Origin: Desulfonatronospira thiodismutans ASO3-1
Lineage (GTDB): Bacteria; Desulfobacterota; Desulfovibrionia; Desulfovibrionales; Desulfonatronovibrionaceae
DNA length: 64,000 bases
Reading direction: 5' to 3'
Assembly: GCF_000174435.1 (NCBI RefSeq)
Contig: NZ_ACJN02000001.1
Span: 795,658-859,657, forward strand
Shown: positions 1-64,000 of the stretch, piece by piece
How the letters are laid out: each line of letters starts with the position of its first letter
How positions within the stretch are numbered: position 1 is the stretch's first letter
The notes under the pieces: generated by a model
Told to the model about the DNA's origin: nothing
Database searches by the model: none
The model's input: only the letters and a program-made list of their open reading frames with translations
Made by a program: the position numbers and the translations under genes

Positions 1-1
1 A

Positions 2-121
2 GTTATGGTGGCCATTGCCCTGCAGCACCAGATCCCCATTACCTTTATCGGTCTGGGTGAAAAAATGGAAGACCTCCGGCCTTTTGAGCCGGAGAGTTTC
101 GCCAGGGCTTTGCTGGGTTGA
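2..121 (+). CDS. ftsY: FtsY C-terminus (partial, runs in from the left edge)
   Basis: The first 39 codons are the 3' end of a gene that begins outside the window. They read ...VAIALQHQIPITFIGLGE, then EDLRPFEPESFARALLG and a TGA stop. The IPxxFIGxGE and DLRPFxPxxF signatures are those of the C-terminal end of the SRP receptor GTPase FtsY; the SRP protein Ffh instead continues into an M domain. FtsY docks the signal recognition particle-ribosome complex at the SecYEG translocon. No terminator hairpin is visible in the 119 bases that follow. Confidence 0.8.
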   Translation, partial: VMVAIALQHQIPITFIGLGEKMEDLRPFEPESFARALLG

Positions 122-240
122 CACTCAAAACAGGTTTTTCACTGATACCACAAAGAAAGAATAAAAATCCTTGACATTGCTGATTTAAGATTTCAAATAA
201 AGGTGCTGTCAGCAAACCAGAAACCAACAGGATGAATACC

Positions 241-825
241 ATGGCTAAAAACAAGAAGCACAAGATTCTAAGTACTGCTACCCAACTCTTCGCAAATCAG
301 GGTTTTGACAACACCACAACCTTGCAGATAGCCAAGGAGGCAGGAGTTACCGAGCCCCTGCTCTACTATCACTTCAAGGGCAAGGAAGAAATATTCACCG
401 AAATCATCCGGTCCATCTTTCAGGATTACGAAAAAATGCTGGAAGAACTTCCCAGGGAGACCGAAACTGAGTTCGAGAAGATTAATAATCTGATCAGGCT
501 ACATATCCACATGGCTGAAAACAGACCCAACGAAGGGCGTCTCATCCTGGCCAACTGCCCCAGCAAGCTTAAAAACGAAAGTCATACCTGTCAGAAAATT
601 GTCGACCGGCAGCAGGAAATCATAGTCGATTATTTGAGGGAATGCCTGGAAAAAGGCAATGCCAGCGGAGAATTCGACGCCCAGCCCGTGGATCACCTGG
701 TGGTGGTAATGCTCTGCCTGATTAACGGCATACTTCGCAAGAAGCTTCTGGGTAAAAAGGAAAAAATATCTTACGAATACACGGCAATAGACTTCTGCCG
801 CAAGGCAATCGTCAAGCACTCTTAA
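241..825 (+). CDS. TetR/AcrR family transcriptional regulator
   Basis: A 194-residue one-component regulator. The N-terminal 60 residues form the TetR DNA-binding domain: KILSTATQLFANQGFDNTTT, then the helix-turn-helix IAKEAGVTEPLLYYHFKGKEE. The C-terminal helical part would bind an unknown ligand. An ATG lies three codons upstream at 232, but AGGA at 230-233 is correctly spaced only for the ATG at 241. The gene stands alone: ftsY ends upstream and the next gene, convergent, is 380 bp away. The ligand and target genes cannot be read from the sequence; many single TetR proteins control their own promoter or a distant efflux gene. Confidence 0.88.
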   Translation: MAKNKKHKILSTATQLFANQGFDNTTTLQIAKEAGVTEPLLYYHFKGKEEIFTEIIRSIFQDYEKMLEELPRETETEFEKINNLIRLHIHMAENRPNEGRLILANCPSKLKNESHTCQKIVDRQQEIIVDYLRECLEKGNASGEFDAQPVDHLVVVMLCLINGILRKKLLGKKEKISYEYTAIDFCRKAIVKHS

Positions 826-1003
826 ATTTCTCCACAAACCCCAGTCACAAAAAAGGCACCACGCTGATAAGTATGGATCAAGGCAGGGCTTCGACTTCTG
901 GCACCAGCACCTTTTCAGTGTGGGAATAAGCGTTTTTTATTCCGGGCCTCGAGCATGACCCGGTATAATCTTCAAGCAAACCTAGTATAGCCTGGGCAGA
1001 CAC

Positions 1004-1153
1004 GTATCTGTTTAGCGCTGTTAAGGAAAGCAGGGGACAGGCACTCCGGGACCCACTTGAGCCTCATTTTGTGCTAAAATGACTCGATTTCTGGGACAAG
1101 TGGGTCCCGGAAGAGCCAGTCCCCATGCCACATGCAAAGCGCTAAACAGATAC
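1004..1153. mobile_element. MITE, 150 bp, 16-bp terminal inverted repeats, 8-bp target duplication
   Basis: Perfect 16-bp inverted repeats end the element: GTATCTGTTTAGCGCT at 1004-1019 and its complement at 1138-1153. The octamer GCAGACAC directly flanks both sides (996-1003 and 1154-1161), as expected for a target-site duplication. There is no coding capacity. Inside is a second inverted pair, GGGGACAGGCACT near 1029 and AGAGCCAGTCCCC near 1113, with GGGACCCACTTG against CAAGTGGGTCCC further in. The same inner pair occurs inside the unrelated MITE at 19097-19240. The rest of the 826-1204 gap shows no gene. Confidence 0.85.
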
Positions 1154-1204
1154 GCAGACACAATGTCTGCCCTTTAAAAAACCAAACCGTCCGGTGGCCT
1201 CGAC

Positions 1205-1852
1205 CTAAAGTCCAAGCTTTTTCATAAACTCCTCAGGGCTTTCATTGTTGTCGCTGTCACTGGATGAAGACTCCTCACCCTGGCTGGAGACAGATACGTT
1301 GTCTGGTGCCTTATAAATAAACTCCACCTTTTCCAGGGTAATCTCCAGGTAGAAGAACTTCTGCCCTTCTGTCTTGAATTCCACCCTGCGATACTGCGGC
1401 CTTTCAAGATCAGCCTCCAGGGTGAGCTTCATGGCCTGGTTCAGGGCCACCATCTTGGGTTGGGTCTGGTTAACCCCTACCCCCACATTGGCCTTGAGCA
1501 TCTGCCGGAACTTGCCCACGCACTGATTCATAAGCTCGCCCATGGCATCGGCCACCTCATTGGAGGTGTGATGCTTGGCCAGGTCTTCCTCGGGCATGCC
1601 CATATTCAGATTGTACTTTGTATAGATCTCCAGGGCGGCATCAGCAGAAAAATTCATGGCCACCAGCCCGGCAAAACCGCCTTCAAACAGCACAAAGCAG
1701 CCTATTTCCGGCCGCAGACAGGTCTTGTTGGTCCTTATGAAGGTTGAGGAATAGTGCAGGGAAGTACCAGTGGTTGCATCCAGGGTGGATTTGATGGCTT
1801 CACATAGAATGGTCAGAATCTCGTCCGTACTTTTTACCTGTTGCTTGGGCAT
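1205..1852 (-). CDS. DUF3334 family protein (CheX/CheC-like)
   Basis: A 215-residue protein that I match to the DUF3334 family, common in Desulfovibrio-type and Vibrio-type bacteria. Residues 95-120 (HHTSNEVADAMGELMNQCVG) resemble the helix of CheC/CheX-type phosphatases, where an E-x2-N pair attacks the CheY phosphoryl group. Whether the catalytic residues are conserved here is unclear. The tail is low-complexity and acidic (SSQGEESSSSDSDNNESPEE) and ends in EEFMKKLGL, which may be a docking peptide. No signal peptide or membrane segment is seen. It is convergent with the TetR gene and divergent from fdhA. A role in chemotaxis or motility is inference only. Confidence 0.7.
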   Translation of the reverse strand: MPKQQVKSTDEILTILCEAIKSTLDATTGTSLHYSSTFIRTNKTCLRPEIGCFVLFEGGFAGLVAMNFSADAALEIYTKYNLNMGMPEEDLAKHHTSNEVADAMGELMNQCVGKFRQMLKANVGVGVNQTQPKMVALNQAMKLTLEADLERPQYRRVEFKTEGQKFFYLEITLEKVEFIYKAPDNVSVSSQGEESSSSDSDNNESPEEFMKKLGL

Positions 1853-2258
1853 AACATGACTCCGTTCATGATTTGAAAAGGATTGATTATGTGTGTCTTT
1901 CCCCGGCCCGGGGATAATTATCTGGAAAAACCAGAAGTTATTATAGCATCAGGTGTCCGGAGATGCAAAAAATAAAAAGCCCAAAGATCAGCTGGTTACA
2001 ACAGTCAGGCTAAATATTTTATACTTCCTGCCTGTCCCGCCCCAGCAAGTGCGGGATAGCCAGGTCTTTCGATTTTTTGCAGTCTCGTCATGAATGGAAA
2101 GCCCGCAATCCGCACAAGGGGTTTTTATGTTCACTCATCGACTTTTAAATGCTCGTCAAAGATGATACCTGATAAAGGAAATCTGGTGAATTGCTCGTGA
2201 ATTGCTCGTAAACCGTAAGCAGATTTTTTTTGCTGTCATCTTAGCCAAGGACGATTTC
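1853..2258. other. Intergenic region between the DUF3334 gene and fdhA
   Basis: This 406-bp divergent gap must hold both promoters, but I cannot place a convincing -35/-10 pair. It has a short hairpin with CCCGC at 2036-2040 and GCGGG at 2051-2055, and two near-identical copies of GAATTGCTCGT in tandem at about 2187-2208, just ahead of fdhA. No gene is supported. Confidence 0.5.
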
Positions 2259-4955
2259 ATGCCATCCGGGAACACTTTTCAGATAAACGGTCAAGACCTG
2301 CCTTTTCAGGAGGGCATGACCATATTGGATGCTGCCCGGATGCACAATATATTTATTCCCACCATGTGCCACCTGCCCGGGGCACCGCCCACCGGTGCCT
2401 GTCGACTGTGCGTAGTAGAGGTCCAGGGGGCGCGCAACCTGGCTGCATCCTGTGTTACCCCGGCCCAGAGGGATATGCAGATCAACACCGAATCCCCCAG
2501 GGTGGTCAACTCCAGGCGGCTTAACCTGCAGCTGCTCCTGGCCATGGGTGAGCACGACTGCCTGCTCTGTCCCTCTTCCGGTCAGTGCGTTCTGCAGGAC
2601 CTGGCTTACCGCTATCAGATAAATCCCAAGAGATTTACCCCGCGGGGAGTCCTGCACCGCACTGAAGCGGTCAACCCCTTTATACTCAGAGACTTCAGCA
2701 AATGTGTTCTTTGCGGGCGCTGTGTGCAGGCCTGCTGCGACATTCAGGTCAACAACGCCATCAGCCATGCCTACCGGGGAATAAAGAGCAAGATAGCAGC
2801 AGCCGGAGACAGGCCCCTCAAGGAATCCGACTGCGTGTTCTGCGGAGAGTGCATGCAGGCCTGTCCTGTGGGCTCCATAATTCCTGTAGATTCCCGGCAG
2901 AGTCCCAGGATCTGGGAGACGCACAAGGTTAAAACCACCTGCGGCTATTGCGGTGTGGGGTGCCAGATGTACCTGCATCACAGAGACGGCGTACTGTACC
3001 GGGTGGAGGGAGACATCCAGAGCCCGCCCAACTACGGCAGTCTGTGCGTCAAAGGCAGGTTCGGGTTCGGCTTTGTCAATTCCAGCAGCCGCCTGCAGAC
3101 GCCTCTGATCCGGGAAAACGGAAATCTTCGCCCGACCGGATGGGAGGAAGCCCTGGACCTGGTACATGAGCGCCTGGAAAATATCCGTATGTCTCATGGA
3201 CCGGATGCACTGGGACTGTTCGCCTCGGCCCGCACCACCAACGAAGACAGCTACGTGGCCCAGAAATTCGCCCGGGCCGTCCTGGGCACCAACAATATAG
3301 ATCATTGTGCGCGGCTCTGACACTCACCCACTGTGGCCGGTCTGGCCAGGGTATTCGGCAGCGGGGCCATGACCAACAGCATAAACGATATAGAACAGGC
3401 CGGTGTCCTGCTGGTTACCGGATCCAACACCACCGAGACTCACCCTGTCCTGGCCGCGGCCATAAAGCGGGCTGTAAAGCACCGCGGTGCAAAGCTCATA
3501 GTGGCTGACCCCAGGCGCATCAGGCTTACGCAGTTTGCTCACATCTGGCTCAGGCAGAATCCCGGCACCGACACAGCCTGGATAAACAGTATGCTGCACG
3601 CAATCATAAACGAAGACCTTCTGGACCATGAATTCGTGGACAACCACACCAGCGGACTTGACCGGCTCCGGGAACACGTGAGCAAATACACACCGGAGTA
3701 TGCAGCCGGGATTACCGGCATCCCTCCGGAGGACCTGATAAAGGCCGCCAGGATGTATGCCCGGGCCCCGGCAGCGTCCATACTTTACACCATGGGCATT
3801 ACCCAGCATACAAGCGGTACCGGCAATGTAATGGCCCTGGCTGATCTGGCCATGCTCTGCGGCAACCTGGGCATCCCTGGAGGCGGCGTAAATCCCCTGC
3901 GGGGGCAGAATAATGTTCAGGGAGCCTGTGACATGGGAGCCCTGCCCGACGTCTACAGCGGCTATCAGAAAGTGGAGGTCCCGGAAAACCGTGAAAAAAT
4001 GGCCCGGGCCTGGAATGTTAAAAGCCTGCCGGATAAACCCGGGATGAAACTGACCGGAATGCTTGCAGGTTCAGGGGAAAATGCCGTAAAGGCCCTGTAC
4101 GTCATCGGAGAAAACCCTGCTCTATCCGATCCTGATGCCCAGCACACCCGAAAGGCCCTGCAAGACCTTGAATTCCTGGTGGTGCAGGATATTTTTCTTA
4201 CCGAGACCGCTTCCATGGCCGACGTGGTTCTGCCGGCATGTTCCTTTGCCGAAAAAGACGGTACTTTTACCAATACCGAAAGAAGGGTACAGCGCGTCAG
4301 AAAGGCCATAGAGCCTGTGGGGCATTCCAGGCCGGACTGGATGATAATCCAGGATCTAGCTTCCAGGTTCGGCTTTTTTATGCACTACCAGTCACCACAG
4401 GATATCATGCAGGAAATTGCCTCGGTTACGCCTTCTTATGCCGGAATCAACTACTCAAGGCTGGAAAAAAAAGGGCTGCAATGGCCCTGTCCCCATCAGG
4501 ATCACCCCGGTACTCCCATCCTGCACAGCCAGGGATTCGCCGCAGGCAGGGCCGGATTTCAGTGCGTGGAATATACACCGCCCGAGGAGACAATTGATGA
4601 GGCTTTTCCCTTGTGGCTAACTACCGGGCGCAGCCTTTATCATTATCATACCGGCAGCATGACCCGCAAAATCCGCGGCCTGAACGCCCTGGAGCGGGAA
4701 TGCTGTCTGGAAGTATCCCCGCAGGATGCACATAAGGCCGGACTTAAAGACCATGACCGGGTCTCGGTGCGCTCCCGCAGGGGGGAGATCACCACCAGGG
4801 TGCGCATATCCAGCGCGGCGGTGCCAGGTGCTGTGTTTATTCCCTTTCATTTCGCCGAAGCCGCGGCCAACGTGCTGACCAACCCCGCCCTGGACCCCGT
4901 GGCCGGGGTGCCGGAATACAAGGTCTGTGCAGTACGCATTGGAATTGTGGATTGA
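2259..4955 (+). CDS. fdhA: Formate dehydrogenase catalytic subunit, selenoprotein (Sec354)
   Basis: An 898-residue molybdo/tungsto-enzyme that oxidises formate to CO2. The in-frame TGA at 3318-3320 is read as selenocysteine 354: the context NNIDHCARL-U-HSPTVAGL is the active-site motif of formate dehydrogenases (compare CCARVUHGPSVAGL in E. coli FdhF), including the catalytic His after Sec. Domains in order: NuoG-like [2Fe-2S] ferredoxin (CRLC near residue 50), His-Cys [4Fe-4S] motif (HDCLLCPSSGQC), two ferredoxin clusters (CVLCGRCVQAC, CVFCGECMQAC), the [4Fe-4S] of the molybdopterin domain (CGYCGVGC, residue 227), then the MGD-binding C-terminus (LWLTTGRSLYHYH). The NuoG-type N-terminus marks the soluble NAD(P)-linked class. 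ATG 2259 is chosen because AAGGA lies 7 bp upstream; a TTG at 2202 would be possible. No Tat signal is seen, so it is cytoplasmic. NuoE/F-like partners lie downstream. Confidence 0.95.
3318..3348 (+). promoter_or_regulatory. SECIS element of fdhA
   Basis: Directly after the Sec codon a hairpin forms: TGGCC at 3334-3338, loop GGTCT at 3339-3343, GGCCA at 3344-3348. The loop begins 19 nt after the TGA. Both the GGUCU loop and this spacing match the E. coli fdhF SECIS element as I remember it, where G and U of the loop contact SelB. The element lies in coding sequence, as usual in bacteria. Confidence 0.85.
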
Positions 4956-4986
4956 TGAATAAGTAAGGAAGTGGTCATTTAGAACG

Positions 4987-5555
4987 AACCACCCCCGACC
5001 CCTCCTTAACCAAGGAGGGGAGTAGTCCGTGCTGAAAACTTAATTTTGATGCATAGAAACCACGAACCAGGAAATGGGAACCAGGAACCAAAAAAAGGTA
5101 AATGAGCATTTAGAACGAACCACCCCCGACCCCTCCTTAGCCAAGGAGGGGAGTAGTCCGTGCCGTTGCTCATGTTTTTTTCAAACTGGCACAAATATTG
5201 TCTCAGCTATCAGAATTCATGGATTGAGGTGTCAATCCAAGGAGTCTTAAATAACAGAGCTGAAATTGTAGATATAAAAAAATTAAGAACTGACACATGG
5301 GGACTGTGAATACTGTTAGTATTACCAGCACGGTGCAGCTCCCCTCCTTAACCAAGGATGGGCCGGGGGTAACCATTCAGGGGGCAGATGCCGGCCAGGG
5401 GACAGTCCCCGCGACACTTTAACTGCACAACTGAAAAGTACAGACGCGAAATTTTATGAAGCTGCATAATCATTACTTAGCGGGGACAGTCCCCCGGCCT
5501 TGTGCCATCAGCCACCACCGAGGTCCCTCTGAATGGTTACGGCCGGGGGTGGTTG
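4987..5555. repeat. Inverted-repeat element flanking the fdhA-nuoE gap
   Basis: A 46-bp unit beginning AACCACCCCCGACCCCTCC, containing the palindrome CCTCCTTAACCAAGGAGG and ending CCGTGC, occurs at 4987-5032 and 5118-5163. Each is preceded by CATTTAGAACG, so this is also a direct duplication. An inverted copy lies at 5328-5368 and resumes at 5541-5555, split by the MITE at 5369-5540. Between the copies (5164-5327) is AT-rich DNA without a gene. The same arrangement, one forward and one inverted copy about 230 bp apart, recurs at 8003-8323, so the two arrays bracket the nuoE-nuoF pair. Confidence 0.8.
5369..5540. mobile_element. IS66-like MITE, 172 bp, 8-bp target duplication
   Basis: The element begins GTAACCATTCAGGGGG and ends CTGAATGGTTAC, and is flanked by GGCCGGGG on both sides (5361-5368 and 5541-5548). 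It is inserted inside a copy of the local 46-bp repeat, whose uninterrupted form is at 8278-8323; the empty site confirms the insertion. GTAA termini and 8-bp duplications are hallmarks of the IS66 family, so an IS66-type transposase is the likely driver. Internally, GGGGACAGTCCCC occurs at 5398-5410 and 5482-5494. Confidence 0.88.
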
Positions 5556-5597
5556 TATGAGATCCCTTCATTAAAAAAAGGATACAGGCTGAAAGAT

Positions 5598-6119
5598 ATG
5601 CAGGAATATATTACACACACTGACAGTTCAGATTATTTCAGGCCGATGCACAGTGATATCACTCCCGATATGTGGCAGGACATTGACCGGATAATCCAGG
5701 AGAGCTTAGACATACCCGGGGCGGTGACCCAGGTCCTGCGCCGGTGCCAGGACCTGGTGGGCTACCTGCCTGTGGAACTTCTGGATTACATCGCACGCGG
5801 CATGAATATTCCAGCCAGTGAAGTCTTCGGGGTGGCCTCTTTTTATTCCCTTTTTTCCCTGAAGCCCAGGGGCAGAAATATAATCCGGGTATGCACAGGT
5901 ACCGCCTGCCACGTCAAGGGAGCGGACCTGGTCATGCGCAGGCTCAAGCAGACCTATCACCTGGATGACGGCTCCACCACCCCGGACCGCAGATTCACCC
6001 TGGAATCGGTGCGCTGCATGGGTGCCTGCGGACTGGCCCCGGCCATGACCATAAACCAGACCGCCCACGGCCACATCACTCCGGACCAGGCCCTGAAACT
6101 GCTGCAGGAGTATTACTGA
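5598..6119 (+). CDS. NuoE-like [2Fe-2S] subunit of NAD-linked formate dehydrogenase
   Basis: A 173-residue thioredoxin-fold [2Fe-2S] protein of the NuoE/HndA family that carries electrons between the NuoF-like flavin subunit and partner clusters. Cluster ligands are in CTGTACHVKGA and VRCMGACGLAP; the N-terminal helical part (VLRRCQDLVGYLP, FYSLFSLKPRGRNII) is typical. The reading frame stays open to 5502, but that extension is MITE and repeat sequence, so I take the ATG at 5598. Its ribosome site is weak (AAGGAT about 15 bp upstream). The gene ends 2 bp before nuoF-like and 640 bp after fdhA. NuoE+NuoF beside a NuoG-headed FdhA points to a soluble formate:NAD(P)+ oxidoreductase; electron bifurcation with ferredoxin is possible but unproven. 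Confidence 0.88.
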   Translation: MQEYITHTDSSDYFRPMHSDITPDMWQDIDRIIQESLDIPGAVTQVLRRCQDLVGYLPVELLDYIARGMNIPASEVFGVASFYSLFSLKPRGRNIIRVCTGTACHVKGADLVMRRLKQTYHLDDGSTTPDRRFTLESVRCMGACGLAPAMTINQTAHGHITPDQALKLLQEYY

Positions 6120-6121
6120 TT

Positions 6122-7969
6122 ATGCCGGGGATCAACCTGCAGGACCTGCAGAACATCAGGGAGGCCAACCGTCACAGGGTGGAATTTACCCGCAAGACGT
6201 GCCTCATGCTCTGCGGGGGCACCGGATGCCGGTCTACAGGCAGTCTGGAAATCAAGGAAGCCCTGCTGGAAGAACTCAACACCCGGGGATTACAGGACAC
6301 TGTGGATGTTGTGGAGACTGGCTGCAACGGCTTCTGTGCCCGGGGCCCCATTCTGGTTGTCCAGCCGCATGACATATTCTACCAAATGCTTACCCTGCAG
6401 GACATCCCGGAGCTTGTCCAGGAGCAGCTGGTAAACAACACCCCCCTGCAGCGCCTGCAGTACAAAGATCCGGACTCAAAACAAATCCTGCCCCGCCAGC
6501 AGGACATCCCCTTCTTCGCGCACCAGCTTCCCTGGGTGCTACGCAACAAGGGAATAATCGACCCTGAATCCATTGACCAGTATATTGCCAGGGACGGATA
6601 CTTTGCTGCTGCCAGGGCTTTAACGGAAATGGCTCCAGAGGACATTCTGCAGGAGATGCAGAAATCCGGCCTGCGGGGCCGGGGTGGAGCCGGATTTCCG
6701 GTGCACTTGAAGTGGAAGTTCGCCTATAGAGAGACAAGCGGGGTTAAGTATGTCCTCTGCAATGCCGACGAAGGCGATCCCGGGGCCTTCATGGACCGCA
6801 GCATCCTGGAAGCCAACCCCCACTCGGTACTGGAAGGCATGCTCATCGCCGCCCGGACCATAAATGCAGATCAGGGTTTTATCTATTGCCGCACCGAGTA
6901 CCCTCTGGCCCTGGAACGGGTTCAGATCGCCATAGACCGCGCCCGGGAATACGGGCTTCTGGGGTCTGACATTCTGGGCAGCGGATTCGGGTTTGACCTG
7001 GAAATATACCAGGGTGCCGGGGCCTTTGTCTGCGGTGAGGAAACGGCCCTCATGCGCTCCATTGAGGGCGGCCGGGGCATGCCCCGCCCCAGACCCCCCT
7101 TTCCGGCCCAGAAGGGCCTATGGGACCGGCCAACAGTGCTCAACAATGTGGAGACCCTGGCCAATGTGCCGCTGATAATCCAGGCCGGCGGCGACTGGTA
7201 TGCCGGGGTGGGTACCAGGCACAGCAAGGGCACCAAAGTGTTCGCCCTGTCCGGGGACGTGCGCAATATCGGGCTGGTGGAAGTGCCTATGGGCACTTCC
7301 CTGCGAAGCATAATATACGACATCGGGGGCGGCATTCCGGGCAAGCGGGAGTTCAAGGCGGTGCAGCTGGGAGGGCCGTCAGGGGGGTGCGTGCCTGCGG
7401 AGTACCTGGATCTTCCCGTGGATTACGAGGCCATCAGCCGGGCCGGGGCCATCATGGGGTCCGGGGGCATGATAGTCATGGATCAGCGTACCTGCATGGT
7501 GGATATGGCCAGGTTCTTCATGGACTTCGTACAGGAGGAGTCCTGCGGCAAATGCACCCCCTGCCGGGAAGGCACCATGCGCATCTTGGAGATACTGGAC
7601 CGCATCCGCGCCGGGGAAGGAGTCATTCAGGATCTGTGGGAACTCGAAGACCTTTCGGCCACCATCCGGGACAGTTCGCTTTGCGGTCTGGGCCAGACCG
7701 CACCCAACCCGGTGCTCTCCACCCTGAAATACTTCCCCAAGGAATACGAAGACCACATCAGGAACAAGAAATGCCCGGCCAGAAAATGCATAGCTCTGGT
7801 AAAATTCAGGGTAAATCCCGACAAGTGTACTTCCTGCGGACTATGCCATAAAAACTGTCCTTCCGGAGCGGTACGATGGAAAAAGAAACAGCCCGCAGAA
7901 ATAGATCCTCAAAAATGTATCAAATGCATGCTCTGCCTGGACAAATGCATGTTCGACGCCATCGATTGA
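6122..7969 (+). CDS. NuoF-like FMN/NAD(H)-binding subunit of formate dehydrogenase
   Basis: A 615-residue NuoF/HndC-type diaphorase. Residues 1-120 are a thioredoxin-like [2Fe-2S] domain (CLMLCGGTGC and ETGCNGFCARGP). The FMN/NADH core follows, with GRGGAGFPVHLKW and NADEGDPGAFMDR near residues 190-225, and the [4Fe-4S] motif ESCGKCTPCREGT near 475. The C-terminus adds two ferredoxin clusters (CTSCGLCHKNCPSGA, CIKCMLCLDKCMFDA), absent from complex I NuoF but normal in NAD(P)-linked hydrogenases and formate dehydrogenases. It starts 2 bp after the nuoE-like stop and is surely co-transcribed. It would pass formate electrons from FdhA to NAD(P)+ in the cytoplasm. The extra clusters make ferredoxin coupling conceivable. 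Confidence 0.92.
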   Translation: MPGINLQDLQNIREANRHRVEFTRKTCLMLCGGTGCRSTGSLEIKEALLEELNTRGLQDTVDVVETGCNGFCARGPILVVQPHDIFYQMLTLQDIPELVQEQLVNNTPLQRLQYKDPDSKQILPRQQDIPFFAHQLPWVLRNKGIIDPESIDQYIARDGYFAAARALTEMAPEDILQEMQKSGLRGRGGAGFPVHLKWKFAYRETSGVKYVLCNADEGDPGAFMDRSILEANPHSVLEGMLIAARTINADQGFIYCRTEYPLALERVQIAIDRAREYGLLGSDILGSGFGFDLEIYQGAGAFVCGEETALMRSIEGGRGMPRPRPPFPAQKGLWDRPTVLNNVETLANVPLIIQAGGDWYAGVGTRHSKGTKVFALSGDVRNIGLVEVPMGTSLRSIIYDIGGGIPGKREFKAVQLGGPSGGCVPAEYLDLPVDYEAISRAGAIMGSGGMIVMDQRTCMVDMARFFMDFVQEESCGKCTPCREGTMRILEILDRIRAGEGVIQDLWELEDLSATIRDSSLCGLGQTAPNPVLSTLKYFPKEYEDHIRNKKCPARKCIALVKFRVNPDKCTSCGLCHKNCPSGAVRWKKKQPAEIDPQKCIKCMLCLDKCMFDAID

Positions 7970-8002
7970 ATGGACAGGGGTAATGAAAGGATCTTGATAT
8001 CT

Positions 8003-8323
8003 AACCACCCCCAACCCCTCCTTATCCAAGGAGGGGAGTAGACCGTGCTCTGCTCAAATATATTGCAGGCTTACAGAGCAATAAAATTTAAAATCTATTC
8101 CACGAAGTTTTTTATCGCTCCCACGCTCTGCGTGGGAGCGTAGCCCGACCGCTCCTGCGGTCATCGTGGACGCTGAGCGTCCAGGGAATGTTCCCACGCA
8201 GAGCGTGGGAACAATAAGACAAATATAACACTTATATCGTGACAGATCCTTAATCTGTACTCCTGATTAAATTACAGGCACGGTGCAGCTCCCCTCCTTG
8301 TCAAGGAGGGGCCGGGGGTGGTT
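8003..8323. repeat. Second inverted-repeat array, with hairpins inside
   Basis: A forward copy of the 46-bp AACCACCCCC...CCGTGC unit lies at 8003-8048 and an inverted copy at 8278-8323. Between them are strong hairpins: a 25-bp palindrome at 8116-8140 (CGCTCCCACG against CGTGGGAGCG) and a 23-bp one at 8190-8212 (GTTCCCACGC against GCGTGGGAAC). This TTCCCACGC palindrome type is widespread between genes of environmental proteobacteria. The gap 7970-8422 has no gene; the hairpins could end transcription of the formate dehydrogenase operon. Confidence 0.75.
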
Positions 8324-8422
8324 GTGCAAAATAACTTCATTTACGTACATAGCTGCCTGGTACCTGTTTGTTCCAGCATGGAACAGTCACCGTAAGTCAT
8401 ACATATGAACAGGTGAGCACAG

Positions 8423-9097
8423 CTAAAAATACCCCATGCTGCGCAGCATATCCAGGTTTTCCTCCTTTTCCCTGTCCCGCCCGGAACGTTCATTCATATG
8501 CGTGCCCTTGACCGTACAAGGCTTGCAGCCCAGGGACCTGTATCCAGCATCGTATAAAGAGCAGTAAGGCAGTCCTTTGAGCATGATATAGGACCAGATA
8601 TCCATTTCCGTCCAGTGTGCTATAGGATTAACCTGATAATAATCCAGATCATTTTTTTCCTGCACATCCGGTGTATTTTCCCGGGAGGGATGCTCATCCC
8701 TGCGGATGCCGGTCAACAAAACTCTGACTCCGTGCTCTCTGACTGCTTCCTGCAGGGGACTGACCTTGAGCCTACGGCAGCACTCCACTTTTGACAGTTC
8801 CTGCAAATCCTGCATGGCACTGGAATCCGGACCCGCCACCGTTAACTCCAGGCCCCATTCCCAGGCCATTTCGTCTCTGAATTCCAGAACCTCAGGAAAT
8901 TTATACCCTGTATCCAGGTTCAAAGCCCGCACCTGCACCCCAGGACCCCTTTCCTGCAAAAAAATCATCCATTGATGCAGCATCACTGTGGAATCCTTGC
9001 CCCCAGTCCAGGCGGCAAAAATATTTCCAGCAGGGCTTAAACCAAGTGCCTGCTCAAAAATCTTTCTTGTCAAACTTATCTTTTCTTGTAAATTCAT
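8423..9097 (-). CDS. Phosphoadenosine phosphosulfate reductase family protein (PP-loop)
   Basis: A 224-residue protein of the CysH/CysD PP-loop fold. The N-type ATP pyrophosphatase P-loop appears as FAAWTGGKDSTVMLHQW near residue 28. Then come LNLDTGYKFPEVLEFRDE, the paired Cys of KVECCRRLKV, RRDEHPSRE and a C-terminal GCKPCT. A CC plus CxxC set resembles the [4Fe-4S] site of assimilatory APS/PAPS reductases, while the general shape also matches sulfurtransferases and unassigned family members. It may reduce activated sulfate or thiolate another substrate. It is divergent from the permease gene at 9137, with only 39 bp between. Confidence 0.75.
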   Translation of the reverse strand: MNLQEKISLTRKIFEQALGLSPAGNIFAAWTGGKDSTVMLHQWMIFLQERGPGVQVRALNLDTGYKFPEVLEFRDEMAWEWGLELTVAGPDSSAMQDLQELSKVECCRRLKVSPLQEAVREHGVRVLLTGIRRDEHPSRENTPDVQEKNDLDYYQVNPIAHWTEMDIWSYIMLKGLPYCSLYDAGYRSLGCKPCTVKGTHMNERSGRDREKEENLDMLRSMGYF

Positions 9098-9136
9098 GAC
9101 TCAACTAATGCTGTTAAAATTTAAAACGGGAGGATC

Positions 9137-9640
9137 ATGAAAGGAACCTTTCTGTTCATACTCATTTTGTGCCTGGCGGCGACCATTATCGCATTCAAGA
9201 AAGATCCGCAACTGGTCAATGACGGATTCGTCCAGGGAATGAAAATGCTGGCCAAAATCCTGCCCATACTCTTGGTGGCCTTTATCCTGGCCGGTATGGT
9301 GGAACAGATCCTGCCCAAAGATCTCCTTGCAGACATCCTGGGACCAGAGTCCGGGTTCAGGGGACTGGCCCTGGGGACCCTGGCCGGGGCAGTAATGCCT
9401 GGAGGACCGTTCATCCTTTTTCCGCTGATGGCGGTGCTGCTCAAAGCCGGGGCAGGAGTGGGGCCACTGGTGGCCTTTCTCACTTCCTGGGCCCTGCTGG
9501 GTTTTCATCGCCTGCTCATTTACGAAGCTCCTATTATGGGCTGGAAGTTCGCCCTGTGCCGCATGGCGGCCAGCCTGATTTTCCCTATAGTCATAGGCTA
9601 CTTCGCAGACTGGGCCTGGAAGGCCTGGTCCAGGGGATAA
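9137..9640 (+). CDS. Small permease (DUF318/ArsP-like half)
   Basis: A 167-residue membrane protein with about four or five hydrophobic segments: residues 3-19, 36-55 (ILPILLVAFILAGMVEQILP), 77-105, 108-125 and 138-158. The G-rich GLALGTLAGAVMPGGPF loop and the length match half-size members of the permease family that includes ArsP-type exporters. Related full-length proteins have eight or more helices and carry a metal-binding CxC; no such motif is visible here, so the substrate is unknown. A good ribosome site (GGGAGGATC) precedes the ATG. The lipoprotein gene follows 81 bp later on the same strand. Confidence 0.65.
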   Translation: MKGTFLFILILCLAATIIAFKKDPQLVNDGFVQGMKMLAKILPILLVAFILAGMVEQILPKDLLADILGPESGFRGLALGTLAGAVMPGGPFILFPLMAVLLKAGAGVGPLVAFLTSWALLGFHRLLIYEAPIMGWKFALCRMAASLIFPIVIGYFADWAWKAWSRG

Positions 9641-9721
9641 ATGTTCCCGCCTGCGTTAAACCTGGCATTAATATTGAATAACTCATGTCTGACACCATAT
9701 TTTTCAGGCAGGGTTATCCTT

Positions 9722-10405
9722 ATGAAACAACTCCTTCTGATGATTTTAATTATGATACCAACCATGACCGGCTGTGCCTGGGTTGAAGAAAACTTTGAAC
9801 AGACAATAGACCCCCGTCTGGACCATGTTACAATCTACCAGCGCCCTACCCTGGACAAGGCCCGGCAGGATGTTCCAGTCTACCCTGTAAGTTTTGCCCA
9901 ACAGGACCTCACGGCGGTATTTTTCCCGTTTTATGTACATGAACGGTCCGGTGGATCCACGGATACAGGGCGTAAAATCGGACACCTGTTCTGGAGAAGC
10001 TGGGTGGGGGAGGAAGTTTTTCCCAGCATAAGCTACAGGGATATGCAGGATGCTCCGGGAAAAACCGCCGCCAGGAGAATGGCAGGTGAAAAAGAGGCTG
10101 ACCTGTATGTCCTGGGCCAGGTCAACCATTATCTTTACGGAGGCTCTCAGGGAAGTACCAGCATAGCCCTGACCATCAATATCTACTGTGTGCAGACTGA
10201 TGAGCTTGTCTGGTCCATGGCCCATTCAGGCCGCATAGACAACGCCAGAGACAGGGATTTTGTCCTGGTTACCCGCCGGACCTGGATGCCCCAGTCCCCG
10301 GAATACGTCATAGTCAAAAACCTGGCACACGACATGGGACAGCCCGTCAAAGCCTGGACCCGGGGGACACAGGGCAGCATACCCTCTGCTGGACCCGCTT
10401 ATTGA
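9722..10405 (+). CDS. Putative lipoprotein of unknown function
   Basis: A 227-residue exported protein. From the ATG at 9722 the product begins MKQLLLMILIMIPTMTGCAW, a lipoprotein signal with lipobox TMTGC and Cys18 as the acylated residue; the frame is open upstream to 9641 but that extension would bury the signal. The mature part has patches such as GRKIGHLFWRSWVGEEVFP and MAGEKEADLYVLGQVNHYLY, and shows no domain I can name; it recalls CsgG/GNA1162-like outer-membrane lipoproteins in which a conserved 'ADxxVxGxV' strand occurs. It follows the permease and converges with the site-2 protease gene. Confidence 0.6.
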   Translation: MKQLLLMILIMIPTMTGCAWVEENFEQTIDPRLDHVTIYQRPTLDKARQDVPVYPVSFAQQDLTAVFFPFYVHERSGGSTDTGRKIGHLFWRSWVGEEVFPSISYRDMQDAPGKTAARRMAGEKEADLYVLGQVNHYLYGGSQGSTSIALTINIYCVQTDELVWSMAHSGRIDNARDRDFVLVTRRTWMPQSPEYVIVKNLAHDMGQPVKAWTRGTQGSIPSAGPAY

Positions 10406-10419
10406 TAAACAGCAGCGGA

Positions 10420-11562
10420 TCAATCCGAAAAGCTGCGGTCTCCCTCTATCTCCATCCTGGCTGAGAGATACCCCATAATGTCCTTGAGGGAGATCATTCC
10501 CATCAGAATACCGTTATCCACAACCATCATCCTGCTCTGCCCTTCCTGGTTCATCCTGTTCAGGGCATACAGTATGTCTGTGTTGGGATGAATAGTATTG
10601 TTGTCCGAGCAGGGAATGTACACATGGCGTACCAGTGTGTCCCCCCACTGATGCCGGTCGATGCTCCCGATCTGTCTGGTGGTGATGCACCCCAGCAGTT
10701 TTCCCTGGTCCACCACTGGAAACATCTTGAAATGAAACTGGTAGATATACTCTTCAACCAGTCTGGCAAGAGTTATATCCGGGGAAACGTAGACCGGCCG
10801 CTTCATGAGTGATCTTACCCTGGCGCCGGCCACAGCGCTTTTAATCATCATCTGCCTGTAAGCATTCTGGGCCACGTAGCGGATAAATATTCCGATGACA
10901 AAATACCACAGCCCTCCTACCACGTTTCCGGTAAGCATGTTCAGGATTCCAATACCTATGAGCACCAGGCCGAACATGGAACCCATATTGGCTGCAATCC
11001 GGGTGGCCCAGCGCTGGTCCCCCTTCCATTTCCAGAGAACAGCCCTTAAAATCCTCCCTCCGTCCATGGGGAATGCGGGGATCAGATTGAAAACAGCCAG
11101 GATGGTGTTGATAAGGGCCAGATACATGAATAAAATGATGCCCGCCGCTCCCAATTCCATAAACTGGGCCGCATTATACAGGACAAAGAATACCAGGGCC
11201 AGAAATATGCTGGCCAGAGGTCCTGCAATGGCTATCCAGAATTCACTCTTGGGACTCTGGGGATCATCCTCCATCTCGGCCACGCCGCCAAAAATGAACA
11301 GGGTGATGCCCCGGATGGGAACCCCGTAATTGCGGGCAACCCAGGAATGCCAGAACTCGTGAAACAAAATGGAGAAAAAAAGCCCCAGGGCCCCGATCAC
11401 GCCCAGTATCCAGTAACCCATGGGGCTTAAGTCTTCAATGAAGTGAGGAAAAAATCCCACTGCCAGGGACCAGGTTACCAGTACGGCGATTATCAGCCAG
11501 CTGACATCCACCTTGATCTGAAAGCCGAATATCTTGAACAGGTTGAGGCTTTTGCCGAACAT
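10420..11562 (-). CDS. Site-2 protease family protein with CBS pair (M50)
   Basis: A 380-residue membrane zinc metalloprotease. The HEFWH motif (LFHEFWHSWVARNYGV) near residue 69 supplies the zinc ligands and catalytic Glu; NLIPAFPMDGGRILRA carries the second conserved Asp. About five membrane segments precede two C-terminal CBS domains (from about residue 245, MKRPVYVSPDITLARL, and ending MGMISLKDIMGYL), which usually sense adenine nucleotides. Homologues resemble sporulation SpoIVFB-type enzymes, but the substrate here is unknown. The start at 11562 follows AAGGA by about 7 bp; the frame also opens at 11583. It is divergent from yjbQ. Confidence 0.88.
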   Translation of the reverse strand: MFGKSLNLFKIFGFQIKVDVSWLIIAVLVTWSLAVGFFPHFIEDLSPMGYWILGVIGALGLFFSILFHEFWHSWVARNYGVPIRGITLFIFGGVAEMEDDPQSPKSEFWIAIAGPLASIFLALVFFVLYNAAQFMELGAAGIILFMYLALINTILAVFNLIPAFPMDGGRILRAVLWKWKGDQRWATRIAANMGSMFGLVLIGIGILNMLTGNVVGGLWYFVIGIFIRYVAQNAYRQMMIKSAVAGARVRSLMKRPVYVSPDITLARLVEEYIYQFHFKMFPVVDQGKLLGCITTRQIGSIDRHQWGDTLVRHVYIPCSDNNTIHPNTDILYALNRMNQEGQSRMMVVDNGILMGMISLKDIMGYLSARMEIEGDRSFSD

Positions 11563-11704
11563 TATTTTTCCTTGTCGCCCCATGCAGGAAAAAGTCTTTC
11601 CAGGAGGGCTGATTAGATTTGAAAATGGCTGCTGTTTTTACTAAAATTGAATAAATTTTCTAATTCTTATTTCCCAAGGTGTAAACTAAAAAAGGAGAAC
11701 CGCC

Positions 11705-12121
11705 ATGAAAAGCTACCGTCAGGAACTGTGGATGAACATTCCGGCCCGCATGGATTTTGAAAACATCACCCCCCGGGTTCAGGACGCGGTAAACAAAAGC
11801 GGGGTCAGCGAAGGCCTGGTCCTGGTCAATGCCATGCACATCACAGCCAGCGTCTTCATAAATGATGACGAATCCGGCCTGCACCACGACTACAAAATCT
11901 GGCTGGAAAAACTTGCTCCCCACGAACCTGTATCCAGCTATCGGCACAACGTTGGCGAAGACAATGCCGACGCACACATGAAAAGGCAGGTCATGGGCAG
12001 GGAAGTGGTGGTAGCCATCACTGAGGGCAGACTTGACCTGGGTCCGTGGGAGCAGGTTTTCTACGGAGAATTCGACGGAAGAAGAAAAAAAAGGGTGCTT
12101 ATAAAGGTGATTGGCGAGTAG
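11705..12121 (+). CDS. YjbQ/UPF0047 family protein
   Basis: A 138-residue, full-length member of the UPF0047 (YjbQ) family, small single-domain cytoplasmic proteins. Signature residues are visible: [19 protein letters not shown], then YRHN...[13 protein letters not shown] and [20 protein letters not shown]. coli YjbQ has weak thiamine-phosphate synthase activity, but the physiological role of the family is not settled. The ribosome site AAAGGAGAACCGCC precedes ATG 11705. The 140-bp divergent gap to the protease gene is AT-rich and should contain its promoter. Confidence 0.9.
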
Positions 12122-12152
12122 CCGTCACAGGCGGCACAACCTGATGCTTTAT

Positions 12153-12181
12153 TTGACATCGCCTGCCTTATAGCATAATAA
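12153..12181 (+). promoter_or_regulatory. Candidate sigma-70 promoter and long leader of mgtE
   Basis: TTGACA at 12153-12158 is followed after 17 bp by TAATAA at 12176-12181. Transcription from here would give a leader of about 240 nt before mgtE. The leader includes a GAGGC-CTGA-GCCTC hairpin near 12300 and a CCGCC/GGACGG pair near 12330. Magnesium transporter genes often have regulatory leaders (for example M-box), but I cannot match this one to a known riboswitch. No gene is seen in 12122-12432. Confidence 0.5.
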
Positions 12182-12432
12182 TAATCTGTTTGTGCTTGAA
12201 ATTATTTTGGACGAGAAACACTCTTCAAGTGAGGCCGGTTTTAAAAATGGACCTTCCGAGTAGTAGGTACAACATATTTTGCCAACCAGACCGAAAAAGA
12301 GGCCTGAGCCTCTATTACGCCATTATCCCGCCTTCCGGGACGGTATTAAAGACGGATACATTTCTGACCTGCCCTGACTGATCCGCCTTATGCCGTCCCC
12401 CCATGGAGGCGGCCAATATCAGGAGGTGGATC

Positions 12433-13866
12433 ATGGACAACAAAATCCTCATAGAAGCCAAGGACTTTCTGGATGCAGCCCTGGACAGCGACGATCAGGG
12501 CCGCCAGGAGTTGATTTCCAGGCTGGAATCCCTGCTGGAGGCCGGAGACCATGACTCCATCAGGGATTTTTTCTATTCCCTGCACCCCGCAGACGGGGCC
12601 CAGGCCCTGGAACTGTTCTCCCCGGAAAAGGCCTGTGCCTTCATAACCCTGCTCAACAACGAAACCCAGGCACAGATTTTCAATTATCTGCCACCGCATT
12701 TTGAAACCCGCATGGCTTCATGCCTGGGTCGCGCTCAGCTGGCCCGGATAATCGGAGCCATGTCTCACGATGAACGCGCCGACCTGTACAACCGGCTGAC
12801 TTCAGAACAGCAGGAAGAGGTTCTGCCAGCCCTGGCCCACGCCGAACGCGAAGACATCCGCAGGCTGGCATCTTATTCCGAAGGTACTGCAGGCGCAGTC
12901 ATGACCTCCGACTATGCAGCACTGTCGCCCGACATTACCGCCAGGGAAGCCCTGGAAAAGCTCCGCAGGGAGGCACCGGACAAGGAAACCATATATCAAT
13001 GCTACGTCATAGACGAGAACCGCAGGCTGGTAGGAGTTATCTCACTGCGCGAACTCCTGGTGGCCTCTCCAAGATCCCTGGTTTCGGAAGTTATGAACCA
13101 GCAGCCAATTTTCGCTCATGCCCGGGACAACGCTGAAGAAGTGGCTTCCACCATAGCCAAGTACGACCTCATGGCCATGCCCATCATCAACGGTGACGAC
13201 AAGCTCGTGGGCATCGTCACCTTTGATGATGTGCATGACATCCTGGAAGAAGAAGCCACTGAGGACTTTCACCGTATGGGCTCCATATCCGGACACGGGG
13301 AAAGCCTGGTGGGGGTCAATTTCAGGGAGGCCAGCCCCTGGCTGATAATTCAGAAACGCCTGCCCTGGCTTCTGGCCCTGGTCTTTGTCAATCTTCTCTC
13401 AGGTGCCGGCATAGCTTTTTTTGAAAGCACCATCGAAGCTGTAGTGGCCCTGGTCTTTTTTCTGCCCCTGTTGATCGCCAGCGCCGGCAATGCCGGTTCC
13501 CAGTCCTCTACTCTAATGGTCAGGGCCCTGGCTACAGGGGACGTAAAAGCTTCGGACTGGCTTTACCTGCTGGGCAAGGAAGTAGGCATAGCCCTGACCC
13601 TGGGCCTGGGCATGGCCCTGGCCGTGTCCATGGTGGGCATTTTCAGGGGAGGACCGGAAGTGGCCATCGTGGTGGGGCTGACAATGACTGTTGTCGTTCT
13701 TTTCGGCAGTCTGGTGGGATGCCTGCTGCCCTTTCTGCTGGCCAGAATGAAAGTAGATCCGGCAACAGCCAGCGTACCTCTTATAACCTCCATAGCCGAT
13801 ATAGGCGGAATCCTCATCTACTTCAGCATAGCCACGTGGCTCCTGGAAGTTCCGGCGGCGCACTGA
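12433..13866 (+). CDS. mgtE: Magnesium transporter MgtE
   Basis: A 477-residue MgtE-family Mg2+ channel. It has the cytoplasmic N domain (superhelical, residues 1-130), a CBS pair (about 135-255: AVMTSDYAALSPDITAREAL, then ISLRELLVASP and MAMPIINGDDKLVGIVTFDD) and five C-terminal membrane helices with the selectivity signature SAGNAGSQSSTLMVRAL. In characterised MgtE the N and CBS domains close the pore when cytoplasmic Mg2+ is high. The ATG at 12433 has a perfect AGGAGGTG ribosome site; the open frame begins 30 bp earlier at 12403. It is preceded by a long leader and followed by a decayed MITE. Confidence 0.95.
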   Translation: MDNKILIEAKDFLDAALDSDDQGRQELISRLESLLEAGDHDSIRDFFYSLHPADGAQALELFSPEKACAFITLLNNETQAQIFNYLPPHFETRMASCLGRAQLARIIGAMSHDERADLYNRLTSEQQEEVLPALAHAEREDIRRLASYSEGTAGAVMTSDYAALSPDITAREALEKLRREAPDKETIYQCYVIDENRRLVGVISLRELLVASPRSLVSEVMNQQPIFAHARDNAEEVASTIAKYDLMAMPIINGDDKLVGIVTFDDVHDILEEEATEDFHRMGSISGHGESLVGVNFREASPWLIIQKRLPWLLALVFVNLLSGAGIAFFESTIEAVVALVFFLPLLIASAGNAGSQSSTLMVRALATGDVKASDWLYLLGKEVGIALTLGLGMALAVSMVGIFRGGPEVAIVVGLTMTVVVLFGSLVGCLLPFLLARMKVDPATASVPLITSIADIGGILIYFSIATWLLEVPAAH

Positions 13867-13883
13867 AGCAGATATCATCCGGC

Positions 13884-13947
13884 GCAACCTATTCAGGGAA
13901 TGCCGCAATCGGCCAGCAATCAACACCGAGGACCCCCTGAATGGTAC
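13884..13947. mobile_element. Decayed short IS66-like MITE, 64 bp
   Basis: The ends are GCAACCTATTCAGGGA and CCCCCTGAATGGTAC, degenerate forms of the GTAACCATTCAG terminus. Flanks CATCCGGC (13876-13883) and CCTCCGGC (13948-13955) agree at 7 of 8 positions, consistent with an aged 8-bp duplication. The interior is the reverse complement of the 65-bp copy at 36402-36466, so both belong to one short subfamily. Confidence 0.7.
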
Positions 13948-14076
13948 CCTCCGGCCATGGAAATAGTCAGGCGAAAATACTTCCGGCATATTGACATGGC
14001 CTCCTGATCTGGAGCATAAGGAGACTTGGGTTTAGTATATTTTTTTATCATCTTAATCTGTCAGGAGGTATGCATT

Positions 14077-15036
14077 ATGTTCGGAAAGAGGATTTTCATT
14101 GCTGTTGCAGCGGTGCTGGCTCTGGCCCTGTCAGCCCCCCAGGCCAAGGCCAAACAGGACATCCTGTTTGGAGGAGCCTCCATTGTAGGCGTCTACTACC
14201 AGGTAGCCCTGCAGATCAGCAACATCATGAACAACGAAATCGGAGACAAGTACAACTACATAGGCCGGCCCACCGGCGGTTCCGTGTTCAACATCAACGC
14301 CCTGGAACGCGGTGCTTTTGACTTCGGCGTGGCCCAGTCAGACCGCAACTGGCAGGCCTACAACGGCGCCGCCGAATGGGAAGGAAGTCCTATCAAGAGC
14401 CTGCGCAGCCTGTTCAGCATGCACCCTGAGACAGTCATGCTGGTAACCCGCCAGGATACCGACATTCACTCCGTGGAAGACATCAAGGGACACAGGATAA
14501 ACATCGGCAACCCCGGTTCAGGACAGAGGGGCAACGCCATGGACGTTCTGGAAATTTACGGCATAGACCCCCAGAATGACTTCCGGGCCGAGGGACTGGA
14601 ACATCACGAGGCCGCCCGCGCCCTGGTGGACCGCAACATCGACGCATTCTTCTATACCATAGGCAACCCCAGCGCAGCCATCGAAGAGCCTGCAACATCC
14701 GTGGACATCCGCATGATCCCCATCAATGCCCAGGGAATCAAGGACATGGTCGAGGAAAAGCCTTATTACATCATGACCACCATCCCGGGCGGAACTTACC
14801 GTGGCGTGGATGAAGACATCGAGACCTACGCTGTTACCGCCACGGTTGTCAGCGATGAAAAAGTTGATGAAGACGTGGTTTACGACATGGTCAAAACCGT
14901 ATTTGAAAATCTTGACGCTTTGAGGGAATCCCACGCCTCTTTCCGGCATCTGGAAGTCGAGGAAATGCTGCAGGGTCTGTCCGCTCCCCTGCATCCCGGC
15001 GCCAAGAGATATTACGAGGAACAGGGCTGGATGTAG
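14077..15036 (+). CDS. TAXI-family TRAP transporter solute-binding protein
   Basis: A 319-residue periplasmic binding protein. The first 23 residues are a Sec signal peptide (MFGKRIFIAVAAVLALALSA then PQAKA-K), and the mature chain starts with the family's glycine-rich strand DILFGGASIVGVYYQVA. YNYIGRPTGGSVFNINAL, FDFGVAQSDR and INIGNPGSGQRGNAMDVL are hallmarks of TAXI proteins, which bind small carboxylates such as glutamate or 2-oxoglutarate; the ligand here is unknown. ATG 14077 follows AGGAGGT; the frame is open from 14026. It should feed the fused TRAP permease at 15382, 345 bp downstream. Confidence 0.92.
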   Translation: MFGKRIFIAVAAVLALALSAPQAKAKQDILFGGASIVGVYYQVALQISNIMNNEIGDKYNYIGRPTGGSVFNINALERGAFDFGVAQSDRNWQAYNGAAEWEGSPIKSLRSLFSMHPETVMLVTRQDTDIHSVEDIKGHRINIGNPGSGQRGNAMDVLEIYGIDPQNDFRAEGLEHHEAARALVDRNIDAFFYTIGNPSAAIEEPATSVDIRMIPINAQGIKDMVEEKPYYIMTTIPGGTYRGVDEDIETYAVTATVVSDEKVDEDVVYDMVKTVFENLDALRESHASFRHLEVEEMLQGLSAPLHPGAKRYYEEQGWM

Positions 15037-15047
15037 CCCTGGCTCTG

Positions 15048-15170
15048 TACGTAACGGGGCCATAGTCACCTGCCGGTTATACATGATCACACAGCATTAA
15101 AGGTCATTTCCTCCCAGGCTCTGTCCGGCGGTACTTTATAAGTGTCAATTAATCCTGGTCCCGTTACGTA
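15048..15170. repeat. Inverted repeat between the TAXI and TRAP permease genes
   Basis: TACGTAACGGGGCCA at 15048-15062 pairs with TGGTCCCGTTACGTA at 15156-15170, 14 of 15 bases. The ends resemble GTAAC-type MITE termini but I see no flanking duplication, so it may instead be an attenuating stem that lowers permease expression relative to the binding protein. The remainder of 15037-15381 shows no gene. Confidence 0.5.
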
Positions 15171-15381
15171 ATCATTTTTTGGCCGGGAGGTGTCCGCCCC
15201 CCTGCGACACTGGAACCATATCCGTTTTTTCCCGGGTCTTCATGACCCGCCGGCCCCATGGCGGGCAGCCTGCAGCTTTAAATTCCCGTATGAGACAACA
15301 TCCTGATTAATCTCTGCCGCAATCCGGCACAAAGACCTACTCTTCCCGAATGGATAACCGCCAAAAGAACAGGTAAACCAC

Positions 15382-17637
15382 ATGAGCGAACAAGCCGGAA
15401 AAAACAACACTCTTGAGGAAAACCAGAAGACCACGGAAAATCAGGACGGACAGGACAAAGCACCACCCACGACCAAAGAAGCCAGAGACCTGGTGGTCAT
15501 GGTGGAGGCCGGGGTCAGGGATCCCAAAAGCATTGTTGCCAGATGGATTATTGTTCTGCTTTGCCTGGCCTGGTCCATTTTTCAGCTGTCAATAGCTCAT
15601 GACCCCATAAATTCGCATATTGCCAGGATCTGGCACCTGGCTTTCGCCATAGGACTGACCTTTCTGGTTTATCCGGCTTACAAACAGCACTCTACGCCAT
15701 TCTGGGTCAGTCTGACGCAAAAGATCATTCCTTCTTTCGCCAGCAAATCCATCCGTAAAACCATTCCCGTATACGACTGGATATTTGCTGCTCTGGGCAT
15801 GGCTTCTGCTCTTTACTTATGGTGGGATTTCGACAACCTTATTTTCCGCCAGGGCATGCCCAACCAGACCGATATTGTCATGGGCTTTATCCTGATTGTC
15901 CTTTTGCTGGAAGCTGCCCGCCGGGCCCTTGGACCGGCCCTGTCCATTCTGGCCGCCATCTTTCTGGCCTATAACTTCATTGGCCCTTATCTCCCGGAAA
16001 TACTCAGACACAGGGGCATTCCCCTGGACTTCATGATCAGCGACATGTACCTGACCACCACCGGGATTTTCGGGGTGCCCCTGGGGGTTTCCGTATCCTT
16101 CGTGTTTCTCTTTGTACTCTTCGGAGCACTGCTGGACCGGGCCGGCGGGGGAAAGTATTTCATTGACGTGGCCTTTTCCGCCCTGGGGACCTTCAGGGGA
16201 GGACCAGCCAAGGCAGCGGTACTGGCCTCGGGCATGACTGGCATGATCTCCGGTTCTTCCATTGCCAATACAGTCACCACCGGGACCTTTACCATTCCCC
16301 TGATGAAAAAAGTAGGGTTCCCGGGACACAAGGCCGGGGCGGTAGAGGTGGCCGCCTCCACCAACGGCCAGATCATGCCTCCCATCATGGGGGCCGCGGC
16401 CTTCATTATGGCTGAGATCATCGGCATACCCTACTTAGACGTGGTCCGGGCCGCCCTGTTTCCAGCCCTTATAGCCTACCTGGCCCTTTTGTACGTGGTC
16501 CACCTGGAATCGCTTAAAATGGGCATCAAGCCCTTGCCGCGCAAGGAACTGCCCAAATTCTGGAAAACCGTACTGAGGGGATGCCATTTTATAATCCCCC
16601 TGGCCATTCTGATTATCTACCTGGTTGTACTGAGGCGCTCTCCTGTTGCTTCCGCCCTGCACGCCATCCAGGGCCTCATGGTTATCATGCTGGTGCAGCG
16701 GCCCATTATCGCCTTTCTCTCCCTGGGATATCACCGCAAAGCCGGCACCCTGGACCCGGACCTGGACCTCAAGCGCTACATCAGCGGGGCTTTTGTGGAC
16801 GGCCTGCGTGACCTGTGGGACGGCCTGATCATGGGAGCCAGAAACATGATCTCCGTGGGCATAGCCACAGCCACGGCGGGCATAATCGTGGGCGTGGTCT
16901 CCATAACCGGTCTTGTGGGCCGATTCGTAAATATCATTGATGTGCTCTCCATGGGCAACATGGCCCTGATGCTTGTTCTGACCGCCATGACCAGCCTTAT
17001 CCTGGGCATGGGCATGCCTACAACCGCCAATTATATAATAATGGCCACCCTCACCGCGCCGGTCATTCTACACCTGGGCGCGGACATGGGCATAATTTTT
17101 CCCATCATAGCCATTCACCTGTTTGTATTCTATTTCGGAATCCTGGCGGACGTCACCCCGCCGGTGGGCCTGGCCTCCTACGCCGGAGCGGCTATAGCCA
17201 GGTCCGATCCCATCAAGACAGGGGTGCAGGCCTTCTATTACAGTCTTAGAACAGTTATTCTGCCTTTTATATTTCTGTTCAATACGGAACTGCTAATGAT
17301 TGCCGGGGTGACCGCAGCCGGAGGAGTAATATGGCTGGATGATCCTGTGCGCCTGGCCTGGATATTCTTTTCCGGACTTATCGCCATGTTCGCCTTTGCC
17401 TCTGCCCTTCAGGGCTGGCTGGTGATAAAATGCAGGTGGTACGAAAGGCTGTTTCTGCTTCTGGCCTGCGCCACCGCCTTCAGGCCGGGCGTATTTGAGG
17501 TCTACCTGCCCTTTGACCGCCTGGGAATGCAGATCCTGGGGGTATGCATGTTTTTCGCCGTATATATATTCCAGAAAATCAAGGTCCGGAGATTTCAGAA
17601 ATTCATGGCCTCCAGGGCCCAGGAAAAAGGAGAATAA
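15382..17637 (+). CDS. TRAP transporter permease, fused 4TM/12TM subunits
   Basis: A 751-residue membrane protein joining the small (DctQ-like) and large (DctM-like) TRAP permease subunits, the form that normally works with TAXI binding proteins. After a hydrophilic, charged N-terminus (residues 1-50) there are some 16-18 hydrophobic segments. The DctM signature is clear: ASGMTGMISGSSIANTVTTG, then GHKAGAVEVAASTNGQIMPP around residues 285-335, and MGMPTTANYIIMATLTAP near 540. TRAP systems use a Na+ or H+ gradient to import organic acids. The universal stress protein gene starts 3 bp after its stop, forming a common TRAP-Usp pair. Confidence 0.94.
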   Translation: MSEQAGKNNTLEENQKTTENQDGQDKAPPTTKEARDLVVMVEAGVRDPKSIVARWIIVLLCLAWSIFQLSIAHDPINSHIARIWHLAFAIGLTFLVYPAYKQHSTPFWVSLTQKIIPSFASKSIRKTIPVYDWIFAALGMASALYLWWDFDNLIFRQGMPNQTDIVMGFILIVLLLEAARRALGPALSILAAIFLAYNFIGPYLPEILRHRGIPLDFMISDMYLTTTGIFGVPLGVSVSFVFLFVLFGALLDRAGGGKYFIDVAFSALGTFRGGPAKAAVLASGMTGMISGSSIANTVTTGTFTIPLMKKVGFPGHKAGAVEVAASTNGQIMPPIMGAAAFIMAEIIGIPYLDVVRAALFPALIAYLALLYVVHLESLKMGIKPLPRKELPKFWKTVLRGCHFIIPLAILIIYLVVLRRSPVASALHAIQGLMVIMLVQRPIIAFLSLGYHRKAGTLDPDLDLKRYISGAFVDGLRDLWDGLIMGARNMISVGIATATAGIIVGVVSITGLVGRFVNIIDVLSMGNMALMLVLTAMTSLILGMGMPTTANYIIMATLTAPVILHLGADMGIIFPIIAIHLFVFYFGILADVTPPVGLASYAGAAIARSDPIKTGVQAFYYSLRTVILPFIFLFNTELLMIAGVTAAGGVIWLDDPVRLAWIFFSGLIAMFAFASALQGWLVIKCRWYERLFLLLACATAFRPGVFEVYLPFDRLGMQILGVCMFFAVYIFQKIKVRRFQKFMASRAQEKGE

Positions 17638-17640
17638 ATC

Positions 17641-18105
17641 ATGTACCAGCGCATTCTTGTTCCGGTTGACCTGCAGGAAGAAGACGAGCGCCTGCGCAAC
17701 CTTGCTCTGCAGAATGCAGTGGAACTCTGCAGGTTTTATAATGCCCGCCTTTATGTGCTTACTGTTGTTCCGGACCTGGGCATGCCCGTAGTGGGCAACT
17801 ATTTTCCCCAGGACGTGAGCAGCCAGATTGTACGCGAGGCTGAAAACCTTCTTCATGAACATGTGACCAGTCACTTGCCCCAGGATCTGGATATCCAGCA
17901 TATAGTGGCCCAGGGAACTGTTTATCGCCGCATCCTGAAAACCGCCAGGCAAGTCAATGCCGACCTTATAGTCATCCCGGCTCACCGCCCGACCCTGACA
18001 GAGTATTTTATCGGATCCAACACCTCCAGGGTGGTGCGCTACGCCGGATGTTCGGTGCTTGTTGTCCGCTCCGAACTGGACCAGAACATCATTTGCGTGC
18101 GATAA
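17641..18105 (+). CDS. Universal stress protein (UspA family)
   Basis: A 154-residue single Usp domain. It begins MYQRILVPVDL, the usual first strand with the Asp that contacts ATP. The C-terminal region IVIPAHRPTLTEYFIGSN, then RYAGCSVLVVR, corresponds to the G-x2-G-x9-G-S ATP-binding loop, but the usual glycines of the first part are replaced (HRPT), so ATP binding is doubtful. It starts 3 bp after the TRAP permease and is probably translated with it; TeaD of Halomonas is a Usp that regulates its TRAP transporter, and a similar role is inferred here. Confidence 0.9.
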   Translation: MYQRILVPVDLQEEDERLRNLALQNAVELCRFYNARLYVLTVVPDLGMPVVGNYFPQDVSSQIVREAENLLHEHVTSHLPQDLDIQHIVAQGTVYRRILKTARQVNADLIVIPAHRPTLTEYFIGSNTSRVVRYAGCSVLVVRSELDQNIICVR

Positions 18106-18200
18106 AGGCAGACTTGGCATCCGTTATGAACAGCGCTCAAAAAATTAACGAAAACGGCACAAACCTGTCACCTCTGAATGCTTTACTCCCTGAAAGCTGT

Positions 18201-18581
18201 CTAACGCGGGCTTTGCCCACAACCCAGATAAGAAAAGAGTTTTTGGCCCACAGATCACACAGATTGACACAGATAAAAGAGATTGAAGAAGCATGTTTTT
18301 TCCTTGCGGGAATAAGAACCCGCAAGGAAAAGGCATCAGCCGCTTGCGCGGGGGAAGATTACTCCCCGGTATCTACCGCGGATGCGGTGGAGACCATGTG
18401 CATACCAGGTTCTTCATTCCTGGTATGCACATAAAAAACCTCTCTTATCTGTGTGATCTGTGGGCAGTAGTCTTTTTCTTAAAAAAATAAGTGAGGCACA
18501 GTCCCAGTGCCAAGCGATGAACCCCGTCATGGCTCAAATTTTTCTTGTTTTTTGTGACAGGGTTTCAGGAGTAAGTCTAAA
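18201..18581 (+). repeat. Framed nested-palindrome repeat, copy 1 (core type I)
   Basis: The outer frame begins CGCGGGCTTTGCCCACAACC and ends in a GTTTTTTGTGACAGG...AGTAAGTCTAAA segment. The core is a nest of inverted repeats: CCACAGATCACACAG against CTGTGTGATCTGTGG outermost, then TTTTCCTTGCGGG against CCCGCAAGGAAAA, and ATGTGCATACCAGG against CCTGGTATGCACAT. It fills the gap before arsC and has no convincing gene. The same frame with other cores recurs at 23213, 27431, 29836 and 53076. Confidence 0.75.
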
Positions 18582-18592
18582 GGAGCTGTCAA

Positions 18593-19030
18593 ATGTCTGA
18601 AAAAAAGAACATTCTTTTTCTGTGTACCGGCAATTCCTGCCGCAGCCAGATGGCCCAGGGGTGGACCAATGCACTGCAGAGTGAAAATTTCCAGGCCTTT
18701 TCCGCTGGAGTTAAAAAAAGTTCGGTGGACCCCATGGCTGTAGAAGTAATGGGGGAAGCAGGCATAGACCTTTCAGGGCACTATTCCAAGCTCATTGAAG
18801 AACTGCCCGGGGTCAAGTTTGATTATGTGGTGACTCTTTGTGATCATGCCCGGGAAAGCTGCCCGGTTTTTTTCTCCGATGCCCAGAAAATTCACCACGG
18901 GTTTGACGACCCGCCTTACCTGGCCCGGGATGCCGCCTCACGGGATGAAGCCCTGGGATATTACCGCCGGGTGAGAGATGAAATAAAAGACTTTGTCCAG
19001 TCTTTTCCCCAGAGTCTGAAAACAGATTGA
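18593..19030 (+). CDS. arsC: Arsenate reductase, low-molecular-weight phosphatase type
   Basis: A 145-residue thioredoxin-coupled ArsC. The N-terminal P-loop FLCTGNSCRSQMAQGW holds the C-x5-R catalytic motif (Cys13 by my count). VVTLCDHARESCP has the two further Cys (spaced C-x6-C) that form the disulfide cascade, and HHGFDDPP supplies the DP general-acid loop. The product reduces arsenate to arsenite in the cytoplasm. No ArsR or arsenite pump is adjacent, so it is a stand-alone gene; the small permease at 9137 is too distant to assign. Ribosome site AAAGGAG is 8 bp upstream. Confidence 0.93.
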   Translation: MSEKKNILFLCTGNSCRSQMAQGWTNALQSENFQAFSAGVKKSSVDPMAVEVMGEAGIDLSGHYSKLIEELPGVKFDYVVTLCDHARESCPVFFSDAQKIHHGFDDPPYLARDAASRDEALGYYRRVRDEIKDFVQSFPQSLKTD

Positions 19031-19096
19031 CCCTTGTGCCTTCACTGAATTATGCATAAGAGTGATCTGGTTTTTGGTAACTGTAAGCCATGGTAA

Positions 19097-19240
19097 CATT
19101 ACAGTGAAACTTATTTATTGACCTCCGGGGACTGGCTCTTTTGCTGCCGAATTTTCGAAGAATTGCAAGTTTGCAACCGGCAAAAGTGCCTGTCCCCAGT
19201 TTAGACAGGTTGAAAAATTTTTATAAGTTTCGCTGTAGTG
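19097..19240. mobile_element. MITE with 4-bp target duplication, copy 1 (144 bp)
   Basis: Terminal inverted repeats are CATTACAGTGAAACTTAT on the left and ATAAGTTTCGCTGTAGTG on the right (two mismatches). GTAA flanks both sides (19093-19096 and 19241-19244), a 4-bp target duplication. The core has an inverted pair, GGGGACTGGCTCTT against AAGTGCCTGTCCCC, the same pair of sequences found inside the MITE at 1004-1153. It lies 75 bp upstream of the first GAK-cluster gene. No ORF. Confidence 0.85.
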
Positions 19241-19315
19241 GTAACGGTTTTGCAGAAATCAGAGCAGACACAAAGAATAATGAGTAGACATTGAAATTTT
19301 TAACCAGGGAGAAGC

Positions 19316-20029
19316 ATGAGCAAGGGAAAAAAGTTCTCTCAAAGTCTGAGCCTGGAGGAGGCTTCAAATTTCCTGGCAGAACTGTCCGCAGCACTGGAAA
19401 ACAGGGAGGTAGTGCTGCAGGGCGAAAAAATCGCTTGGGACAGCATGCGCAAACTGAAATGCTCGTTTTATCCAAGAGGTGACAACCTGACCCTCAAGGT
19501 CAGTGTGGAGCAAACCAAGCCCGAAAATGAATCAAATGGCCTGCCTAAAAAAAAGAAAGGCAGAAAAAACGCACTGAAGCAGCTCAAGGCCGGGGCAAAG
19601 CTTAAACGATCAGAACTTAAAAAGAGGGTCAGGACCGCCTTCCGGGGTATTATGGACACCAGTGTTAAAGACGAAACACAAGCTGATGAGGCTGGTGCAG
19701 CACCTGTCCAGCCCCCCGGCACTGCAGGACCTTCCAGGAGCAAGACCGGCTACAAGACCTTGAAGAAAAGAATGAAAAAAACATTTGCCAGTATCCTGCG
19801 AAACGCGGCCAATTACCAGTTGCCCACGCAGAAGGAAATGGACTCGTTTATAAACGATTCCCAGGCCATGGTTGAATTCCCCGGGTATGGAGACGAGTAT
19901 TACCAGGAATACATGGACAGAGTAAGGCAGATGCAGGAGGCCTTCAGGCAAAATGATCCCCGGGAATTAATGCACAAGGCTCAGGAAGTGAACCAGCTGC
20001 AAAAAGACTGCCACAAGCGATACAAGTAG
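19316..20029 (+). CDS. XXXCH-domain protein with amphi-Trp-like N-terminus (GAK cluster)
   Basis: A 237-residue basic protein, first of the GAK-type cluster. Residues 1-65 resemble an amphi-Trp unit (SLEEASNFLAELSAALENRE, then IAWDSMRKLKCSFYPRGDNL). A long Lys/Arg-rich, probably disordered linker follows (about 70-170). The C-terminus ends in QLQKDCHKRYK, the C-H-x2-Y/R tail I associate with the NCBI 'XXXCH' domain of the GAK system. The catalytic role is unknown; the charged linker could bind nucleic acid or polyanions. GGGAGAAGC precedes the ATG. The PHP-like gene starts 7 bp after its stop. Confidence 0.7.
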   Translation: MSKGKKFSQSLSLEEASNFLAELSAALENREVVLQGEKIAWDSMRKLKCSFYPRGDNLTLKVSVEQTKPENESNGLPKKKKGRKNALKQLKAGAKLKRSELKKRVRTAFRGIMDTSVKDETQADEAGAAPVQPPGTAGPSRSKTGYKTLKKRMKKTFASILRNAANYQLPTQKEMDSFINDSQAMVEFPGYGDEYYQEYMDRVRQMQEAFRQNDPRELMHKAQEVNQLQKDCHKRYK

Positions 20030-20036
20030 ACAGCCC

Positions 20037-21212
20037 ATGAAAACCGATATGGAACAAACACATTACGAGGGGGATGAACTCAAGCAGGATCCAGGGACTG
20101 CGGTGCCGGACATCACGGAAATGGATCAGAGAATCCTGTCCGAGATTGTCTGCGTCCAGATAACTCCTGAAGAGATGCACAAAATCATCATGCCCGTCAA
20201 GCAGCAGCCCCATCAGAAGACGGTCCTGGCTGTGCACTGGCACCCGGAATATATCCCCATGGAGCTCATCAAAAAAAGAATTGAGAACACCTTCCCCAAC
20301 AAGGAACAGGAACTCATCATCCCCACCCAGCACAACGAGCTTCTGACTTACGACGACCAATACCATGGTGCGGAGATTGACTGCTATTCCAGGGGATTTC
20401 AGCGCAAGGTGCAGCTTCTGCTGCACTGCAGGCTTGAAGACCCTGACAGGGCGGGCGTTCTGAGATCAATGCTCAACCATACGTATGAATACCGCTCCAG
20501 CCAGCTTTTTGAACTTCTGGACACTTTCATGGATCCCAAGTGGGAAGACTATCTGCAGCTGGCCGCCGAAGGCACCGGAGTCGGGGAAGAAGTGGTCCAT
20601 TTTGCCAGGGTTCAGACCTACAAACTATACCGTCTGCTTCAGGAACATAAGAACTCCATCTCCAGGGATTTTTTGAAAAACAAGCTGCTGCGGGACTTTA
20701 TTGACGGCCAGAGACACCTTTACCCCGACCAGTTCATCAACAGGGTCCAGGTGTTCGTCAAATCCGTAAAAAAAATCGTCAAGGCCAACTTCAGCCTGGA
20801 ATACTTCTACCGCACCTCTGAAGTCATCGAAGAGGCCAGAAGCCTGGGATGCGGTATAGTTGTGCCCCACCCTGAACAGTTCTGGCCCATACTGCTTTGT
20901 GACTACGACATAGACGGTTACGAAGTGTGGAACCCCCAGTCCAGGGAATATACCGAGTTCCTGGTCAATGTCATCAACCGCCAGAACAAATCCAGGAGCA
21001 GGTCCCAGAGACCCCTTCTGGTATTTATGGGCGATGACGCCCACATGGGGGAAAAAATAAAGGACCCCACTAAAATAGAGGCCGCCAAGTACTACCGGGA
21101 AATCGGGGTTCAGCCGGCATGGGATGATCTGACCATTAAAAAGTCGCTGATCATAGGCAACTTTGACCGCCGGAAAGTAATGAATGAGTATAAGACCAGG
21201 CTGGATGGATAA
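20037..21212 (+). CDS. PHP-like metal-dependent hydrolase (GAK cluster)
   Basis: A 391-residue protein with scattered motifs of the PHP phosphoesterase superfamily: HWHPEYIP near residue 67, HNEL near 102, VVPHPEQFWPI near 278 and MGDDAHMGEK near 330. These could ligate two or three metal ions for phosphate-ester hydrolysis. The order HxH - H - H - DxH supports the call, but I cannot name a family. Starts at 20037 and 20049 are both possible and neither has a strong ribosome site; translation is probably coupled to the upstream gene (7 bp apart). Its stop overlaps the next ATG (TAATG), so the cluster is an operon. Confidence 0.65.
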   Translation: MKTDMEQTHYEGDELKQDPGTAVPDITEMDQRILSEIVCVQITPEEMHKIIMPVKQQPHQKTVLAVHWHPEYIPMELIKKRIENTFPNKEQELIIPTQHNELLTYDDQYHGAEIDCYSRGFQRKVQLLLHCRLEDPDRAGVLRSMLNHTYEYRSSQLFELLDTFMDPKWEDYLQLAAEGTGVGEEVVHFARVQTYKLYRLLQEHKNSISRDFLKNKLLRDFIDGQRHLYPDQFINRVQVFVKSVKKIVKANFSLEYFYRTSEVIEEARSLGCGIVVPHPEQFWPILLCDYDIDGYEVWNPQSREYTEFLVNVINRQNKSRSRSQRPLLVFMGDDAHMGEKIKDPTKIEAAKYYREIGVQPAWDDLTIKKSLIIGNFDRRKVMNEYKTRLDG

Positions 21213-21499
21213 TGACTGAAGAGAAGAAATTTTTCCTGGAGTCGCTTCAGGACAAAGAAACCATCTGCAAATACCTGGATGCCCTGAAGGAGGGCTTTCA
21301 GCAGGGAAGCATCCATCTTTCAAGCAATGAACAGACCCTGGATATTGAACCCTCCGGACTTATCAAGTTTACCATCAAGGGCAAAAAGAAAGATGGCGAA
21401 ATTAAGCTAAACCTGCGCTTCAGGTGGACAGATGAGGATGACCTTCCAGAGCTGGACGACTCCTGGAACCATAGTGAAAAAGATTCAAGGGACGGATAG
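21212..21499 (+). CDS. Amphi-Trp domain protein 1 (GAK cluster)
   Basis: A 95-residue protein that is almost entirely one amphi-Trp domain: KKFFLESLQDKETICKYLDA, then LKEGFQQGSIHLSSNEQTL, and a final strand with the namesake Trp (LNLRFRWTDED). NCBI models place this domain in the GAK system; its function is not known. The short alternating helix/strand pattern suggests a small binding or scaffold module. Start and stop are each fused to neighbours: ATG overlaps the TAA of the PHP-like gene and the stop abuts ATG 21500. A second copy is at 25883. Confidence 0.78.
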   Translation: MTEEKKFFLESLQDKETICKYLDALKEGFQQGSIHLSSNEQTLDIEPSGLIKFTIKGKKKDGEIKLNLRFRWTDEDDLPELDDSWNHSEKDSRDG

Positions 21500-23146
21500 A
21501 TGCCTTATTTCAGTGACCTGGAAGAAAAAATCCATTTTATGGTCCTGGAAGTAAACAGGCAGCTCGACGACACCCTGAAAATCATCCAGGATCCTGATCC
21601 CAGACTGGTGGACAAGGTCAAATCCCGGGACGACCGCATAGATAATTACAAGGTCATCATTGAAAACCTGTGTTTTTCCAGGATTCACGGAGAGGAAAAC
21701 CTGAGCAAAAAACAGGTGGACTTTATCCGGGCCACCAACATCATCAGCAACAACCTGGAAAAAATCAGCGACTTCTCGGTTTACATAGTCGATCAATTGA
21801 ACTACCTGTCCAGCGTTGAATACCTGCACAACTACAATTACCAGCCTTTTTTCCAGCATCTGAGCAGTTCACTGGACATGGTGGTCCAGGGACTGTTTAC
21901 ACGGGACCTGAACCATGCCCTGAACATCTGTAGAACCGAATTTGTTATAGACAAGCTCTTCAAGCGTGTTTTTGATCAGATTATCGAGGAACTCGACACC
22001 GCCCCCAATAAACAGAATATCATAACCTGCCTGTTTATATTCCGCTACCTGGAAAGAATGGGGGATGCCCTGCTCAACATCGGAGAAGCCATTATTTTCT
22101 CCGTATTCGGCGAAAAGCTGAAAATTCATCAGTATCAGGCCCTGGTGGAAAACCTGGACTCCATAAACAACGATATTTCCATCCAGGACGTGGGATTTGA
22201 GTCCATCTGGGAATCCAGATCAGGCTGCCGCATTGGTAAAATCATGGATTCTTCCCGCAGCGGCAGCCAGGGTGTCCTTTTCAAGGAAGGCAAGGCCGAA
22301 AAAATATCCAGGGAAAAAGAAAACATAGAGAGCTGGAAAAAGATATTTCCCAGTCTGGTTCCCAAAATATTCAGTTATACCCAGAGCAGAAAAAACGCGT
22401 CCATGCTGCTGGAATTTCTCCCCGGGTGCTCCCTGCAGGAGACAGTTCTGACCCAGGACCGGGACACCCTGGAAAACGCTTTGTTCATCCTCAAGGAAAC
22501 CCTGTCAATCACATGGAAAGATACCCTCAAGAACAAGCAGGTAAGTTCCGGATTTATGAAGCAGCTTGCCCAGCGAATCGACGACGTGCTCATGATTCAC
22601 CCGGAATTCAATTTTTCCGAAGCCAGTATCGGATCCCTGACCACCCCTTCTCTGGAGGACGTTATCAGGATCCTTAGCGAAGTGGAGGCCGAACTTAATG
22701 CTCCATTCTGCATATTTATCCACGGTGACTTTAACACCAACAACATAATCTACAATCAGAAAGAACAGCAGATCTACTTTATTGATCTGCACAGATCCTG
22801 CTACGGAGATTATGTCCAGGATGTATCTGTATTTCTGGTATCCAACTATCGCAAACCCGTTTTTGATGCCGGGATACGCAGGCTCATCAACCGGCTGAAC
22901 CAGGATTTTTTCAATTTTTCCAGGCGATTTGCAGCGGAAAATGCAGATGAAACCTTTGATGCCAGGCTGGCCATGGGACTGATCCGCTCTTTTTTCACTT
23001 CCACACGCTTTGAACTCAACCAGGAATTCGCTCTTGGCATGTACCAGCGGGCCCTGTACCTGGCTGAAAAAATCATCGCCCACAGGGGAAGGCCCTGGAG
23101 AGAGTTTTCCTTGCCGCCGGATGTGTTTAAATATGCAAGCTTCTGA
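21500..23146 (+). CDS. PhoU-like domain fused to an APH-type kinase (GAK cluster)
   Basis: A 548-residue two-domain protein. Residues 1-220 are helical and PhoU-like (DDRIDNYKVIIENLCFSRIH, then IISNNLEKISDFSVYIVDQL and FIFRYLERMGDALLNIGEAI, the ExxxD/ RxxD-rich helices of PhoU that bind metal clusters). Residues 235-520 are an aminoglycoside-phosphotransferase-type kinase: LLEFLPGCSLQETV (hinge), FIHGDFNTNNIIYN near 408 (catalytic loop with HGD-x4-N) and YFIDLHRSCYGDY near 428 (metal-binding ID). All key residues are present, so it should phosphorylate a small molecule. It may fill the kinase position of the cluster. A 410-bp repeat-filled gap separates it from the ATP-grasp gene. Confidence 0.8.
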   Translation: MPYFSDLEEKIHFMVLEVNRQLDDTLKIIQDPDPRLVDKVKSRDDRIDNYKVIIENLCFSRIHGEENLSKKQVDFIRATNIISNNLEKISDFSVYIVDQLNYLSSVEYLHNYNYQPFFQHLSSSLDMVVQGLFTRDLNHALNICRTEFVIDKLFKRVFDQIIEELDTAPNKQNIITCLFIFRYLERMGDALLNIGEAIIFSVFGEKLKIHQYQALVENLDSINNDISIQDVGFESIWESRSGCRIGKIMDSSRSGSQGVLFKEGKAEKISREKENIESWKKIFPSLVPKIFSYTQSRKNASMLLEFLPGCSLQETVLTQDRDTLENALFILKETLSITWKDTLKNKQVSSGFMKQLAQRIDDVLMIHPEFNFSEASIGSLTTPSLEDVIRILSEVEAELNAPFCIFIHGDFNTNNIIYNQKEQQIYFIDLHRSCYGDYVQDVSVFLVSNYRKPVFDAGIRRLINRLNQDFFNFSRRFAAENADETFDARLAMGLIRSFFTSTRFELNQEFALGMYQRALYLAEKIIAHRGRPWREFSLPPDVFKYASF

Positions 23147-23212
23147 TGTGCCGGGCAATTAGAGCCCAAAATGGCCAGGTCTTTGAAAATGCTCAATAAT
23201 AAGAAGAAACAT

Positions 23213-23525
23213 GCTAACCCGGGCTTTGCCCGCAACCCAATAAAGAAAAGAGCTATTTGACAGGATTAACAGGATTAAGAGATGGATAAAGAAAAAAATC
23301 ATTTTGTCCTGGCCGGAAGCCAGGCCAAAAGGTTATCACTCCAGCACTCACTTTTTTCCGGCTCTCATGAATCCCAGAAGAAAGTGAGTGCTGGATGGTT
23401 AATGCAATCTGCGGCTTCCGGCCGCTGATTGCTTATCCTGTCATCCTGTTAATCCTGTCTAAGGCCTGCCACGCGCTTCGCGTGGTTATTGTTTTTTATG
23501 ACAGGATATCTAGAGTAAGCCTAAA
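23213..23525 (+). repeat. Framed nested-palindrome repeat, copy 2 (core type II)
   Basis: Frame: CCCGGGCTTTGCCCGCAACC at the left and CTGCCACGCGCTTCGCGTGG with GTTTTTTATGACAGG at the right. Core, from outside in: GACAGGATTAACAGGATTAA against TTAATCCTGTC, CTGGCCGGAAGCCAGG, and a long hairpin CCAGCACTCACTTT against AAAGTGAGTGCTGG. Near-identical inverted copies lie at 27431-27748 and 29836-30123. The gap 23147-23556 contains no gene besides this. Confidence 0.85.
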
Positions 23526-23556
23526 AAGGTCCGTATAAAAAACTCACTACAAGACC

Positions 23557-24456
23557 ATGAATGCTTCAAAAAAAGACAGAAAAATAGCCGTGATAGGCAA
23601 CCCCGGCAGCTGGTCCACTGAAAAACTGGCGGACGCCCTGGAAAATAAAACCGGGTTTCGCTGTGTTGTGGACATATCTTCGGTGATTTTCGATATAAAC
23701 CACAAGACCCTGTTTTACGGTGACCTGGACCTGGCTACCCTGGACGGACTGGCTATCAAAAAAATCGGCCCCGTGTATTCCCCGGATATGTACAACAGGC
23801 TGGAAATGCTTCGCTTTTTCTGCAGCATGGAAATACCGGTATTCTCCAGGCCGGAAATGATCATGCAGGCCGTGAACAGGCTCAGCTGCACTGTGAACCT
23901 GCAGATAGGCAACATTCCCATGCCGCCGACAGTGGTTACCGAGGACATGGAACTGGCCTGCGATACAGTGCGCAGATTCAAAAAGGCGGTGTTCAAGCCT
24001 CTTTTTTCTTCCAAGGCCCGGGGAATGCTGGTAGTGGAGGAAGGGTATCACTGCCGCTCAGCCATTGCCGAATTTCAGGCGTCAGGCAACAGGACCATGT
24101 ACATCCAGAAAATGGTTTCCATTCCCGGCCGCGACCTGGGCGTGGCCTTCATGGGCGGTGAATATATCGGCACTTATGCCCGGCGCAAGGGCGACTCCTG
24201 GAACACCTGCACATCCAGCGGAGGAAAATACGAGCGCTGTGAACCGGACCCGGAAATAATCAGCCTGGCCCACAGTGCCCAAGCTCTGTTCAACCTGGAT
24301 TTCACCTGTGTGGACGTGGTGGAAACCGATCAGGGCGCAATGGTCTTCGAAGTTTCGGCCTTTGGGGGCTTCAGGGGACTTTACCAAGCCTGGGGCATGG
24401 ACGCTGCAGATATGTATGCCGGCTATATCCTGGACAACCTTAAATATCGCTCCTGA
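23557..24456 (+). CDS. ATP-grasp enzyme (GAK cluster)
   Basis: A 299-residue protein with the RimK/GshB-like ATP-grasp fold. KKAVFKPLFSSKARGM near residue 147 gives the ATP-contacting Lys and the flexible small-residue loop. IPGRDLGVAFMGGEYIGTYA is the central strand pair, and CVDVVETDQGAMVFEVSAFG has the Asp/Glu that bind Mg2+ (E-V-S in place of the usual E-x-N, so one metal ligand is altered). Such enzymes join a carboxylate to an amine or thiol through an acyl phosphate; the substrate is unknown. It is followed 7 bp later by the CofD-like gene, so the two enzymes are probably made together. Confidence 0.83.
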   Translation: MNASKKDRKIAVIGNPGSWSTEKLADALENKTGFRCVVDISSVIFDINHKTLFYGDLDLATLDGLAIKKIGPVYSPDMYNRLEMLRFFCSMEIPVFSRPEMIMQAVNRLSCTVNLQIGNIPMPPTVVTEDMELACDTVRRFKKAVFKPLFSSKARGMLVVEEGYHCRSAIAEFQASGNRTMYIQKMVSIPGRDLGVAFMGGEYIGTYARRKGDSWNTCTSSGGKYERCEPDPEIISLAHSAQALFNLDFTCVDVVETDQGAMVFEVSAFGGFRGLYQAWGMDAADMYAGYILDNLKYRS

Positions 24457-24463
24457 AACCTGC

Positions 24464-25672
24464 ATGCCTTCAGAATCTGCACATAAAATTCATATATGCC
24501 GGACAGTATCTCTGCCTGATCCAGTAAAACTCACCAGGTATCTCAAGGTTCCTGAATTCGGCCCCAGAATACTTTTTTTCAGCGGCGGCACTGCTCTGAA
24601 CCCCCTCAGTCGGGCCCTGGTGCGCTACACCCACAATTCCATCCATCTGGTAACCCCTTTTGACTCCGGAGGAAGTTCGGCCAAACTGCGCAACACATTC
24701 AAAATGCCGGCAGTGGGTGATATGCGCAGCCGCCTCATGGCTCTGGCCGACCAGAGCGTCAAGGGCAATCCTGAAATCTACAACCTGTTTGCCTACCGTC
24801 TGCCCAAGGATGAAGACAGGGAAAAGCTTAAATCCATCCTGATGCGCATGGCTGACGGACATCATCCCCTGGTGCGCAGCATCCACGATCCCATGCGCAA
24901 AATAGTCTGCAGTTACATTACCGCCTTTGCCAGAAAAATGCCCGAAGACTTCGATTTAAGAGGGGCCAGCATGGGCAACCTCATTCTGGCTGCCGGGTAT
25001 TTCAGCCACAATCGTCATATAGACCCGGTAATCTTTCTTTTTTCCAAGCTGGCTGAAGTACGTGGCATGGTCAGACCCATAATGAACAAGTATCTGCACC
25101 TGGTATCCAGGCTGGAAAACGGGGAAATCCTCCTGGGGCAGCACGAACTTACCGGCAAGGAAACCCCGGCCATAGAATCGCCGGTGCAGGAAATATATCT
25201 GAGCAGCAGCCTGAAAAAACCGGCACCAATATACCCGCGTCTCAAGGAAAAGGTCAGACGGCTGATACAGGATGCGGAACTTATCTGTTATCCCATGGGC
25301 AGCTTTTATTCCAGCCTCATGGCCAACCTGCTGCCCCGGGACGCAGGTTCAGCCATTGCCCGGAACGAATGCCCCAAGATCTACATCCCCAATACCGGAC
25401 ACGATCCCGAAGAAAAGGGCACCAATCTCAGGCAGAGAGTTGAGATTCTTCTTTATTATCTGCACCAGAGCGCCGGAAAAAAACACAAGGACAGTCAGCT
25501 GCTCAATTTTGTCTTGCTGGACAAGGATCATGAATTGTATAAGGGGGGTGTAGACGTATCAGGAATAGAGAGACTGGGTGTAAAGGTGATAGAAGCCCCT
25601 CTGGTGGACCCTGAAAACCGGCCGTTTCTCAATGCGGATTTTCTCCTTGAGAGGCTTCTTTCCATGGTCTGA
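24464..25672 (+). CDS. CofD-like protein (GAK cluster)
   Basis: A 402-residue relative of CofD (2-phospho-L-lactate transferase) and YvcK. Motifs in order: FFSGGTALNPLSRAL near residue 40, VTPFDSGGSSAKLR near 64, VGDMRSRLMALAD near 83, LRGASMGNLILAAGY near 165 and YPMGSFYSSLMANLLP near 277. These are the nucleotide- and phosphate-binding loops of the family, so a nucleotide-dependent transfer or binding role is likely; F420 synthesis is not implied because the sequence differs from true CofD and no F420 gene is adjacent. The frame is open upstream to 24275 inside the ATP-grasp gene; I take the ATG at 24464, 7 bp after that gene's stop. Confidence 0.83.
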   Translation: MPSESAHKIHICRTVSLPDPVKLTRYLKVPEFGPRILFFSGGTALNPLSRALVRYTHNSIHLVTPFDSGGSSAKLRNTFKMPAVGDMRSRLMALADQSVKGNPEIYNLFAYRLPKDEDREKLKSILMRMADGHHPLVRSIHDPMRKIVCSYITAFARKMPEDFDLRGASMGNLILAAGYFSHNRHIDPVIFLFSKLAEVRGMVRPIMNKYLHLVSRLENGEILLGQHELTGKETPAIESPVQEIYLSSSLKKPAPIYPRLKEKVRRLIQDAELICYPMGSFYSSLMANLLPRDAGSAIARNECPKIYIPNTGHDPEEKGTNLRQRVEILLYYLHQSAGKKHKDSQLLNFVLLDKDHELYKGGVDVSGIERLGVKVIEAPLVDPENRPFLNADFLLERLLSMV

Positions 25673-25690
25673 AACAATCGAGTGTATTAT

Positions 25691-25847
25691 CACTACAGCG
25701 AAACTTATTTATTGACCTCCGGGGACTGTCCCGCACCTACTTGGGAATGATTTCATGAAATCGCTGGAACTTGCTGAGAAATCAAGTAGGTGCGGGACTG
25801 TCCCCAGTTTAGACAGGTTGAAAATTTTTATAAGTTTCGCTGTAGTG
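25691..25847. mobile_element. MITE with 4-bp target duplication, copy 2 (157 bp)
   Basis: Ends CACTACAGCGAAACTTAT and ATAAGTTTCGCTGTAGTG are perfect inverted repeats. TTAT flanks both sides (25687-25690 and 25848-25851). The core holds GTCCCGCACCTACTTG against CAAGTAGGTGCGGGAC with GGGGACTGTCCC at both shoulders. It sits between the CofD-like gene and the second amphi-Trp gene, 36 bp before the latter's ATG, so it may carry or displace that promoter. Confidence 0.9.
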
Positions 25848-25882
25848 TTATTCTATCATCAAAAAACAAACGGAGGACGAAT

Positions 25883-26278
25883 ATGAGCAAGAATGAACTT
25901 AAGTACAAGGCTGTTTTGGGTAAGGACCAGGTCATTGAACACCTGGAGAGTCTTATGCACGCAGTCAAGGAAGGACGTCTCAATGTGCAGCATGAAGACC
26001 AGTCTCTGTGCCTTGCCCCGGGAGAAAACCTCAAGCTGGAAATCAAGGCCGGAGCCAAGGAAAACAAGGAAAAAATCGAGTTTGAACTGAGCTGGAGCGA
26101 AAACATGGAGCTGACTGACCAGGTCGGCCAGTTGAACATTTCCAGCACTGAGCCGGAAGTGGAATCCTTTTCTGAAAACCCCTTGCAGGAAGGGGATGCT
26201 TCCAGCAGGTCACCGGCCTCTTCCGGACCGGCCATAGTGGCCGGAGATGAAAGCAGTGGGGAAAAGGACAAAAGCTGA
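25883..26278 (+). CDS. Amphi-Trp domain protein 2 (GAK cluster)
   Basis: A 131-residue protein. Residues 1-75 are an amphi-Trp domain (KYKAVLGKDQVIEHLESLMH, then VKEGRLNVQHEDQSLCL and KIEFELSWSENMEL with the family Trp). The remaining 55 residues are Ser/Glu/Pro-rich and probably disordered (SSRSPASSGPAIVAGDESSG). The ATG at 25883 has a GGAGGACGAAT ribosome site; the frame opens upstream at 25790 but that part is MITE. The gene is separated from the other GAK genes by the MITE, so it may have its own promoter. A selenoprotein gene follows 59 bp later. Confidence 0.78.
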   Translation: MSKNELKYKAVLGKDQVIEHLESLMHAVKEGRLNVQHEDQSLCLAPGENLKLEIKAGAKENKEKIEFELSWSENMELTDQVGQLNISSTEPEVESFSENPLQEGDASSRSPASSGPAIVAGDESSGEKDKS

Positions 26279-26289
26279 ATTTTAAAACT

Positions 26290-26317
26290 CCCGGGCAGGG
26301 CACTGCCCTGACCGGGA
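26290..26317 (+). terminator. Hairpin between amphi-Trp 2 and the selenoprotein gene
   Basis: CCCGGGCAGGGC and GCCCTGACCGGG form a GC-rich stem with one bulge and a 3-base loop. There is no T-run, so it is more likely a weak terminator or RNA-stability stem than a full intrinsic terminator. Confidence 0.4.
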
Positions 26318-26337
26318 CCATGAAAAAGGAACATATC

Positions 26338-26547
26338 ATGCCCAGAACCATTATATACGGCAAAAGCACATGACCCTTTACCAATAAGGCCCGTGAGGCT
26401 TATAAAGATCACGACTACGTGGATGTTGTGGAAAAACCGGAGGAACTGCAGAAAATGCTGGAACTGTCAGGAGGCAAGCGCAAGGTTCCGGTAATTGTTC
26501 AGGGCGAAAATGTAACCATTGGCCATAACGGCTCCTGAGGCGTGTAG
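26338..26547 (+). CDS. Glutaredoxin-like small protein with two selenocysteines
   Basis: A 69-residue protein whose frame contains two TGA codons before the TAG stop. It starts MPRTIIYGKST-U-PFTNKAR, where the first TGA (26371-26373, residue 12) replaces the first Cys of a glutaredoxin CPxx active site. Conserved glutaredoxin features follow: VPVIVQGENVTIG (cis-Pro strand) and a glycine turn. The second TGA (26536-26538, residue 67) sits in NGS-U-GV at the very C-terminus. This matches what I recall of NCBI 'Uxx-star' glutaredoxin-like selenoproteins. AAGGA lies 7 bp before ATG 26338. A hairpin whose loop starts 19 nt downstream accompanies each TGA. A thiol/selenol redox role is inferred; it follows the GAK cluster. 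Confidence 0.85.
26371..26403 (+). promoter_or_regulatory. Candidate SECIS for Sec12 of the glutaredoxin-like protein
   Basis: ATAAG(G)CC at 26384-26391 pairs with GGCTTAT at 26397-26403 with one bulged G; the loop is CGTGA at 26392-26396. The loop starts 19 nt after the TGA and has G-T at positions 2-3, as in the fdhA element. Confidence 0.7.
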
Positions 26548-26567
26548 TCTACCGGCAGGATGCCGGT
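26536..26567 (+). promoter_or_regulatory. Candidate SECIS for Sec67, in the 3' untranslated region
   Basis: ACCGGC at 26551-26556 and GCCGGT at 26562-26567 form a perfect stem with loop AGGAT. The loop again starts 19 nt after the TGA. It begins just after the TAG stop, so it is free of coding constraint. It could also act as a weak terminator. Confidence 0.62.
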
Positions 26568-26578
26568 TTGCAGGCGCA

Positions 26579-26697
26579 GAGGACAGGGATCAGAGGTCAG
26601 GGGTCAGGGGTCAGAGACTTTAGCGACTTAAGCGACTTTAGCGAAGAGGTCGGAGGGCAGAGGACGTCGCTTAAGTCGCTAACAGAGATCAGAGGTC
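26579..26697. repeat. GTCAGAGG-type degenerate heptad repeat
   Basis: Tandem variants of CAGAGGACAGGGATCAGAGG are followed by an inverted repeat, GACTTTAGCGACTTAAGCGA against TCGCTTAAGTCGCTAA. The array reaches into the 3' end of nadD. The same purine-rich repeat occurs inside three histidine kinase genes at 47206, 59560 and 63760. Confidence 0.7.
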
Positions 26698-27377
26698 TTT
26701 GCAGCCTGTGCTGAACTTTTTTCCCACAAAGTCCGTACCTCCCCGGATGAACCTGCCAGGATGTCTCTGACCCGGAAGGGCACCAGCCAGTCTATGCTTT
26801 TTCCAGCCAGCCATCTGGAGCGGATCATGGATGAACTGATCTCCAGCCTGGGAACGCTGTAAAAACTGATCCTTTTGCCGTTTTCCAACTCCCAGCATTT
26901 CTCATTCTCCTGCTCTACTTTCCAGAATCTGGATGCAAAAACGCCTACCTGGAAGTGCTCGCCCTGCCTGCCTATTACCAGCAGATTGCTCAGACGGGCA
27001 AGTTCCTGTCCACGATGCCACTTGGGCAATGTAAACAGATCCGTATCCCCCAGGATAAAATTGAGTTCATACTCTGGATATTCACTCCTGTATGCTTTCA
27101 GGGTATCCACGGTGTAGGAAGGCCCCGGCCTGTCCTGCTCCAGGGGGTTTACTTCCAGTCCGGCAACACCGTCTATGCTTTCCTGCAGCATGCGCAGCCT
27201 CATAGCAAAGGGAAGTATACCGGCCGGATCCTTGTGCGGAGGAATGTATGCCGGCACCAGTTCCACCCGGTCCAGGCCGGCCTGCTCCAGCATCTCCAGG
27301 CACAGACGCAAATGCCCGATGTGTACAGGATTGAAGCTGCCTCCCAGCAGGCCGATACGTGGAGTTTTATTGCTCAT
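26679..27377 (-). CDS. nadD: Nicotinate-nucleotide adenylyltransferase
   Basis: A 232-residue enzyme making deamido-NAD from nicotinate mononucleotide and ATP. It begins MSNKTPRIGLLGGSFNPVHI; GGSFNPVHIGHLRL is the HxGH nucleotidyltransferase motif. LGDTDLFTLPKWHRGQEL and the C-terminal EISSSMIRSRWLAGKSIDWL (ISSTxIR motif) fit NadD. A start six codons earlier (27395) is possible. The last residues (AQAAKTSDLC) are encoded by the local GTCAGAGG repeat, so the natural C-terminus may have been altered by repeat growth. It is transcribed away from uvrB's downstream region. Confidence 0.92.
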   Translation of the reverse strand: MSNKTPRIGLLGGSFNPVHIGHLRLCLEMLEQAGLDRVELVPAYIPPHKDPAGILPFAMRLRMLQESIDGVAGLEVNPLEQDRPGPSYTVDTLKAYRSEYPEYELNFILGDTDLFTLPKWHRGQELARLSNLLVIGRQGEHFQVGVFASRFWKVEQENEKCWELENGKRISFYSVPRLEISSSMIRSRWLAGKSIDWLVPFRVRDILAGSSGEVRTLWEKSSAQAAKTSDLC

Positions 27378-27430
27378 ACAATCTAATGGGGCCATGCCCG
27401 CGACCTGTTGTCAGTTAGCTGTTATCAGTG

Positions 27431-27748
27431 GCTTACTGCTGAAACCTTGTCATAAAAAACAATAACCACGCTAACCACGCTATGAAGCGTGGCAGGACGC
27501 GTGGCAGGCCTTAGACAGGATTAACTACGCCAAAGACGCGTGGCAGGCATAGATTGCATTAACCATCCAGCACTCACTTTCTTCTGGGATTCATGAGAGC
27601 CGGAAAAAAGTGAGTGCTGGAGTGATAACCTTTTGGCCTGGCTTCCGGCCAGGACAAAGATGATTTTCTCTTCATCAATCTCTTAATCCTGTTAATCCTG
27701 TCAAAAAAGTTCTTTTCTTTATTGGGTTGCGGGCAAAGCCCGCTTTAG
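27431..27748 (-). repeat. Framed nested-palindrome repeat, copy 3 (core type II)
   Basis: Inverted relative to copy 2: the GCGGGCAAAGCCCGC end is at 27730-27744 and the CATAAAAAACAATAACCACG end at about 27451. The frame's CACGC module is expanded into several tandem pieces at 27468-27550 (ACCACGCT, GCGTGGCAGG). The central CCAGCACTCACTTT hairpin is intact. It fills the gap 27378-27826 between nadD and uvrB, along with a short TTAAC-rich tail. No gene is seen. Confidence 0.85.
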
Positions 27749-27826
27749 TTAATTGGGATAATGCAGTTAATTCAGGGTGTTGTTCAGTAACAATTAACAA
27801 TTAACTGATAACTGTTAACTTCCAAG

Positions 27827-29821
27827 CTAAACCATCAAAGCATTTTTCAGGTCCTGAATGCGGTCCCTGACCCGGGCCGCTTCCTCAAATTCCAGGTCCT
27901 GGGCCAGCTTGCGCATTTTGCGCTCCAGACTCTTTATTTCCTTCTCCAGCTTTTGCGGATCAGCACCATACCGGGAAATCTCCTCAGCAGCCAGCCCCAT
28001 CTGTTCAGGTTCAGGCTGGTTGTGCATCTCGTACAGGGTGTTGGGTCCGGCTTTGACAATGCTGGCCGGGACTATGCCGTGCTCCAGGTTGAATTCCTTC
28101 TGCTTGCTTCGCCTGCGCTCGGTCTCGTCCATGGCCCGCCGCATGGAGTCCGTAACCCTGTCCGCGTACATGATCACCCTGGCATCCACATTGCGCGCGG
28201 CCCGGCCGAAGGTCTGGATGAGGGACCTGGTGGAGCGCAGAAAGCCCTCCTTGTCCGCATCCAGGATGGACACCAGTGACACTTCCGGGATGTCCAGGCC
28301 TTCGCGCAGAAGGTTAATCCCCACCAGCACGTAAAACTCCCCTGCCCTGAGGGCCTGGATAATGGCCACCCTCTCCAGGGTATCTATGTCCGAATGCAGG
28401 TACTTGCTCCTGACACCCCGTTCCTGCAGATAGTCCGTAAGATCTTCGGCCATGCGCTTGGTCAGGGTGGTCACCAGCACCCTCTGGTCGTTTTCCTGCC
28501 GCTGCAGGCATTCATTGAGAAGATCATCCATCTGGCCATGGGTGGGACGCACCTCGATTTCGGGGTCCACCAGACCGGTGGGCCGGATGATCTGCTCCGC
28601 CAGAACCCCCTGAGATTTATCCATTTCCCAGGGGCCGGGAGTTGCGGATACGTACACTGTCTGTCCCATCCTCTCCTGGAACTCATCAAAACTCAAGGGC
28701 CGGTTGTCCAGGGCCGAAGGCAGCCTGAACCCGAAATCCACCAGGGTCTTCTTCCTGGACAGGTCTCCGTTGTACATGCCTCCGACCTGGGGAATGGTAA
28801 TATGGGACTCATCAATGAACAAAAGGTAGTCATCCGGAAAATAATCCAGAAGGCAGGCCGGGGGCTGACCCTGCCTGCGTCCGTCCAGATGCCTGGAATA
28901 GTTTTCAATACCGTTGCAGTAGCCCATCTCCTGGATCATCTCCAGGTCCAGCTGGGTCCTCTGCTCCAGTCTCTGGGCCTCCACCAGCATGTTCTGCTCC
29001 TGAAACCAGTTCAGCCTGTGCCGCAGTTCATCCCGGATGTCGTTCATGGCCCGCTGCAGGTTGTCCTGGTCGGATACGTAGTGGCTGCCCGGATAAATAA
29101 CCGTTTTCTTGAGCCTGGATTTTATCTCCCCGGTTAATGGATCGGTCTCAAACAGGGATTCCACGGTATCTCCGAAAAACTCAATTCGCAGGGCCTGTTC
29201 CATGCGATAGGCCGGGATTATTTCCAGGACGTCTCCGCGCACCCGGAAAGTACCCCGGTGAAAGTCGTAGTCGTTGCGCTCGTACTGCACCTCCACCAGC
29301 CTGGCCATGAGCTCGTCCATGTCCATGGTCTGCCCTTCTTCTAAGGGAATGATCATCTTGGAGTAGTATTCCGGAGAACCCAGGCCGTATATGCAGGACA
29401 CCGAGGCTACAATGAGCACGTCCCTGCGGGTGAGCAGGGCATGGGTGGCGGCGTGCCTCAATTTGTCTATGTCGTCATTTATGGAGGAATCTTTTTCAAT
29501 GTAGGTGTCGGTGCGGGGCAGATAGGCCTCGGGCTGGTAATAGTCATAGTAGCTGACAAAATACTCCACTGCGTTTTCCGGGAAAAGCAGCCGGAATTCG
29601 TTGTAGAGCTGGGCCGCCAGGGTCTTGTTGGGGGCCATGACCAGGGCCGGACGGTTGCTCCTGGCAATGACATTGGCCATGGTAAAGGTCTTGCCTGAAC
29701 CGGTCACGCCCAGAAGTACCTGGTGATCCAGGCCCTGATCCAGGTTCTGCACCAGATGTTCAATGGCCTCAACCTGGTCACCCTGGGGAGTATATTCAGA
29801 TACGAGATTAAATGCTGTCAT
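27827..29821 (-). CDS. uvrB: Excinuclease ABC subunit B
   Basis: A 664-residue UvrB, full length. It verifies DNA damage in nucleotide excision repair. Walker A is [13 protein letters not shown] near residue 39, the beta-hairpin that clamps one strand is [20 protein letters not shown] near 92, and [17 protein letters not shown] is the DEAD-type motif near 338. Helicase motifs IV-VI follow ([26 protein letters not shown]), and the C-terminal UVR domain ([17 protein letters not shown]) binds UvrC. No uvrA or uvrC is close. Framed repeats sit on both sides. Confidence 0.97.
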
Positions 29822-29835
29822 GTGTTAAATGTAGT

Positions 29836-30123
29836 GGCTTACTCCTCAGACCCTGCCACAAAAAACAAGAAACTTAGACAGGATTAACAGGATTGACAGG
29901 ATAAGCAATCAGCGGCCGGAAGCCGCAGATTGCATTAGCCATCCAGCACTCACTTTCTTCTGGGATTCATGAGAGCCGGAAAAAAGTGAGTGCTGGAGTG
30001 ATAACCTTTTGGCCTGGCTTCCGGCCAGGACAAAATGATTCTTTTCTTTATCCATCTCTTAATCCTGTTAATCCTGTCAAATAGCTCTTTTCTTTATTGG
30101 GTTGCGGGCATGGCCCGCTTTAG
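29836..30123 (-). repeat. Framed nested-palindrome repeat, copy 4 (core type II)
   Basis: Same orientation and core as copy 3, but without the expanded CACGC module. The GCGGGCATGGCCCGC end (30104-30118) stops 2 bp short of the TAA of the NUDIX gene, so it may form the 3' end of that transcript. Fills the whole gap between uvrB and the NUDIX gene. Confidence 0.85.
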
Positions 30124-30124
30124 T

Positions 30125-31234
30125 TTACCGCTTACCCATCCACTGCCTGTACAGCCTGAATTCGTCTTCAAAGTTGTCACTCAGAGTCCCATTACCCAGA
30201 TTTTCTTCAATCTCTTCTGTTTTCCAGAATTTCACAGCGTCAATTTCTTCCGGGTTGAATTCCACCTGTCCATCATACCGGCAGGTATAAGTATAGACCA
30301 GTTCAGACTCAAAGTCATTGGAATGGATATACTTGTAGGCAAACTGCACATCCCTGGGCCGGATCCCCAGTTCTTCCTGCATTTCCCGGTACATGGCCGT
30401 CTCAATGGACTCACCGCAATCCACGTGTCCGCCCACTGAGGTATCCCACCGACCCGGGGCCACCCTCTTATTCAGAGAACGCTTCTGCAGAAGAAGCCTG
30501 TCCTGGTCATCAAAGACCAGTACATGCACCACCCTGTGCAGCAGACTGTTGTTTCCGTGCACGCGTTTCCTGGGTGCCGCCCCCAGCACGCATCCCTCCC
30601 GGTCAACCACTTCCAGTATTTCCTGTTCCTGTACCAGGTAATGGCAGATGGCCCGGGCGGCATCTCCATAACCCTGATGCTCAGGTATATGCTGTGCATG
30701 GGAATCCTCTGCCGCAGGCAGATCAATACGCAGGTCCGCCTGGTGCAGGTATTTTCCGAGCATATCAGCATATTCTTTTAAAAACGGCTCATTGGAAAAT
30801 AAGCCTTTATAAACTTCAGTCCAGAAATAATCCTCCACAAGGACAGAGGCAATCCCGGCCTTGCCGGCTGCAGCTATGGCCAGGGGCGAAGTATCGCTTA
30901 TAGCCAGGCAGCATCCAGCCTCTGAAAGCAGCTGTGAATATTCCCCTACCTGCTCCTGCCCGAAGGACAGGCACCTCTGCAGAAACTCTGCTTTTTCTTC
31001 CGGATTATCCTGCCGCGGTCGGTCATGCACAAGCGCCGTCCCGGGATATCGGTTGTGACAGGCATGCGCAGCCTGGAGATGATTTTTCAAGACATCTTCC
31101 CGGACTCCTGAAAAAACCTCGAAATGCACAAAGGGCCATTGCGCATGGATGGAGTTCATAAGGCAGGCCGCCCGCCTGACATGCCCGGGGTCCTGCACTG
31201 GTAAAAAATACGCCAGAGAAAGTTTGTGCTGCAT
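30125..31234 (-). CDS. NUDIX hydrolase fused to a glycosyltransferase-like N-terminal domain
   Basis: A 369-residue protein. The last 165 residues are a NUDIX domain: the box GGHVDCGESIETAMYREMQE then ELGI matches G-x5-E-x7-REUxEExGU exactly, so Mg2+-dependent cleavage of a nucleoside-diphosphate derivative is expected; the flanks (EVVDREGCVLGAAPRKRVHG, DTSVGGHVD) resemble IPP-isomerase/YfcD-type members. Residues 1-190 (LSLAYFLPVQDPGHVRRAAC, CCLAISDTSPLAIAAAGKAG) look like the acceptor half of a GT-B glycosyltransferase, but this is tentative. ATG 31234 overlaps the xseA stop (TGATG) and has a GGAGGAG ribosome site, so it is the third gene of proS-xseA-nudix. Confidence 0.78.
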   Translation of the reverse strand: MQHKLSLAYFLPVQDPGHVRRAACLMNSIHAQWPFVHFEVFSGVREDVLKNHLQAAHACHNRYPGTALVHDRPRQDNPEEKAEFLQRCLSFGQEQVGEYSQLLSEAGCCLAISDTSPLAIAAAGKAGIASVLVEDYFWTEVYKGLFSNEPFLKEYADMLGKYLHQADLRIDLPAAEDSHAQHIPEHQGYGDAARAICHYLVQEQEILEVVDREGCVLGAAPRKRVHGNNSLLHRVVHVLVFDDQDRLLLQKRSLNKRVAPGRWDTSVGGHVDCGESIETAMYREMQEELGIRPRDVQFAYKYIHSNDFESELVYTYTCRYDGQVEFNPEEIDAVKFWKTEEIEENLGNGTLSDNFEDEFRLYRQWMGKR

Positions 31235-32580
31235 CAATCTCCTCCCACCCGGCTCTTAATCTGTCCATCAATCACTGTAATCTCCAGAACGTCGCCGGGG
31301 CTTACGTCATGTACGCTGCGCAGGAATTTCCCGCTTTTGGCCACAGTAACCAGGCTGTAACCCCGCCTGATGGGTGCGTAAGGATCCAGGGACTCCAGCT
31401 TTTCCGCAGCAAAGGACACTTTATTCTCCCTGTCTTCCAGGAAATTAACCGCCCGGGCCTTCAGTGTCTGTTGCAGATAATCCAGCTGCTGATGCCTGAC
31501 TTCCCAGTAGTCCGGGCTGAATTTACCCCGGAGCCTGGATTCAAGCTCCTGGACCATACGCATGTACATATCCAGAAAATTCCCGCCCTCCCTCTTCAAA
31601 GCCTGCTCCAGGGAGTCAAGCTGTTCTTCCCTGCGCTGCATCTGCCTGGCCGGGCTGAGCCACCCCAGTCCCCTGGACATATTCTGCAGCTGTTCTTCCC
31701 TGGTCTTTAAAAATCTCTTATAGGCCTGCACCAGGAGCATCTCCTGCTCATCCAGCCGCACCCAGAGATCCTTTCTCTGAAGCCACAGATGCTGGGGAAC
31801 ATGGCTGGGAGTGGCCGCCCGCAGATCAGCGGCCAGGTCAGCAATGGTGGTATCCACCTCGTGTCCCACCCCGGTGATGACTGGAATATGCGAACCGGCT
31901 ATGGCCCGGGCCACCTCTTCACTGTTGAAGGCCCACAGATCCTCCAGGGAACCGCCCCCGCGCATGAGCACCAGGACCTGCACTCTGTCCTCCCGGCAGG
32001 CCCGGTTTATCGCCCGGACAATATCCGCCGGGGCCTTGTCCCCCTGTACCAGGCTGGGATAGACAATTATCTCTGAGCCATGCCCCATATCATCGGCCAC
32101 ACGCATGAAGTCCTGCAGGGCAGCGCCCGTAGGGGCGGTAATTATGCCCACCCGCTCCGGGTTGAAGGGAATCTTCATCTTGCGCTCCGCTTCAAAGAGC
32201 CCTTCCTGCTGCAGCCTGGCCTTGAGGGCCTCAAAGGCCAGAAACAGATCCCCCAGGCCCTGCTCCTGGACCAGTTCGGCGATGAGCTGGTAGGTGCCCC
32301 TGGGGGGATATACGCCTATACGCCCGGCACAGATGACTTCCTGACCGTTGTCCAGGCTTGCCGCAGGATCACTGTTCTGCTTGCGGCTGGCGGCCTGGGT
32401 GTTTTTGAACCACACCACCTGCAGGGCGGCCTGCTCATCCTTGAGGGTGAAATAGATATGACCGGAACCCGGACGGCTGACATTGGTGGCCTGCCCCCGC
32501 ACCCAGACAAAGGGGAAGTGCATCTCCACCACTTCGCGGATGGCTGCGGTAAGCTCGGATACATTGAATATATGAGCCAT
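31234..32580 (-). CDS. xseA: Exodeoxyribonuclease VII large subunit
   Basis: A 448-residue XseA that with XseB degrades single-stranded DNA from both ends. The N-terminal OB fold is FVWVRGQATNVSRPGSGHIY, followed by the catalytic core (GIITAPTGAALQDFMRVADD, LVLMRGGGSLEDLWAFNSEE, SHIPVITGVGHEVDTTIAD) and a long coiled coil. The C-terminus has the strand GYSLVTVAKSGKFLRSVHDV. The ATG at 32580 (MAHIFNVSELT) is preferred; the frame also opens at 32586. No xseB is seen in the window. Sits 9 bp after proS and overlaps the NUDIX gene. Confidence 0.95.
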   Translation of the reverse strand: MAHIFNVSELTAAIREVVEMHFPFVWVRGQATNVSRPGSGHIYFTLKDEQAALQVVWFKNTQAASRKQNSDPAASLDNGQEVICAGRIGVYPPRGTYQLIAELVQEQGLGDLFLAFEALKARLQQEGLFEAERKMKIPFNPERVGIITAPTGAALQDFMRVADDMGHGSEIIVYPSLVQGDKAPADIVRAINRACREDRVQVLVLMRGGGSLEDLWAFNSEEVARAIAGSHIPVITGVGHEVDTTIADLAADLRAATPSHVPQHLWLQRKDLWVRLDEQEMLLVQAYKRFLKTREEQLQNMSRGLGWLSPARQMQRREEQLDSLEQALKREGGNFLDMYMRMVQELESRLRGKFSPDYWEVRHQQLDYLQQTLKARAVNFLEDRENKVSFAAEKLESLDPYAPIRRGYSLVTVAKSGKFLRSVHDVSPGDVLEITVIDGQIKSRVGGD

Positions 32581-32589
32581 GCACAAACG

Positions 32590-34323
32590 CTACCCGGCAT
32601 CAAGCCCGAAATGCTCTCTGACCTTGCGGCGCACCTCCTGAAAATGCCGCCCGAAGTCCTCCAGAGGCAGTTCATGCCTGTGGCCGGAATGGCGCTCCTT
32701 GACCTCCAGCACCCCGTTCTTGATGCCCTTGGCTCCCACAATCACCTGCAGGGGAGAGCCCACCAGGTCGCAGTCCTTGAACTTGAATCCCGGACGTTCG
32801 TCTCGGTCATCCAGGAGAACATCCACGTTCTGGCTGCAAAGCTCATTATACAGGGACTCGGAGTGGTTACGGACCATTTCATCCTTGGGATTCAGGGCGA
32901 TAATGGTCACCTCGAAGGGCGCAATGGCCGGGGTGAATATGATGCCGTTTTCATCATGATTCTGCTCGATGCAGGCCGCCAGAACCCGGCCTACGCCTAT
33001 GCCGTAGCAACCCATGATCAAGGGTTTTTCAGCACCATGCTCGTCAAGGTAGGCAGCATTCATGGACTGGCTGTACTTGGCACCCAGCATGAAAATATGT
33101 CCCACCTCAATGCCCTTGGTCATGCGGATGCCGCCCTGACACCTGGGGCAGGGATCTTCCCGGGTGATGCTTCGCAGGTCGTGATAAGCATTTACCTGGG
33201 CATCACGCCGCAGATCCACGTGCCTGAGATGGGCATCATCTGCATTGGCCCCGGTTATCCAGTCGGTTTCCAGGCGAAGCTCCAGGTCGGCCACGATTTT
33301 ATCCACCTTGAGGCCCACAGGTCCGGCAAAACCCATGCCTGCTCCGGTCCACTTTTCCACCTGCTCTTGGCCGGCCAGCTGCAGATGCTTAGCCCCGAGG
33401 AGATTTCCGAGCTTGACTTCGTTTAGCTCGCGATCGCCGCGCACCAGGGCCGCAACCGCCATGCCGTCGGCATCATACAAAAGGGTCTTGAGCACCTTCC
33501 TTTCCGGTACATTCAAATACTCTGCCACCTGGGGAACGGTATGCATGCCCGGGGTCATCACCTTTTCCGGGGGAAGGGAGCATTCCGGACAGTCCTCACT
33601 GGCGCATGTGACCTCGGCCTTTTCCAGGTTGGCCGCAAAATCGCAGTGGGTACAGGTGGCTATAACGTCTTCCCCGGTATCCGCCAGGACCATGAATTCC
33701 TGGGAAACACTGCCTCCTATGGCCCCGCTGTCAGCTTCCACTCCCCTGAACTGCAGACCCAGCTTCTCAAATATGCTCACGTATGCCTGACGCATCCATT
33801 CGTAGCTCTGGGCGGCCCCGGCCTCGTCCTTGTCAAAGGAATAAGCATCCTTCATTATGAATTCGCGTCCACGCATGAGCCCGAACCTGGGGCGGATCTC
33901 ATCCCTGAACTTGGTCTGAATCTGGTACAGGTTCAGTGGAAGCTGGCGGTAGGAACTCACTTCCCTGCGTATCAGGTCGGTAATGACCTCTTCGTGGGTG
34001 GGACCGATGCAGTAGTCCCGGTCATGGCGGTCGCGGAAGCGCAAAAGCTCCTTGCCGTAGGCCTCCCAGCGCCCGGTTTCCTTCCACAGATCCCCGGGCT
34101 GCACCGCCGGCATGAGCAGCTCAATGGCGTAAAAACGGTTCATTTCCCCGCGTATCACCTCGGATATCTTTTGCAGCGCCCTCCATCCAGCAGGCAGATA
34201 AGTGTAGATACCTGCTGTAAGTTTGCGGATCATACCGGCCCTGAGCATCAGCTTATGGCTCACCACCTCGGCTTCAGCCGGTTCCTCCTTCAATGTGGGC
34301 ATGAAATACCTGCTCCAGCGCAT
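32590..34323 (-). CDS. proS: Prolyl-tRNA synthetase, bacterial type with editing domain
   Basis: A 577-residue class II synthetase. Motif 2 and 3 regions are clear ([20 protein letters not shown] near residue 138; [20 protein letters not shown] near 445), and a YbaK-like insertion between them (residues 225-385, [20 protein letters not shown]) hydrolyses mischarged Ala-tRNA(Pro). The C-terminal anticodon-binding domain follows ([20 protein letters not shown]). It begins [13 protein letters not shown], typical for the family. First gene of the minus-strand block proS-xseA-nudix; its promoter should lie in 34324-34450. Confidence 0.97.
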
Positions 34324-34549
34324 GTAAAACTCCTGTTGCTGTATAAATTGTATTTTCGGAAAAATAGCAAAGCTCCCAACCCTTGGAACCAGGAAACCTT
34401 ACTTGTGATCACCTCAGGAAATCAAGAAAAAACCAGGGGGATTTTTGCGCCTGACAAGTGCAGTTCAGGCACGATAACTTCCTGAATCCCCCCCTGATGG
34501 GTTACGCGGGGACTGTCCCCTGGCCTTTGAAAACTTTTCAGAAAATATA

Positions 34550-34578
34550 TTGACAGTAAAAAAATAGTAATTATTATT
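34550..34578 (+). promoter_or_regulatory. Candidate sigma-70 promoter of the Nif11-type gene
   Basis: TTGACA at 34550-34555, 17-bp spacer, ATTATT at 34573-34578. The surrounding DNA is AT-rich. The gene's ATG is 80 bp downstream with AAGGAG at its ribosome site. The rest of 34324-34658 has a GGGGACTGTCCCC palindrome at 34508-34520 next to a CCTGATGGGTTAC fragment resembling an IS66-like MITE end; no gene. Confidence 0.6.
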
Positions 34579-34658
34579 GTGTGCAAGTAAGGATTTAATC
34601 AGGTTTTTATCAACTGCCTCTGCCTGATGGGGCGCACAACCATTTAAGGAGACTTGAT

Positions 34659-34892
34659 ATGTCTATCGATTCCGCCAGAGAGTTTGTTAACAGGGTATGC
34701 TCCGACAACGATTTTGCAAAGAATCTTTCCGACTACAAGGATGTTGAAGAGTTCTGCAATTCCCCCAAGGCTAAGGATGCGGGATTTTCTTTTTCAACAG
34801 ATGACCTCAATGTTGTTAAAAGAGAATTGACTGAAGAACAGAAAGCCAACCTGCGCTGCCAGGATGAAAACTGCAACTGGCTGGGCGGCTGA
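34659..34892 (+). CDS. Nif11-type small protein, possible RiPP precursor or leader
   Basis: A 77-residue acidic protein. The N-terminal two thirds (SIDSAREFVNRVCSDNDFAK, then FSFSTDDLNVVKRELTEEQK) follow the Nif11 pattern, in which residues of a short helix pair are followed by a GxxFtxeEl segment; Nif11 domains serve as leader peptides of modified peptides. The tail is CQDENCNWLGG: two Cys and a terminal Gly-Gly, where a cleavage site would normally precede a core peptide. Here the chain stops at GG, so either the core is missing or the product is the Cys-bearing tail. It has its own promoter and a strong terminator, and no modifying enzyme is recognisable next to it. Confidence 0.72.
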   Translation: MSIDSAREFVNRVCSDNDFAKNLSDYKDVEEFCNSPKAKDAGFSFSTDDLNVVKRELTEEQKANLRCQDENCNWLGG

Positions 34893-34978
34893 TCCGTAAA
34901 ATACAGAAATTTTCAGTAGATCACCTGCTTAATCCAGTTATCTGTCTGAAACCATCATTTGATACCCTTGATGATTTG

Positions 34979-35015
34979 GCCACCGGGAAGATACCTCTTG
35001 CCGGTGGCTTTTTTA
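34979..35015 (+). terminator. Intrinsic terminator of the Nif11-type gene
   Basis: GCCACCGG at 34979-34986 and CCGGTGGC at 35001-35008 form an 8-bp GC-rich stem, followed directly by TTTTTTATT. This is the clearest intrinsic terminator in the window. Confidence 0.9.
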
Positions 35016-35136
35016 TTCATGGCTGCAAAACGTTCCTGAATAAGCAGCAAAGTGAACTCTGACAGCATGGCTTATCAATGGTTATCCTGCCAAGAGATTC
35101 CTTGGCAAAAAAGACTGTCCTGGTTATTCTCCAGGT

Positions 35137-36303
35137 ATGCATGACTTGATGGATACAGAACAAGGCTTTTATTTCAAATGGCATGATTCCATACAGCAGA
35201 TACCCGGAACCGACTGGGACACTCTCACCCGGGACCTGGACACCCCTTTTCTGGACTGGGAGTGGCTGCACCTCCTGGAGGAGTCAGGTTCGGTCTCACC
35301 TGAAGCAGGCTGGCAGCCATGTCACCTCGGGCTCTACAGCAGCCACAGGCTTATTGCCGCCGCCCCTTTGTACATCAAGTACCACAGCCAGGGCGAATTT
35401 GTCTTTGATCAGCAGATTGCCCGCCTGGCAATGCGTCTAAACCGCGCCTACTATCCCAAGCTGGTGGGCATGAGTCCCTTCACCCCCCTGAAAGCATACC
35501 GGTTCCTGGTGCATCCCGGACAGGACCAGGACGCCCTGGTCCGTCTCATGCAGGAAGAAATAGAAAACTTCTGCCTCAGACACAACCTGTCCGGCGCACA
35601 TTACCACTTTGTTGACCATCCATGGATGAAACTTTTAAACACCAAAAACTTCGCTTCCTGGCTGCATCCAGGCTTTGTCTGGGAAAATCATGGTTACCGG
35701 GACTTTGACGCTTTTCTGGCCGGATTCAAGTCCAGCAGGCGCAAGAACATCAAAAAAGAACGCAGCAAACTCGCTACTCAAGGCATAAGAATTCAGGCCC
35801 TCACTGGTGATGATATTCAGCCGGAACACCTGCAAAGCATGTACAATTTCTACCTGCACACCAACCAGAAATACTTTCCCTGGAGCTGTAAATACCTGAC
35901 CCGGGAATTCTTTCTGGGACTGACCCGGGATCTGAAAAAACAGGTCCTGCTCCTGGCCGCCTTAGGTGAGGAACATCAAGAGCCTTTGGGCATGTCCATG
36001 CTCCTGTTCAGTAAAGACAGGCTCTTCGGCAGATACTGGGGAGGCATGGATAATCTGCCTTTCCTGCATTTCAGCCTGTGCTACTACGAACCTATAAACT
36101 GGGCCATCCAGCAGGGAATACAGACTTTTGACCCCGGTATGGGCGGTGAACATAAACTGCCCAGGGGATTCAGACTGGTTCCCAACTACAGCCTGCACAG
36201 AATCTTCGACCCCCAGCTTCAGCACATTCTCAGCACCTGCCTGCAGGAGGCCAATATGCATCTGCAACAAAACATGGATGAACTGAACCGGACGTTGAAT
36301 TAA
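35137..36303 (+). CDS. FemAB/DUF482-like acyltransferase (GNAT fold)
   Basis: A 388-residue protein of the peptidoglycan-recognition/biosynthesis group often annotated DUF482 or GNAT. Features are DTPFLDWEWLHLLEESGSVS at the N-terminus, GFKSSRRKNIKKERSKLATQ near residue 195, and the C-terminal FDPGMGGEHKLPRGFRLVPN, the usual family signature. These proteins carry tandem GNAT-like domains; the acceptor is not established. ATG 35137 or 35149 could be used. A Pro-rich approach region and no signal peptide suggest a cytoplasmic enzyme. It precedes the GalT-like gene by 190 bp, separated by a short MITE. Confidence 0.82.
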   Translation: MHDLMDTEQGFYFKWHDSIQQIPGTDWDTLTRDLDTPFLDWEWLHLLEESGSVSPEAGWQPCHLGLYSSHRLIAAAPLYIKYHSQGEFVFDQQIARLAMRLNRAYYPKLVGMSPFTPLKAYRFLVHPGQDQDALVRLMQEEIENFCLRHNLSGAHYHFVDHPWMKLLNTKNFASWLHPGFVWENHGYRDFDAFLAGFKSSRRKNIKKERSKLATQGIRIQALTGDDIQPEHLQSMYNFYLHTNQKYFPWSCKYLTREFFLGLTRDLKKQVLLLAALGEEHQEPLGMSMLLFSKDRLFGRYWGGMDNLPFLHFSLCYYEPINWAIQQGIQTFDPGMGGEHKLPRGFRLVPNYSLHRIFDPQLQHILSTCLQEANMHLQQNMDELNRTLN

Positions 36304-36401
36304 CAATGCACTGCCTGGTTTTATTTTTTTAAAAATATCAATACAGTATTGACCAAACCTCTGTTCCAGCCTAAACTCGGGACATTACAATAAGTTAATC
36401 G

Positions 36402-36466
36402 GTAGCCATTCAGGGGGCCTCGTTATTGATTACTGGAACCAGGCATCCCCTGAATGGTTACGTTAC
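36402..36466. mobile_element. Short IS66-like MITE, 65 bp
   Basis: It starts GTAGCCATTCAGGGGG and ends CCCCTGAATGGTTACGTTAC. GTTAATCG flanks it exactly on both sides (36394-36401, 36467-36474). The interior is the reverse complement of that in the copy at 13884-13947. It sits 28 bp before the GalT-like ATG. Confidence 0.88.
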
Positions 36467-36493
36467 GTTAATCGAACAAGGCAGGAGGAGAGT

Positions 36494-37549
36494 ATGGCCG
36501 GGATAGAATTCAAAGTCCATCACCAGCAGTCGCTTTTTCATAATCCCTTCCAGGACATGCAGCTCACTACTCAGGACCTGGAGGTCCGCACAGACCCCCT
36601 TACCGGGCATCAGAGCGTGCTCAACACCGGACTGGAAGGCAAGGCTCAGATCCTGTTTCCCGACACTGACTATGAGTACCTGGAGCAAAGAGGCCAAGAA
36701 ACCGCCCGGACCTGCTTTTTATGTCCTAAAGACTGGAAAAAGAACACCCCGGCCTACCCGGAGGAATTTCTGCCCCAAGGCAGACTGGAACACGGCCAGG
36801 CTGCACTTTTTCCCAACCTTTTTCCCATCGGCGCATATCACAGTGTAATCAGGCTGGGGGACAAACATCTGCGCAAGCTGAATGATTTTCCGGTGCAGCT
36901 GCTGGCAGACGGCTTTAGCGTGGCCCTGGACTTCGTGCGCAAATGCCACGGTTATGATCCAGAGATGCGCTATGCCACTCTTAACGCCAACTACCTTTTT
37001 CCGGCGGGAGCCAGCCTGGTGCATCCCCATTTCCAAATAATAAACAGCCCCACGCCAAGCACCCATCATGAACTCATACTGCAAAAATGCGCCCGGTATC
37101 ATGAGCAGCACAACAGCTGCTTCTGGGATGACCTGCTGCAGCAGGAAAAGGCCCGGGATGAGCGCTGGATAGGAACCACTGGAAACGCCTGCTGGATTAC
37201 CGCTTTCGCACCCATGGGCTACAATGAAATCCAGGTCGTCTGGCCGGACAGGCAGAACTTTCTGCAGTGGACCCACCAGGACGTACAGGACCTGGCCCGG
37301 GGCCTAAACCATGTATTTAACGTCTGGCATGAAATGAGCCTTTCCACCTTCAATTTCACCTGTTTCAGCGCACCTCTGGACCAGGACAGCCCGCATTTCT
37401 GCTGCATGATGCGCCTGGTGAACAGGCAAAACGTAGCCCCGCATCACAGGACGGATGATTATTTTTTCCAAAAGCTCATGCAGAACGAACTGATTCTGAA
37501 CAGACCGGAAAACATGGCCCGGAAGATGCGTGAAGCCTTTAGCTCATAA
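36494..37549 (+). CDS. GalT-like HIT superfamily protein (DUF4922-like)
   Basis: A 351-residue protein with the two-half HIT fold of nucleotide-sugar uridylyl/adenylyl transferases. CFLCPKDWKK near residue 74 looks like half of a metal-binding site. The catalytic motif is ASLVHPHFQI near 177 (H-P-H-F-Q, as in GalT/FHIT families), and TGNACWITAFAPMGYNEIQV lies in the C-terminal half. It could be a galactose-1-phosphate uridylyltransferase relative or an AMP-type phosphorylase; I cannot tell which nucleotide it uses. Ribosome site GGCAGGAGGAG precedes the ATG. The MntA gene's open frame overlaps its 3' end but the likely MntA ATG is 19 bp downstream. Confidence 0.75.
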   Translation: MAGIEFKVHHQQSLFHNPFQDMQLTTQDLEVRTDPLTGHQSVLNTGLEGKAQILFPDTDYEYLEQRGQETARTCFLCPKDWKKNTPAYPEEFLPQGRLEHGQAALFPNLFPIGAYHSVIRLGDKHLRKLNDFPVQLLADGFSVALDFVRKCHGYDPEMRYATLNANYLFPAGASLVHPHFQIINSPTPSTHHELILQKCARYHEQHNSCFWDDLLQQEKARDERWIGTTGNACWITAFAPMGYNEIQVVWPDRQNFLQWTHQDVQDLARGLNHVFNVWHEMSLSTFNFTCFSAPLDQDSPHFCCMMRLVNRQNVAPHHRTDDYFFQKLMQNELILNRPENMARKMREAFSS

Positions 37550-37568
37550 TTGCCCTTGTGAAAAATCA

Positions 37569-37961
37569 ATGCCTGATAAATATCAATTCAAACAGATCAT
37601 AGAACATGTAAGGCAGGATGAAAGAATCCTGGCCCTTTACCTTATGGGCAGCGCTGCAACAGGAAAAATGCGTCCGGACAGCGATGTTGACCTGGCGCTT
37701 CTGGTCAAAGATCCCAAGTTATTTAGCGACATGGACCGCCTGCACCTGGCCGGGGACCTGGCCTTTATGACAGGATTGATGCTGGATATAGGAGAAATAA
37801 GCTCCCGCAATCTGGTTTACGCAAAGGAGGCCCTTTTGACAGGACAAAGAATTTTTGTCCGGGATAAATCCGAAGCTGACTTGAAAGCCTGCACACTCCT
37901 GGGAATGTACATTGTCTTCAACGAAGAAAGACAGGAGGTGCTCCGCGCCTATGAATCATGA
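37569..37961 (+). CDS. mntA: MNT-type nucleotidyltransferase antitoxin (MntA)
   Basis: A 130-residue minimal nucleotidyltransferase. YLMGSAATGKMRPDSDVDLA near residue 24 carries the GS-x-x-x-G and D-x-D catalytic signature. In HEPN/MNT modules this enzyme adds AMP residues to the HepT toxin and so neutralises it. The frame is open upstream to 37530, but ATG 37569 gives the usual length and N-terminus (MPDKYQFKQIIEHVRQDERI). Its last 11 bases overlap hepT, the normal arrangement for this module. Confidence 0.9.
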   Translation: MPDKYQFKQIIEHVRQDERILALYLMGSAATGKMRPDSDVDLALLVKDPKLFSDMDRLHLAGDLAFMTGLMLDIGEISSRNLVYAKEALLTGQRIFVRDKSEADLKACTLLGMYIVFNEERQEVLRAYES

Positions 37962-38364
37962 TGATATCACCCGGAACAAGGCAGCCATAATCGAACGCAG
38001 CTTACGCAGGATGAAAGAAGAATACAACCTGGACTCGGACTTAAAACAGCAGACGCACATTGATGCCCTGATTCTGAATTTGGAACGGGCCTGCCAGGCG
38101 GCCATCGATCTTGCCATGCACCTTGTGGCCGAAAAGCACCTGGGCATGCCTCAAAGCAGTGCCGATGCTTTCAGGCTCCTTTTCAAAAGCGGCATCATCT
38201 CGGAACAGACCGCCCGGAGTATGATTTCCATGACCGGATTCAGAAATGTGGCTATCCATGAATACCAGAGCTTGAATATGAATATTGTCAGATCCATTGC
38301 CAGTGAAAAATGGATATCCCTGGTTGATTTCTGCCAAGAACTGGGTTTGAAAATAAAGCCGTAA
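37951..38364 (+). CDS. hepT: HepT-like HEPN ribonuclease toxin
   Basis: A 137-residue HEPN protein. The ribonuclease motif R-x4-H-x-Y is intact (GFRNVAIHEYQS, near residue 98). The helical rest (ERACQAAIDLAMHLVAEKHL) matches DUF86/HepT toxins, which cleave RNA (tRNA in some cases) when not AMPylated by MntA. ATG 37951 is chosen because it gives the typical MNHDDITRNKAAIIERSLRR start and overlaps mntA by 11 bp. It sits 24 bp before the giant helicase gene, and the pair could protect that locus. Confidence 0.9.
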   Translation: MNHDDITRNKAAIIERSLRRMKEEYNLDSDLKQQTHIDALILNLERACQAAIDLAMHLVAEKHLGMPQSSADAFRLLFKSGIISEQTARSMISMTGFRNVAIHEYQSLNMNIVRSIASEKWISLVDFCQELGLKIKP

Positions 38365-38388
38365 TGCTTGCCGGGGGTATCATGAAAA

Positions 38389-41300
38389 TTGACAACTCTA
38401 ACCCGGGAAAAAATTATTGACTTGACCCTTTCCAGGGAGTTTCAAAATATTGTGGTCCTGGATCTGGAGATTCATCCGGAAAGGAAGACCCTGATCAAAA
38501 TCGGGGCCACAGGACCCGGATGGCAGCCCAGGCTGGCCTTTCAGGGAAATTTCAGGGCCGACGAAGCCCTGTCCAGGCTGGAACAGTCCTTCGGCAGAGC
38601 TTCATTTATGCTGGGGCACAATATTATCGGTCATGACCTGCCCTGGCTGCGCAAACATTTCCCGGAATTTTCCCTATTAAAGCTGCCTGCCCTGGACACC
38701 CTGCACCTCTCCCCCCTGGCCTTTCCCAAAAATCCCTACCACCACTTAGTCAAGGACTACAAGCTGGTGCGTACGGCAAAAAACGATCCCATCCAGGACT
38801 GTGCCCAGGCCGAGCTTGTCTTCCAGGACGAAATTCAGGCCTTTCAGGCCCTGCCCCGGGAACAGCTGATATTTTACGGCACACTGATGCACAGGTCCCA
38901 TCCTGAAAGCGGCCTGGGGCATTTTTTCGCAGTCCTGGCCGGGGCAGACCTCAAGGACAAAGAGTGGTGCAAATCCTTCTGGGAAGAAAACGCCGGGGGG
39001 CATGCCTGCGTCAGCCATGCACAGTCCGCCTTTGAGACCCTCTGGGATGACAGCCGGGAATCCTGCTCCCTGGCCTATATCCTGGCCTGGCTGCAGGTGT
39101 CCGGGAGCAACTCGGTTCTTCCCACCTGGGTCTGGAAACGCCATGCTGCAATCCCGGGCATTCTGCGCTCCCTGCGCGAGACTCCCTGCAGCGACCCTGC
39201 CTGCAGCTACTGCAGCAGCGCCTTTGATTACCGGGCACAGCTGCAGCGCTACTTCGGATACCCCGACTACCTGCCGGTGAAGGACGAGGACCCGCCCCTG
39301 CAGAGACTGGTTGTGGAGACGCTGATCCGGGGCAACGACTGCCTGGCCGTGCTGCCCACTGGCGCGGGCAAATCACTGTGCTACCAGCTTCCGGCCCTGA
39401 TGAAGGCCGAACAGGGCAAGAGACTGAGCATCATTGTCTCGCCACTGCAGTCCCTTATGAAGGACCAGGTGGACGGGCTCCTGCGCAAGGGCATACTGCA
39501 GGGCTGCACCATCAATTCCACCCTGACCCTGCTGGAACGCTCCCAGGCCCTGGAAGGCATCCGCATGGGGGACCTGGACCTGGTGTGGATATCCCCGGAA
39601 CAGCTTCGAAACACCACGGTCAAGGATGCCCTGCGCTCCAGGGAAATCGCCATGGTCATCATGGACGAGGCCCATTGCTTTTCCAAGTGGGGCCACGACT
39701 TTCGCCCCGACTATCTGGCCCTGGCCTCGTTTCTGGATGAAATATGCCCCGGACCGCCCCACCCCGAACCCCAGATCGCCTGCTTCACGGCCACGGCCAA
39801 AAAGGACGTGGTGGACGAAATCCTGGACTACTTCAGAAATGAAATGGGCCGGGACCTGGTCCTTTTCCAGGGCGGGCACGAGCGCTCCAACCTGCGCTTT
39901 GACGTCATCCCCTGCGCTGAACCGGAAAAGACCCAGCGCATGCACTCTATTCTGCAAAGCGTCCTGGTCGACAAGGAAGACGGCGGAGGAATAGTCTTCG
40001 CCTCCACCCGCAGAAAAACAAAAGAGTACGCCGAGGCCCTGGAACATATGGGCTGGAACGTGGAATACTACCACGCCGGGCGCACCCCGGAAGAGAGGAC
40101 CTCGGTGCAGGAAAGGTTTCTGGCAGGTGAAATCCAGGTCATAGTGGCCACCAACGCCTTCGGCATGGGGGTGGACAAGCCCGATGTCCGGGTGGTCATT
40201 CATGCCTCGGCCCCGGGTTCACTGGAAAACTACCTGCAGGAGGCCGGACGGGCCGGCCGGGATCATCGTCCTGCTGTCTGCTGCCTGCTGTTCGACCCTG
40301 ATGATCTGGACACCCAGTTCGAACTCTGCCGGGCCTCGGAAATATCCGCCCGGGACATCAGGTCCATGTACGGCGGACTCAAAAGCCTGGCCTCTTCCAG
40401 AAACAACCCGGACATGGTCATGACTTCCGGGGAGCTCCTGGCCAGCGAGGAGTTCGAAGAATACGGTTTCGACACCCTGGACTCCCATGAACCCATGGCC
40501 GACACCAAGGTGCGTACCGCCCTGTCCTGGCTGGAGCGCCGGGGCAAGATCAGGCGCGGAGACAACAAGACCACCGCCATCCAGGGTCGTCTGCTGGTCA
40601 AGGACAAAGAGGAAGCCCTGAAAATAATGGGCGGCCTGAACCTTTCGCCGTCAGAGCACGCCCTGTGGATGGCCCTGCTGGACATAATCATGCAGGCTGA
40701 CCCTAAGGAACTTTTAAACACAGACATGCTCTCCGCCAGACTGGGAGCGGAACCGGATCGCATCCTGCGCAGCCTGGGAGCCATGCGCCAGGCCCGGATA
40801 CTTAACCATGACCTGAACATGACCGCTTACCTGCGAAAAGGCATCCAGGATGACTCCCGGTCCCGCCTCAGGGAATACCTGGGGCTGGAGGAAAGCCTGT
40901 TCGCCCTCATGGAGGAGGACGAACCCGATGCCCGGGCCGGGGTCGTGTACAACATGCCCCTGCGCCCGGTTTGCCAGAGGCTCAAGGAACGCGGACATAC
41001 AGAAGCTGCTCCTGCAAAACTGCTGCATATCCTCAAACTCCTGGTGGATGAAAAGCTCTTGCGTCTGCATCAGCTCTCCCAGAACTCCTACCAGGTAATC
41101 CTGCAGCATGAATGGGACCGGATCAGGCAGCACGCATCCAGGCGCAACCAGTCGGCCAGGGTACTGCTGGTTTTTTTGCTGGACAGGATCGACACCGGGG
41201 TAAGCGGCAAAGACCTGCTGGTTTCCTTTCGCACCGGAGAGGCGGAAAACGCTCTGCGCGCAAACATGATCACGGCCCACTTGAGCGATCACCCCTCATT

Positions 41301-43497
41301 GTGCCGGCAGGGCCTGAGCGCCCTGCACCACTGCCGGGCCGTATGTCTGCAGAACGGCCTGTCCATCATCCGCCCGGCCATGAGCATCAGCGTAACCGAT
41401 CCCAAAGGACGGTTCAGCCCCGGGGACTATCTTTCCCTGTCCTTATTCTACAGGCAAAAAATCGCCCAGGTGCACATCATGGGCCGCTTTGCCGAACTGG
41501 GCGCTGTATTCGACGGCATAAGCCAGGCCCTGCGCTTTGTCCGCGATTACTTTCAAAAAAGCCGCACCGCTTTTGTGGCCGAGCACCTCCAGGACCGCAG
41601 GGACATCCTGGAACTGCCTGTCACCAGGGAGCAGCACGCAGCCATTCTGGAGAAACTCAGTTCAGTGCAGCGGGGTATAGTGGAGGCCCCGGCCGAAAAA
41701 AACATGCTGGTGGTGGCCGGCCCAGGCTCCGGCAAGACCAGGGTCATCGTGCACCGCATGGCCTATCTCATCAAAGTCCTCAAGGTACGCCCCTACAGGA
41801 TCCTGGCCGTGGCCTTCAACAGAAGCGCTGTGGCTGAAATGCGCCGCCGCCTCAAGGACCTGCTGGGTAAAAGCGGTGCCGGAGTCAAGATCCACACCTA
41901 CCACAGCATGGCCATGTCCATAACCGGGCATTCACTGGCCGGCAAAGGCGGCGATACATCAGTGTTCCAGGGAATTCTCCAGGAAGCTGTGGACTACCTG
42001 GACGGAACCAGCACCCAGGAAGACGGTTCCGCCCTGCACTGGCGGGACAGGCTGCTGGGCATTCAACACATCCTGGTGGACGAATACCAGGATATAAATG
42101 ACCTGGAGTACCAGCTTATCTCCCTTCTGGCCGGCCGAAACGAAGATGAACAGAGCCCGCGTCCGTCCATGCTGGCCGTGGGGGACGCAGACCAGAACAT
42201 CTATTCTTTTCAGGGTGCAAATGTACGCTTCATCCAGCGTTTTGCACAGGAGTACCAGGCGGAAATAGTGCACATGGTGCACAACTACCGCTCTCTGCCT
42301 CCGGTGACCCTGGCTGCCAATGCCCTGATCCGCCACAACCAGGACCGCATGAACACGCCTCCGGTGGAAGCGGTGCGCAAGGACAAAGCCGAACCCGTGG
42401 GGATGATCATGGCCGGGTCCAGGGAAGCCATGCTCAAGGCAGCTCTTGACCAGGCCCGGCGACTTATGGTCCAGGATGGACTGTCCCCAGAGGACATCTG
42501 CATCCTGTGCCGCACCAACCAGGAGGTCTTCGCCCTGGCCAACCTGGCCAGGCACGCCGGCATGGAGCTAAGCCTCATGCGCCGCAGAAACATTTCCCTG
42601 CCCCTGGTGCGCGAGGTACATGAAATCATGGACCTGCTCATGCGCTGTCCCGGCAGCCTGTGTACAGGAAGCGAGGTTTATGACCTGGTCATGCACCTGA
42701 TGGTTGAAAGCAGCGCCCGCAGCCGGCTCTGGCTGTACCACCTGGAAATCATGGCCCGGGATTACCGGGATGAATGCGGCTCCATGCGCAGACCTGTGTA
42801 TGAGTTCTGCGAGCATGTCTGGGATTCATCCAGGGACTTGCGCCGCATGGAAAGCCGCTCTCCCGGCGCTCTCCGGGCGGGCACCATGCACGGGGCCAAG
42901 GGGCTGGAGTTTCCGGCGGTGATTCTGGCAGGCACCCCGGGGGACCGGGAAAGCCCGGAAGAGGAGCGCAGGCTTTATTACGTGGGCATGACCCGGGCCA
43001 GGGACAGGCTGGTACTCTGCTGCGGTCCGGATCATCCCTTTGCCCCGGAGATTCTTGCCGCCGGACCAGAAGCGGTGAGCAGAATTTCCTGCGACATTGC
43101 GTTGACCCCGGTTGAACAGAACCTGGCCCGGGAAGAACTCTGGGAGATGTCCCCGGAACATGTCATCCTGTCCTACCCGGCCTGGGACAACATCCACGGG
43201 GAGACCACTGCAGCCATTGATGCCCTGCAGGATAACCCGGGAAAGGAGTTCACCTTTCTGCCCTGGGCAAACAGGTATCTTGTCTGCACCGCAGGTGTTC
43301 CAGTCACCGCCCTGTCGGACAGGGGCAGCAGAATATACGAAAACTACCTGTCCCGGGGCTTCAGGGTAAAGCAGGTCATCTTCCTGGCCGCCCTGCACCG
43401 CAAGGCCTCCCAGGAAGACCAGACCCTGAAAGAACTGCGCTGTTCTTCATGGTACGTGCCCCTTTTTCAGGTAGTCTGGAGCAGATGCCAGGATTAA
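38389..43497 (+). CDS. Giant exonuclease-RecQ-UvrD helicase fusion
   Basis: A 1702-residue DNA enzyme with three catalytic modules. Residues 15-165: DnaQ-like 3'-5' exonuclease (VVLDLEIHP, MLGHNIIGHDLPWL, AQAELVF). Residues 290-750: RecQ-type helicase, with Walker A LPTGAGKSLCYQLPAL near 322, MDEAHCFSKWGHDFRPDY near 424, QEAGRAGRDHRPAVCC near 615, and a winged-helix part. Residues 1090-1640: UvrD/PcrA-type helicase, with VVAGPGSGKTRVIVHR near 1108, DEYQDINDLEYQL, VGDADQNIYSFQGANV, GAKGLEFPAVIL near 1504 and YYVGMTRARDR. All nucleotide motifs look intact. The start is a TTG at 38389 (MTTLTREKIIDL); an ATG at 38382 is out of frame. Likely a repair or anti-recombination machine; a defence role is conceivable. 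Confidence 0.88.
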   Translation: MTTLTREKIIDLTLSREFQNIVVLDLEIHPERKTLIKIGATGPGWQPRLAFQGNFRADEALSRLEQSFGRASFMLGHNIIGHDLPWLRKHFPEFSLLKLPALDTLHLSPLAFPKNPYHHLVKDYKLVRTAKNDPIQDCAQAELVFQDEIQAFQALPREQLIFYGTLMHRSHPESGLGHFFAVLAGADLKDKEWCKSFWEENAGGHACVSHAQSAFETLWDDSRESCSLAYILAWLQVSGSNSVLPTWVWKRHAAIPGILRSLRETPCSDPACSYCSSAFDYRAQLQRYFGYPDYLPVKDEDPPLQRLVVETLIRGNDCLAVLPTGAGKSLCYQLPALMKAEQGKRLSIIVSPLQSLMKDQVDGLLRKGILQGCTINSTLTLLERSQALEGIRMGDLDLVWISPEQLRNTTVKDALRSREIAMVIMDEAHCFSKWGHDFRPDYLALASFLDEICPGPPHPEPQIACFTATAKKDVVDEILDYFRNEMGRDLVLFQGGHERSNLRFDVIPCAEPEKTQRMHSILQSVLVDKEDGGGIVFASTRRKTKEYAEALEHMGWNVEYYHAGRTPEERTSVQERFLAGEIQVIVATNAFGMGVDKPDVRVVIHASAPGSLENYLQEAGRAGRDHRPAVCCLLFDPDDLDTQFELCRASEISARDIRSMYGGLKSLASSRNNPDMVMTSGELLASEEFEEYGFDTLDSHEPMADTKVRTALSWLERRGKIRRGDNKTTAIQGRLLVKDKEEALKIMGGLNLSPSEHALWMALLDIIMQADPKELLNTDMLSARLGAEPDRILRSLGAMRQARILNHDLNMTAYLRKGIQDDSRSRLREYLGLEESLFALMEEDEPDARAGVVYNMPLRPVCQRLKERGHTEAAPAKLLHILKLLVDEKLLRLHQLSQNSYQVILQHEWDRIRQHASRRNQSARVLLVFLLDRIDTGVSGKDLLVSFRTGEAENALRANMITAHLSDHPSLCRQGLSALHHCRAVCLQNGLSIIRPAMSISVTDPKGRFSPGDYLSLSLFYRQKIAQVHIMGRFAELGAVFDGISQALRFVRDYFQKSRTAFVAEHLQDRRDILELPVTREQHAAILEKLSSVQRGIVEAPAEKNMLVVAGPGSGKTRVIVHRMAYLIKVLKVRPYRILAVAFNRSAVAEMRRRLKDLLGKSGAGVKIHTYHSMAMSITGHSLAGKGGDTSVFQGILQEAVDYLDGTSTQEDGSALHWRDRLLGIQHILVDEYQDINDLEYQLISLLAGRNEDEQSPRPSMLAVGDADQNIYSFQGANVRFIQRFAQEYQAEIVHMVHNYRSLPPVTLAANALIRHNQDRMNTPPVEAVRKDKAEPVGMIMAGSREAMLKAALDQARRLMVQDGLSPEDICILCRTNQEVFALANLARHAGMELSLMRRRNISLPLVREVHEIMDLLMRCPGSLCTGSEVYDLVMHLMVESSARSRLWLYHLEIMARDYRDECGSMRRPVYEFCEHVWDSSRDLRRMESRSPGALRAGTMHGAKGLEFPAVILAGTPGDRESPEEERRLYYVGMTRARDRLVLCCGPDHPFAPEILAAGPEAVSRISCDIALTPVEQNLAREELWEMSPEHVILSYPAWDNIHGETTAAIDALQDNPGKEFTFLPWANRYLVCTAGVPVTALSDRGSRIYENYLSRGFRVKQVIFLAALHRKASQEDQTLKELRCSSWYVPLFQVVWSRCQD

Positions 43498-43644
43498 AAC
43501 CCGGCCCGATACAGTGCAGACATCACGGCATTAAACCCTATTGCTCATCTTTTTTTGTTGTTTTTTTTATTGACCGTGGCAGATTTTGGAAATATTAACT
43601 TTCAATAAAGATAATGCAGAGACTTTAAAGCAAGGAATAAAGTC

Positions 43645-46600
43645 ATGAATAAGCTCAAACTGACGACTTCTTTGAACACAAACCGCCTGCTTCTGACAGC
43701 TGCAGTGATCTGGATCGCCGTACTGGCGGTGTCTCTGGCCTGGAACTGGCATCAGGTGGAAAATACAACCAGGACTCTGGCTGAAAACGAAGCCAGGGCC
43801 TACTTTGAAAAAGATATTGCCTACCGGCACTGGGCTGCCATGCACGGCGGTGTCTATGTCCAGCCCACCGAGACCACCCCACCCAACCCTTATCTTGATC
43901 ATGTCCCTGACAGAGACGTAACCACCACTGGCGGCAAGGATCTGACCCTGCTCAACCCATCGTACATGACCCGTCAGGTGCACGCACTGGGCTTACAACA
44001 CTACGATATGCTGGGGCACATCACCAGCCTCAATCCCCTCCGTCGGGAAAACGCCCCGGACCAATGGGAGAGCCAGGCCCTGCTGTCCTTTAGGCAAGGC
44101 GAAGACCGGGTTTCTTCCGTGGAAGACATTACTGGCCAGCAATACCTGCGATTCATGGAGCCATTAAAAACACAGGAAAGCTGTCTTGGCTGTCACGGGC
44201 ATCAGGGGTACGCCGTAGGCGATATTCAAGGCGGAATCAGTGTTTCCGTACCCTGGGAGCCATATATGGCCCAGGGCGCAAAGCAGAAAACAGATCTGGG
44301 GATTGCCCATGCACTCATCGGTGTTCTGGGGTTGCTGGGGCTGGGCATGGGATACCGTCTTGTGCGACATTCGGAAATGCAGCTGCTGGAAAGCAGGGAT
44401 CATACAGCAGCTACCCTGCATGCCATAAGCGATGGAGTCTTTTCCTGCGATAAACTTGGACGGATACAGGAAATGAACCCGGCTGCAGAGAACCTGACCG
44501 GCTGGACCATTGATGAATGCATGGGTCGCCCCCTGAAAGAAGTCTTCAACATTGTCACATTAGATGACCACAGCCAGGAGGAAAATCCTGTATCTAAGGC
44601 GTTGCAGCAGGGCCGTGTCGTTGGCCAGGAGACCTATTCAGTGCTCATAGTTAGAAACGGCAGCAAAATAACCATCAAAAAGAGCTGCTCCCCCATCAAA
44701 GACAACATGGGCAACATTATTGGAGCTGTACTTGTTTTTCGCGACATCACCGGTGAACATACAGCTAACCTGCTGACCATGAAGAGGCTGGAGCTTTATG
44801 AGTATGCAGAAGCTCATTCCTTAGATGAGCTTATGACCAAGGTTCTGGATGACGCTGAAGAATTTGTGGACAGTTCCATTGGCTTTTTTCATTTCGTGGA
44901 AAAAGATCAGAAGACCCTTTCCCTGCAGAGATGGTCAACCAGGTCATTAAAGGAACTGTGTCACATGCCCGGCAACAAAATGCATTATCCCATTGACCAG
45001 GCAGGGGTCTGGGTGCAGGCTGCCCGTGAGAAAAGGCCGGTTATCCACAATGATTATGAGTCCATGCCGGACAAAAAAGGCCTGCCAGAGGGACATGCCA
45101 GGGTAATTCGCGAAGCCGTGGTTCCGGTTATTCGGGATAACAGGGTCGTTGCAATCATGGGCCTGGGCAATAAACCTGCAGCCTATGATAAAAAGGATGT
45201 CGAAGTAATCTCCTTTTTTGCAGATGTAACCTGGGACCTGGTGCAACAGAAGCGCACCCAGGAAGCCCTGCAGAACAGTCAGGCCCGCCTGAAAACAATA
45301 ACCGATGCTGCCCAGACCGCCATAATCATGATGGATGCCCAAGGATATGTATCTTACTGGAATCCGGCCGCAGAAACCATTCTGGGCTATGCCCGGGATG
45401 AAGCCATAGGCCGGGATCTGCATGAACTGATCATGCCTTCCCGGTACACCGAGGATTTCCATGCTTCATTCCCAGAATTTCAAAGCACCGGCCAGGGCAA
45501 TGCCGTAGGCAGAACTACGGAACTTTACGCTTTGACAAAGAATGGCCGCGAAATACCAGTGGAACTGTCTCTTTCATCTGTGCTTATCCAAGGGCAGTGG
45601 CATGCCATAGGCATTGTCCGTGACATTACAGAAAAAAAACAGGCCCAGGAAGAATTGCAGCGCAATGCCAGAAATCTTGAGCTGAAAAATGCAGAACTGG
45701 ATGCAGCCCGCATAAACGCCGAGGAAGCCACCAAAGCCAAGAGCGAATTTCTGGCCAACATGAGCCATGAAATCCGCACCCCCATGAACGGGGTCATCGG
45801 CATGACCGGGCTGCTTCTGGATACGGACCTGGACAGTGAGCAGCAGCATTATGCCCGCACTGTGCGCTCCAGTGCCGAGTCCCTTTTGACCGTGATCAAC
45901 GACATCCTGGATTTTTCCAAGATAGAGGCCGGACGCTTAGACATTGAAACCGTTGATTTCGACCTGGAGGCCATGCTCAGGGATTTTTCGGGCATGATGG
46001 CTGTCAAGGCGGAAGAGAAAGGTCTGGAACTTATCTGTTCCATGGACCCGAACGTACCCTCCATGGTCCGGGGAGATTCGGGCCGGTTGCGTCAGATTCT
46101 CATGAACCTGGTGGGCAATGCGGTCAAGTTTACCGAACATGGAGAGGTGGAGATCAAAGTCAGTAGAATGGTGAATGATGAATGCGAAAACCCAAATGCA
46201 GAAACTCAGGAAAATTCCCATGACCTGTATCGTTCATCATTTACCACTCAGCATTCCTGCCTCATGCACTTTTCCGTCCGCGACACCGGCATAGGCATCC
46301 CTGAAGACAAGCAAGACAGTCTTTTCGAAAGCTTTTCCCAGGTTGATGCCTCCACTACCCGCAAATTCGGCGGTACCGGTCTGGGACTGGCCATTTCCAG
46401 GCAACTGGCCGAGATAATGGGCGGTACAGCAGGCCTGGAAAGTGTAGAGGGCCGGGGAAGCACATTCTGGTTTACAGTGCGCCTGGGCATTCAGCATGAA
46501 CAGCAGCAGGAAAGGCCTGCTCCGGCCTGCCTGCAGGGGGTTCGCACTCTTATAGTGGACGACAATTCCACCAACCGGGAGACACTCAGGGTACGCCTTG

Positions 46601-47958
46601 GATCCTGGGGTATGCGGTCCGAGGAAGCTGCCAATGGTTCTACAGCTCTGAGCATGCTGCATCAGGCCAAGGCAGATAATGACCCCTTTGAGGTGGCTGT
46701 CTTAGACATGCAGATGCCGGACATGGACGGAGAAACCCTGGGACGAAATATCAAGGAGGACGGCCAATTAAAGGACACCAGGCTGATCATGATGTCATCG
46801 GCAACCGGACAGACAGGTGATGCTAAGCGTCTACATGAGGCTGGATTCGACAGCATCATGAACAAACCTGTCCTGCCCAGTGAACTGTATGCCTGCCTGG
46901 AAAAAATCCTGGCAAAAACAGACACTGCAGACCTGGTGGCGGAGCATGCGGAACGGGAAGAAACTCCGAAGGGGTATCCGGACTTTTCCGGCACAAAAGC
47001 CCGCATCCTGGTAGCCGAAGACAACATGGTCAACCAGCAGGTAGCCCTGGGAATTCTCAAAAAAATGGGCCTGCGTGCCGATGCCGTGGCCAACGGCCGG
47101 GAAGTCCTCCACGCCCTGCAAAACATTCCCTACGACCTGGTGCTTATGGATGTGCAGATGCCGGAGATGGACGGACTGAAAGCTACCCGGCGCATCCGCG
47201 CCTCAGAAGTCAGAGGTCAGAAATCAGAGATCAGAAGTCAGAAGTCAGAGGTCAGTGATCAGAGGCTGGAGAGCGAATCCCAAAATTCCTCAATTCCTGA
47301 ATCCCCCAATTCCTCAACCCCTAAATCCCCCAATTCCTCAATCCCTGAATCCCAGAATCCCAGAATCCCCATAATCGCCATGACCGCCGGAGCCATGCAG
47401 GAGGACCGGGAACGGTGCATTGAGGCCGGGATGGATGATTATACAGCCAAGCCGGTCAATCCGGATGAACTGGCCCGGGTGCTGGAGAAGTGGTTGTTGG
47501 AAAACAGAGGACAGAGGGCAGAGGACAGAAGTCAGGGGGGAAAAGAGGAAGTTCTCAGGACCGGAGAGGCTGCGGAAACGAAACAGGAACCCCGGTACGC
47601 TTTTACTTGTAAAATGCCAGTCTTCGACCAGGAGGATTTCATTACAAGAATTGGGCATGACAGTGAGATGGCCAGTGAGATCATGAGCATTTACCTGGAA
47701 TCCATACCCAAAAACATAGAAGCGCTCAAAAAATTTATTGAACAGGGTCAAAAAGAAGGAGCAACCCGGGAGGCTCATTCCATCAAGGGCAATTCAGGCA
47801 ATGTCAGCTGTCTGGCCATGGCTGAGATTGCCGGAATGATTGAAGAAGCCGGTCATGCCGCAAACCTTGAGCAAATGGGCAACCTTTTGCCCGAACTGGA
47901 AAGGCAGTTTGAAATATGCATGGCGGAAATAAGAAAAGTAATGGAAGAGGAACATTAA
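43645..47958 (+). CDS. Hybrid histidine kinase with DUF3365 haem sensor, PAS-GAF-PAS, two receivers, HPt
   Basis: A 1437-residue membrane kinase. Residues 12-32 and about 220-240 are membrane segments around a periplasmic DUF3365-type domain with the haem-binding motif [11 protein letters not shown] (CxxCH, residues 178-183). Then come PAS (250-370), GAF (385-530), PAS (545-665), HisKA with [12 protein letters not shown] (His708), HATPase ([34 protein letters not shown]), receiver 1 ([10 protein letters not shown]; phospho-Asp in [11 protein letters not shown]), receiver 2 ([21 protein letters not shown]) and HPt ([13 protein letters not shown], His about 1377). A 55-residue repeat-derived insert occupies the loop after RRIRA in receiver 2 (47206-47370). 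403 bp of the kinase core is identical to the gene at 60982. Probably senses redox or haem ligands. Confidence 0.92.
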
Positions 47959-48022
47959 AAGCTGATTTTGAGAATCTTTATCTGATTTCAACGACAACAA
48001 CCGCTTTCCAGCTTATTATTTA

Positions 48023-48053
48023 CACTACAGCGAAACTTATTTATTGACCTCCG
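48023..48053. mobile_element. Left end of the 4-bp-duplication MITE, truncated
   Basis: CACTACAGCGAAACTTATTT and the following TTGACCTCCG match the first 31 bases of the copies at 19097 and 25691. The match stops at 48053, where it is fused to a receiver-domain fragment; the right end is missing. This marks a deletion or recombination junction. Confidence 0.85.
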
Positions 48054-48055
48054 AA

Positions 48056-48184
48056 GACAGGGCCATGGATGGTGATCGGGAGAAGTTCCTGGAGGCCGGT
48101 ATGGATGACTATTTGGCCAAGCCGGTTCAGAAAGAAGACTTGATCAAAGTACTTAAAAAAACATTGTGGCTGATGAACGACTGA
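48056..48184 (+). pseudogene. Receiver-domain remnant of a lost hybrid kinase
   Basis: Forty-odd codons read ...[20 protein letters not shown] then AKPVQKEDLIKVLKKTL and a TGA at 48182-48184. This is the end of a receiver domain (AM[20 protein letters not shown]). The 115 bp after the stop (48190-48305) is about three-quarters identical to the DNA after the kinase gene ending at 59816 (59834-59950), so it is the 3' end of a paralogue of that gene whose body has been deleted. The truncation point coincides with the MITE end at 48053. The rest of 47959-48483 has no gene. Confidence 0.8.
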
Positions 48185-48483
48185 GTGAACATAACGGCTA
48201 TTCTTGGAGCAGTAGTCAGAAAATGAACTTGAATGGAATACCATTCGCATGGATCATTTGACGGGAAGCTGGGACTGCCTATGGCCTGGCACGTAGTCTA
48301 GCGTAAAATTTCAGTTATTTTTATTGTCTTACCCAAACCTGCTTGGAGCAACAATGCCACAAAAACCCGCATCCCAAGACTTTTCCGCCCCCTCCCCGGA
48401 ACAGTGTCAGAAGTTGTTCATAAAGCGAGCTGAAAAACAGATGTCATCACCTGGCAACCAATAAATCAAAAAACAGGCCCATC

Positions 48484-51400
48484 ATGAATAAGAACCAGCA
48501 GACATTTCCAAAACCCGTCGTCCTCATTGTGGACGACCAGCCGGCCAGCATTGAGGTTCTGGGCAGTCTGCTCCGGGAGGACTATCACGTGCTGGTGGCC
48601 GCGGGCGGTACCAGGGCCCTGGAAATGGTCTTTGGCAATACCCGGCCGGACCTGATCCTGCTGGACATTATGATGCCGGACATGGACGGCTACGAGGTCT
48701 GCCGACGGCTCAAGGCGGATGAGCGCACCCGTGGCACCCCGGTGATCTTCTTGACCGCCATGGACCAGGACGAGGACGAAGAACTCGGTTTCAGTCTCGG
48801 TGCTGCTGATTACATTACCAAACCCTTCAAACCCTCCATAGTCCGGGCCAGAGTTCGCACCCAGATCAATCTCAAGCTCCATGCCGATCTTCTTGAACAG
48901 GCTGCTGTTGAGCGACGCGAACTTTTGATAGAATATGATACCATCTTCAATAATGTGCAAAGTGCATTCTTTTTGATTGATATCGACCCCCAGGGCCGTT
49001 TTATTATTGAGAATCTGAACGCTTACCATCAGGAAAAAACCGGGCTGGACCTTTGGAACATCAGAGGTAAAACACCAGTGCAGGCCTTTGGGCCGGAACT
49101 CGGTGCCCGGATAGAGGATAATTATCGCAAGTGTTTTGAACTGCAGCAGAACATCAGCTATGAAGAAACACTGCTTCTTCCGGCAGGTGAAAGGACCTGG
49201 CTGAGCAGGCTTACTCCGGTTGTAATCAACGGCCGCACTGTTAAACTCGTTGGCAGCGCTCTGGATGTTACGGATTTGAAAAATGCGCAGACAGAACTGC
49301 TGACCAGTCAGTCCAGGCTGTCCTGGGCCCAGACTTTGACCCAGTCCGGAGTCTGGGAACACGACATGGACCAGGGCACCGTGTTCTGGTCAAAGGAGTG
49401 TGAGGCCCTGTTCGGCTTGCAGGAAGGCGAGTTTGAGGGGACTTATCAGGCGTTTCTGGACCGGGTGCACCCTGACGACAGGGAGTACGTGATCAGCACA
49501 GGCCGGCCCATTATTGAAATGAAGGAAGGCACTACTCTGGAATACGACCATCGCATAGTCAAAAAGGATGGTCAGATCTGCTGGGTCAGGGAATCAGCCG
49601 GGGTTGTACATGATGAGGCGGGCGATCCATTGCGGGTGGTCGGCTTTGTGCAGGACATCACCCAGCGTAAAGAAGCCGAGCGGGCCATAAACAAGCAGAA
49701 GGCCCTGGAAGGCCTGCTTATGGAGCTGGCTGCCGACTCCATCAATGCTCCCCTGGATGATTTCGAGCACACAATAAGCCGGCTTCTGGAAGCTGTAGGC
49801 AGGTCAGTGGAAGTAGACCGGGTTTACCTCTTCAATTATGACTATGTCCGTAAAATTGCAGTGAACACGCACGAATGGTGCGCTGAAGACATAAACCCGG
49901 AAATCGGCAACCTCCAGGCTGTGCCCTTTGATCTTATTTCTGAATTCATCCCGGCCCATGAACGGGGCGAGAGTGTTCATATTCCTGATGTCGGCGAGTT
50001 GATTGAAAATCCTGGCATGCGCTCACACCTTGAGGATCAGGGCATCAAGTCCATAGTTTCCATCCCTTTGATGGACAACCGGGCTTGTCTGGGTTTTGTC
50101 GGCTTTGACGCAGTCAGGAAGGAAAAAGTTTTTTCAGACACTGAAATGTATCTGTTGAGCTTTATGGCCCAGGTCATAGTCAACCTCATGTCAAGACTGC
50201 AGGCCAGCAAGGAGCATCAGGAAAGCGAGGCCCGCTGCCGGGTCATTGCTGAGAATATTGCCATGGGAGTGGCTGTTATTGATGAAAACATGCGCATCAC
50301 CAGCGCCAATCCCAGGCTCAGGCAGTGGTTCCCCGGGCTTCGCCCCGAGAACACCCCTCTTTGCTATGACGTCTTTTGCCATACAGCCCGCAAAAAGGTC
50401 TGCAAAGACTGTCCATGTATTGTTTCCTTTGAAAACCACCGTGTGCATCAGGGGATAAAACGCAGAAATCACAAGGGTGATGAGCAGATATTTCGCCTGA
50501 CATCCTCACCGGTACCCGGTCCGGAAGGTCGCGTCAGTCAGGTGGTCCTGATGTTCCAGGAGATCACGGATGAGGTCCTGCGTGAAGAAGAATTGCGCAA
50601 CAGGCTCAATGAAGCGGAGAACCGCCTGGCCGGGGGCGGCCCGGGCGGGTTGTGCGGACTGCGCGGGGCAAGCCGGGCCATGGGTGAGGTCTACACCCGG
50701 ATCAGGACAACGGCTGGTACGGACAAAGTGGTGCTGCTCATGGGAGAGACCGGTACAGGCAAGGAGCTGGCAGCCAGAGCCATACATGAATTAAGAGGCC
50801 GGGGCGAATTCATGGCTGTCAACTGCGCCAATCTCTCCCCTTCCCTGCTGGAAAGTGAACTTTTCGGACACTGCCGGGGTGCCTTTACAGGGGCATCAAG
50901 CGACAAGAAAGGCCTTTTTGAAGCTGCTGGCAACGGCATAATCCTGCTGGATGAAATCGAGGCAGCTCCTTCCCGGATGCAGACTGCTCTGCTCAGGGTG
51001 CTGGAATCCCGCGAAGTCACCAGGGTGGGCGATTCCCGGCCCCGGTCCATTGGGGCCAAGGTCCTGGCAGCGGCCAACCAGGACCTGGAAGCCATGGTGG
51101 AAAAAGGCCGGTTCAGGGACGACCTTTTCTATCGACTCTGCGAAACAGTAATCCACCTCCCTACCCTGAGGGAGCGCACCGAGGATATATCTATCCTGGC
51201 CGACCATTTCCTGGAAGAATACAGCAGGCTTTCCAGCAGGCGTCCCCGTCAGCTGTCTCCCAGGAGCATGGAACTGCTGTGCGGATACAACTGGCCGGGC
51301 AATGTACGTGAACTGCGTAACCTGGTGCATACCCTGGCTGAAATATCTCCTGCACCCATGATCCGCCCGGCAGATCTTCCAGACTGGCTGGCCGGCGGCA

Positions 51401-51573
51401 CAGGAGGGTTCACCACCCTGGAAGAGCGGGAAAGAAAGGCTCTGCAGGATGCCATGGACCGGGCTTCAGGCAATAAAACAGAGGCTGCCCGGCTCCTGGG
51501 GGTCTCCCGCAAGACCGTCTACTCCCTGATAGACAAGTACGGCATGGACCAGGGCTTATGGTGTCGGACCTAA
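48484..51573 (+). CDS. Sigma-54 activator with N-terminal receiver and PAS/GAF sensors
   Basis: A 1029-residue NtrC-family regulator. Receiver (residues 10-130; LILLDIMMPDMDG), then a PAS-like domain (155-275), PAS (295-400), GAF (420-580), PAS (595-700), then the AAA+ core: GETGTGKELAARA (Walker A near 754), HCRGAFTGASSDKKG (GAFTGA sigma-54-contacting loop near 799), IILLDEIEAAPSRMQ (Walker B). The C-terminal Fis-type helix-turn-helix is NKTEAARLLGVSRKTVYSLI. It therefore opens sigma-54 promoters after phosphorylation. Partner kinases are likely among the hybrid kinases around it. Its stop codon lies inside a 28-bp direct repeat (51563-51590), and the C-terminal DQGLWCRT tail may derive from the repeat. 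Confidence 0.93.
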   Translation: MNKNQQTFPKPVVLIVDDQPASIEVLGSLLREDYHVLVAAGGTRALEMVFGNTRPDLILLDIMMPDMDGYEVCRRLKADERTRGTPVIFLTAMDQDEDEELGFSLGAADYITKPFKPSIVRARVRTQINLKLHADLLEQAAVERRELLIEYDTIFNNVQSAFFLIDIDPQGRFIIENLNAYHQEKTGLDLWNIRGKTPVQAFGPELGARIEDNYRKCFELQQNISYEETLLLPAGERTWLSRLTPVVINGRTVKLVGSALDVTDLKNAQTELLTSQSRLSWAQTLTQSGVWEHDMDQGTVFWSKECEALFGLQEGEFEGTYQAFLDRVHPDDREYVISTGRPIIEMKEGTTLEYDHRIVKKDGQICWVRESAGVVHDEAGDPLRVVGFVQDITQRKEAERAINKQKALEGLLMELAADSINAPLDDFEHTISRLLEAVGRSVEVDRVYLFNYDYVRKIAVNTHEWCAEDINPEIGNLQAVPFDLISEFIPAHERGESVHIPDVGELIENPGMRSHLEDQGIKSIVSIPLMDNRACLGFVGFDAVRKEKVFSDTEMYLLSFMAQVIVNLMSRLQASKEHQESEARCRVIAENIAMGVAVIDENMRITSANPRLRQWFPGLRPENTPLCYDVFCHTARKKVCKDCPCIVSFENHRVHQGIKRRNHKGDEQIFRLTSSPVPGPEGRVSQVVLMFQEITDEVLREEELRNRLNEAENRLAGGGPGGLCGLRGASRAMGEVYTRIRTTAGTDKVVLLMGETGTGKELAARAIHELRGRGEFMAVNCANLSPSLLESELFGHCRGAFTGASSDKKGLFEAAGNGIILLDEIEAAPSRMQTALLRVLESREVTRVGDSRPRSIGAKVLAAANQDLEAMVEKGRFRDDLFYRLCETVIHLPTLRERTEDISILADHFLEEYSRLSSRRPRQLSPRSMELLCGYNWPGNVRELRNLVHTLAEISPAPMIRPADLPDWLAGGTGGFTTLEERERKALQDAMDRASGNKTEAARLLGVSRKTVYSLIDKYGMDQGLWCRT

Positions 51574-51590
51574 TCAAGTTATTGTACTAA
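51563..51590 (+). repeat. 28-bp direct repeat, left copy
   Basis: The unit begins GTCGGACCTAATCAAGTTAT and continues TGTACTAA. A second copy at 52916-52943 differs at one base. The two flank the AAA ATPase gene exactly on each side. The left copy contains the stop codon of the sigma-54 activator. Confidence 0.85.
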
Positions 51591-51659
51591 GGGATTTGTC
51601 GCTGTGATTTGACATTATATTGCTTGATCTGTAAATGTACGGCGACAATCGGAGAAAAA

Positions 51660-52868
51660 ATGAATCTGTCTGACCTTTTCGCCATTCAGGCCTTGCTGGT
51701 GGGGAATCTGCCCGCGACGAGGAGGTTTTTGTTTGAGCGGATCAATTGGGATAACCGCCTGATCTGTCTTTATGGCGGTCGGGGTGTGGGCAAGACAACG
51801 CTCATGTTGCAGCGTCTCAAGGACTGCGAGCAGGAAGGCGGCAAAGGGCTTTACTTCGCGGCTGACCATATCCAGGTTACGGCCATGGGCATCTATGACA
51901 TTGCTGCGGAATTTTTTCGCCACGGCGGTGAAGTCGTGTTCATCGACGAGGCCCATAAGCGGCCTGACTGGGCTCAGGAGATCAAGTCACTGTACGATTC
52001 GTTTCCCAGAGGCCGCCTGGTGGTTTCGGGCAGTTCGGCCCTGGCCATGCAGACAGGCAAATACGATCTTTCACGGCGGGCCTTCTACCGCATGTTGCCG
52101 GTTCTCTCCTTTCGCGAATATTTGAGCATTGTCCACGGAAGAGAGTACCAGCCCGTGACCCTGGAAACCTTGTTGCGCGACCACCAGCGCCTTGCTTCGG
52201 ATGTTCTCGGCTCCGGCCAGGTACTCGGGCATTTTCGGGAGTATATCGAAGCCGGGGCGTATCCTTTTGTGCTTGAGGGCAAGGCGGAGTATCTCCAGCG
52301 CCTGGAAAACGTGATTGAAAAAACGCTGTACGAGGATTTGAGCCTGGCAGAAGGCCGCAGGTCCGGGGGGGTTCGGGTCATGAAAAAACTGCTCTGGCTG
52401 GTGGCCACGTCCCCGCCCATGCAGTTGTGCATTGAGAGTGTGGCCCGTGATGTCGGCGTCAGCCGGCCCACTGTCTACGATTATCTGGCCGTCCTGGAAC
52501 GGGCCGGGCTGTTGACCACCGTCCCGCCTCACGGACATGGGGCCAGGCTTGTTCGAAAGGATTCTAAGATTTTTCTGGAAAACACGAACCTGTTATGGGC
52601 CATCAGCCAGTCCCTGACCCGAACCGATCCCCTGGGCAGCCTGCGTGAAACATTTTTCGTCAACCAGCTGTTCTCCGCCGCTGCGCGGATCAGGGTGGCG
52701 GCGCGTGGCGATTTTATAGTGGACGATACATATACGTTTGAAGTCGGCGGCAAAGGCAAGGGCTTTGGCCAGATCGAGGAGACGCAAGACGGCTACGTGG
52801 TCAGGGACGGTCAGGAAGTCGGCCATGGTCGAATTCTGCCGCTGTGGTTGTTCGGGTTTTTGTATTGA
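51660..52868 (+). CDS. AAA-family ATPase with DUF4143-like C-terminus
   Basis: A 402-residue protein. CLYGGRGVGKTTLMLQRLKD near residue 36 is Walker A; EVVFIDEAHKRPDWAQEIKS near 93 is Walker B with sensor residues; VVSGSSALAMQTGKYDLSRR is the following strand. Residues 200-400 fit the DUF4143 domain that typically follows this AAA_14 module, including a helix-turn-helix-like SVARDVGVSRPTVYDYLAVL near 261. Function in this common family is unknown; members are often mobile or strain-variable. ATG 51660 (MNLSDLFAIQALL) is the best start. It is flanked by 28-bp direct repeats and looks like an insertion. Confidence 0.85.
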   Translation: MNLSDLFAIQALLVGNLPATRRFLFERINWDNRLICLYGGRGVGKTTLMLQRLKDCEQEGGKGLYFAADHIQVTAMGIYDIAAEFFRHGGEVVFIDEAHKRPDWAQEIKSLYDSFPRGRLVVSGSSALAMQTGKYDLSRRAFYRMLPVLSFREYLSIVHGREYQPVTLETLLRDHQRLASDVLGSGQVLGHFREYIEAGAYPFVLEGKAEYLQRLENVIEKTLYEDLSLAEGRRSGGVRVMKKLLWLVATSPPMQLCIESVARDVGVSRPTVYDYLAVLERAGLLTTVPPHGHGARLVRKDSKIFLENTNLLWAISQSLTRTDPLGSLRETFFVNQLFSAAARIRVAARGDFIVDDTYTFEVGGKGKGFGQIEETQDGYVVRDGQEVGHGRILPLWLFGFLY

Positions 52869-52883
52869 TGGCCCGAGTGCTTG

Positions 52884-52943
52884 TACGTTCGGTGTGTACG
52901 TTCGGGACGTTCGGGGTCGGACCTAATCAAGTTATTGAACTAA
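52884..52943 (+). repeat. ACGTTCGG tandem and right copy of the 28-bp direct repeat
   Basis: ACGTTCGG occurs three times between 52885 and 52916, and the right copy of the 28-bp repeat follows at 52916-52943. Together they mark the right border of the ATPase segment. Confidence 0.75.
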
Positions 52944-53075
52944 TTGATTAAAGGACCTCTGCAGGGCTAAAATACTGCCTTAAAATGCCTTTTATGGTGC
53001 CAAAAACATAGCTTGAGAGTTCAAAGTTCCTGATTGCAAGAAATTATGTCAATGAATTTGGATAGATACATAGCC

Positions 53076-53339
53076 TAAAGCGGGCTTTGCCCGCAACCCA
53101 AGAAATAAAGAAACCTTAACCGCCCGTTCGAAGACTCACTCAAGACGCAAAGGTCGCAAAGGAAGGCAGGAAGTTTTTTTCATTTGCCGGGTGTACGGCA
53201 AATGAAAAGGCAGCCTTGTCCAAAACCGTGTCCCGGTTTTGGACAATACACCTGCTTCGCGTCTTTAACTTTGCGTACTTAGCGTCTTTGCGGTTCAAAG
53301 GCCTGCCACGCTTCTTAGCGTGGTTCTTGTTTTTTTGTA
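53076..53339 (+). repeat. Framed nested-palindrome repeat, copy 5 (core type III)
   Basis: Frame: AAAGCGGGCTTTGCCCGCAA at the left; GCCTGCCACGCTTCTTAGCG with GTTCTTGTTTTTTT at the right. The core differs from the others: GACGCAAAGGTCGCAAAG against CTTTGCGTACTTAGCGTC outermost, CATTTGCCG against CGGCAAATG, and TTGTCCAAAACCG against CGGTTTTGGACAA. The surrounding 52944-53832 holds no gene I can support; a 66-codon frame at 53443 lacks a ribosome site and domain features. Confidence 0.78.
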
Positions 53340-53832
53340 ACCCCAGTTAAAACCAGTAAAGCAGGAACGCTTTCAGCGTTGTTAAACTGGGCAGGCAGGC
53401 TTTCAACGGTTAAGTCACTGACAGTAACGGTATATTGGTATTTTGAATACCCCTAAGTACCCGCAGGGCATCAGTCTGAGGACCGCAAAACGCATTCCCT
53501 CTGTCACCAATCTACACATTTTCTCAAAACAGCCAAGAGCCTATGACCTGCCGGGCTTTACAGACAATTTGCCTTTGTATCGCCCAAAGCAGCGTATCAA
53601 TTTTACCCGTTTCTTTCAATTCCAGCTCAGCACTTGCCTGTAAAGGCTTTACAGATAAATTTCAGCTTTCAGGGGTACTTTGTTGTAACCAAAAGTAACA
53701 AAAGCTTCAGACAGTTCCTGAAAGATAAAAGCATCATAAATACAAATACACAATTATTATTGTTGGTTACGCCAAACAATTTGATTTGGCATGATAAGTG
53801 CCTTGGCCTGCCAGAAATGTAGGATAACATCC

Positions 53833-54291
53833 ATGACCAGAGATACTTTTATGCACATCCTGATGGCCGGCACAAAGGGAGACAATAAATTCTGGAAGGC
53901 CATGGGCCTTCTGGAAGAACTGTCCGCGAAACGCATCGCAGTCACGGACAAAGAGTCCCTTTTCCAGGCTCTAAGTACAATTCCAGGCCCGGTCATGGTT
54001 CTTGTTCTTTCCTCATGCCTCTCGGAAAAGCTGACCAAGGAAGAGATTCTAAGGATCCGCGAGGATTATGAGGCCGAGATCATTGTAGCAGGAAAGTTTT
54101 CGACCTGGCGAGACGAGCTTAGTGCGCGCACCGCCGGAATCGCCTGCTACATCCTGCTGCCGGATGAAGCCCCTGTCCTGGCAGAGCAGACCAGACATCT
54201 GCTGAATACCTGCCGCAGGCGTCTGGACAATCAGCCCGGGCGCTTGCGCGGGAATAACCGGACCGGACGGAATGTACCTTTTGCATCATGA
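53833..54291 (+). CDS. Unrecognised protein, possible pseudo-receiver
   Basis: A 152-residue protein without a clear family. The layout suggests a degenerate CheY fold: MHILMAGTKGDNKFWKAMGL (first strand and helix), GPVMVLVLSSCLSEKLTKEE (third strand, with no phospho-acceptor Asp), then EAEIIVAGKFSTWRDELSAR and GIACYILLPDEAPVLAEQTR (in the position of the usual TA...KP end). The usual acidic pair after strand 1 and the active-site Asp are absent, so phosphorylation is not expected. The ATG at 53833 follows TAGGATAACATCC; the frame also opens at 53791. It stands alone among signalling genes and could modulate one of them. The last 20 residues are basic and probably disordered. Confidence 0.6.
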   Translation: MTRDTFMHILMAGTKGDNKFWKAMGLLEELSAKRIAVTDKESLFQALSTIPGPVMVLVLSSCLSEKLTKEEILRIREDYEAEIIVAGKFSTWRDELSARTAGIACYILLPDEAPVLAEQTRHLLNTCRRRLDNQPGRLRGNNRTGRNVPFAS

Positions 54292-54331
54292 ATGTCGCAA
54301 TACCGGGCGTATAGTAATGGGCGACCGACAG

Positions 54332-54507
54332 GTAACAATTCAGGAGGCACTCAGTTGGAGTTCCTGGCACAAGGTCTGGGGACTGTCCCTCGCTATGTAC
54401 TATCTTTGAAGGTTCTCACAACTTAGAGTTTGTCATATTTAAATTGTACTGGAAGGTAATCGCGGGGGCTGTCCCCAGGCCGTTGAGGCACCCCCTGAAT
54501 GCTTACA
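54332..54507. mobile_element. IS66-like MITE, 176 bp, aged target duplication
   Basis: Ends are GTAACAATTCAGGAGG and CCCCCTGAATGCTTAC. The flanks ACCGACAG (54324-54331) and ACCGGAAG (54508-54515) agree at 6 of 8 positions. GGGGACTGTCCCT and GGGGGCTGTCCCC occur inside, as in the copy at 5369-5540. The gap 54292-54638 contains nothing else I can name. Confidence 0.78.
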
Positions 54508-54638
54508 CCGGAAGAAGAGGTGTAAGATATTGGGCGCTCTGCGGTCACCCTCTTAAATCCAGGATGCCCAGCATTGTTTGCCCGTAACCAGTGGCCTGCC
54601 AGATGAATTTTTAATTGTGAAGACATGAGAGGCATAAT

Positions 54639-56708
54639 ATGAATTTTTTTCGCAATCTGCGTTTGAGCTTCAAGGTTTTTATTCCCCTGACAATTATTTT
54701 GATTGTTTTTATAGGGGTGTTGTTTTGGGTCTTGAATGATCAAACCCAGAAGGTCAGTGACGAGTTTATTTCTCAGATCAGTAAAAATAAACGTGCCGAG
54801 ATAGAGTCCTCCGTGGATTTAACCATCCAGGAGGCTCAATCTGTAGCCTCCACTTTTTCTCGGTTGCCGGAGGTGATCCAGGCATACAACCTTGCCTTGG
54901 AGGGCAACATAAACGACCCGGAATCCCCGGAATCCCAGGAGGCCAGGGAAATGTTACGGGAGAAGCTTTCCGCTCAAATGGAGGGTTATCAAGAGTTTTC
55001 CGATCAGCAGTTGACCTTGCATTTTCATCTCCCCAATGGCCGCAGCCTGGTTCGGTTGTGGAGGGATCACAATGCCATGCAGGACGGGGAGTGGGTGGAT
55101 ATATCTGACGATATTTCAGAGTTTCGTGCAACAGTTATGCACGTAAACCAGCAGCAAGAACCAGCGCAGGGAATAGAAGTAGGCAGGGGCGGCTTCACTC
55201 TGCGTAATGTTCTGCCTGTTTCCGATCAGAATAGTGATCACCTGGGTTCGGTAGAGCTGCTCATGGATTTTGAGCCTATAGTAGAAGCAGCAGGTGCCGC
55301 AGCAGGTGAAGAAGTAATGATTTATATGAACCGAGAGCTCCTGGATATCGCCACCGGGCTTCAGGATGAGAGCCAGTTCCCGTTAATTGACAACAGGTAC
55401 GTGGAGGCTATCGGGGACAGTCGCTACAGTGACTTAATTACAGCAGATCTCCTCGACATGGGGAGAGAGGAGCTAAGCCTTGTACAAGAGGGTCACTACG
55501 CCCTGTCCTTCTTTCCCATCAAGGATTATGCCGGGAATCAAGTGGGTGTGACCGCCTACATCCTGGATATCTCTGATGAACAGGGTATGATAAGCCAAAT
55601 GACTCAGATCTTGATGGGTGTTACCGCAGGTCTATTAGTAATCCTGCTTTTGGTGGTCAGGTTTGTCATGGGGTGGGCTGTGCTAAGTCCATTTTCCAAG
55701 GGAGTTGGATTTGCTCAGCAGATCTCCCAGGGTGATCTGACCCAGAGGCTTGATATCAAACAGAGAGACGAGGTGGGCATTCTGGCTGACGCCTTGAATG
55801 ATATGGCGGATAGCTTGCGCAATATGTTCGGGGATATAAACAGCGGGGTGGAGACCCTGGCTTCCTCTTCCACGGAACTGAACGCCATATCCGAAGATAT
55901 GTCCCAGCGCTCCGAGACCACCGCCTCCAAGGTCCAGGGTGTGGCCAGTGCGGCCGAAGAGCTGAGTACCAGCATGAGTTCCATAGCTTCGGCCATGGAG
56001 CAGGCTTCCAGCAAAGTCAACACTGTGGCTACTTCCTCCGAGGAGATGGGCGCCACCATCTCCGAGATCGCTCAGAATACGGAAAATGCCAAAGATATTA
56101 CTGGCAATGCCGTGGAGAAATCCAGGCAGAGCTCCCAGCGGATAGATAGACTGGGCAATGCAGCCCAGGAGATCAGTAAGGTCACTGATACAATTACTGC
56201 AATTTCTTCCCAGACAAACCTTCTGGCCCTTAATGCAACCATTGAGGCGGCACGGGCCGGTGAAGCAGGAAAGGGCTTTGCTGTGGTGGCCAACGAGATC
56301 AAGGAGTTGGCCCAACAGACCGCTCAGGCCACTGAAGAGATCAGGGACAAGGTTGAGAATATTCAGAGCGAGACCAGCTTAACTGTGGAGGAGATTCAGG
56401 AGATCAGCCAGATCATAAGCGATATTGATTCCATCATCAGCACGATTGCTGCTTCAGTAGAGGAACAGAACATCGCCACCCAGGAGATAGCTGAGAACGT
56501 GAGCCAGGCCTCCCAGGGCAATCAGCAGGTGAATGAGAACGTGTCTCAGGTCTCCTCGGTGGCCGAAGATGTGGCCAGGGACATATCCGAGGTGAATATG
56601 GATACGGAAGAGATGAAGAGCTCCGGGGTCCAGGTCAAGCAGAGCTCCGAGGAGCTCTCCAGGCTGGCGGAGCGGCTCAAGGAGCTGGTATCTAAGTTCA
56701 AGGTATGA
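54639..56708 (+). CDS. Methyl-accepting chemotaxis protein
   Basis: A 689-residue transmembrane receptor. The first membrane helix is [20 protein letters not shown] (residues 13-32). A periplasmic sensor of about 290 residues follows (Cache-like; [19 protein letters not shown] is a typical double-Cache phrase). The second helix is [20 protein letters not shown] (about 325-345). HAMP ([20 protein letters not shown]) leads into the signalling coil, whose hairpin tip [20 protein letters not shown] contacts CheA/CheW. Glutamine/glutamate pairs for methylation are visible, but no C-terminal CheR-tether pentapeptide is seen (ends LVSKFKV). No che genes are adjacent. The ligand may be a small organic acid; unproven. 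Confidence 0.95.
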
Positions 56709-56777
56709 TTTATGTACAGAGGTATGGCTAACGCTGGCCAGGCCTGTAACTTAGTTAAAGGCAGTTAATTTAGATTT

Positions 56778-59700
56778 ATGAAACTCTTTACTCGCGGTAT
56801 TTCACTGAAAGCTGCGCTGCTTGCTCTTTTTGCAGTGGTGACAGTTGCTGCAGTGGCGCTGGTGGGCCTTTTTTCTTATTACACCGGAAAAAGAGCAGTA
56901 AATGATGTGGCCCTTCAATTGCGGGCTGAGGTCGTGGAGCGCATCAATGAACATGTGCAGGATTACCTGCTCCTGCCCCATCAGATAAACCATGTCAATG
57001 CCCGGGCCATAGCTCTGGACAACGGTCTCGCCCAGGACCAGGAAGCCTTGAGCGCCCGTTTTGCCGAACAGGTGGATCTGTTCCCCACGTTAACCAGCAT
57101 CAGTTTCGGCAATGCTCTGGGGGGCCTGGCCAACAGCGGTAGGGAGCCAAGGAATGACTCCCGCTATGTCATTGTTACGGACAGGTTCCAAGCTGGGACT
57201 TTTCGCAAGATCGCCCTGGATTCCGACGCAAGACAAGACCGGGAAATTGACGTCCTGACGGAATTCGATGCACGGACCAGACCCTGGTATAAACTTGCCC
57301 AGGACAAGGGCGGGCCTGTTTACAGTGATATCTACATCCTTTTTACCGGACAGGACATGTCACTGGCTGCCAGCAGTCCGGTTTACGACCGGCAGGATAA
57401 TTTTCTGGGAGTGCTTTCCATTGACCTGTTTCTCGGCCATCTCTCCGAATTTCTCCGGGATCTGGATATCGGGAACCAGGGGCAGGCCGTTATCATGGAA
57501 CGCTCCGGGGATCTGGTGGCCAGCTCCAAAGGCCGGGTGCTCATGGTTGATAAAGTTCCGTCCCTGAGTCGCCGGGTGCAGGGGGTGGAGAGTGAAGTCC
57601 CTGCTGTGCGTGAGGCTGTCCGTTCTCTAATGTTCCGGTTTGAAGATCTGGATGCCATTCAGGAGGATCATTTCCTTGATTTTAAGGTCCAGGGCCGAAA
57701 ACACCTGCTGCAGGTATCCTCGCTCAAGGTTGATCCCGGCATTGACTGGCTGGTGGCGGTTTCCATGCCGGAAGAAGATTTCATGGCCGGGTTTGCAGCC
57801 CAGAACCGGATCACCATCCTGATAACCCTGGCCGTCCTGGGCCTGGCTCTGCTGGCTGGAATGTTCGTGACCAGAGGTATTGTCAGACCTGTCAGTCTGC
57901 TGGAAAGGGCCGCCGGCAGGCTGACGTCAGGTTACCAGCCCGAGGAGATCGCGGAAAAGTCCCGATTTGTGGAGGTCCGCAACCTGACCAGGTCCTTCAA
58001 CCAGATGTCCCGCAAGGTTTCCGACTCCATTCTGAAGCTGAACAACGAACTGGCTGAGCGCAGGCGGGCCGAGGAATCCCTGCGGGAGAGCCAGGAAAGA
58101 ATGCAGGCGGTTACTGACTCAGCCCATGACGCAATTATCATGATGGGACCTGACGGCGAAATATCATACTGGAACCCCATGGCCGAATCAATATTCGGAT
58201 ATACTGCACAAGAAGTCATGGGGAAAAGCCTGCATCATCTCCTGGCACCTGAAAGATATCATACAGACATCACAAAAGCCATGCCGGAATTTCAAAGGAC
58301 AGGTCAGGGAAATGCCGTGGGCAAAACAATTGAATTGTCAGCTATTGGCAAGGATGGCCTGGAGATTCCCATTTCGCTTTCCATGTCTTCTGTCTTGCTA
58401 CAGGGAAGATGGCATGCAGTTGGAATTGCCCGGGATATTTCCCGGCGCAAAGCGGCTGAAAAAGAACTTATCCAGGCCAAAGAACAAGCCGAGGCAGCCA
58501 ACATCGCCAAGTCCAAGTTTCTGGCCAACATGAGCCACGAACTGCGTACTCCATTCAACGGCATCATGGGCATGATGCAGCTGTTGCAGACCACGGACCT
58601 GAATGATGAACAGCAGGAATTCGTCAATCTGGCTATTCAGTCATCCGAAAGGTTCGTCCGCCTGCTTACGGACATTCTGGAACTGTCCAACATCGAGGCC
58701 GGTAAAATGAGCATTTGCTCTGCAGAATTTAGAACTGGAGAATTACTTGAATCCTTGTCAGACCTGTTTTCCGCAGAAGCCCTTAAAAAAGGGATCGTTC
58801 TGGAATTTTCCATGGAGCCTGATGTTCCAGAGCAAGTCAGTGGCGACAAGACCCGGGTCAAGCAGGTCATGTTCACCCTGGTGGGCAATGCCTTGAAGTT
58901 TACAGAAAGTGGCAGCGTCCAGGTCCACCTGACTTCTATTTCTGGGGCCAAAGGCGGAGATACCAGGTTGAAATTTTCTGTGTCCGATACCGGCATAGGC
59001 ATCCCCGATGACAAACTGAGCACTTTGTTCAACCCCTTTGTACAGGTGGATGGATCGTATACACGCAAATACCAGGGCGCAGGCCTTGGTCTGTCCTTAG
59101 TCAAACGCCTGGTGGATATGATGAACGGGAACATTTCCGTTGAAAGTGAAGTGGACCGGGGGACCACAGTGCACGTGGTCCTGCCTTTTACCCTGCCGGC
59201 TGTGGATCACTTGGAATCAGTTACTGCAGCCACAACTAAGCCAGAGTCCAAAAAGTACCTGGACATCCTTCTGGCTGAAGACGATAGGTTGAACCAGTTA
59301 TTTATGAAAACGATGCTGGAAAAGCAGGGGCATAATGTCCTCCTGGCCAATAACGGGCAGGAAGCCGTAGACTTGTTCCAGGAACAGAACTTTGACTGCA
59401 TACTCATGGACATCCAGATGCCGGTGATGACCGGGGTAGAGGCGACGCAGCGGATAAGAAGCATGGAGCAGGGGGCATGGGGCCCCAGTGAAACCCCAGT
59501 CTACGACAGGGAGCCCTTTGGGCTGTTTCACGGGGCAGGCATGGAGCATGGCGCAGAGGTCAGAGGTCAGAGATCAGAGATCAGAGATGAGAGACCGACT
59601 GCAGAAGTACGTATCCCAGAATCCCTCAATTCCTCAATTCCTCAATCCCCCAATCCCCGGATTCCAATAATCGCAGTAACCGCCCATACCCAGCCAGGTG

Positions 59701-59816
59701 ACCGGGAGAGGTTTCTGGAGGCAGGCATGGATGATTACATTGGTAAACCAGTGAATAACGAGGATTTTCAAAGGGTGTTCAGTAAGTTCTTTGGGCAGGA
59801 GCATTTACAGCAATAA
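56778..59816 (+). CDS. Hybrid histidine kinase: Cache, HAMP, PAS, kinase, receiver
   Basis: A 1012-residue membrane sensor. One N-terminal helix ([20 protein letters not shown]), a large double-Cache periplasmic domain (residues 35-340; [20 protein letters not shown] is diagnostic), a second helix ([20 protein letters not shown]), HAMP (365-415), PAS (440-560), His[14 protein letters not shown] (His587), HATPase ([34 protein letters not shown]) and one receiver ([24 protein letters not shown], Asp near 878). A repeat-encoded insert of about 60 residues follows TQRIRS in the receiver (59463-59668). It starts 69 bp after the chemotaxis receptor, so the two could share a ligand. The ribosome site is weak. 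Confidence 0.93.
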
Positions 59817-59833
59817 CCGTGGCAAGAATAACA

Positions 59834-59950
59834 ATTGAAGTTATCGGCTATTATTGTAGCAGTAGTCAGAAAGTGAGTTTGAATGAAATACCATTCGAAA
59901 GGATCATTTGATAGGAAGCTGGGACCACCTGCGGAGCTTGCACTAGTCTT
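59834..59950 (+). repeat. 3' flank shared with 48190-48305
   Basis: The block GGCTATTATTGTAGCAGTAG to the CTAGTCTTGC phrase matches the DNA after the receiver remnant at 48190-48305 at roughly three bases in four. It shows that the gene ending at 59816 and the lost gene at 48 kb were once duplicated with their downstream flanks. Confidence 0.78.
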
Positions 59951-59999
59951 GCATCTACCGCAATTTTTTCCTCGCTATTGAAAGAGTCCCTGCCAGCAG

Positions 60000-60461
60000 T
60001 CATAACCTTTCTATCTTGTACTCGGAGCTGGCTTCATTCAGAAGTTGGTCCCAATCATCCGGCGGATTACCCTGGTGCAGCATTTTCTTGAAAACAGTGT
60101 ATGGATCTTTTTTTCCTTTTGCCTGGCGCAGGGTTTGCTGGTCATTGACCCAGGCATAGATAATGATCTTCGAAGCAGAGTCGTAGCGAAAAAAGAGGCG
60201 AAAGCGCCTGCCTACCCTGGCTCTGCACCAGTGCCTGTGATCCTCTCCCAAAGTGTTGCCCTGGCGGTACACGGGATGACCAGGATCGGCAGGTATGGTC
60301 CTTAACATCAGCCTTGATAGCGCATGAAACAGCTTGACATTTGCATTGGCCAGCCAGCCTTCAGGGTCGGAAGACCTGGCGCGTTGGCAAGCTGCAAAAA
60401 GGCGTTTCAGCTGTTGAACCAGGCAGTCATGAAAGAGCAGCGTCCAGCCATGGCTCTGCAT
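60000..60461 (-). CDS. yhaV: YhaV family ribonuclease toxin
   Basis: A 153-residue toxin. It has the RelE-superfamily core seen in YhaV: WLANANVKLFHALSRLMLRT, HRHWCRARVGRRFRLFFRYD and IIYAWVNDQQTLRQAKGKKD. The C-terminal DPYTVFKKMLHQGNPPDDWD is characteristic of the family. YhaV cleaves mRNA in a ribosome-dependent way when free of PrlF. Its ATG overlaps the antitoxin stop by one base (TAATG), so translation is coupled. Pair order (antitoxin first) matches E. coli prlF-yhaV. Confidence 0.92.
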   Translation of the reverse strand: MQSHGWTLLFHDCLVQQLKRLFAACQRARSSDPEGWLANANVKLFHALSRLMLRTIPADPGHPVYRQGNTLGEDHRHWCRARVGRRFRLFFRYDSASKIIIYAWVNDQQTLRQAKGKKDPYTVFKKMLHQGNPPDDWDQLLNEASSEYKIERL

Positions 60462-60775
60462 TACAGGTCCACATCTCCAGAGATTTCTTGATCATGGTCT
60501 TGATCGTATTCAAGGGCCGTGACCAAGCTCTTGACAAGATCGTCCGGGAGAACTAAAACATGGCGGCCGTGCGCGATGTCCTGTTCCAGCAGATTCAAAA
60601 AAGAGGCTACAGCAGGGTCATTGTGCTCATCTTCGGCGCTAATCACGATTTCATTGCCGCGGAGGGTGAAGGCCAGCCTGGACCCTGCATCAATATTCAG
60701 AGCCTTACGGATGGCTTTGGGCAGGGTCACCTGGCCCTTGGAAGACATGGTGGCCATTTCTCTAATTGTCGTCAT
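60461..60775 (-). CDS. prlF: PrlF family antitoxin (AbrB-type)
   Basis: A 104-residue antitoxin. Residues 8-50 form a swapped-hairpin AbrB DNA-binding domain (MSSKGQVTLPKAIRKALNID, then AGSRLAFTLRGNEIVISAED). The C-terminal DPAVASFLNLLEQDIAHGRH is the YhaV-binding part in this family. It would neutralise YhaV and repress the shared promoter, which should lie in the 206-bp divergent gap to the kinase gene at 60982. The acidic tail (EYDQDHDQEISGDVDL) overlaps the toxin start. Confidence 0.92.
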   Translation of the reverse strand: MTTIREMATMSSKGQVTLPKAIRKALNIDAGSRLAFTLRGNEIVISAEDEHNDPAVASFLNLLEQDIAHGRHVLVLPDDLVKSLVTALEYDQDHDQEISGDVDL

Positions 60776-60981
60776 GCTCGTTGCTCCTGTTTCTTGTAAA
60801 AGTAAGAATTATTTCTTACCATGTCAATCATAAACATTCTTTCAAACGAAAATCAGCAAACAGTTTTAGACTTATTGAATCAGGAAGTTACATCTTAAGC
60901 ATATCTGAGCGTTTTAAGTTTCAAAAAAATGCTATAAAGCCAGTGTGCTGTACGAGAACTTTTGACTGTTTAAAGGATCAA

Positions 60982-63900
60982 ATGATGTCTGAAAAAACAC
61001 TGAACACAATCCTGGTAGTTGACGATACCCAAACCATTCGGCACATTACCAAGAAAACTCTGGAAGCGGACAACTACGTTGTCCTTGCTGCGTCGAACGG
61101 CCCTGAGGCTCTGTCAATCGCAGCAGACAAGATTCCTGATTTGATTCTGCTGGACGTGATGATGCCTGACATGGACGGATTTGAGGTCTGCTCCAGGCTC
61201 AAGGCCGATATCTGCACCAGAGATATACCGGTGGTCTTCATCACTGCCTCGGGCAATAAAGAACACGAGGTAAAAGGTTTGGACCTGGGCGCCGAGGACT
61301 TTGTCCACAAACCCTTCCACGAGGGAGTCCTTCTAGCGCGGGTGGGGCAGATACTGCGCAGGCTGCAGGCAGAGGAACAGTTGCGCACAAGCAGGGAGAG
61401 CCATCGCATGCTCCTGGACAGTATTGAAACCCAGGTCTGGCATCTAACCGACGAACATACTTACGGGGCGGTTAACAGGGCGCACGCGGATTTTTTTGGT
61501 TTCTCCCCGAGTGAGATCGCCAATAGAGACATTGACCAGTTCCTGCCGGAAGGTATGGTTGCTGCCATTCGCAAAGGCAACCGGGAAGTCTTTTCCAGAA
61601 AAGAGCAGATTCACATTGAAGAATGGGTTTCCAATGCATCTGGCGAGCCTAGACTGTTGTCGATTACCAAAACACCCAAGATTGATGAACAGGGCAATGT
61701 TGATTACGTAGTCTGCTCTGCCGAAGACATGACCGCACAATGGAAAGCGACGGAGAAATTAAAAGTAAGTGAAGAAAAATTAAGCAGTATTTTGAATAAT
61801 ATGAAAGATGTAGTCTGGTCCATTTCCTGGCCTGACTTAAGGCACCTCTATCTCAGCCCCTCTTCGGAAAAGTTATATGGGATATCTGCACATGAGTTTT
61901 ATGAAAATCCAACGTTATTCAAAGATGTAACCCATCCAGAAGATCGACACCTTACAAAAAAAGCTGTTGAACAATTATTAGAAGAAGGCGAGGCTGTGCG
62001 GGAATGTCGCATAATAAGACCAGATGGCAGCATTGTTTGGATCAACGATACGTCAAAAATGATTTATGATGACAATCAGCAGCCAGCAAGGGTGGACGGA
62101 GTAACCCGGGATGTCACGGAACTGGTAAAGGCACGACAGGATTTGATCCAGGCCAAGGAACATGCCGAGGAAGCCACCCGGGCCAAGAGCGATTTTCTAG
62201 CCAACATGAGCCATGAAATCCGCACCCCCATGAACGGGGTCATCGGCATGACCGGGCTGCTTCTGGATACGGACCTGGACAGTGAGCAGCAGCATTATGC
62301 CCGCACTGTGCGCTCCAGTGCCGAGTCCCTTTTGACCGTGATCAACGACATCCTGGATTTTTCCAAGATAGAGGCCGGACGCTTAGACATTGAAACCGTT
62401 GATTTCGACCTGGAGGCCATGCTCAGGGATTTTTCGGGCATGATGGCTGTCAAGGCGGAAGAGAAAGGTCTGGAACTTATCTGTTCCATGGACCCGAACG
62501 TACCCTCCATGGTCCGGGGAGATTCGGGCCGGTTGCGTCAGATTCTCATGAACCTGGTGGGCAATGCGGTCAAGTTTACCGAACATGGAGAGGTGGAGAT
62601 CAGGGTGTCGAAATCAGAGGTCGTAGATCAGAGGTCAGAGGTCAGTGATCAACCGGCGAACCGCCTGTCCCATGAACAGACAGGTATTAAAGATCAATAT
62701 GGTGACTCCAGGATTGTGGAACTTTGTTTCCAGATCCGGGACACCGGCATAGGCATTCCTCAAGACAAGCAAGACAGTCTTTTCGAAAGCTTTTCCCAGG
62801 TTGATGCCTCCACTACCCGCAAATTCGGCGGTACCGGACTGGGACTGGCCATTTCCAGGCAACTGGCCGAGATGATGGGCGGTACAGCAGGCCTGGAAAG
62901 TGTAGAGGACCAGGGAAGCACATTCTGGTTTACAGTGCGCCTGGGCGTTCAGGATGAACAGCAGCAGGAAAGGCCAGTTCCGGCCTGCCTGCAGGGGGTT
63001 CGCACTCTTATCGTGGACGACAATTCCACCAACCGGGAGATACTCAGGGTTCGCTTCGGCTCCTGGGGTATGCGGCCCGGGGAAGCTGCCAATGGTTCTG
63101 CAGCTCTGAGCATGCTGCATCAGGCCAAGGCAGAGAATGACCCCTTTGTGTTGGCTGTCTTAGACATGCAGATGCCGGACATGGACGGAGAAACCCTGGG
63201 ACGAAATATCAAGGAAGACGGGCAATTAAAGGACACCAGGCTGATCATGATGTCATCGGCAACCGGGCAGACAGGTGATTCCAGGCGTCTGCATGAAACA
63301 GGATTCGACAGCATCCTGAATAAACCTGTCCTGCCAAGTGAACTTTATGCCAGCCTGGAAAAGATCCTGGCAAGAACAGGCGCTGCGGACCTGCCTGCAG
63401 GGCATACGGAACCAGAGAAAATCCGGCAGGGATATCCGGACTTTTCCGGCACAAAAGCCCGTATCCTGGTAGCCGAAGACAACATGGTCAACCAGCAGGT
63501 AGCCCTGGGCATTCTCAAAAAAATGGGCCTGCGTGCCGATGCCGTGGCCAACGGCCAGGAAGCCCTCCACGCACTGGAAAACATTCCCTACGATCTGGTG
63601 CTCATGGATGTACAGATGCCGGAAATGGGCGGACTGGAAGCCACCCGGCGGATAAGAAGCATGGAGCATGGGACCCCAGTGAAACCCCTGTCTACGACAG
63701 GGAGCCCTTTGGGCTGTTTCACGGGGCAGGCAGGGGGCATGGAGCATGGAGCAGAGGATAAAGGGCAGAGATCAGAGGTCAGAGATCAGAGGCTGGAGAG
63801 CGAATCCCAAAATACCTCAGTTCCTGAATCCCTCAATCCCTCAATCCCCCAATTCCTCAATTCCTCAATCCCAGAATTCAGAATTCCAATTATCGCCATG

Positions 63901-64000
63901 ACCGCCGGAGCCATGCAGGAGGACCGGGAACGGTGCATTGAGGCCGGCATGGACGATTATACAGCCAAGCCGGTCAATCCGGATGAGCTGGCCCGGGTGC
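60982..64000 (+). CDS. Hybrid histidine kinase (partial, runs off the right edge)
   Basis: At least 1006 residues, open to the window end. An N-terminal receiver ([26 protein letters not shown], Asp near 58) replaces a membrane domain, so it is soluble. Two PAS domains (about 130-255 and 262-385) precede HisKA ([12 protein letters not shown], His411), HATPase and two more receivers ([10 protein letters not shown] near 676; [10 protein letters not shown] near 830). The kinase core 62200-62602 is identical to 45754-46156. Repeat-derived inserts lie in the HATPase domain (62604-62660) and in the last receiver (63653-63890, after RRIRS). The ATG at 60982 follows AAGGATCA; 60985 is an alternative. 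An HPt domain may follow beyond the edge, as in the sister gene. Confidence 0.9.

Follow-up and report, generated by a model that had tools for sequence, protein, structure and literature searches.

The stretch of DNA analysed here (the window; 64,000 nucleotides of Desulfonatronospira thiodismutans ASO3-1) contains an operon in which a PhoU-like domain and an APH-type kinase are encoded by a single open reading frame, flanked by genes of the GAK system (Table 1). The ATG of the fusion gene abuts the stop codon of the upstream amphi-Trp gene, and the two genes are therefore probably co-translated. The true start of the CofD-like gene should lie downstream of the listed one, since the TIGR04357 match begins at residue 96. 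For the second amphi-Trp gene, an ATG at about position 25883 suits the domain better than the start of the longest open reading frame.

Table 1 Features of the operon and of a second locus (L046) of the same genome
Feature	Position	Strand	Remarks
GAK system XXXCH-domain protein	19316..20029	+	TIGR04358, 118.4 bits (cut-off 40)
PHP-type phosphoesterase, 391 aa	20037..21212	+	Assigned by fold of model; no NCBIfam or Pfam family; conserved partner of the fusion
amphi-Trp domain protein, 95 aa	21212..21499	+	TIGR04354, 67 bits (cut-off 31); directly 5' of the fusion
PhoU-APH fusion, 548 aa	21500..23146	+	PhoU domain residues 1-209, kinase about 231-548
PhoU domain, two PhoU repeats	21500..22126	+	Acidic motifs D44-x3-D48, E87-x3-D91, E147-x3-D151, E185-x3-D189
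APH-type kinase domain	22190..23143	+	K262, E272, H408-G-D410, N415, D429; invariant R432, R451, R460, R489, R496, R503
MITE-like inverted-repeat element	23257..23480 (end approximate)		Gap between fusion and ATP-grasp gene
GAK system ATP-grasp enzyme	23557..24456	+	TIGR04356, 441.8 bits (cut-off 300)
GAK system CofD-like protein	24275..25672	+	TIGR04357, 580.1 bits (cut-off 340); longest ORF
Second amphi-Trp domain protein	25790..26278	+	TIGR04354, 64.6 bits; longest ORF
PHP-GT4 of second locus	L046 5825-8287		34 nt upstream of second PhoU-kinase gene

The MITE-like element, with ends of the TTGACAGGATTAACAGGATTAAG type, matched at four places in the window (23257-23480, 27682-27704, 29875-29897 and 30058-30080), with none expected. 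The copy at 23257-23480 showed strong folding as single-stranded DNA (z -11). Upstream of the operon (15382-19030) lie genes for a TRAP-type membrane protein, UspA and an ArsC-like protein, an order that is also kept in two further loci (L062 and L063, with a Usp-ArsC spacing of about 4.7 kb in L063). The ArsC-like protein of the window scored below the NCBIfam arsenate reductase cut-offs; its gene would fit a phosphate/arsenate theme.

HprK-related kinase B was not found in the 64-kb window in a profile search. The only such gene of the genome (C1:768046-769059, above the TIGR04355 cut-off) is part of the second locus, L046, which is located about 22-34 kb before the window. There, a gene for a PHP-glycosyltransferase (PHP-GT) is followed by a second fusion gene, a second ATP-grasp gene, a further amphi-Trp gene and the gene for HprK-related kinase B, after which come pstA, pstC, pstS, pstB and phoU. 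The second fusion protein is 64% identical to that of the window. The two loci complement one another in their GAK genes.

Pfam matches were obtained for both halves of the window fusion. PhoU (PF01895) matched in two stretches with 84 bits (cut-off 23.5, whole-protein E-value 9.6e-24), APH (PF01636) with 37.7 bits (cut-off 23.2, E-value 2.4e-9), and EcKL (PF02958) also matches the kinase half. All NCBIfam matches of the fusion were below their cut-offs. The equivalog model TIGR02135 for the stand-alone phosphate signalling protein PhoU gave 81.5 bits (cut-off 130.25) and the APH(3') model 39 bits (cut-off 205); NCBIfam thus places the protein outside both standard PhoU and aminoglycoside kinases. 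Given the latter score, the APH label does not stand for aminoglycoside resistance. The nearest named relatives of the genome are Desulfonatronospira MAGs, with 75-93% protein identity over the fusion. The fusion is real and not an artefact of sequencing or chance, as it recurs in 118 of the 247 genomes of the class and in 28 of the 394 genomes of a phylum sample.

In the AlphaFold model of the fusion, which was built with an alignment of 50 homologues (mean pLDDT 90.5, pTM 0.75), the helices of a PhoU domain are joined to a two-lobed kinase in which no membrane segments are predicted. When compared by VIA-align, residues 1-205 of the model matched Aquifex PhoU (1t72; Z 25.3, 1.9 Å over 203 residues) and residues 205-548 matched 5-methylthioribose kinase (2pyw; Z 22.0, 4.1 Å over 306 residues). 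The top Foldseek match was APH(3')-Ia with an E-value of 3.2e-8. The Pfam matches and the predicted folds bear out the original prediction of a PhoU-like domain and an APH-type kinase in one chain, and the HGD-x4-N and ID motifs named there are intact (HGDFNTNN, H408-N415; I428-D429). A predicted structure without the PhoU bundle or without the kinase lobe would have refuted it, whereas the model has both.

Among 58 aligned homologues, the residues K262, K268, E272, H408, G409, D410, N412, N415, D429, R432, D437, D441, R451, R460, D483, R489, R496 and R503 of the kinase half are invariant, and K262, E272, H408, G409, D410, N415 and D429 are likewise invariant across the alignment of 50 homologues. 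K262, the HGD motif, N415, D429, R432, D437 and D441 align with APH(3')-Ia. This alignment ends just past D441, and R451, R460, R489, R496 and R503 are without an aligned counterpart. R489, R496 and R503 follow one another at a spacing of seven residues on a single helix predicted by the model (486-504). From these five conserved arginines we infer that the kinase would act on an anionic small molecule.

The acidic motif of both PhoU repeats is (E/D)-x3-D. Its positions in the fusion were read off the homologue alignment. In the PhoU half, E147, D151, E185, D189 and E196 are invariant in all 58 sequences, E87 is kept in 54 and D91 in 53 of them, while D44 and D48 are present in at least 90% of the 50 homologues.

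The conserved upstream partner of the fusion, the 391-aa protein, yielded only chance-level rows in sequence searches, with no relative of assigned family or solved structure. Its predicted structure resembles 3o0f (Z 16.6), RNase AM (9etk; Z 16.0) and 2yb1 (Z 15.4), and H67, H69, H99, E113, H130, H278, D334 and H336 are invariant. By its predicted fold, the protein is a PHP-type phosphoesterase.

Comparison across the class Desulfovibrionia ties the fusion to the GAK system. The 118 genomes with the fusion are identical to those with the GAK ATP-grasp enzyme (TIGR04356), neither being found alone in any genome, and for 123 of the 140 fusion rows used the ATP-grasp gene lies within 2 kb. Fisher tests gave p values of 1e-73 and 3e-21, which overstate independence, and relatedness of the genomes was ignored in all statistics. 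For gene neighbourhoods, a diverse set of 60 loci was chosen; its 56 genomes comprise 36 from within the order and 20 of the 22 from outside it. The PHP-like protein was found in 54 of these loci, amphi-Trp proteins in 58, the ATP-grasp enzyme in 50, HprK-related kinase B in 46, the CofD-like protein in 41 and the XXXCH protein in 39. The usual gene order is XXXCH, PHP-type phosphoesterase, amphi-Trp, PhoU-kinase, ATP-grasp, HprK-related kinase B, CofD-like and amphi-Trp. A divergent lone paralogue of the PhoU-kinase (36-38%), with no GAK neighbours, was observed in one genome (G045; L050 9488-11236), and a similar one in another (G029).

In the phylum sample, TIGR04356 was found in 23 genomes, and the five genomes with the fusion and without this model (G456, G475, G532, G567 and G599) all belong to one family, f82. 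In the corresponding loci (L086, L087, L088, L090 and L091), genes for ATP-grasp, HprK-related kinase B and CofD-like proteins are missing from the fetched stretch; the fusion does therefore occur without the other GAK genes. Four of these loci (L086, L087, L088 and L090) have a minimal form consisting of the PHP-like, amphi-Trp and PhoU-kinase genes. A scan of 19 proteins of the reduced-set loci, neighbours and fusions taken together, revealed housekeeping or sensor genes, among them acetate kinase in L086 and L087.

The recurrence of the fusion in other GAK clusters, which had been put forward as a check, extends beyond the phylum to plasmids of Rhodobacterales. A tblastn search of plasmids returned seven records, five of them with more than 80% coverage, from Tritonibacter, Qingshengfaniella and Pseudooceanicola. 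In three Rhodobacterales plasmid loci, genes for the GAK ATP-grasp enzyme, HprK-related kinase B and amphi-Trp proteins adjoin the fusion, which is annotated as 'phosphotransferase' only. These clusters are without the PHP protein and have a calcineurin-like and a histidine phosphatase instead, which fits a need for some phosphoesterase. The 'metallophosphoesterase' of Rhodobacterales was compared with the PHP-like protein and is not its orthologue.

Based on co-occurrence and gene order, we conclude that the PhoU-kinase fusion and the PHP-like protein are additional, hitherto unnamed core members of the GAK system. Neither of them matched any GAK-named NCBIfam model. NCBIfam lists the system by name and types three of the models as 'hypothetical equivalog'; in open-licence PMC literature, we found no described function for it and no description of the arrangement of a PhoU-kinase with GAK genes.

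The cluster had also been proposed to be linked to phosphate or energy state. We found no support for a link to energy state, while that to phosphate is supported by adjacency to pst-phoU genes and by enrichment of PhoB boxes. The pst genes are present in 7 of the 60 loci, representing seven genera, and an ordinary PhoU is also encoded at each of these. The probability of such an adjacency by chance is about 2e-5 when two pst operons per genome are assumed and 1.5e-3 when four are assumed. In three of the loci (L055, L098 and L107), the GAK operon lies behind pstB-phoU in the same orientation, and the small gaps between phoU and the XXXCH gene (-20, 42 and 117 nt) suggest that phoU and the GAK genes are on one transcript. 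In L076, the GAK operon comes 274 nt after pstS-C-A.

For the promoter scan, operon starts were set by the longest open reading frames. The E. coli-type consensus CTGTCAT-N4-CTGTCAT was not enriched upstream of the operon. In PMC3333781, the PhoB box of D. vulgaris is worded as a YGTNAC repeat with a 6-bp repeat and a 4-bp spacer. A period of 10, the literal reading of that wording, gave exact sites in 0 of 58 operons and 0 of 30 pstS upstream regions. With a period of 11, the pstS regions, which served as a period-specific positive control, had exact boxes in 15 of 30 cases and boxes with at most one mismatch in 23 of 30. Boxes of the D. vulgaris type with at most one mismatch were present upstream of 15 of the 58 operons, compared to 28 of 429 control upstream regions taken from the same loci and not from random genes (p 2.8e-5). 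A period of 13 was also enriched at up to one mismatch (5/58 operons, 3/429 controls).

A PhoB matrix was then derived from 20 distinct boxes of pstS promoters only, several motif versions having been tried beforehand. With 416 controls from the same loci, 11 of the 58 operons exceeded the 99th percentile of the controls (controls 5/416; p 1e-7) and 27 exceeded the 90th percentile (controls 42/416), leaving 31 operons at or below the latter. A Mann-Whitney test of the scores gave p 1.6e-9. Restricting the controls to the 276 whose upstream DNA is non-coding left the enrichment in place (p 8e-9), and of 300 matrices with permuted columns none matched it. The 11 operons with strong boxes span ten genera and four families, with the g14 loci L059 and L065 as examples. 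The box of the window operon is weak (score 9.1; 90th and 95th percentiles of the controls 7.7 and 11.0), and the second locus scored 7.0, so that PhoB control is at most a possibility in this organism. The GAK operon appears to be part of the Pho regulon in many Desulfobacterota.

The explanation we favour, with a probability of roughly 0.6, is that the fusion is a kinase tuned by its PhoU domain to the phosphate status and partnered with the PHP phosphoesterase, both being core members of a Pho-linked GAK system. The C-terminal kinase, with its complete active site, would phosphorylate a small anionic metabolite, while the N-terminal PhoU domain, whose acidic motifs of the metal-binding type are kept in Desulfobacterota, would serve as the input that sets kinase activity according to phosphate status. 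Gating of the kinase output by the PhoU domain, as in the original prediction, is plausible. Most simply, the PhoU half may dock onto the Pst/phosphate machinery to which ordinary PhoU binds. The neighbouring PHP-type phosphoesterase would act on the same anionic molecule and reverse or complete the kinase reaction. The ATP-grasp, HprK-like and CofD-like enzymes would then elaborate the product of this putative kinase/phosphoesterase cycle, in an order of steps that we infer. With the operon apparently in the Pho regulon of many Desulfobacterota, phosphate limitation would be the condition under which the system works. Speaking against this explanation are the low box scores of the window operon, of the second locus and of the 31 operons at or below the 90th percentile, the degraded PhoU motifs and the lack of annotated pst genes near the fusion in the three Rhodobacterales, the five f82 loci without the GAK enzymes and the enrichment seen at period 13.

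More tentatively, and with the odds somewhat against so specific a version, the PhoU half might report phosphate influx, perhaps via PstB, and thereby switch the kinase/PHP pair, with a phosphorus-sparing or limitation-specific metabolite being made together with the ATP-grasp, HprK-like and CofD-like enzymes. If true, GAK would be a biosynthetic or signalling pathway of the Pho regulon under both allosteric and transcriptional control by phosphate.

The PhoU half could instead be a structural or oligomerisation module only, with a constitutive kinase within GAK and a phosphate link that is at most transcriptional. This stays a live rival because of the three Rhodobacterales homologues, in which the kinase residues are intact and E147, E185 and most other acidic residues of the PhoU half are replaced; on these sequences, metal-based sensing by the PhoU half cannot be universal. 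The annotations of the three Rhodobacterales plasmid loci also show no pst gene over 9 kb around the fusion, in line with a structural role. However, invariance of E147, D151, E185, D189 and E196 in 58 sequences would exceed the needs of a scaffold, and pst-phoU genes are physically linked to the operon in seven genera. We regard a purely structural PhoU half as less likely than the favoured explanation, at about one chance in four.

Slightly less likely still is a role of GAK and the kinase in the synthesis of phosphorus-free glycolipids, in which a precursor would be made or regulated for the often adjacent PHP-GT, possibly an enzyme of the type that produces MGDG/GADG when phosphate is limiting. 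The PHP-GT, about 800-850 aa long, combines PHP motifs, recognised by eye, with a GT4 domain and was found in 123 of the 247 genomes. It is present in 95 of the 118 genomes with the fusion and in 28 of the 129 without it, is no more than 12 kb away from the fusion in 17 of the 95 that have both (six genera), and directly precedes the second fusion gene of the genome studied here (Table 1). Exact PhoB boxes were found upstream of the PHP-GT gene in three of nine loci. According to Bosak et al. 2016 (PMC5193443), Desulfovibrio alaskensis G20 makes MGDG and GADG only under phosphate limitation and needs Dde_3613, a group I glycosyltransferase, for both. Dde_3613 may be a counterpart of PHP-GT. 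On the other hand, 23 genomes with the fusion are without PHP-GT at the threshold used, 28 have PHP-GT without the fusion, and, taken together, the nine regions upstream of PHP-GT did not clearly exceed the controls in matrix score (p 0.06).

An aminoglycoside or other drug phosphotransferase fused to PhoU by chance would account for the APH fold and the HGD/ID motifs, but is highly improbable given the low APH(3') score, the retention of the fusion with GAK in 118 of 247 genomes and the invariant arginines of the C-terminal half, which would be unsuited to cationic aminoglycosides.

The GAK system gains two unnamed core members, the PhoU-linked kinase and the PHP phosphoesterase, as well as a testable condition, phosphate limitation. 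The covalent linkage of PhoU to an enzyme that can be assayed could also ease the study of PhoU signalling.

Compared to known systems, the fusion shares with the GAK system (TIGR04355-TIGR04358 and amphi-Trp TIGR04354) its genomes and its operon, whereas the fusion and the PHP-like protein are outside every GAK-named model. Fold and catalytic residues are common to the fusion and the APH/EcKL/MTR-kinase superfamily (PF01636, PF02958), from which it differs by the N-terminal PhoU domain and by R451, R460, R489, R496 and R503 past the APH(3')-Ia alignment, and from APH(3') itself by a score below the NCBIfam cut-off. With PhoU (PF01895, TIGR02135) it has in common the two repeats, the fold (Z 25.3), the acidic motifs of both repeats (58 sequences) and, in some genomes, the linkage to pst. 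Unlike PhoU, it bears a kinase and falls short of the TIGR02135 equivalog cut-off, and each of the seven pst-linked fusion loci encodes a separate ordinary PhoU as well. The PhoU survey PMC13170248 excluded multi-domain PhoU proteins. The NptA phosphate transporters described in the same paper, which carry a PhoU-like domain at their C-terminus, resemble the fusion in that PhoU is joined to another functional module; in NptA this module is a transporter, whereas in the fusion it is a kinase.

Follow-up and report, generated by a model that had tools for sequence, protein, structure and literature searches.

This locus raises the question of whether a short frame broken twice by TGA encodes a small glutaredoxin-like protein with two selenocysteines (Sec, U), as the original prediction proposed, and what such a protein might do. 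The frame lies on the forward strand at positions 26338–26547 of the window, i.e. the whole stretch of 64,000 nucleotides of Desulfonatronospira thiodismutans ASO3-1 DNA that was analysed. Translation bore out these coordinates as well as the claim that a single frame is interrupted only by the TGA codons at 26371 and 26536 before the TAG stop (26545–26547). When TGA is read as Sec, the product is a protein of 69 residues, MPRTIIYGKSTUPFTNKAREAYKDHDYVDVVEKPEELQKMLELSGGKRKVPVIVQGENVTIGHNGSUGV, with U at positions 12 and 67. The codon for Sec12 (26371–26373, forward strand) stands at the place of the glutaredoxin nucleophile in the sequence U-P-F-T, and the codon for Sec67 (26536–26538, forward strand) is found in U-G-V-stop, where UGA, GGC, GTG and TAG follow one another and UGA is thus exactly three codons ahead of the stop. 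The predicted ribosome site is also present, as a probable AAGGA sequence at 26326–26330 of the same strand, 7 nt before the ATG. The standard list of open reading frames contains no forward-strand frame for the gene, which was indeed overlooked by ORF calling.

The window gene almost certainly encodes a double selenoprotein of UXX-star family 1. Its product matches the NCBIfam profile NF041114.2 (UXX-star selenoprotein family 1) with 107.2 bits against a cut-off of 72, and the alignment joins protein residues 5–69 to positions 2–70 of the 70 in the profile. The site U12-P-F-T agrees with the [UC]-P-x-T site of NF041114, and the name UXX-star suits the tail of the protein, since Sec is followed there by two residues and then by the stop. 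The Pfam glutaredoxin family PF00462 is matched as well (36 bits, cut-off 22.9). NF041114 is described in the literature as ‘Distant Grx-like protein 1 (UXX-star selenoprotein family 1)’, with a UxxT motif and two Sec (PMC13188914), and Distant Grx-like protein 1 is also given in PMC9312934. The 69-residue double selenoprotein is genuine, but as a member of a catalogued family it is a confirmation and not a discovery; its novelty is low because UXX-star family 1 has already been both curated and reviewed.

A profile search of 348 genomes of the class revealed a match above the cut-off in 73 of them, and 72 complete genes from genomes other than that of the window were used as the homologue set. 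Related genomes had been expected to carry U or C at both TGA sites, and this expectation held. The tail site is TGA in all 72 homologues, Sec67 never being swapped for Cys, whereas at site 12 there are 32 genes with TGA and 40 with Cys, the state having switched at least six times on the family tree. The third codon after the tail Sec is a stop in 71 of the 72 genes (TGA in 30, TAG in 24, TAA in 17). The only homologue without this stop, L116 from genome G064, continues after U-I-V for about 12 residues over an intact hairpin. In the alignment without homologue L075, the invariant columns are G8, U/C12, P13, T15, A18, P51, G62 and U67. Stops elsewhere in the frame would have spoken against the original prediction; 71 frames are free of such a break, and the one exception is L075 itself, from a fragmented draft of the window's genus (genome G001), where a third in-frame TGA replaces Gly8 and turns YGK into YUK. 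This TGA stems more likely from an error in the sequence or from decay than from a third Sec.

The nearest relative (G002) retains both TGAs, and its substitutions relative to the window are chiefly third-position changes. The U-x-x-stop tail also occurs in relatives from Pelotomaculum, Anaeromyxobacter, Planctomycetes, Acidobacteria and other Deltaproteobacteria; the scan which detected these relatives used a Cys12 pattern, so that Cys12 forms are favoured among its matches and the ratio of U to C at site 12 cannot be read from them. No relatives of the selenoprotein were found in viral contigs. Matches of the wider superfamily lacking the stop were considered as possible Cys67 versions of family 1 and rejected: where they were read, they proved to be ordinary glutaredoxin-like proteins with the last helix, or to have other tails.

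Each UGA is followed by a SECIS-like hairpin on the forward strand. Hairpin 1 (26387–26401, AGGCC-CGUGA-GGCUU) lies within the coding sequence, and hairpin 2 (26551–26567, ACCGGC-AGGAU-GCCGGU) wholly past the stop codon. Their 5-nt loops (CGUGA and AGGAU) both start at the 19th nucleotide after the respective UGA, and the form of both agrees with the model of a bacterial SECIS given in PMC13188914, namely a loop of 3–9 nt with an early G on a stem of at least 4 bp, 16–37 nt from the UGA. A scan of the window against Rfam detected no family at threshold. Hairpin 1 folds only slightly better than shuffled sequences (z −1.0), and hairpin 2 has a z of −2.9. As 3.6% of all the window's TGA triplets are followed by a stem of at least 5 bp in the same register, the hairpins alone are weak evidence; the case for a selenoprotein is made by the homologues, with UGA at the second site in 72 of 72, together with covariation far above that of shuffles.

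For the 6-bp stem of UGA67, 94.0% of the cells are paired across 56 sequences (75.8% when shuffled), 62 cells are double-changed against 15.4 ± 3.1, and 17 further pair types occur against 11.1, none of 500 shuffles attaining any of these three measures. Since this stem follows the stop codon, its covariation is not explained by coding constraint. For the 5-bp stem of UGA12, 92.5% of cells are paired in the 32 Sec forms and 31 are double-changed, against 13.3 ± 3.6. The covariation of hairpin 1 is weaker in Cys forms; it is fully paired in 19 of the 32 Sec12 forms and in 6 of the 40 Cys12 forms. Kinship among sequences can by itself exceed such shuffles without any structure, but shifting the stem partners by one to three columns also makes the covariation score fall sharply for both hairpins.

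The exact spacing of 19 nt that had been claimed applies to both hairpins of the window and to the UGA of an fdhA-like gene, but across the homologues it is typical without being constant. A greedy best-hairpin count puts the distance from UGA to loop at 18–19 nt in 31 of 32 cases for UGA12 and at anything from 13 to 24 nt for UGA67; usually it is 16–21 nt. The fdhA-like gene itself, at about 2601–4982, has an in-frame TGA at 3318 (DHCARL-U-HSP), and the SECIS-like hairpin that follows it keeps this register. The stop of the window gene is UAG; in 30 of the 72 homologues it is a UGA situated 9 nt past the Sec UGA, so that in these genes the one hairpin has to designate the first UGA and leave out the second.

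The genome of the window is fully competent for Sec, as it encodes tRNA-Sec (81 bits), SelB (377), SelA (606) and SelD (397), all above cut-off; its SelD gene carries one in-frame TGA of its own. Sec insertion at UGA12 and UGA67, which we infer, is a strongly supported prediction, and the match to a curated family and the Sec-competent genome agree with the view of the locus as a glutaredoxin-like protein with two Sec, each with a SECIS hairpin of its own. The two in-frame TGAs, and the third one of L075, could also be taken for chance stops in a decayed glutaredoxin pseudogene. We give this explanation practically no credence and rejected it, because dozens of genomes share these UGAs, their conservation extends through the class and into other phyla, codon change is of the purifying kind and the hairpins covary.

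An AlphaFold2 model, computed from a 63-row alignment with Sec modelled as Cys, has a mean pLDDT of 87.7 and the order strand–helix–strand–helix–strand–strand followed by a short tail. Its closest PDB matches are the glutaredoxins 3ic4 and 4tr0 (TM 0.77–0.78). The selenoprotein is accordingly predicted to have a shortened glutaredoxin fold, the chain ending just past the GG loop with Sec67 near its end. In known glutaredoxins the GG loop borders the active site, so Sec67 is expected, by analogy, to be close to residue 12 in the fold.

As an explanation of the whole, we lean, by a little more than even chance, towards a functional UXX-star family 1 double selenoprotein with Sec at both UGAs and with residues 12 and 67 acting as a redox pair. 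SelB and tRNA-Sec would read UGA12 and UGA67 as Sec, each codon being directed by its own downstream hairpin, that of UGA67 in the 3′ untranslated region. Sec12, replaced by Cys12 in many relatives, would form the redox pair with Sec67: once one of the two residues had attacked a disulfide, a peroxide or a metal(loid)–thiolate substrate, its partner would resolve the intermediate as an internal diselenide or selenenyl-sulfide. We infer this pairing, and likewise the substrate and the reductant. As Sec67 is never exchanged and residue 12 often is, Sec67 would be the centre that the protein cannot do without, and residue 12 would be its partner. More tentatively, and at somewhat less than even probability, one may picture a minimal redox protein in which a natural diselenide links the irreplaceable Sec67 to residue 12, two UGAs 9 nt apart being decoded, in many homologues, as Sec and then as stop under a single 3′-UTR hairpin.

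The conservation pattern, with position 12 always U or C and position 67 always U, is compatible both with an internal diselenide or selenenyl-sulfide and with a role in ligating metal(loid)s. Two points count against the redox pair: Thr occupies the place of the second Cys of a dithiol glutaredoxin (CPYC), and the absence of Cys67 from all 72 homologues could also indicate binding of metal or selenium and not simple redox chemistry of the thiol type. Sec67 and residue 12 might then constitute a site for soft metals (Hg, As, Cu) in a protein that binds or sequesters metal or metalloid without any redox cycle, and a 2026 review suggests that the Sec of UXX-star proteins may serve as a metal-binding ligand (PMC13188914). 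We regard this, the main rival of the redox pair, as rather unlikely, since the protein has a glutaredoxin fold, the proline of its VP motif is invariant and it carries the sequence pattern YGK-x-x-[UC]-P-x-T, and the neighbour table, in which genes were not annotated singly, contains no neighbour family recurring across genera that would suggest metal resistance.

The surroundings of the gene bear on a further proposal, that the selenoprotein acts in partnership with the GAK system, the ATP-grasp/CofD-like/kinase cluster upstream of it. This cluster comprises ATP-grasp, CofD-like and XXXCH genes and ends with an amphi-Trp domain gene (TIGR04354; 25790–26278, forward strand), 59 nt upstream of the selenoprotein gene, which is convergent with nadD in the window. 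The amphi-Trp/GAK arrangement recurs, but only within the window's own genus. In another large group of homologues, from other genera, the gene follows pnp (recognised by eye, without a profile), elsewhere it has different neighbours, and outside the genus the next downstream gene usually faces it. These observations come from a reduced neighbour table, six-frame clustering having been set aside as full of shadow ORFs. With the arrangement confined to one genus, a GAK partnership is unsupported as the general function; the redox partnership that had been suggested from the position of the gene is not sustained, and we consider the proposal very improbable.

Some features of the neighbourhood deserve mention in their own right. 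Inside the GAK cluster, a protein of 391 aa (20037–21212) has no NCBIfam match and adjoins a PhoU-like/kinase-like fusion (21500–23146). After the selenoprotein gene, the interval 26585–26700 contains short GGGGTCAG-type and TTTAGCGACTTAAGCGAC repeats, and about six further sites in the genome have short pieces resembling them.

The locus confirms that short double selenoproteins drop out of raw ORF calls. The 72 homologues represent a natural test set in which Cys freely takes the place of Sec at one site and never at the other, and it could help to ask when selenium is truly irreplaceable; the 30 genes with a UGA stop could likewise help to ask how SelB recognises a Sec UGA when a stop UGA lies close by. 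The mildly fresh aspects of the locus are this discrimination between Sec UGA and stop UGA and the contrast of an invariant Sec67 with an exchangeable residue 12.

Compared with UXX-star family 1 (NF041114), the window protein is a further sequence of the family without substantive difference. UXX-star families 2 and 3 (NF041211 and NF047338) and the HUGP/GUXX-star fusion (NF045501) have a homologous short Grx-like domain; the window protein scores 53, 47 and 42 bits with them, respectively, under the cut-offs of 100, 97 and 325. The short fold without the tail Sec is seen in part of the wider superfamily, for instance in L182 and L186, whose tails are GGSEF-stop and GGTAF-TGA, whereas the window protein has Sec67. 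With classical dithiol glutaredoxins it shares the glutaredoxin fold (from the predicted structure and PF00462), and in place of their CPYC/CxxC motif it carries U12-P-F-T15. Glutaredoxin 3/Clostridium cGrx2 (PF00462; PDB 4tr0) has the fold (TM 0.78, rmsd 1.4), the VP motif and the active-site position 12 in common with the window protein, which differs from it in having Thr15 instead of the second active-site Cys, in lacking the C-terminal helix and in ending with Sec-x-x; its chain terminates where ordinary glutaredoxins start their last helix. The Clostridium selenoprotein glutaredoxin, listed in PMC13188914, has Sec at the nucleophile position, as the window protein does, but it contains a single Sec in a UxxC motif and none in the tail, whereas the window protein combines UxxT with a tail Sec.
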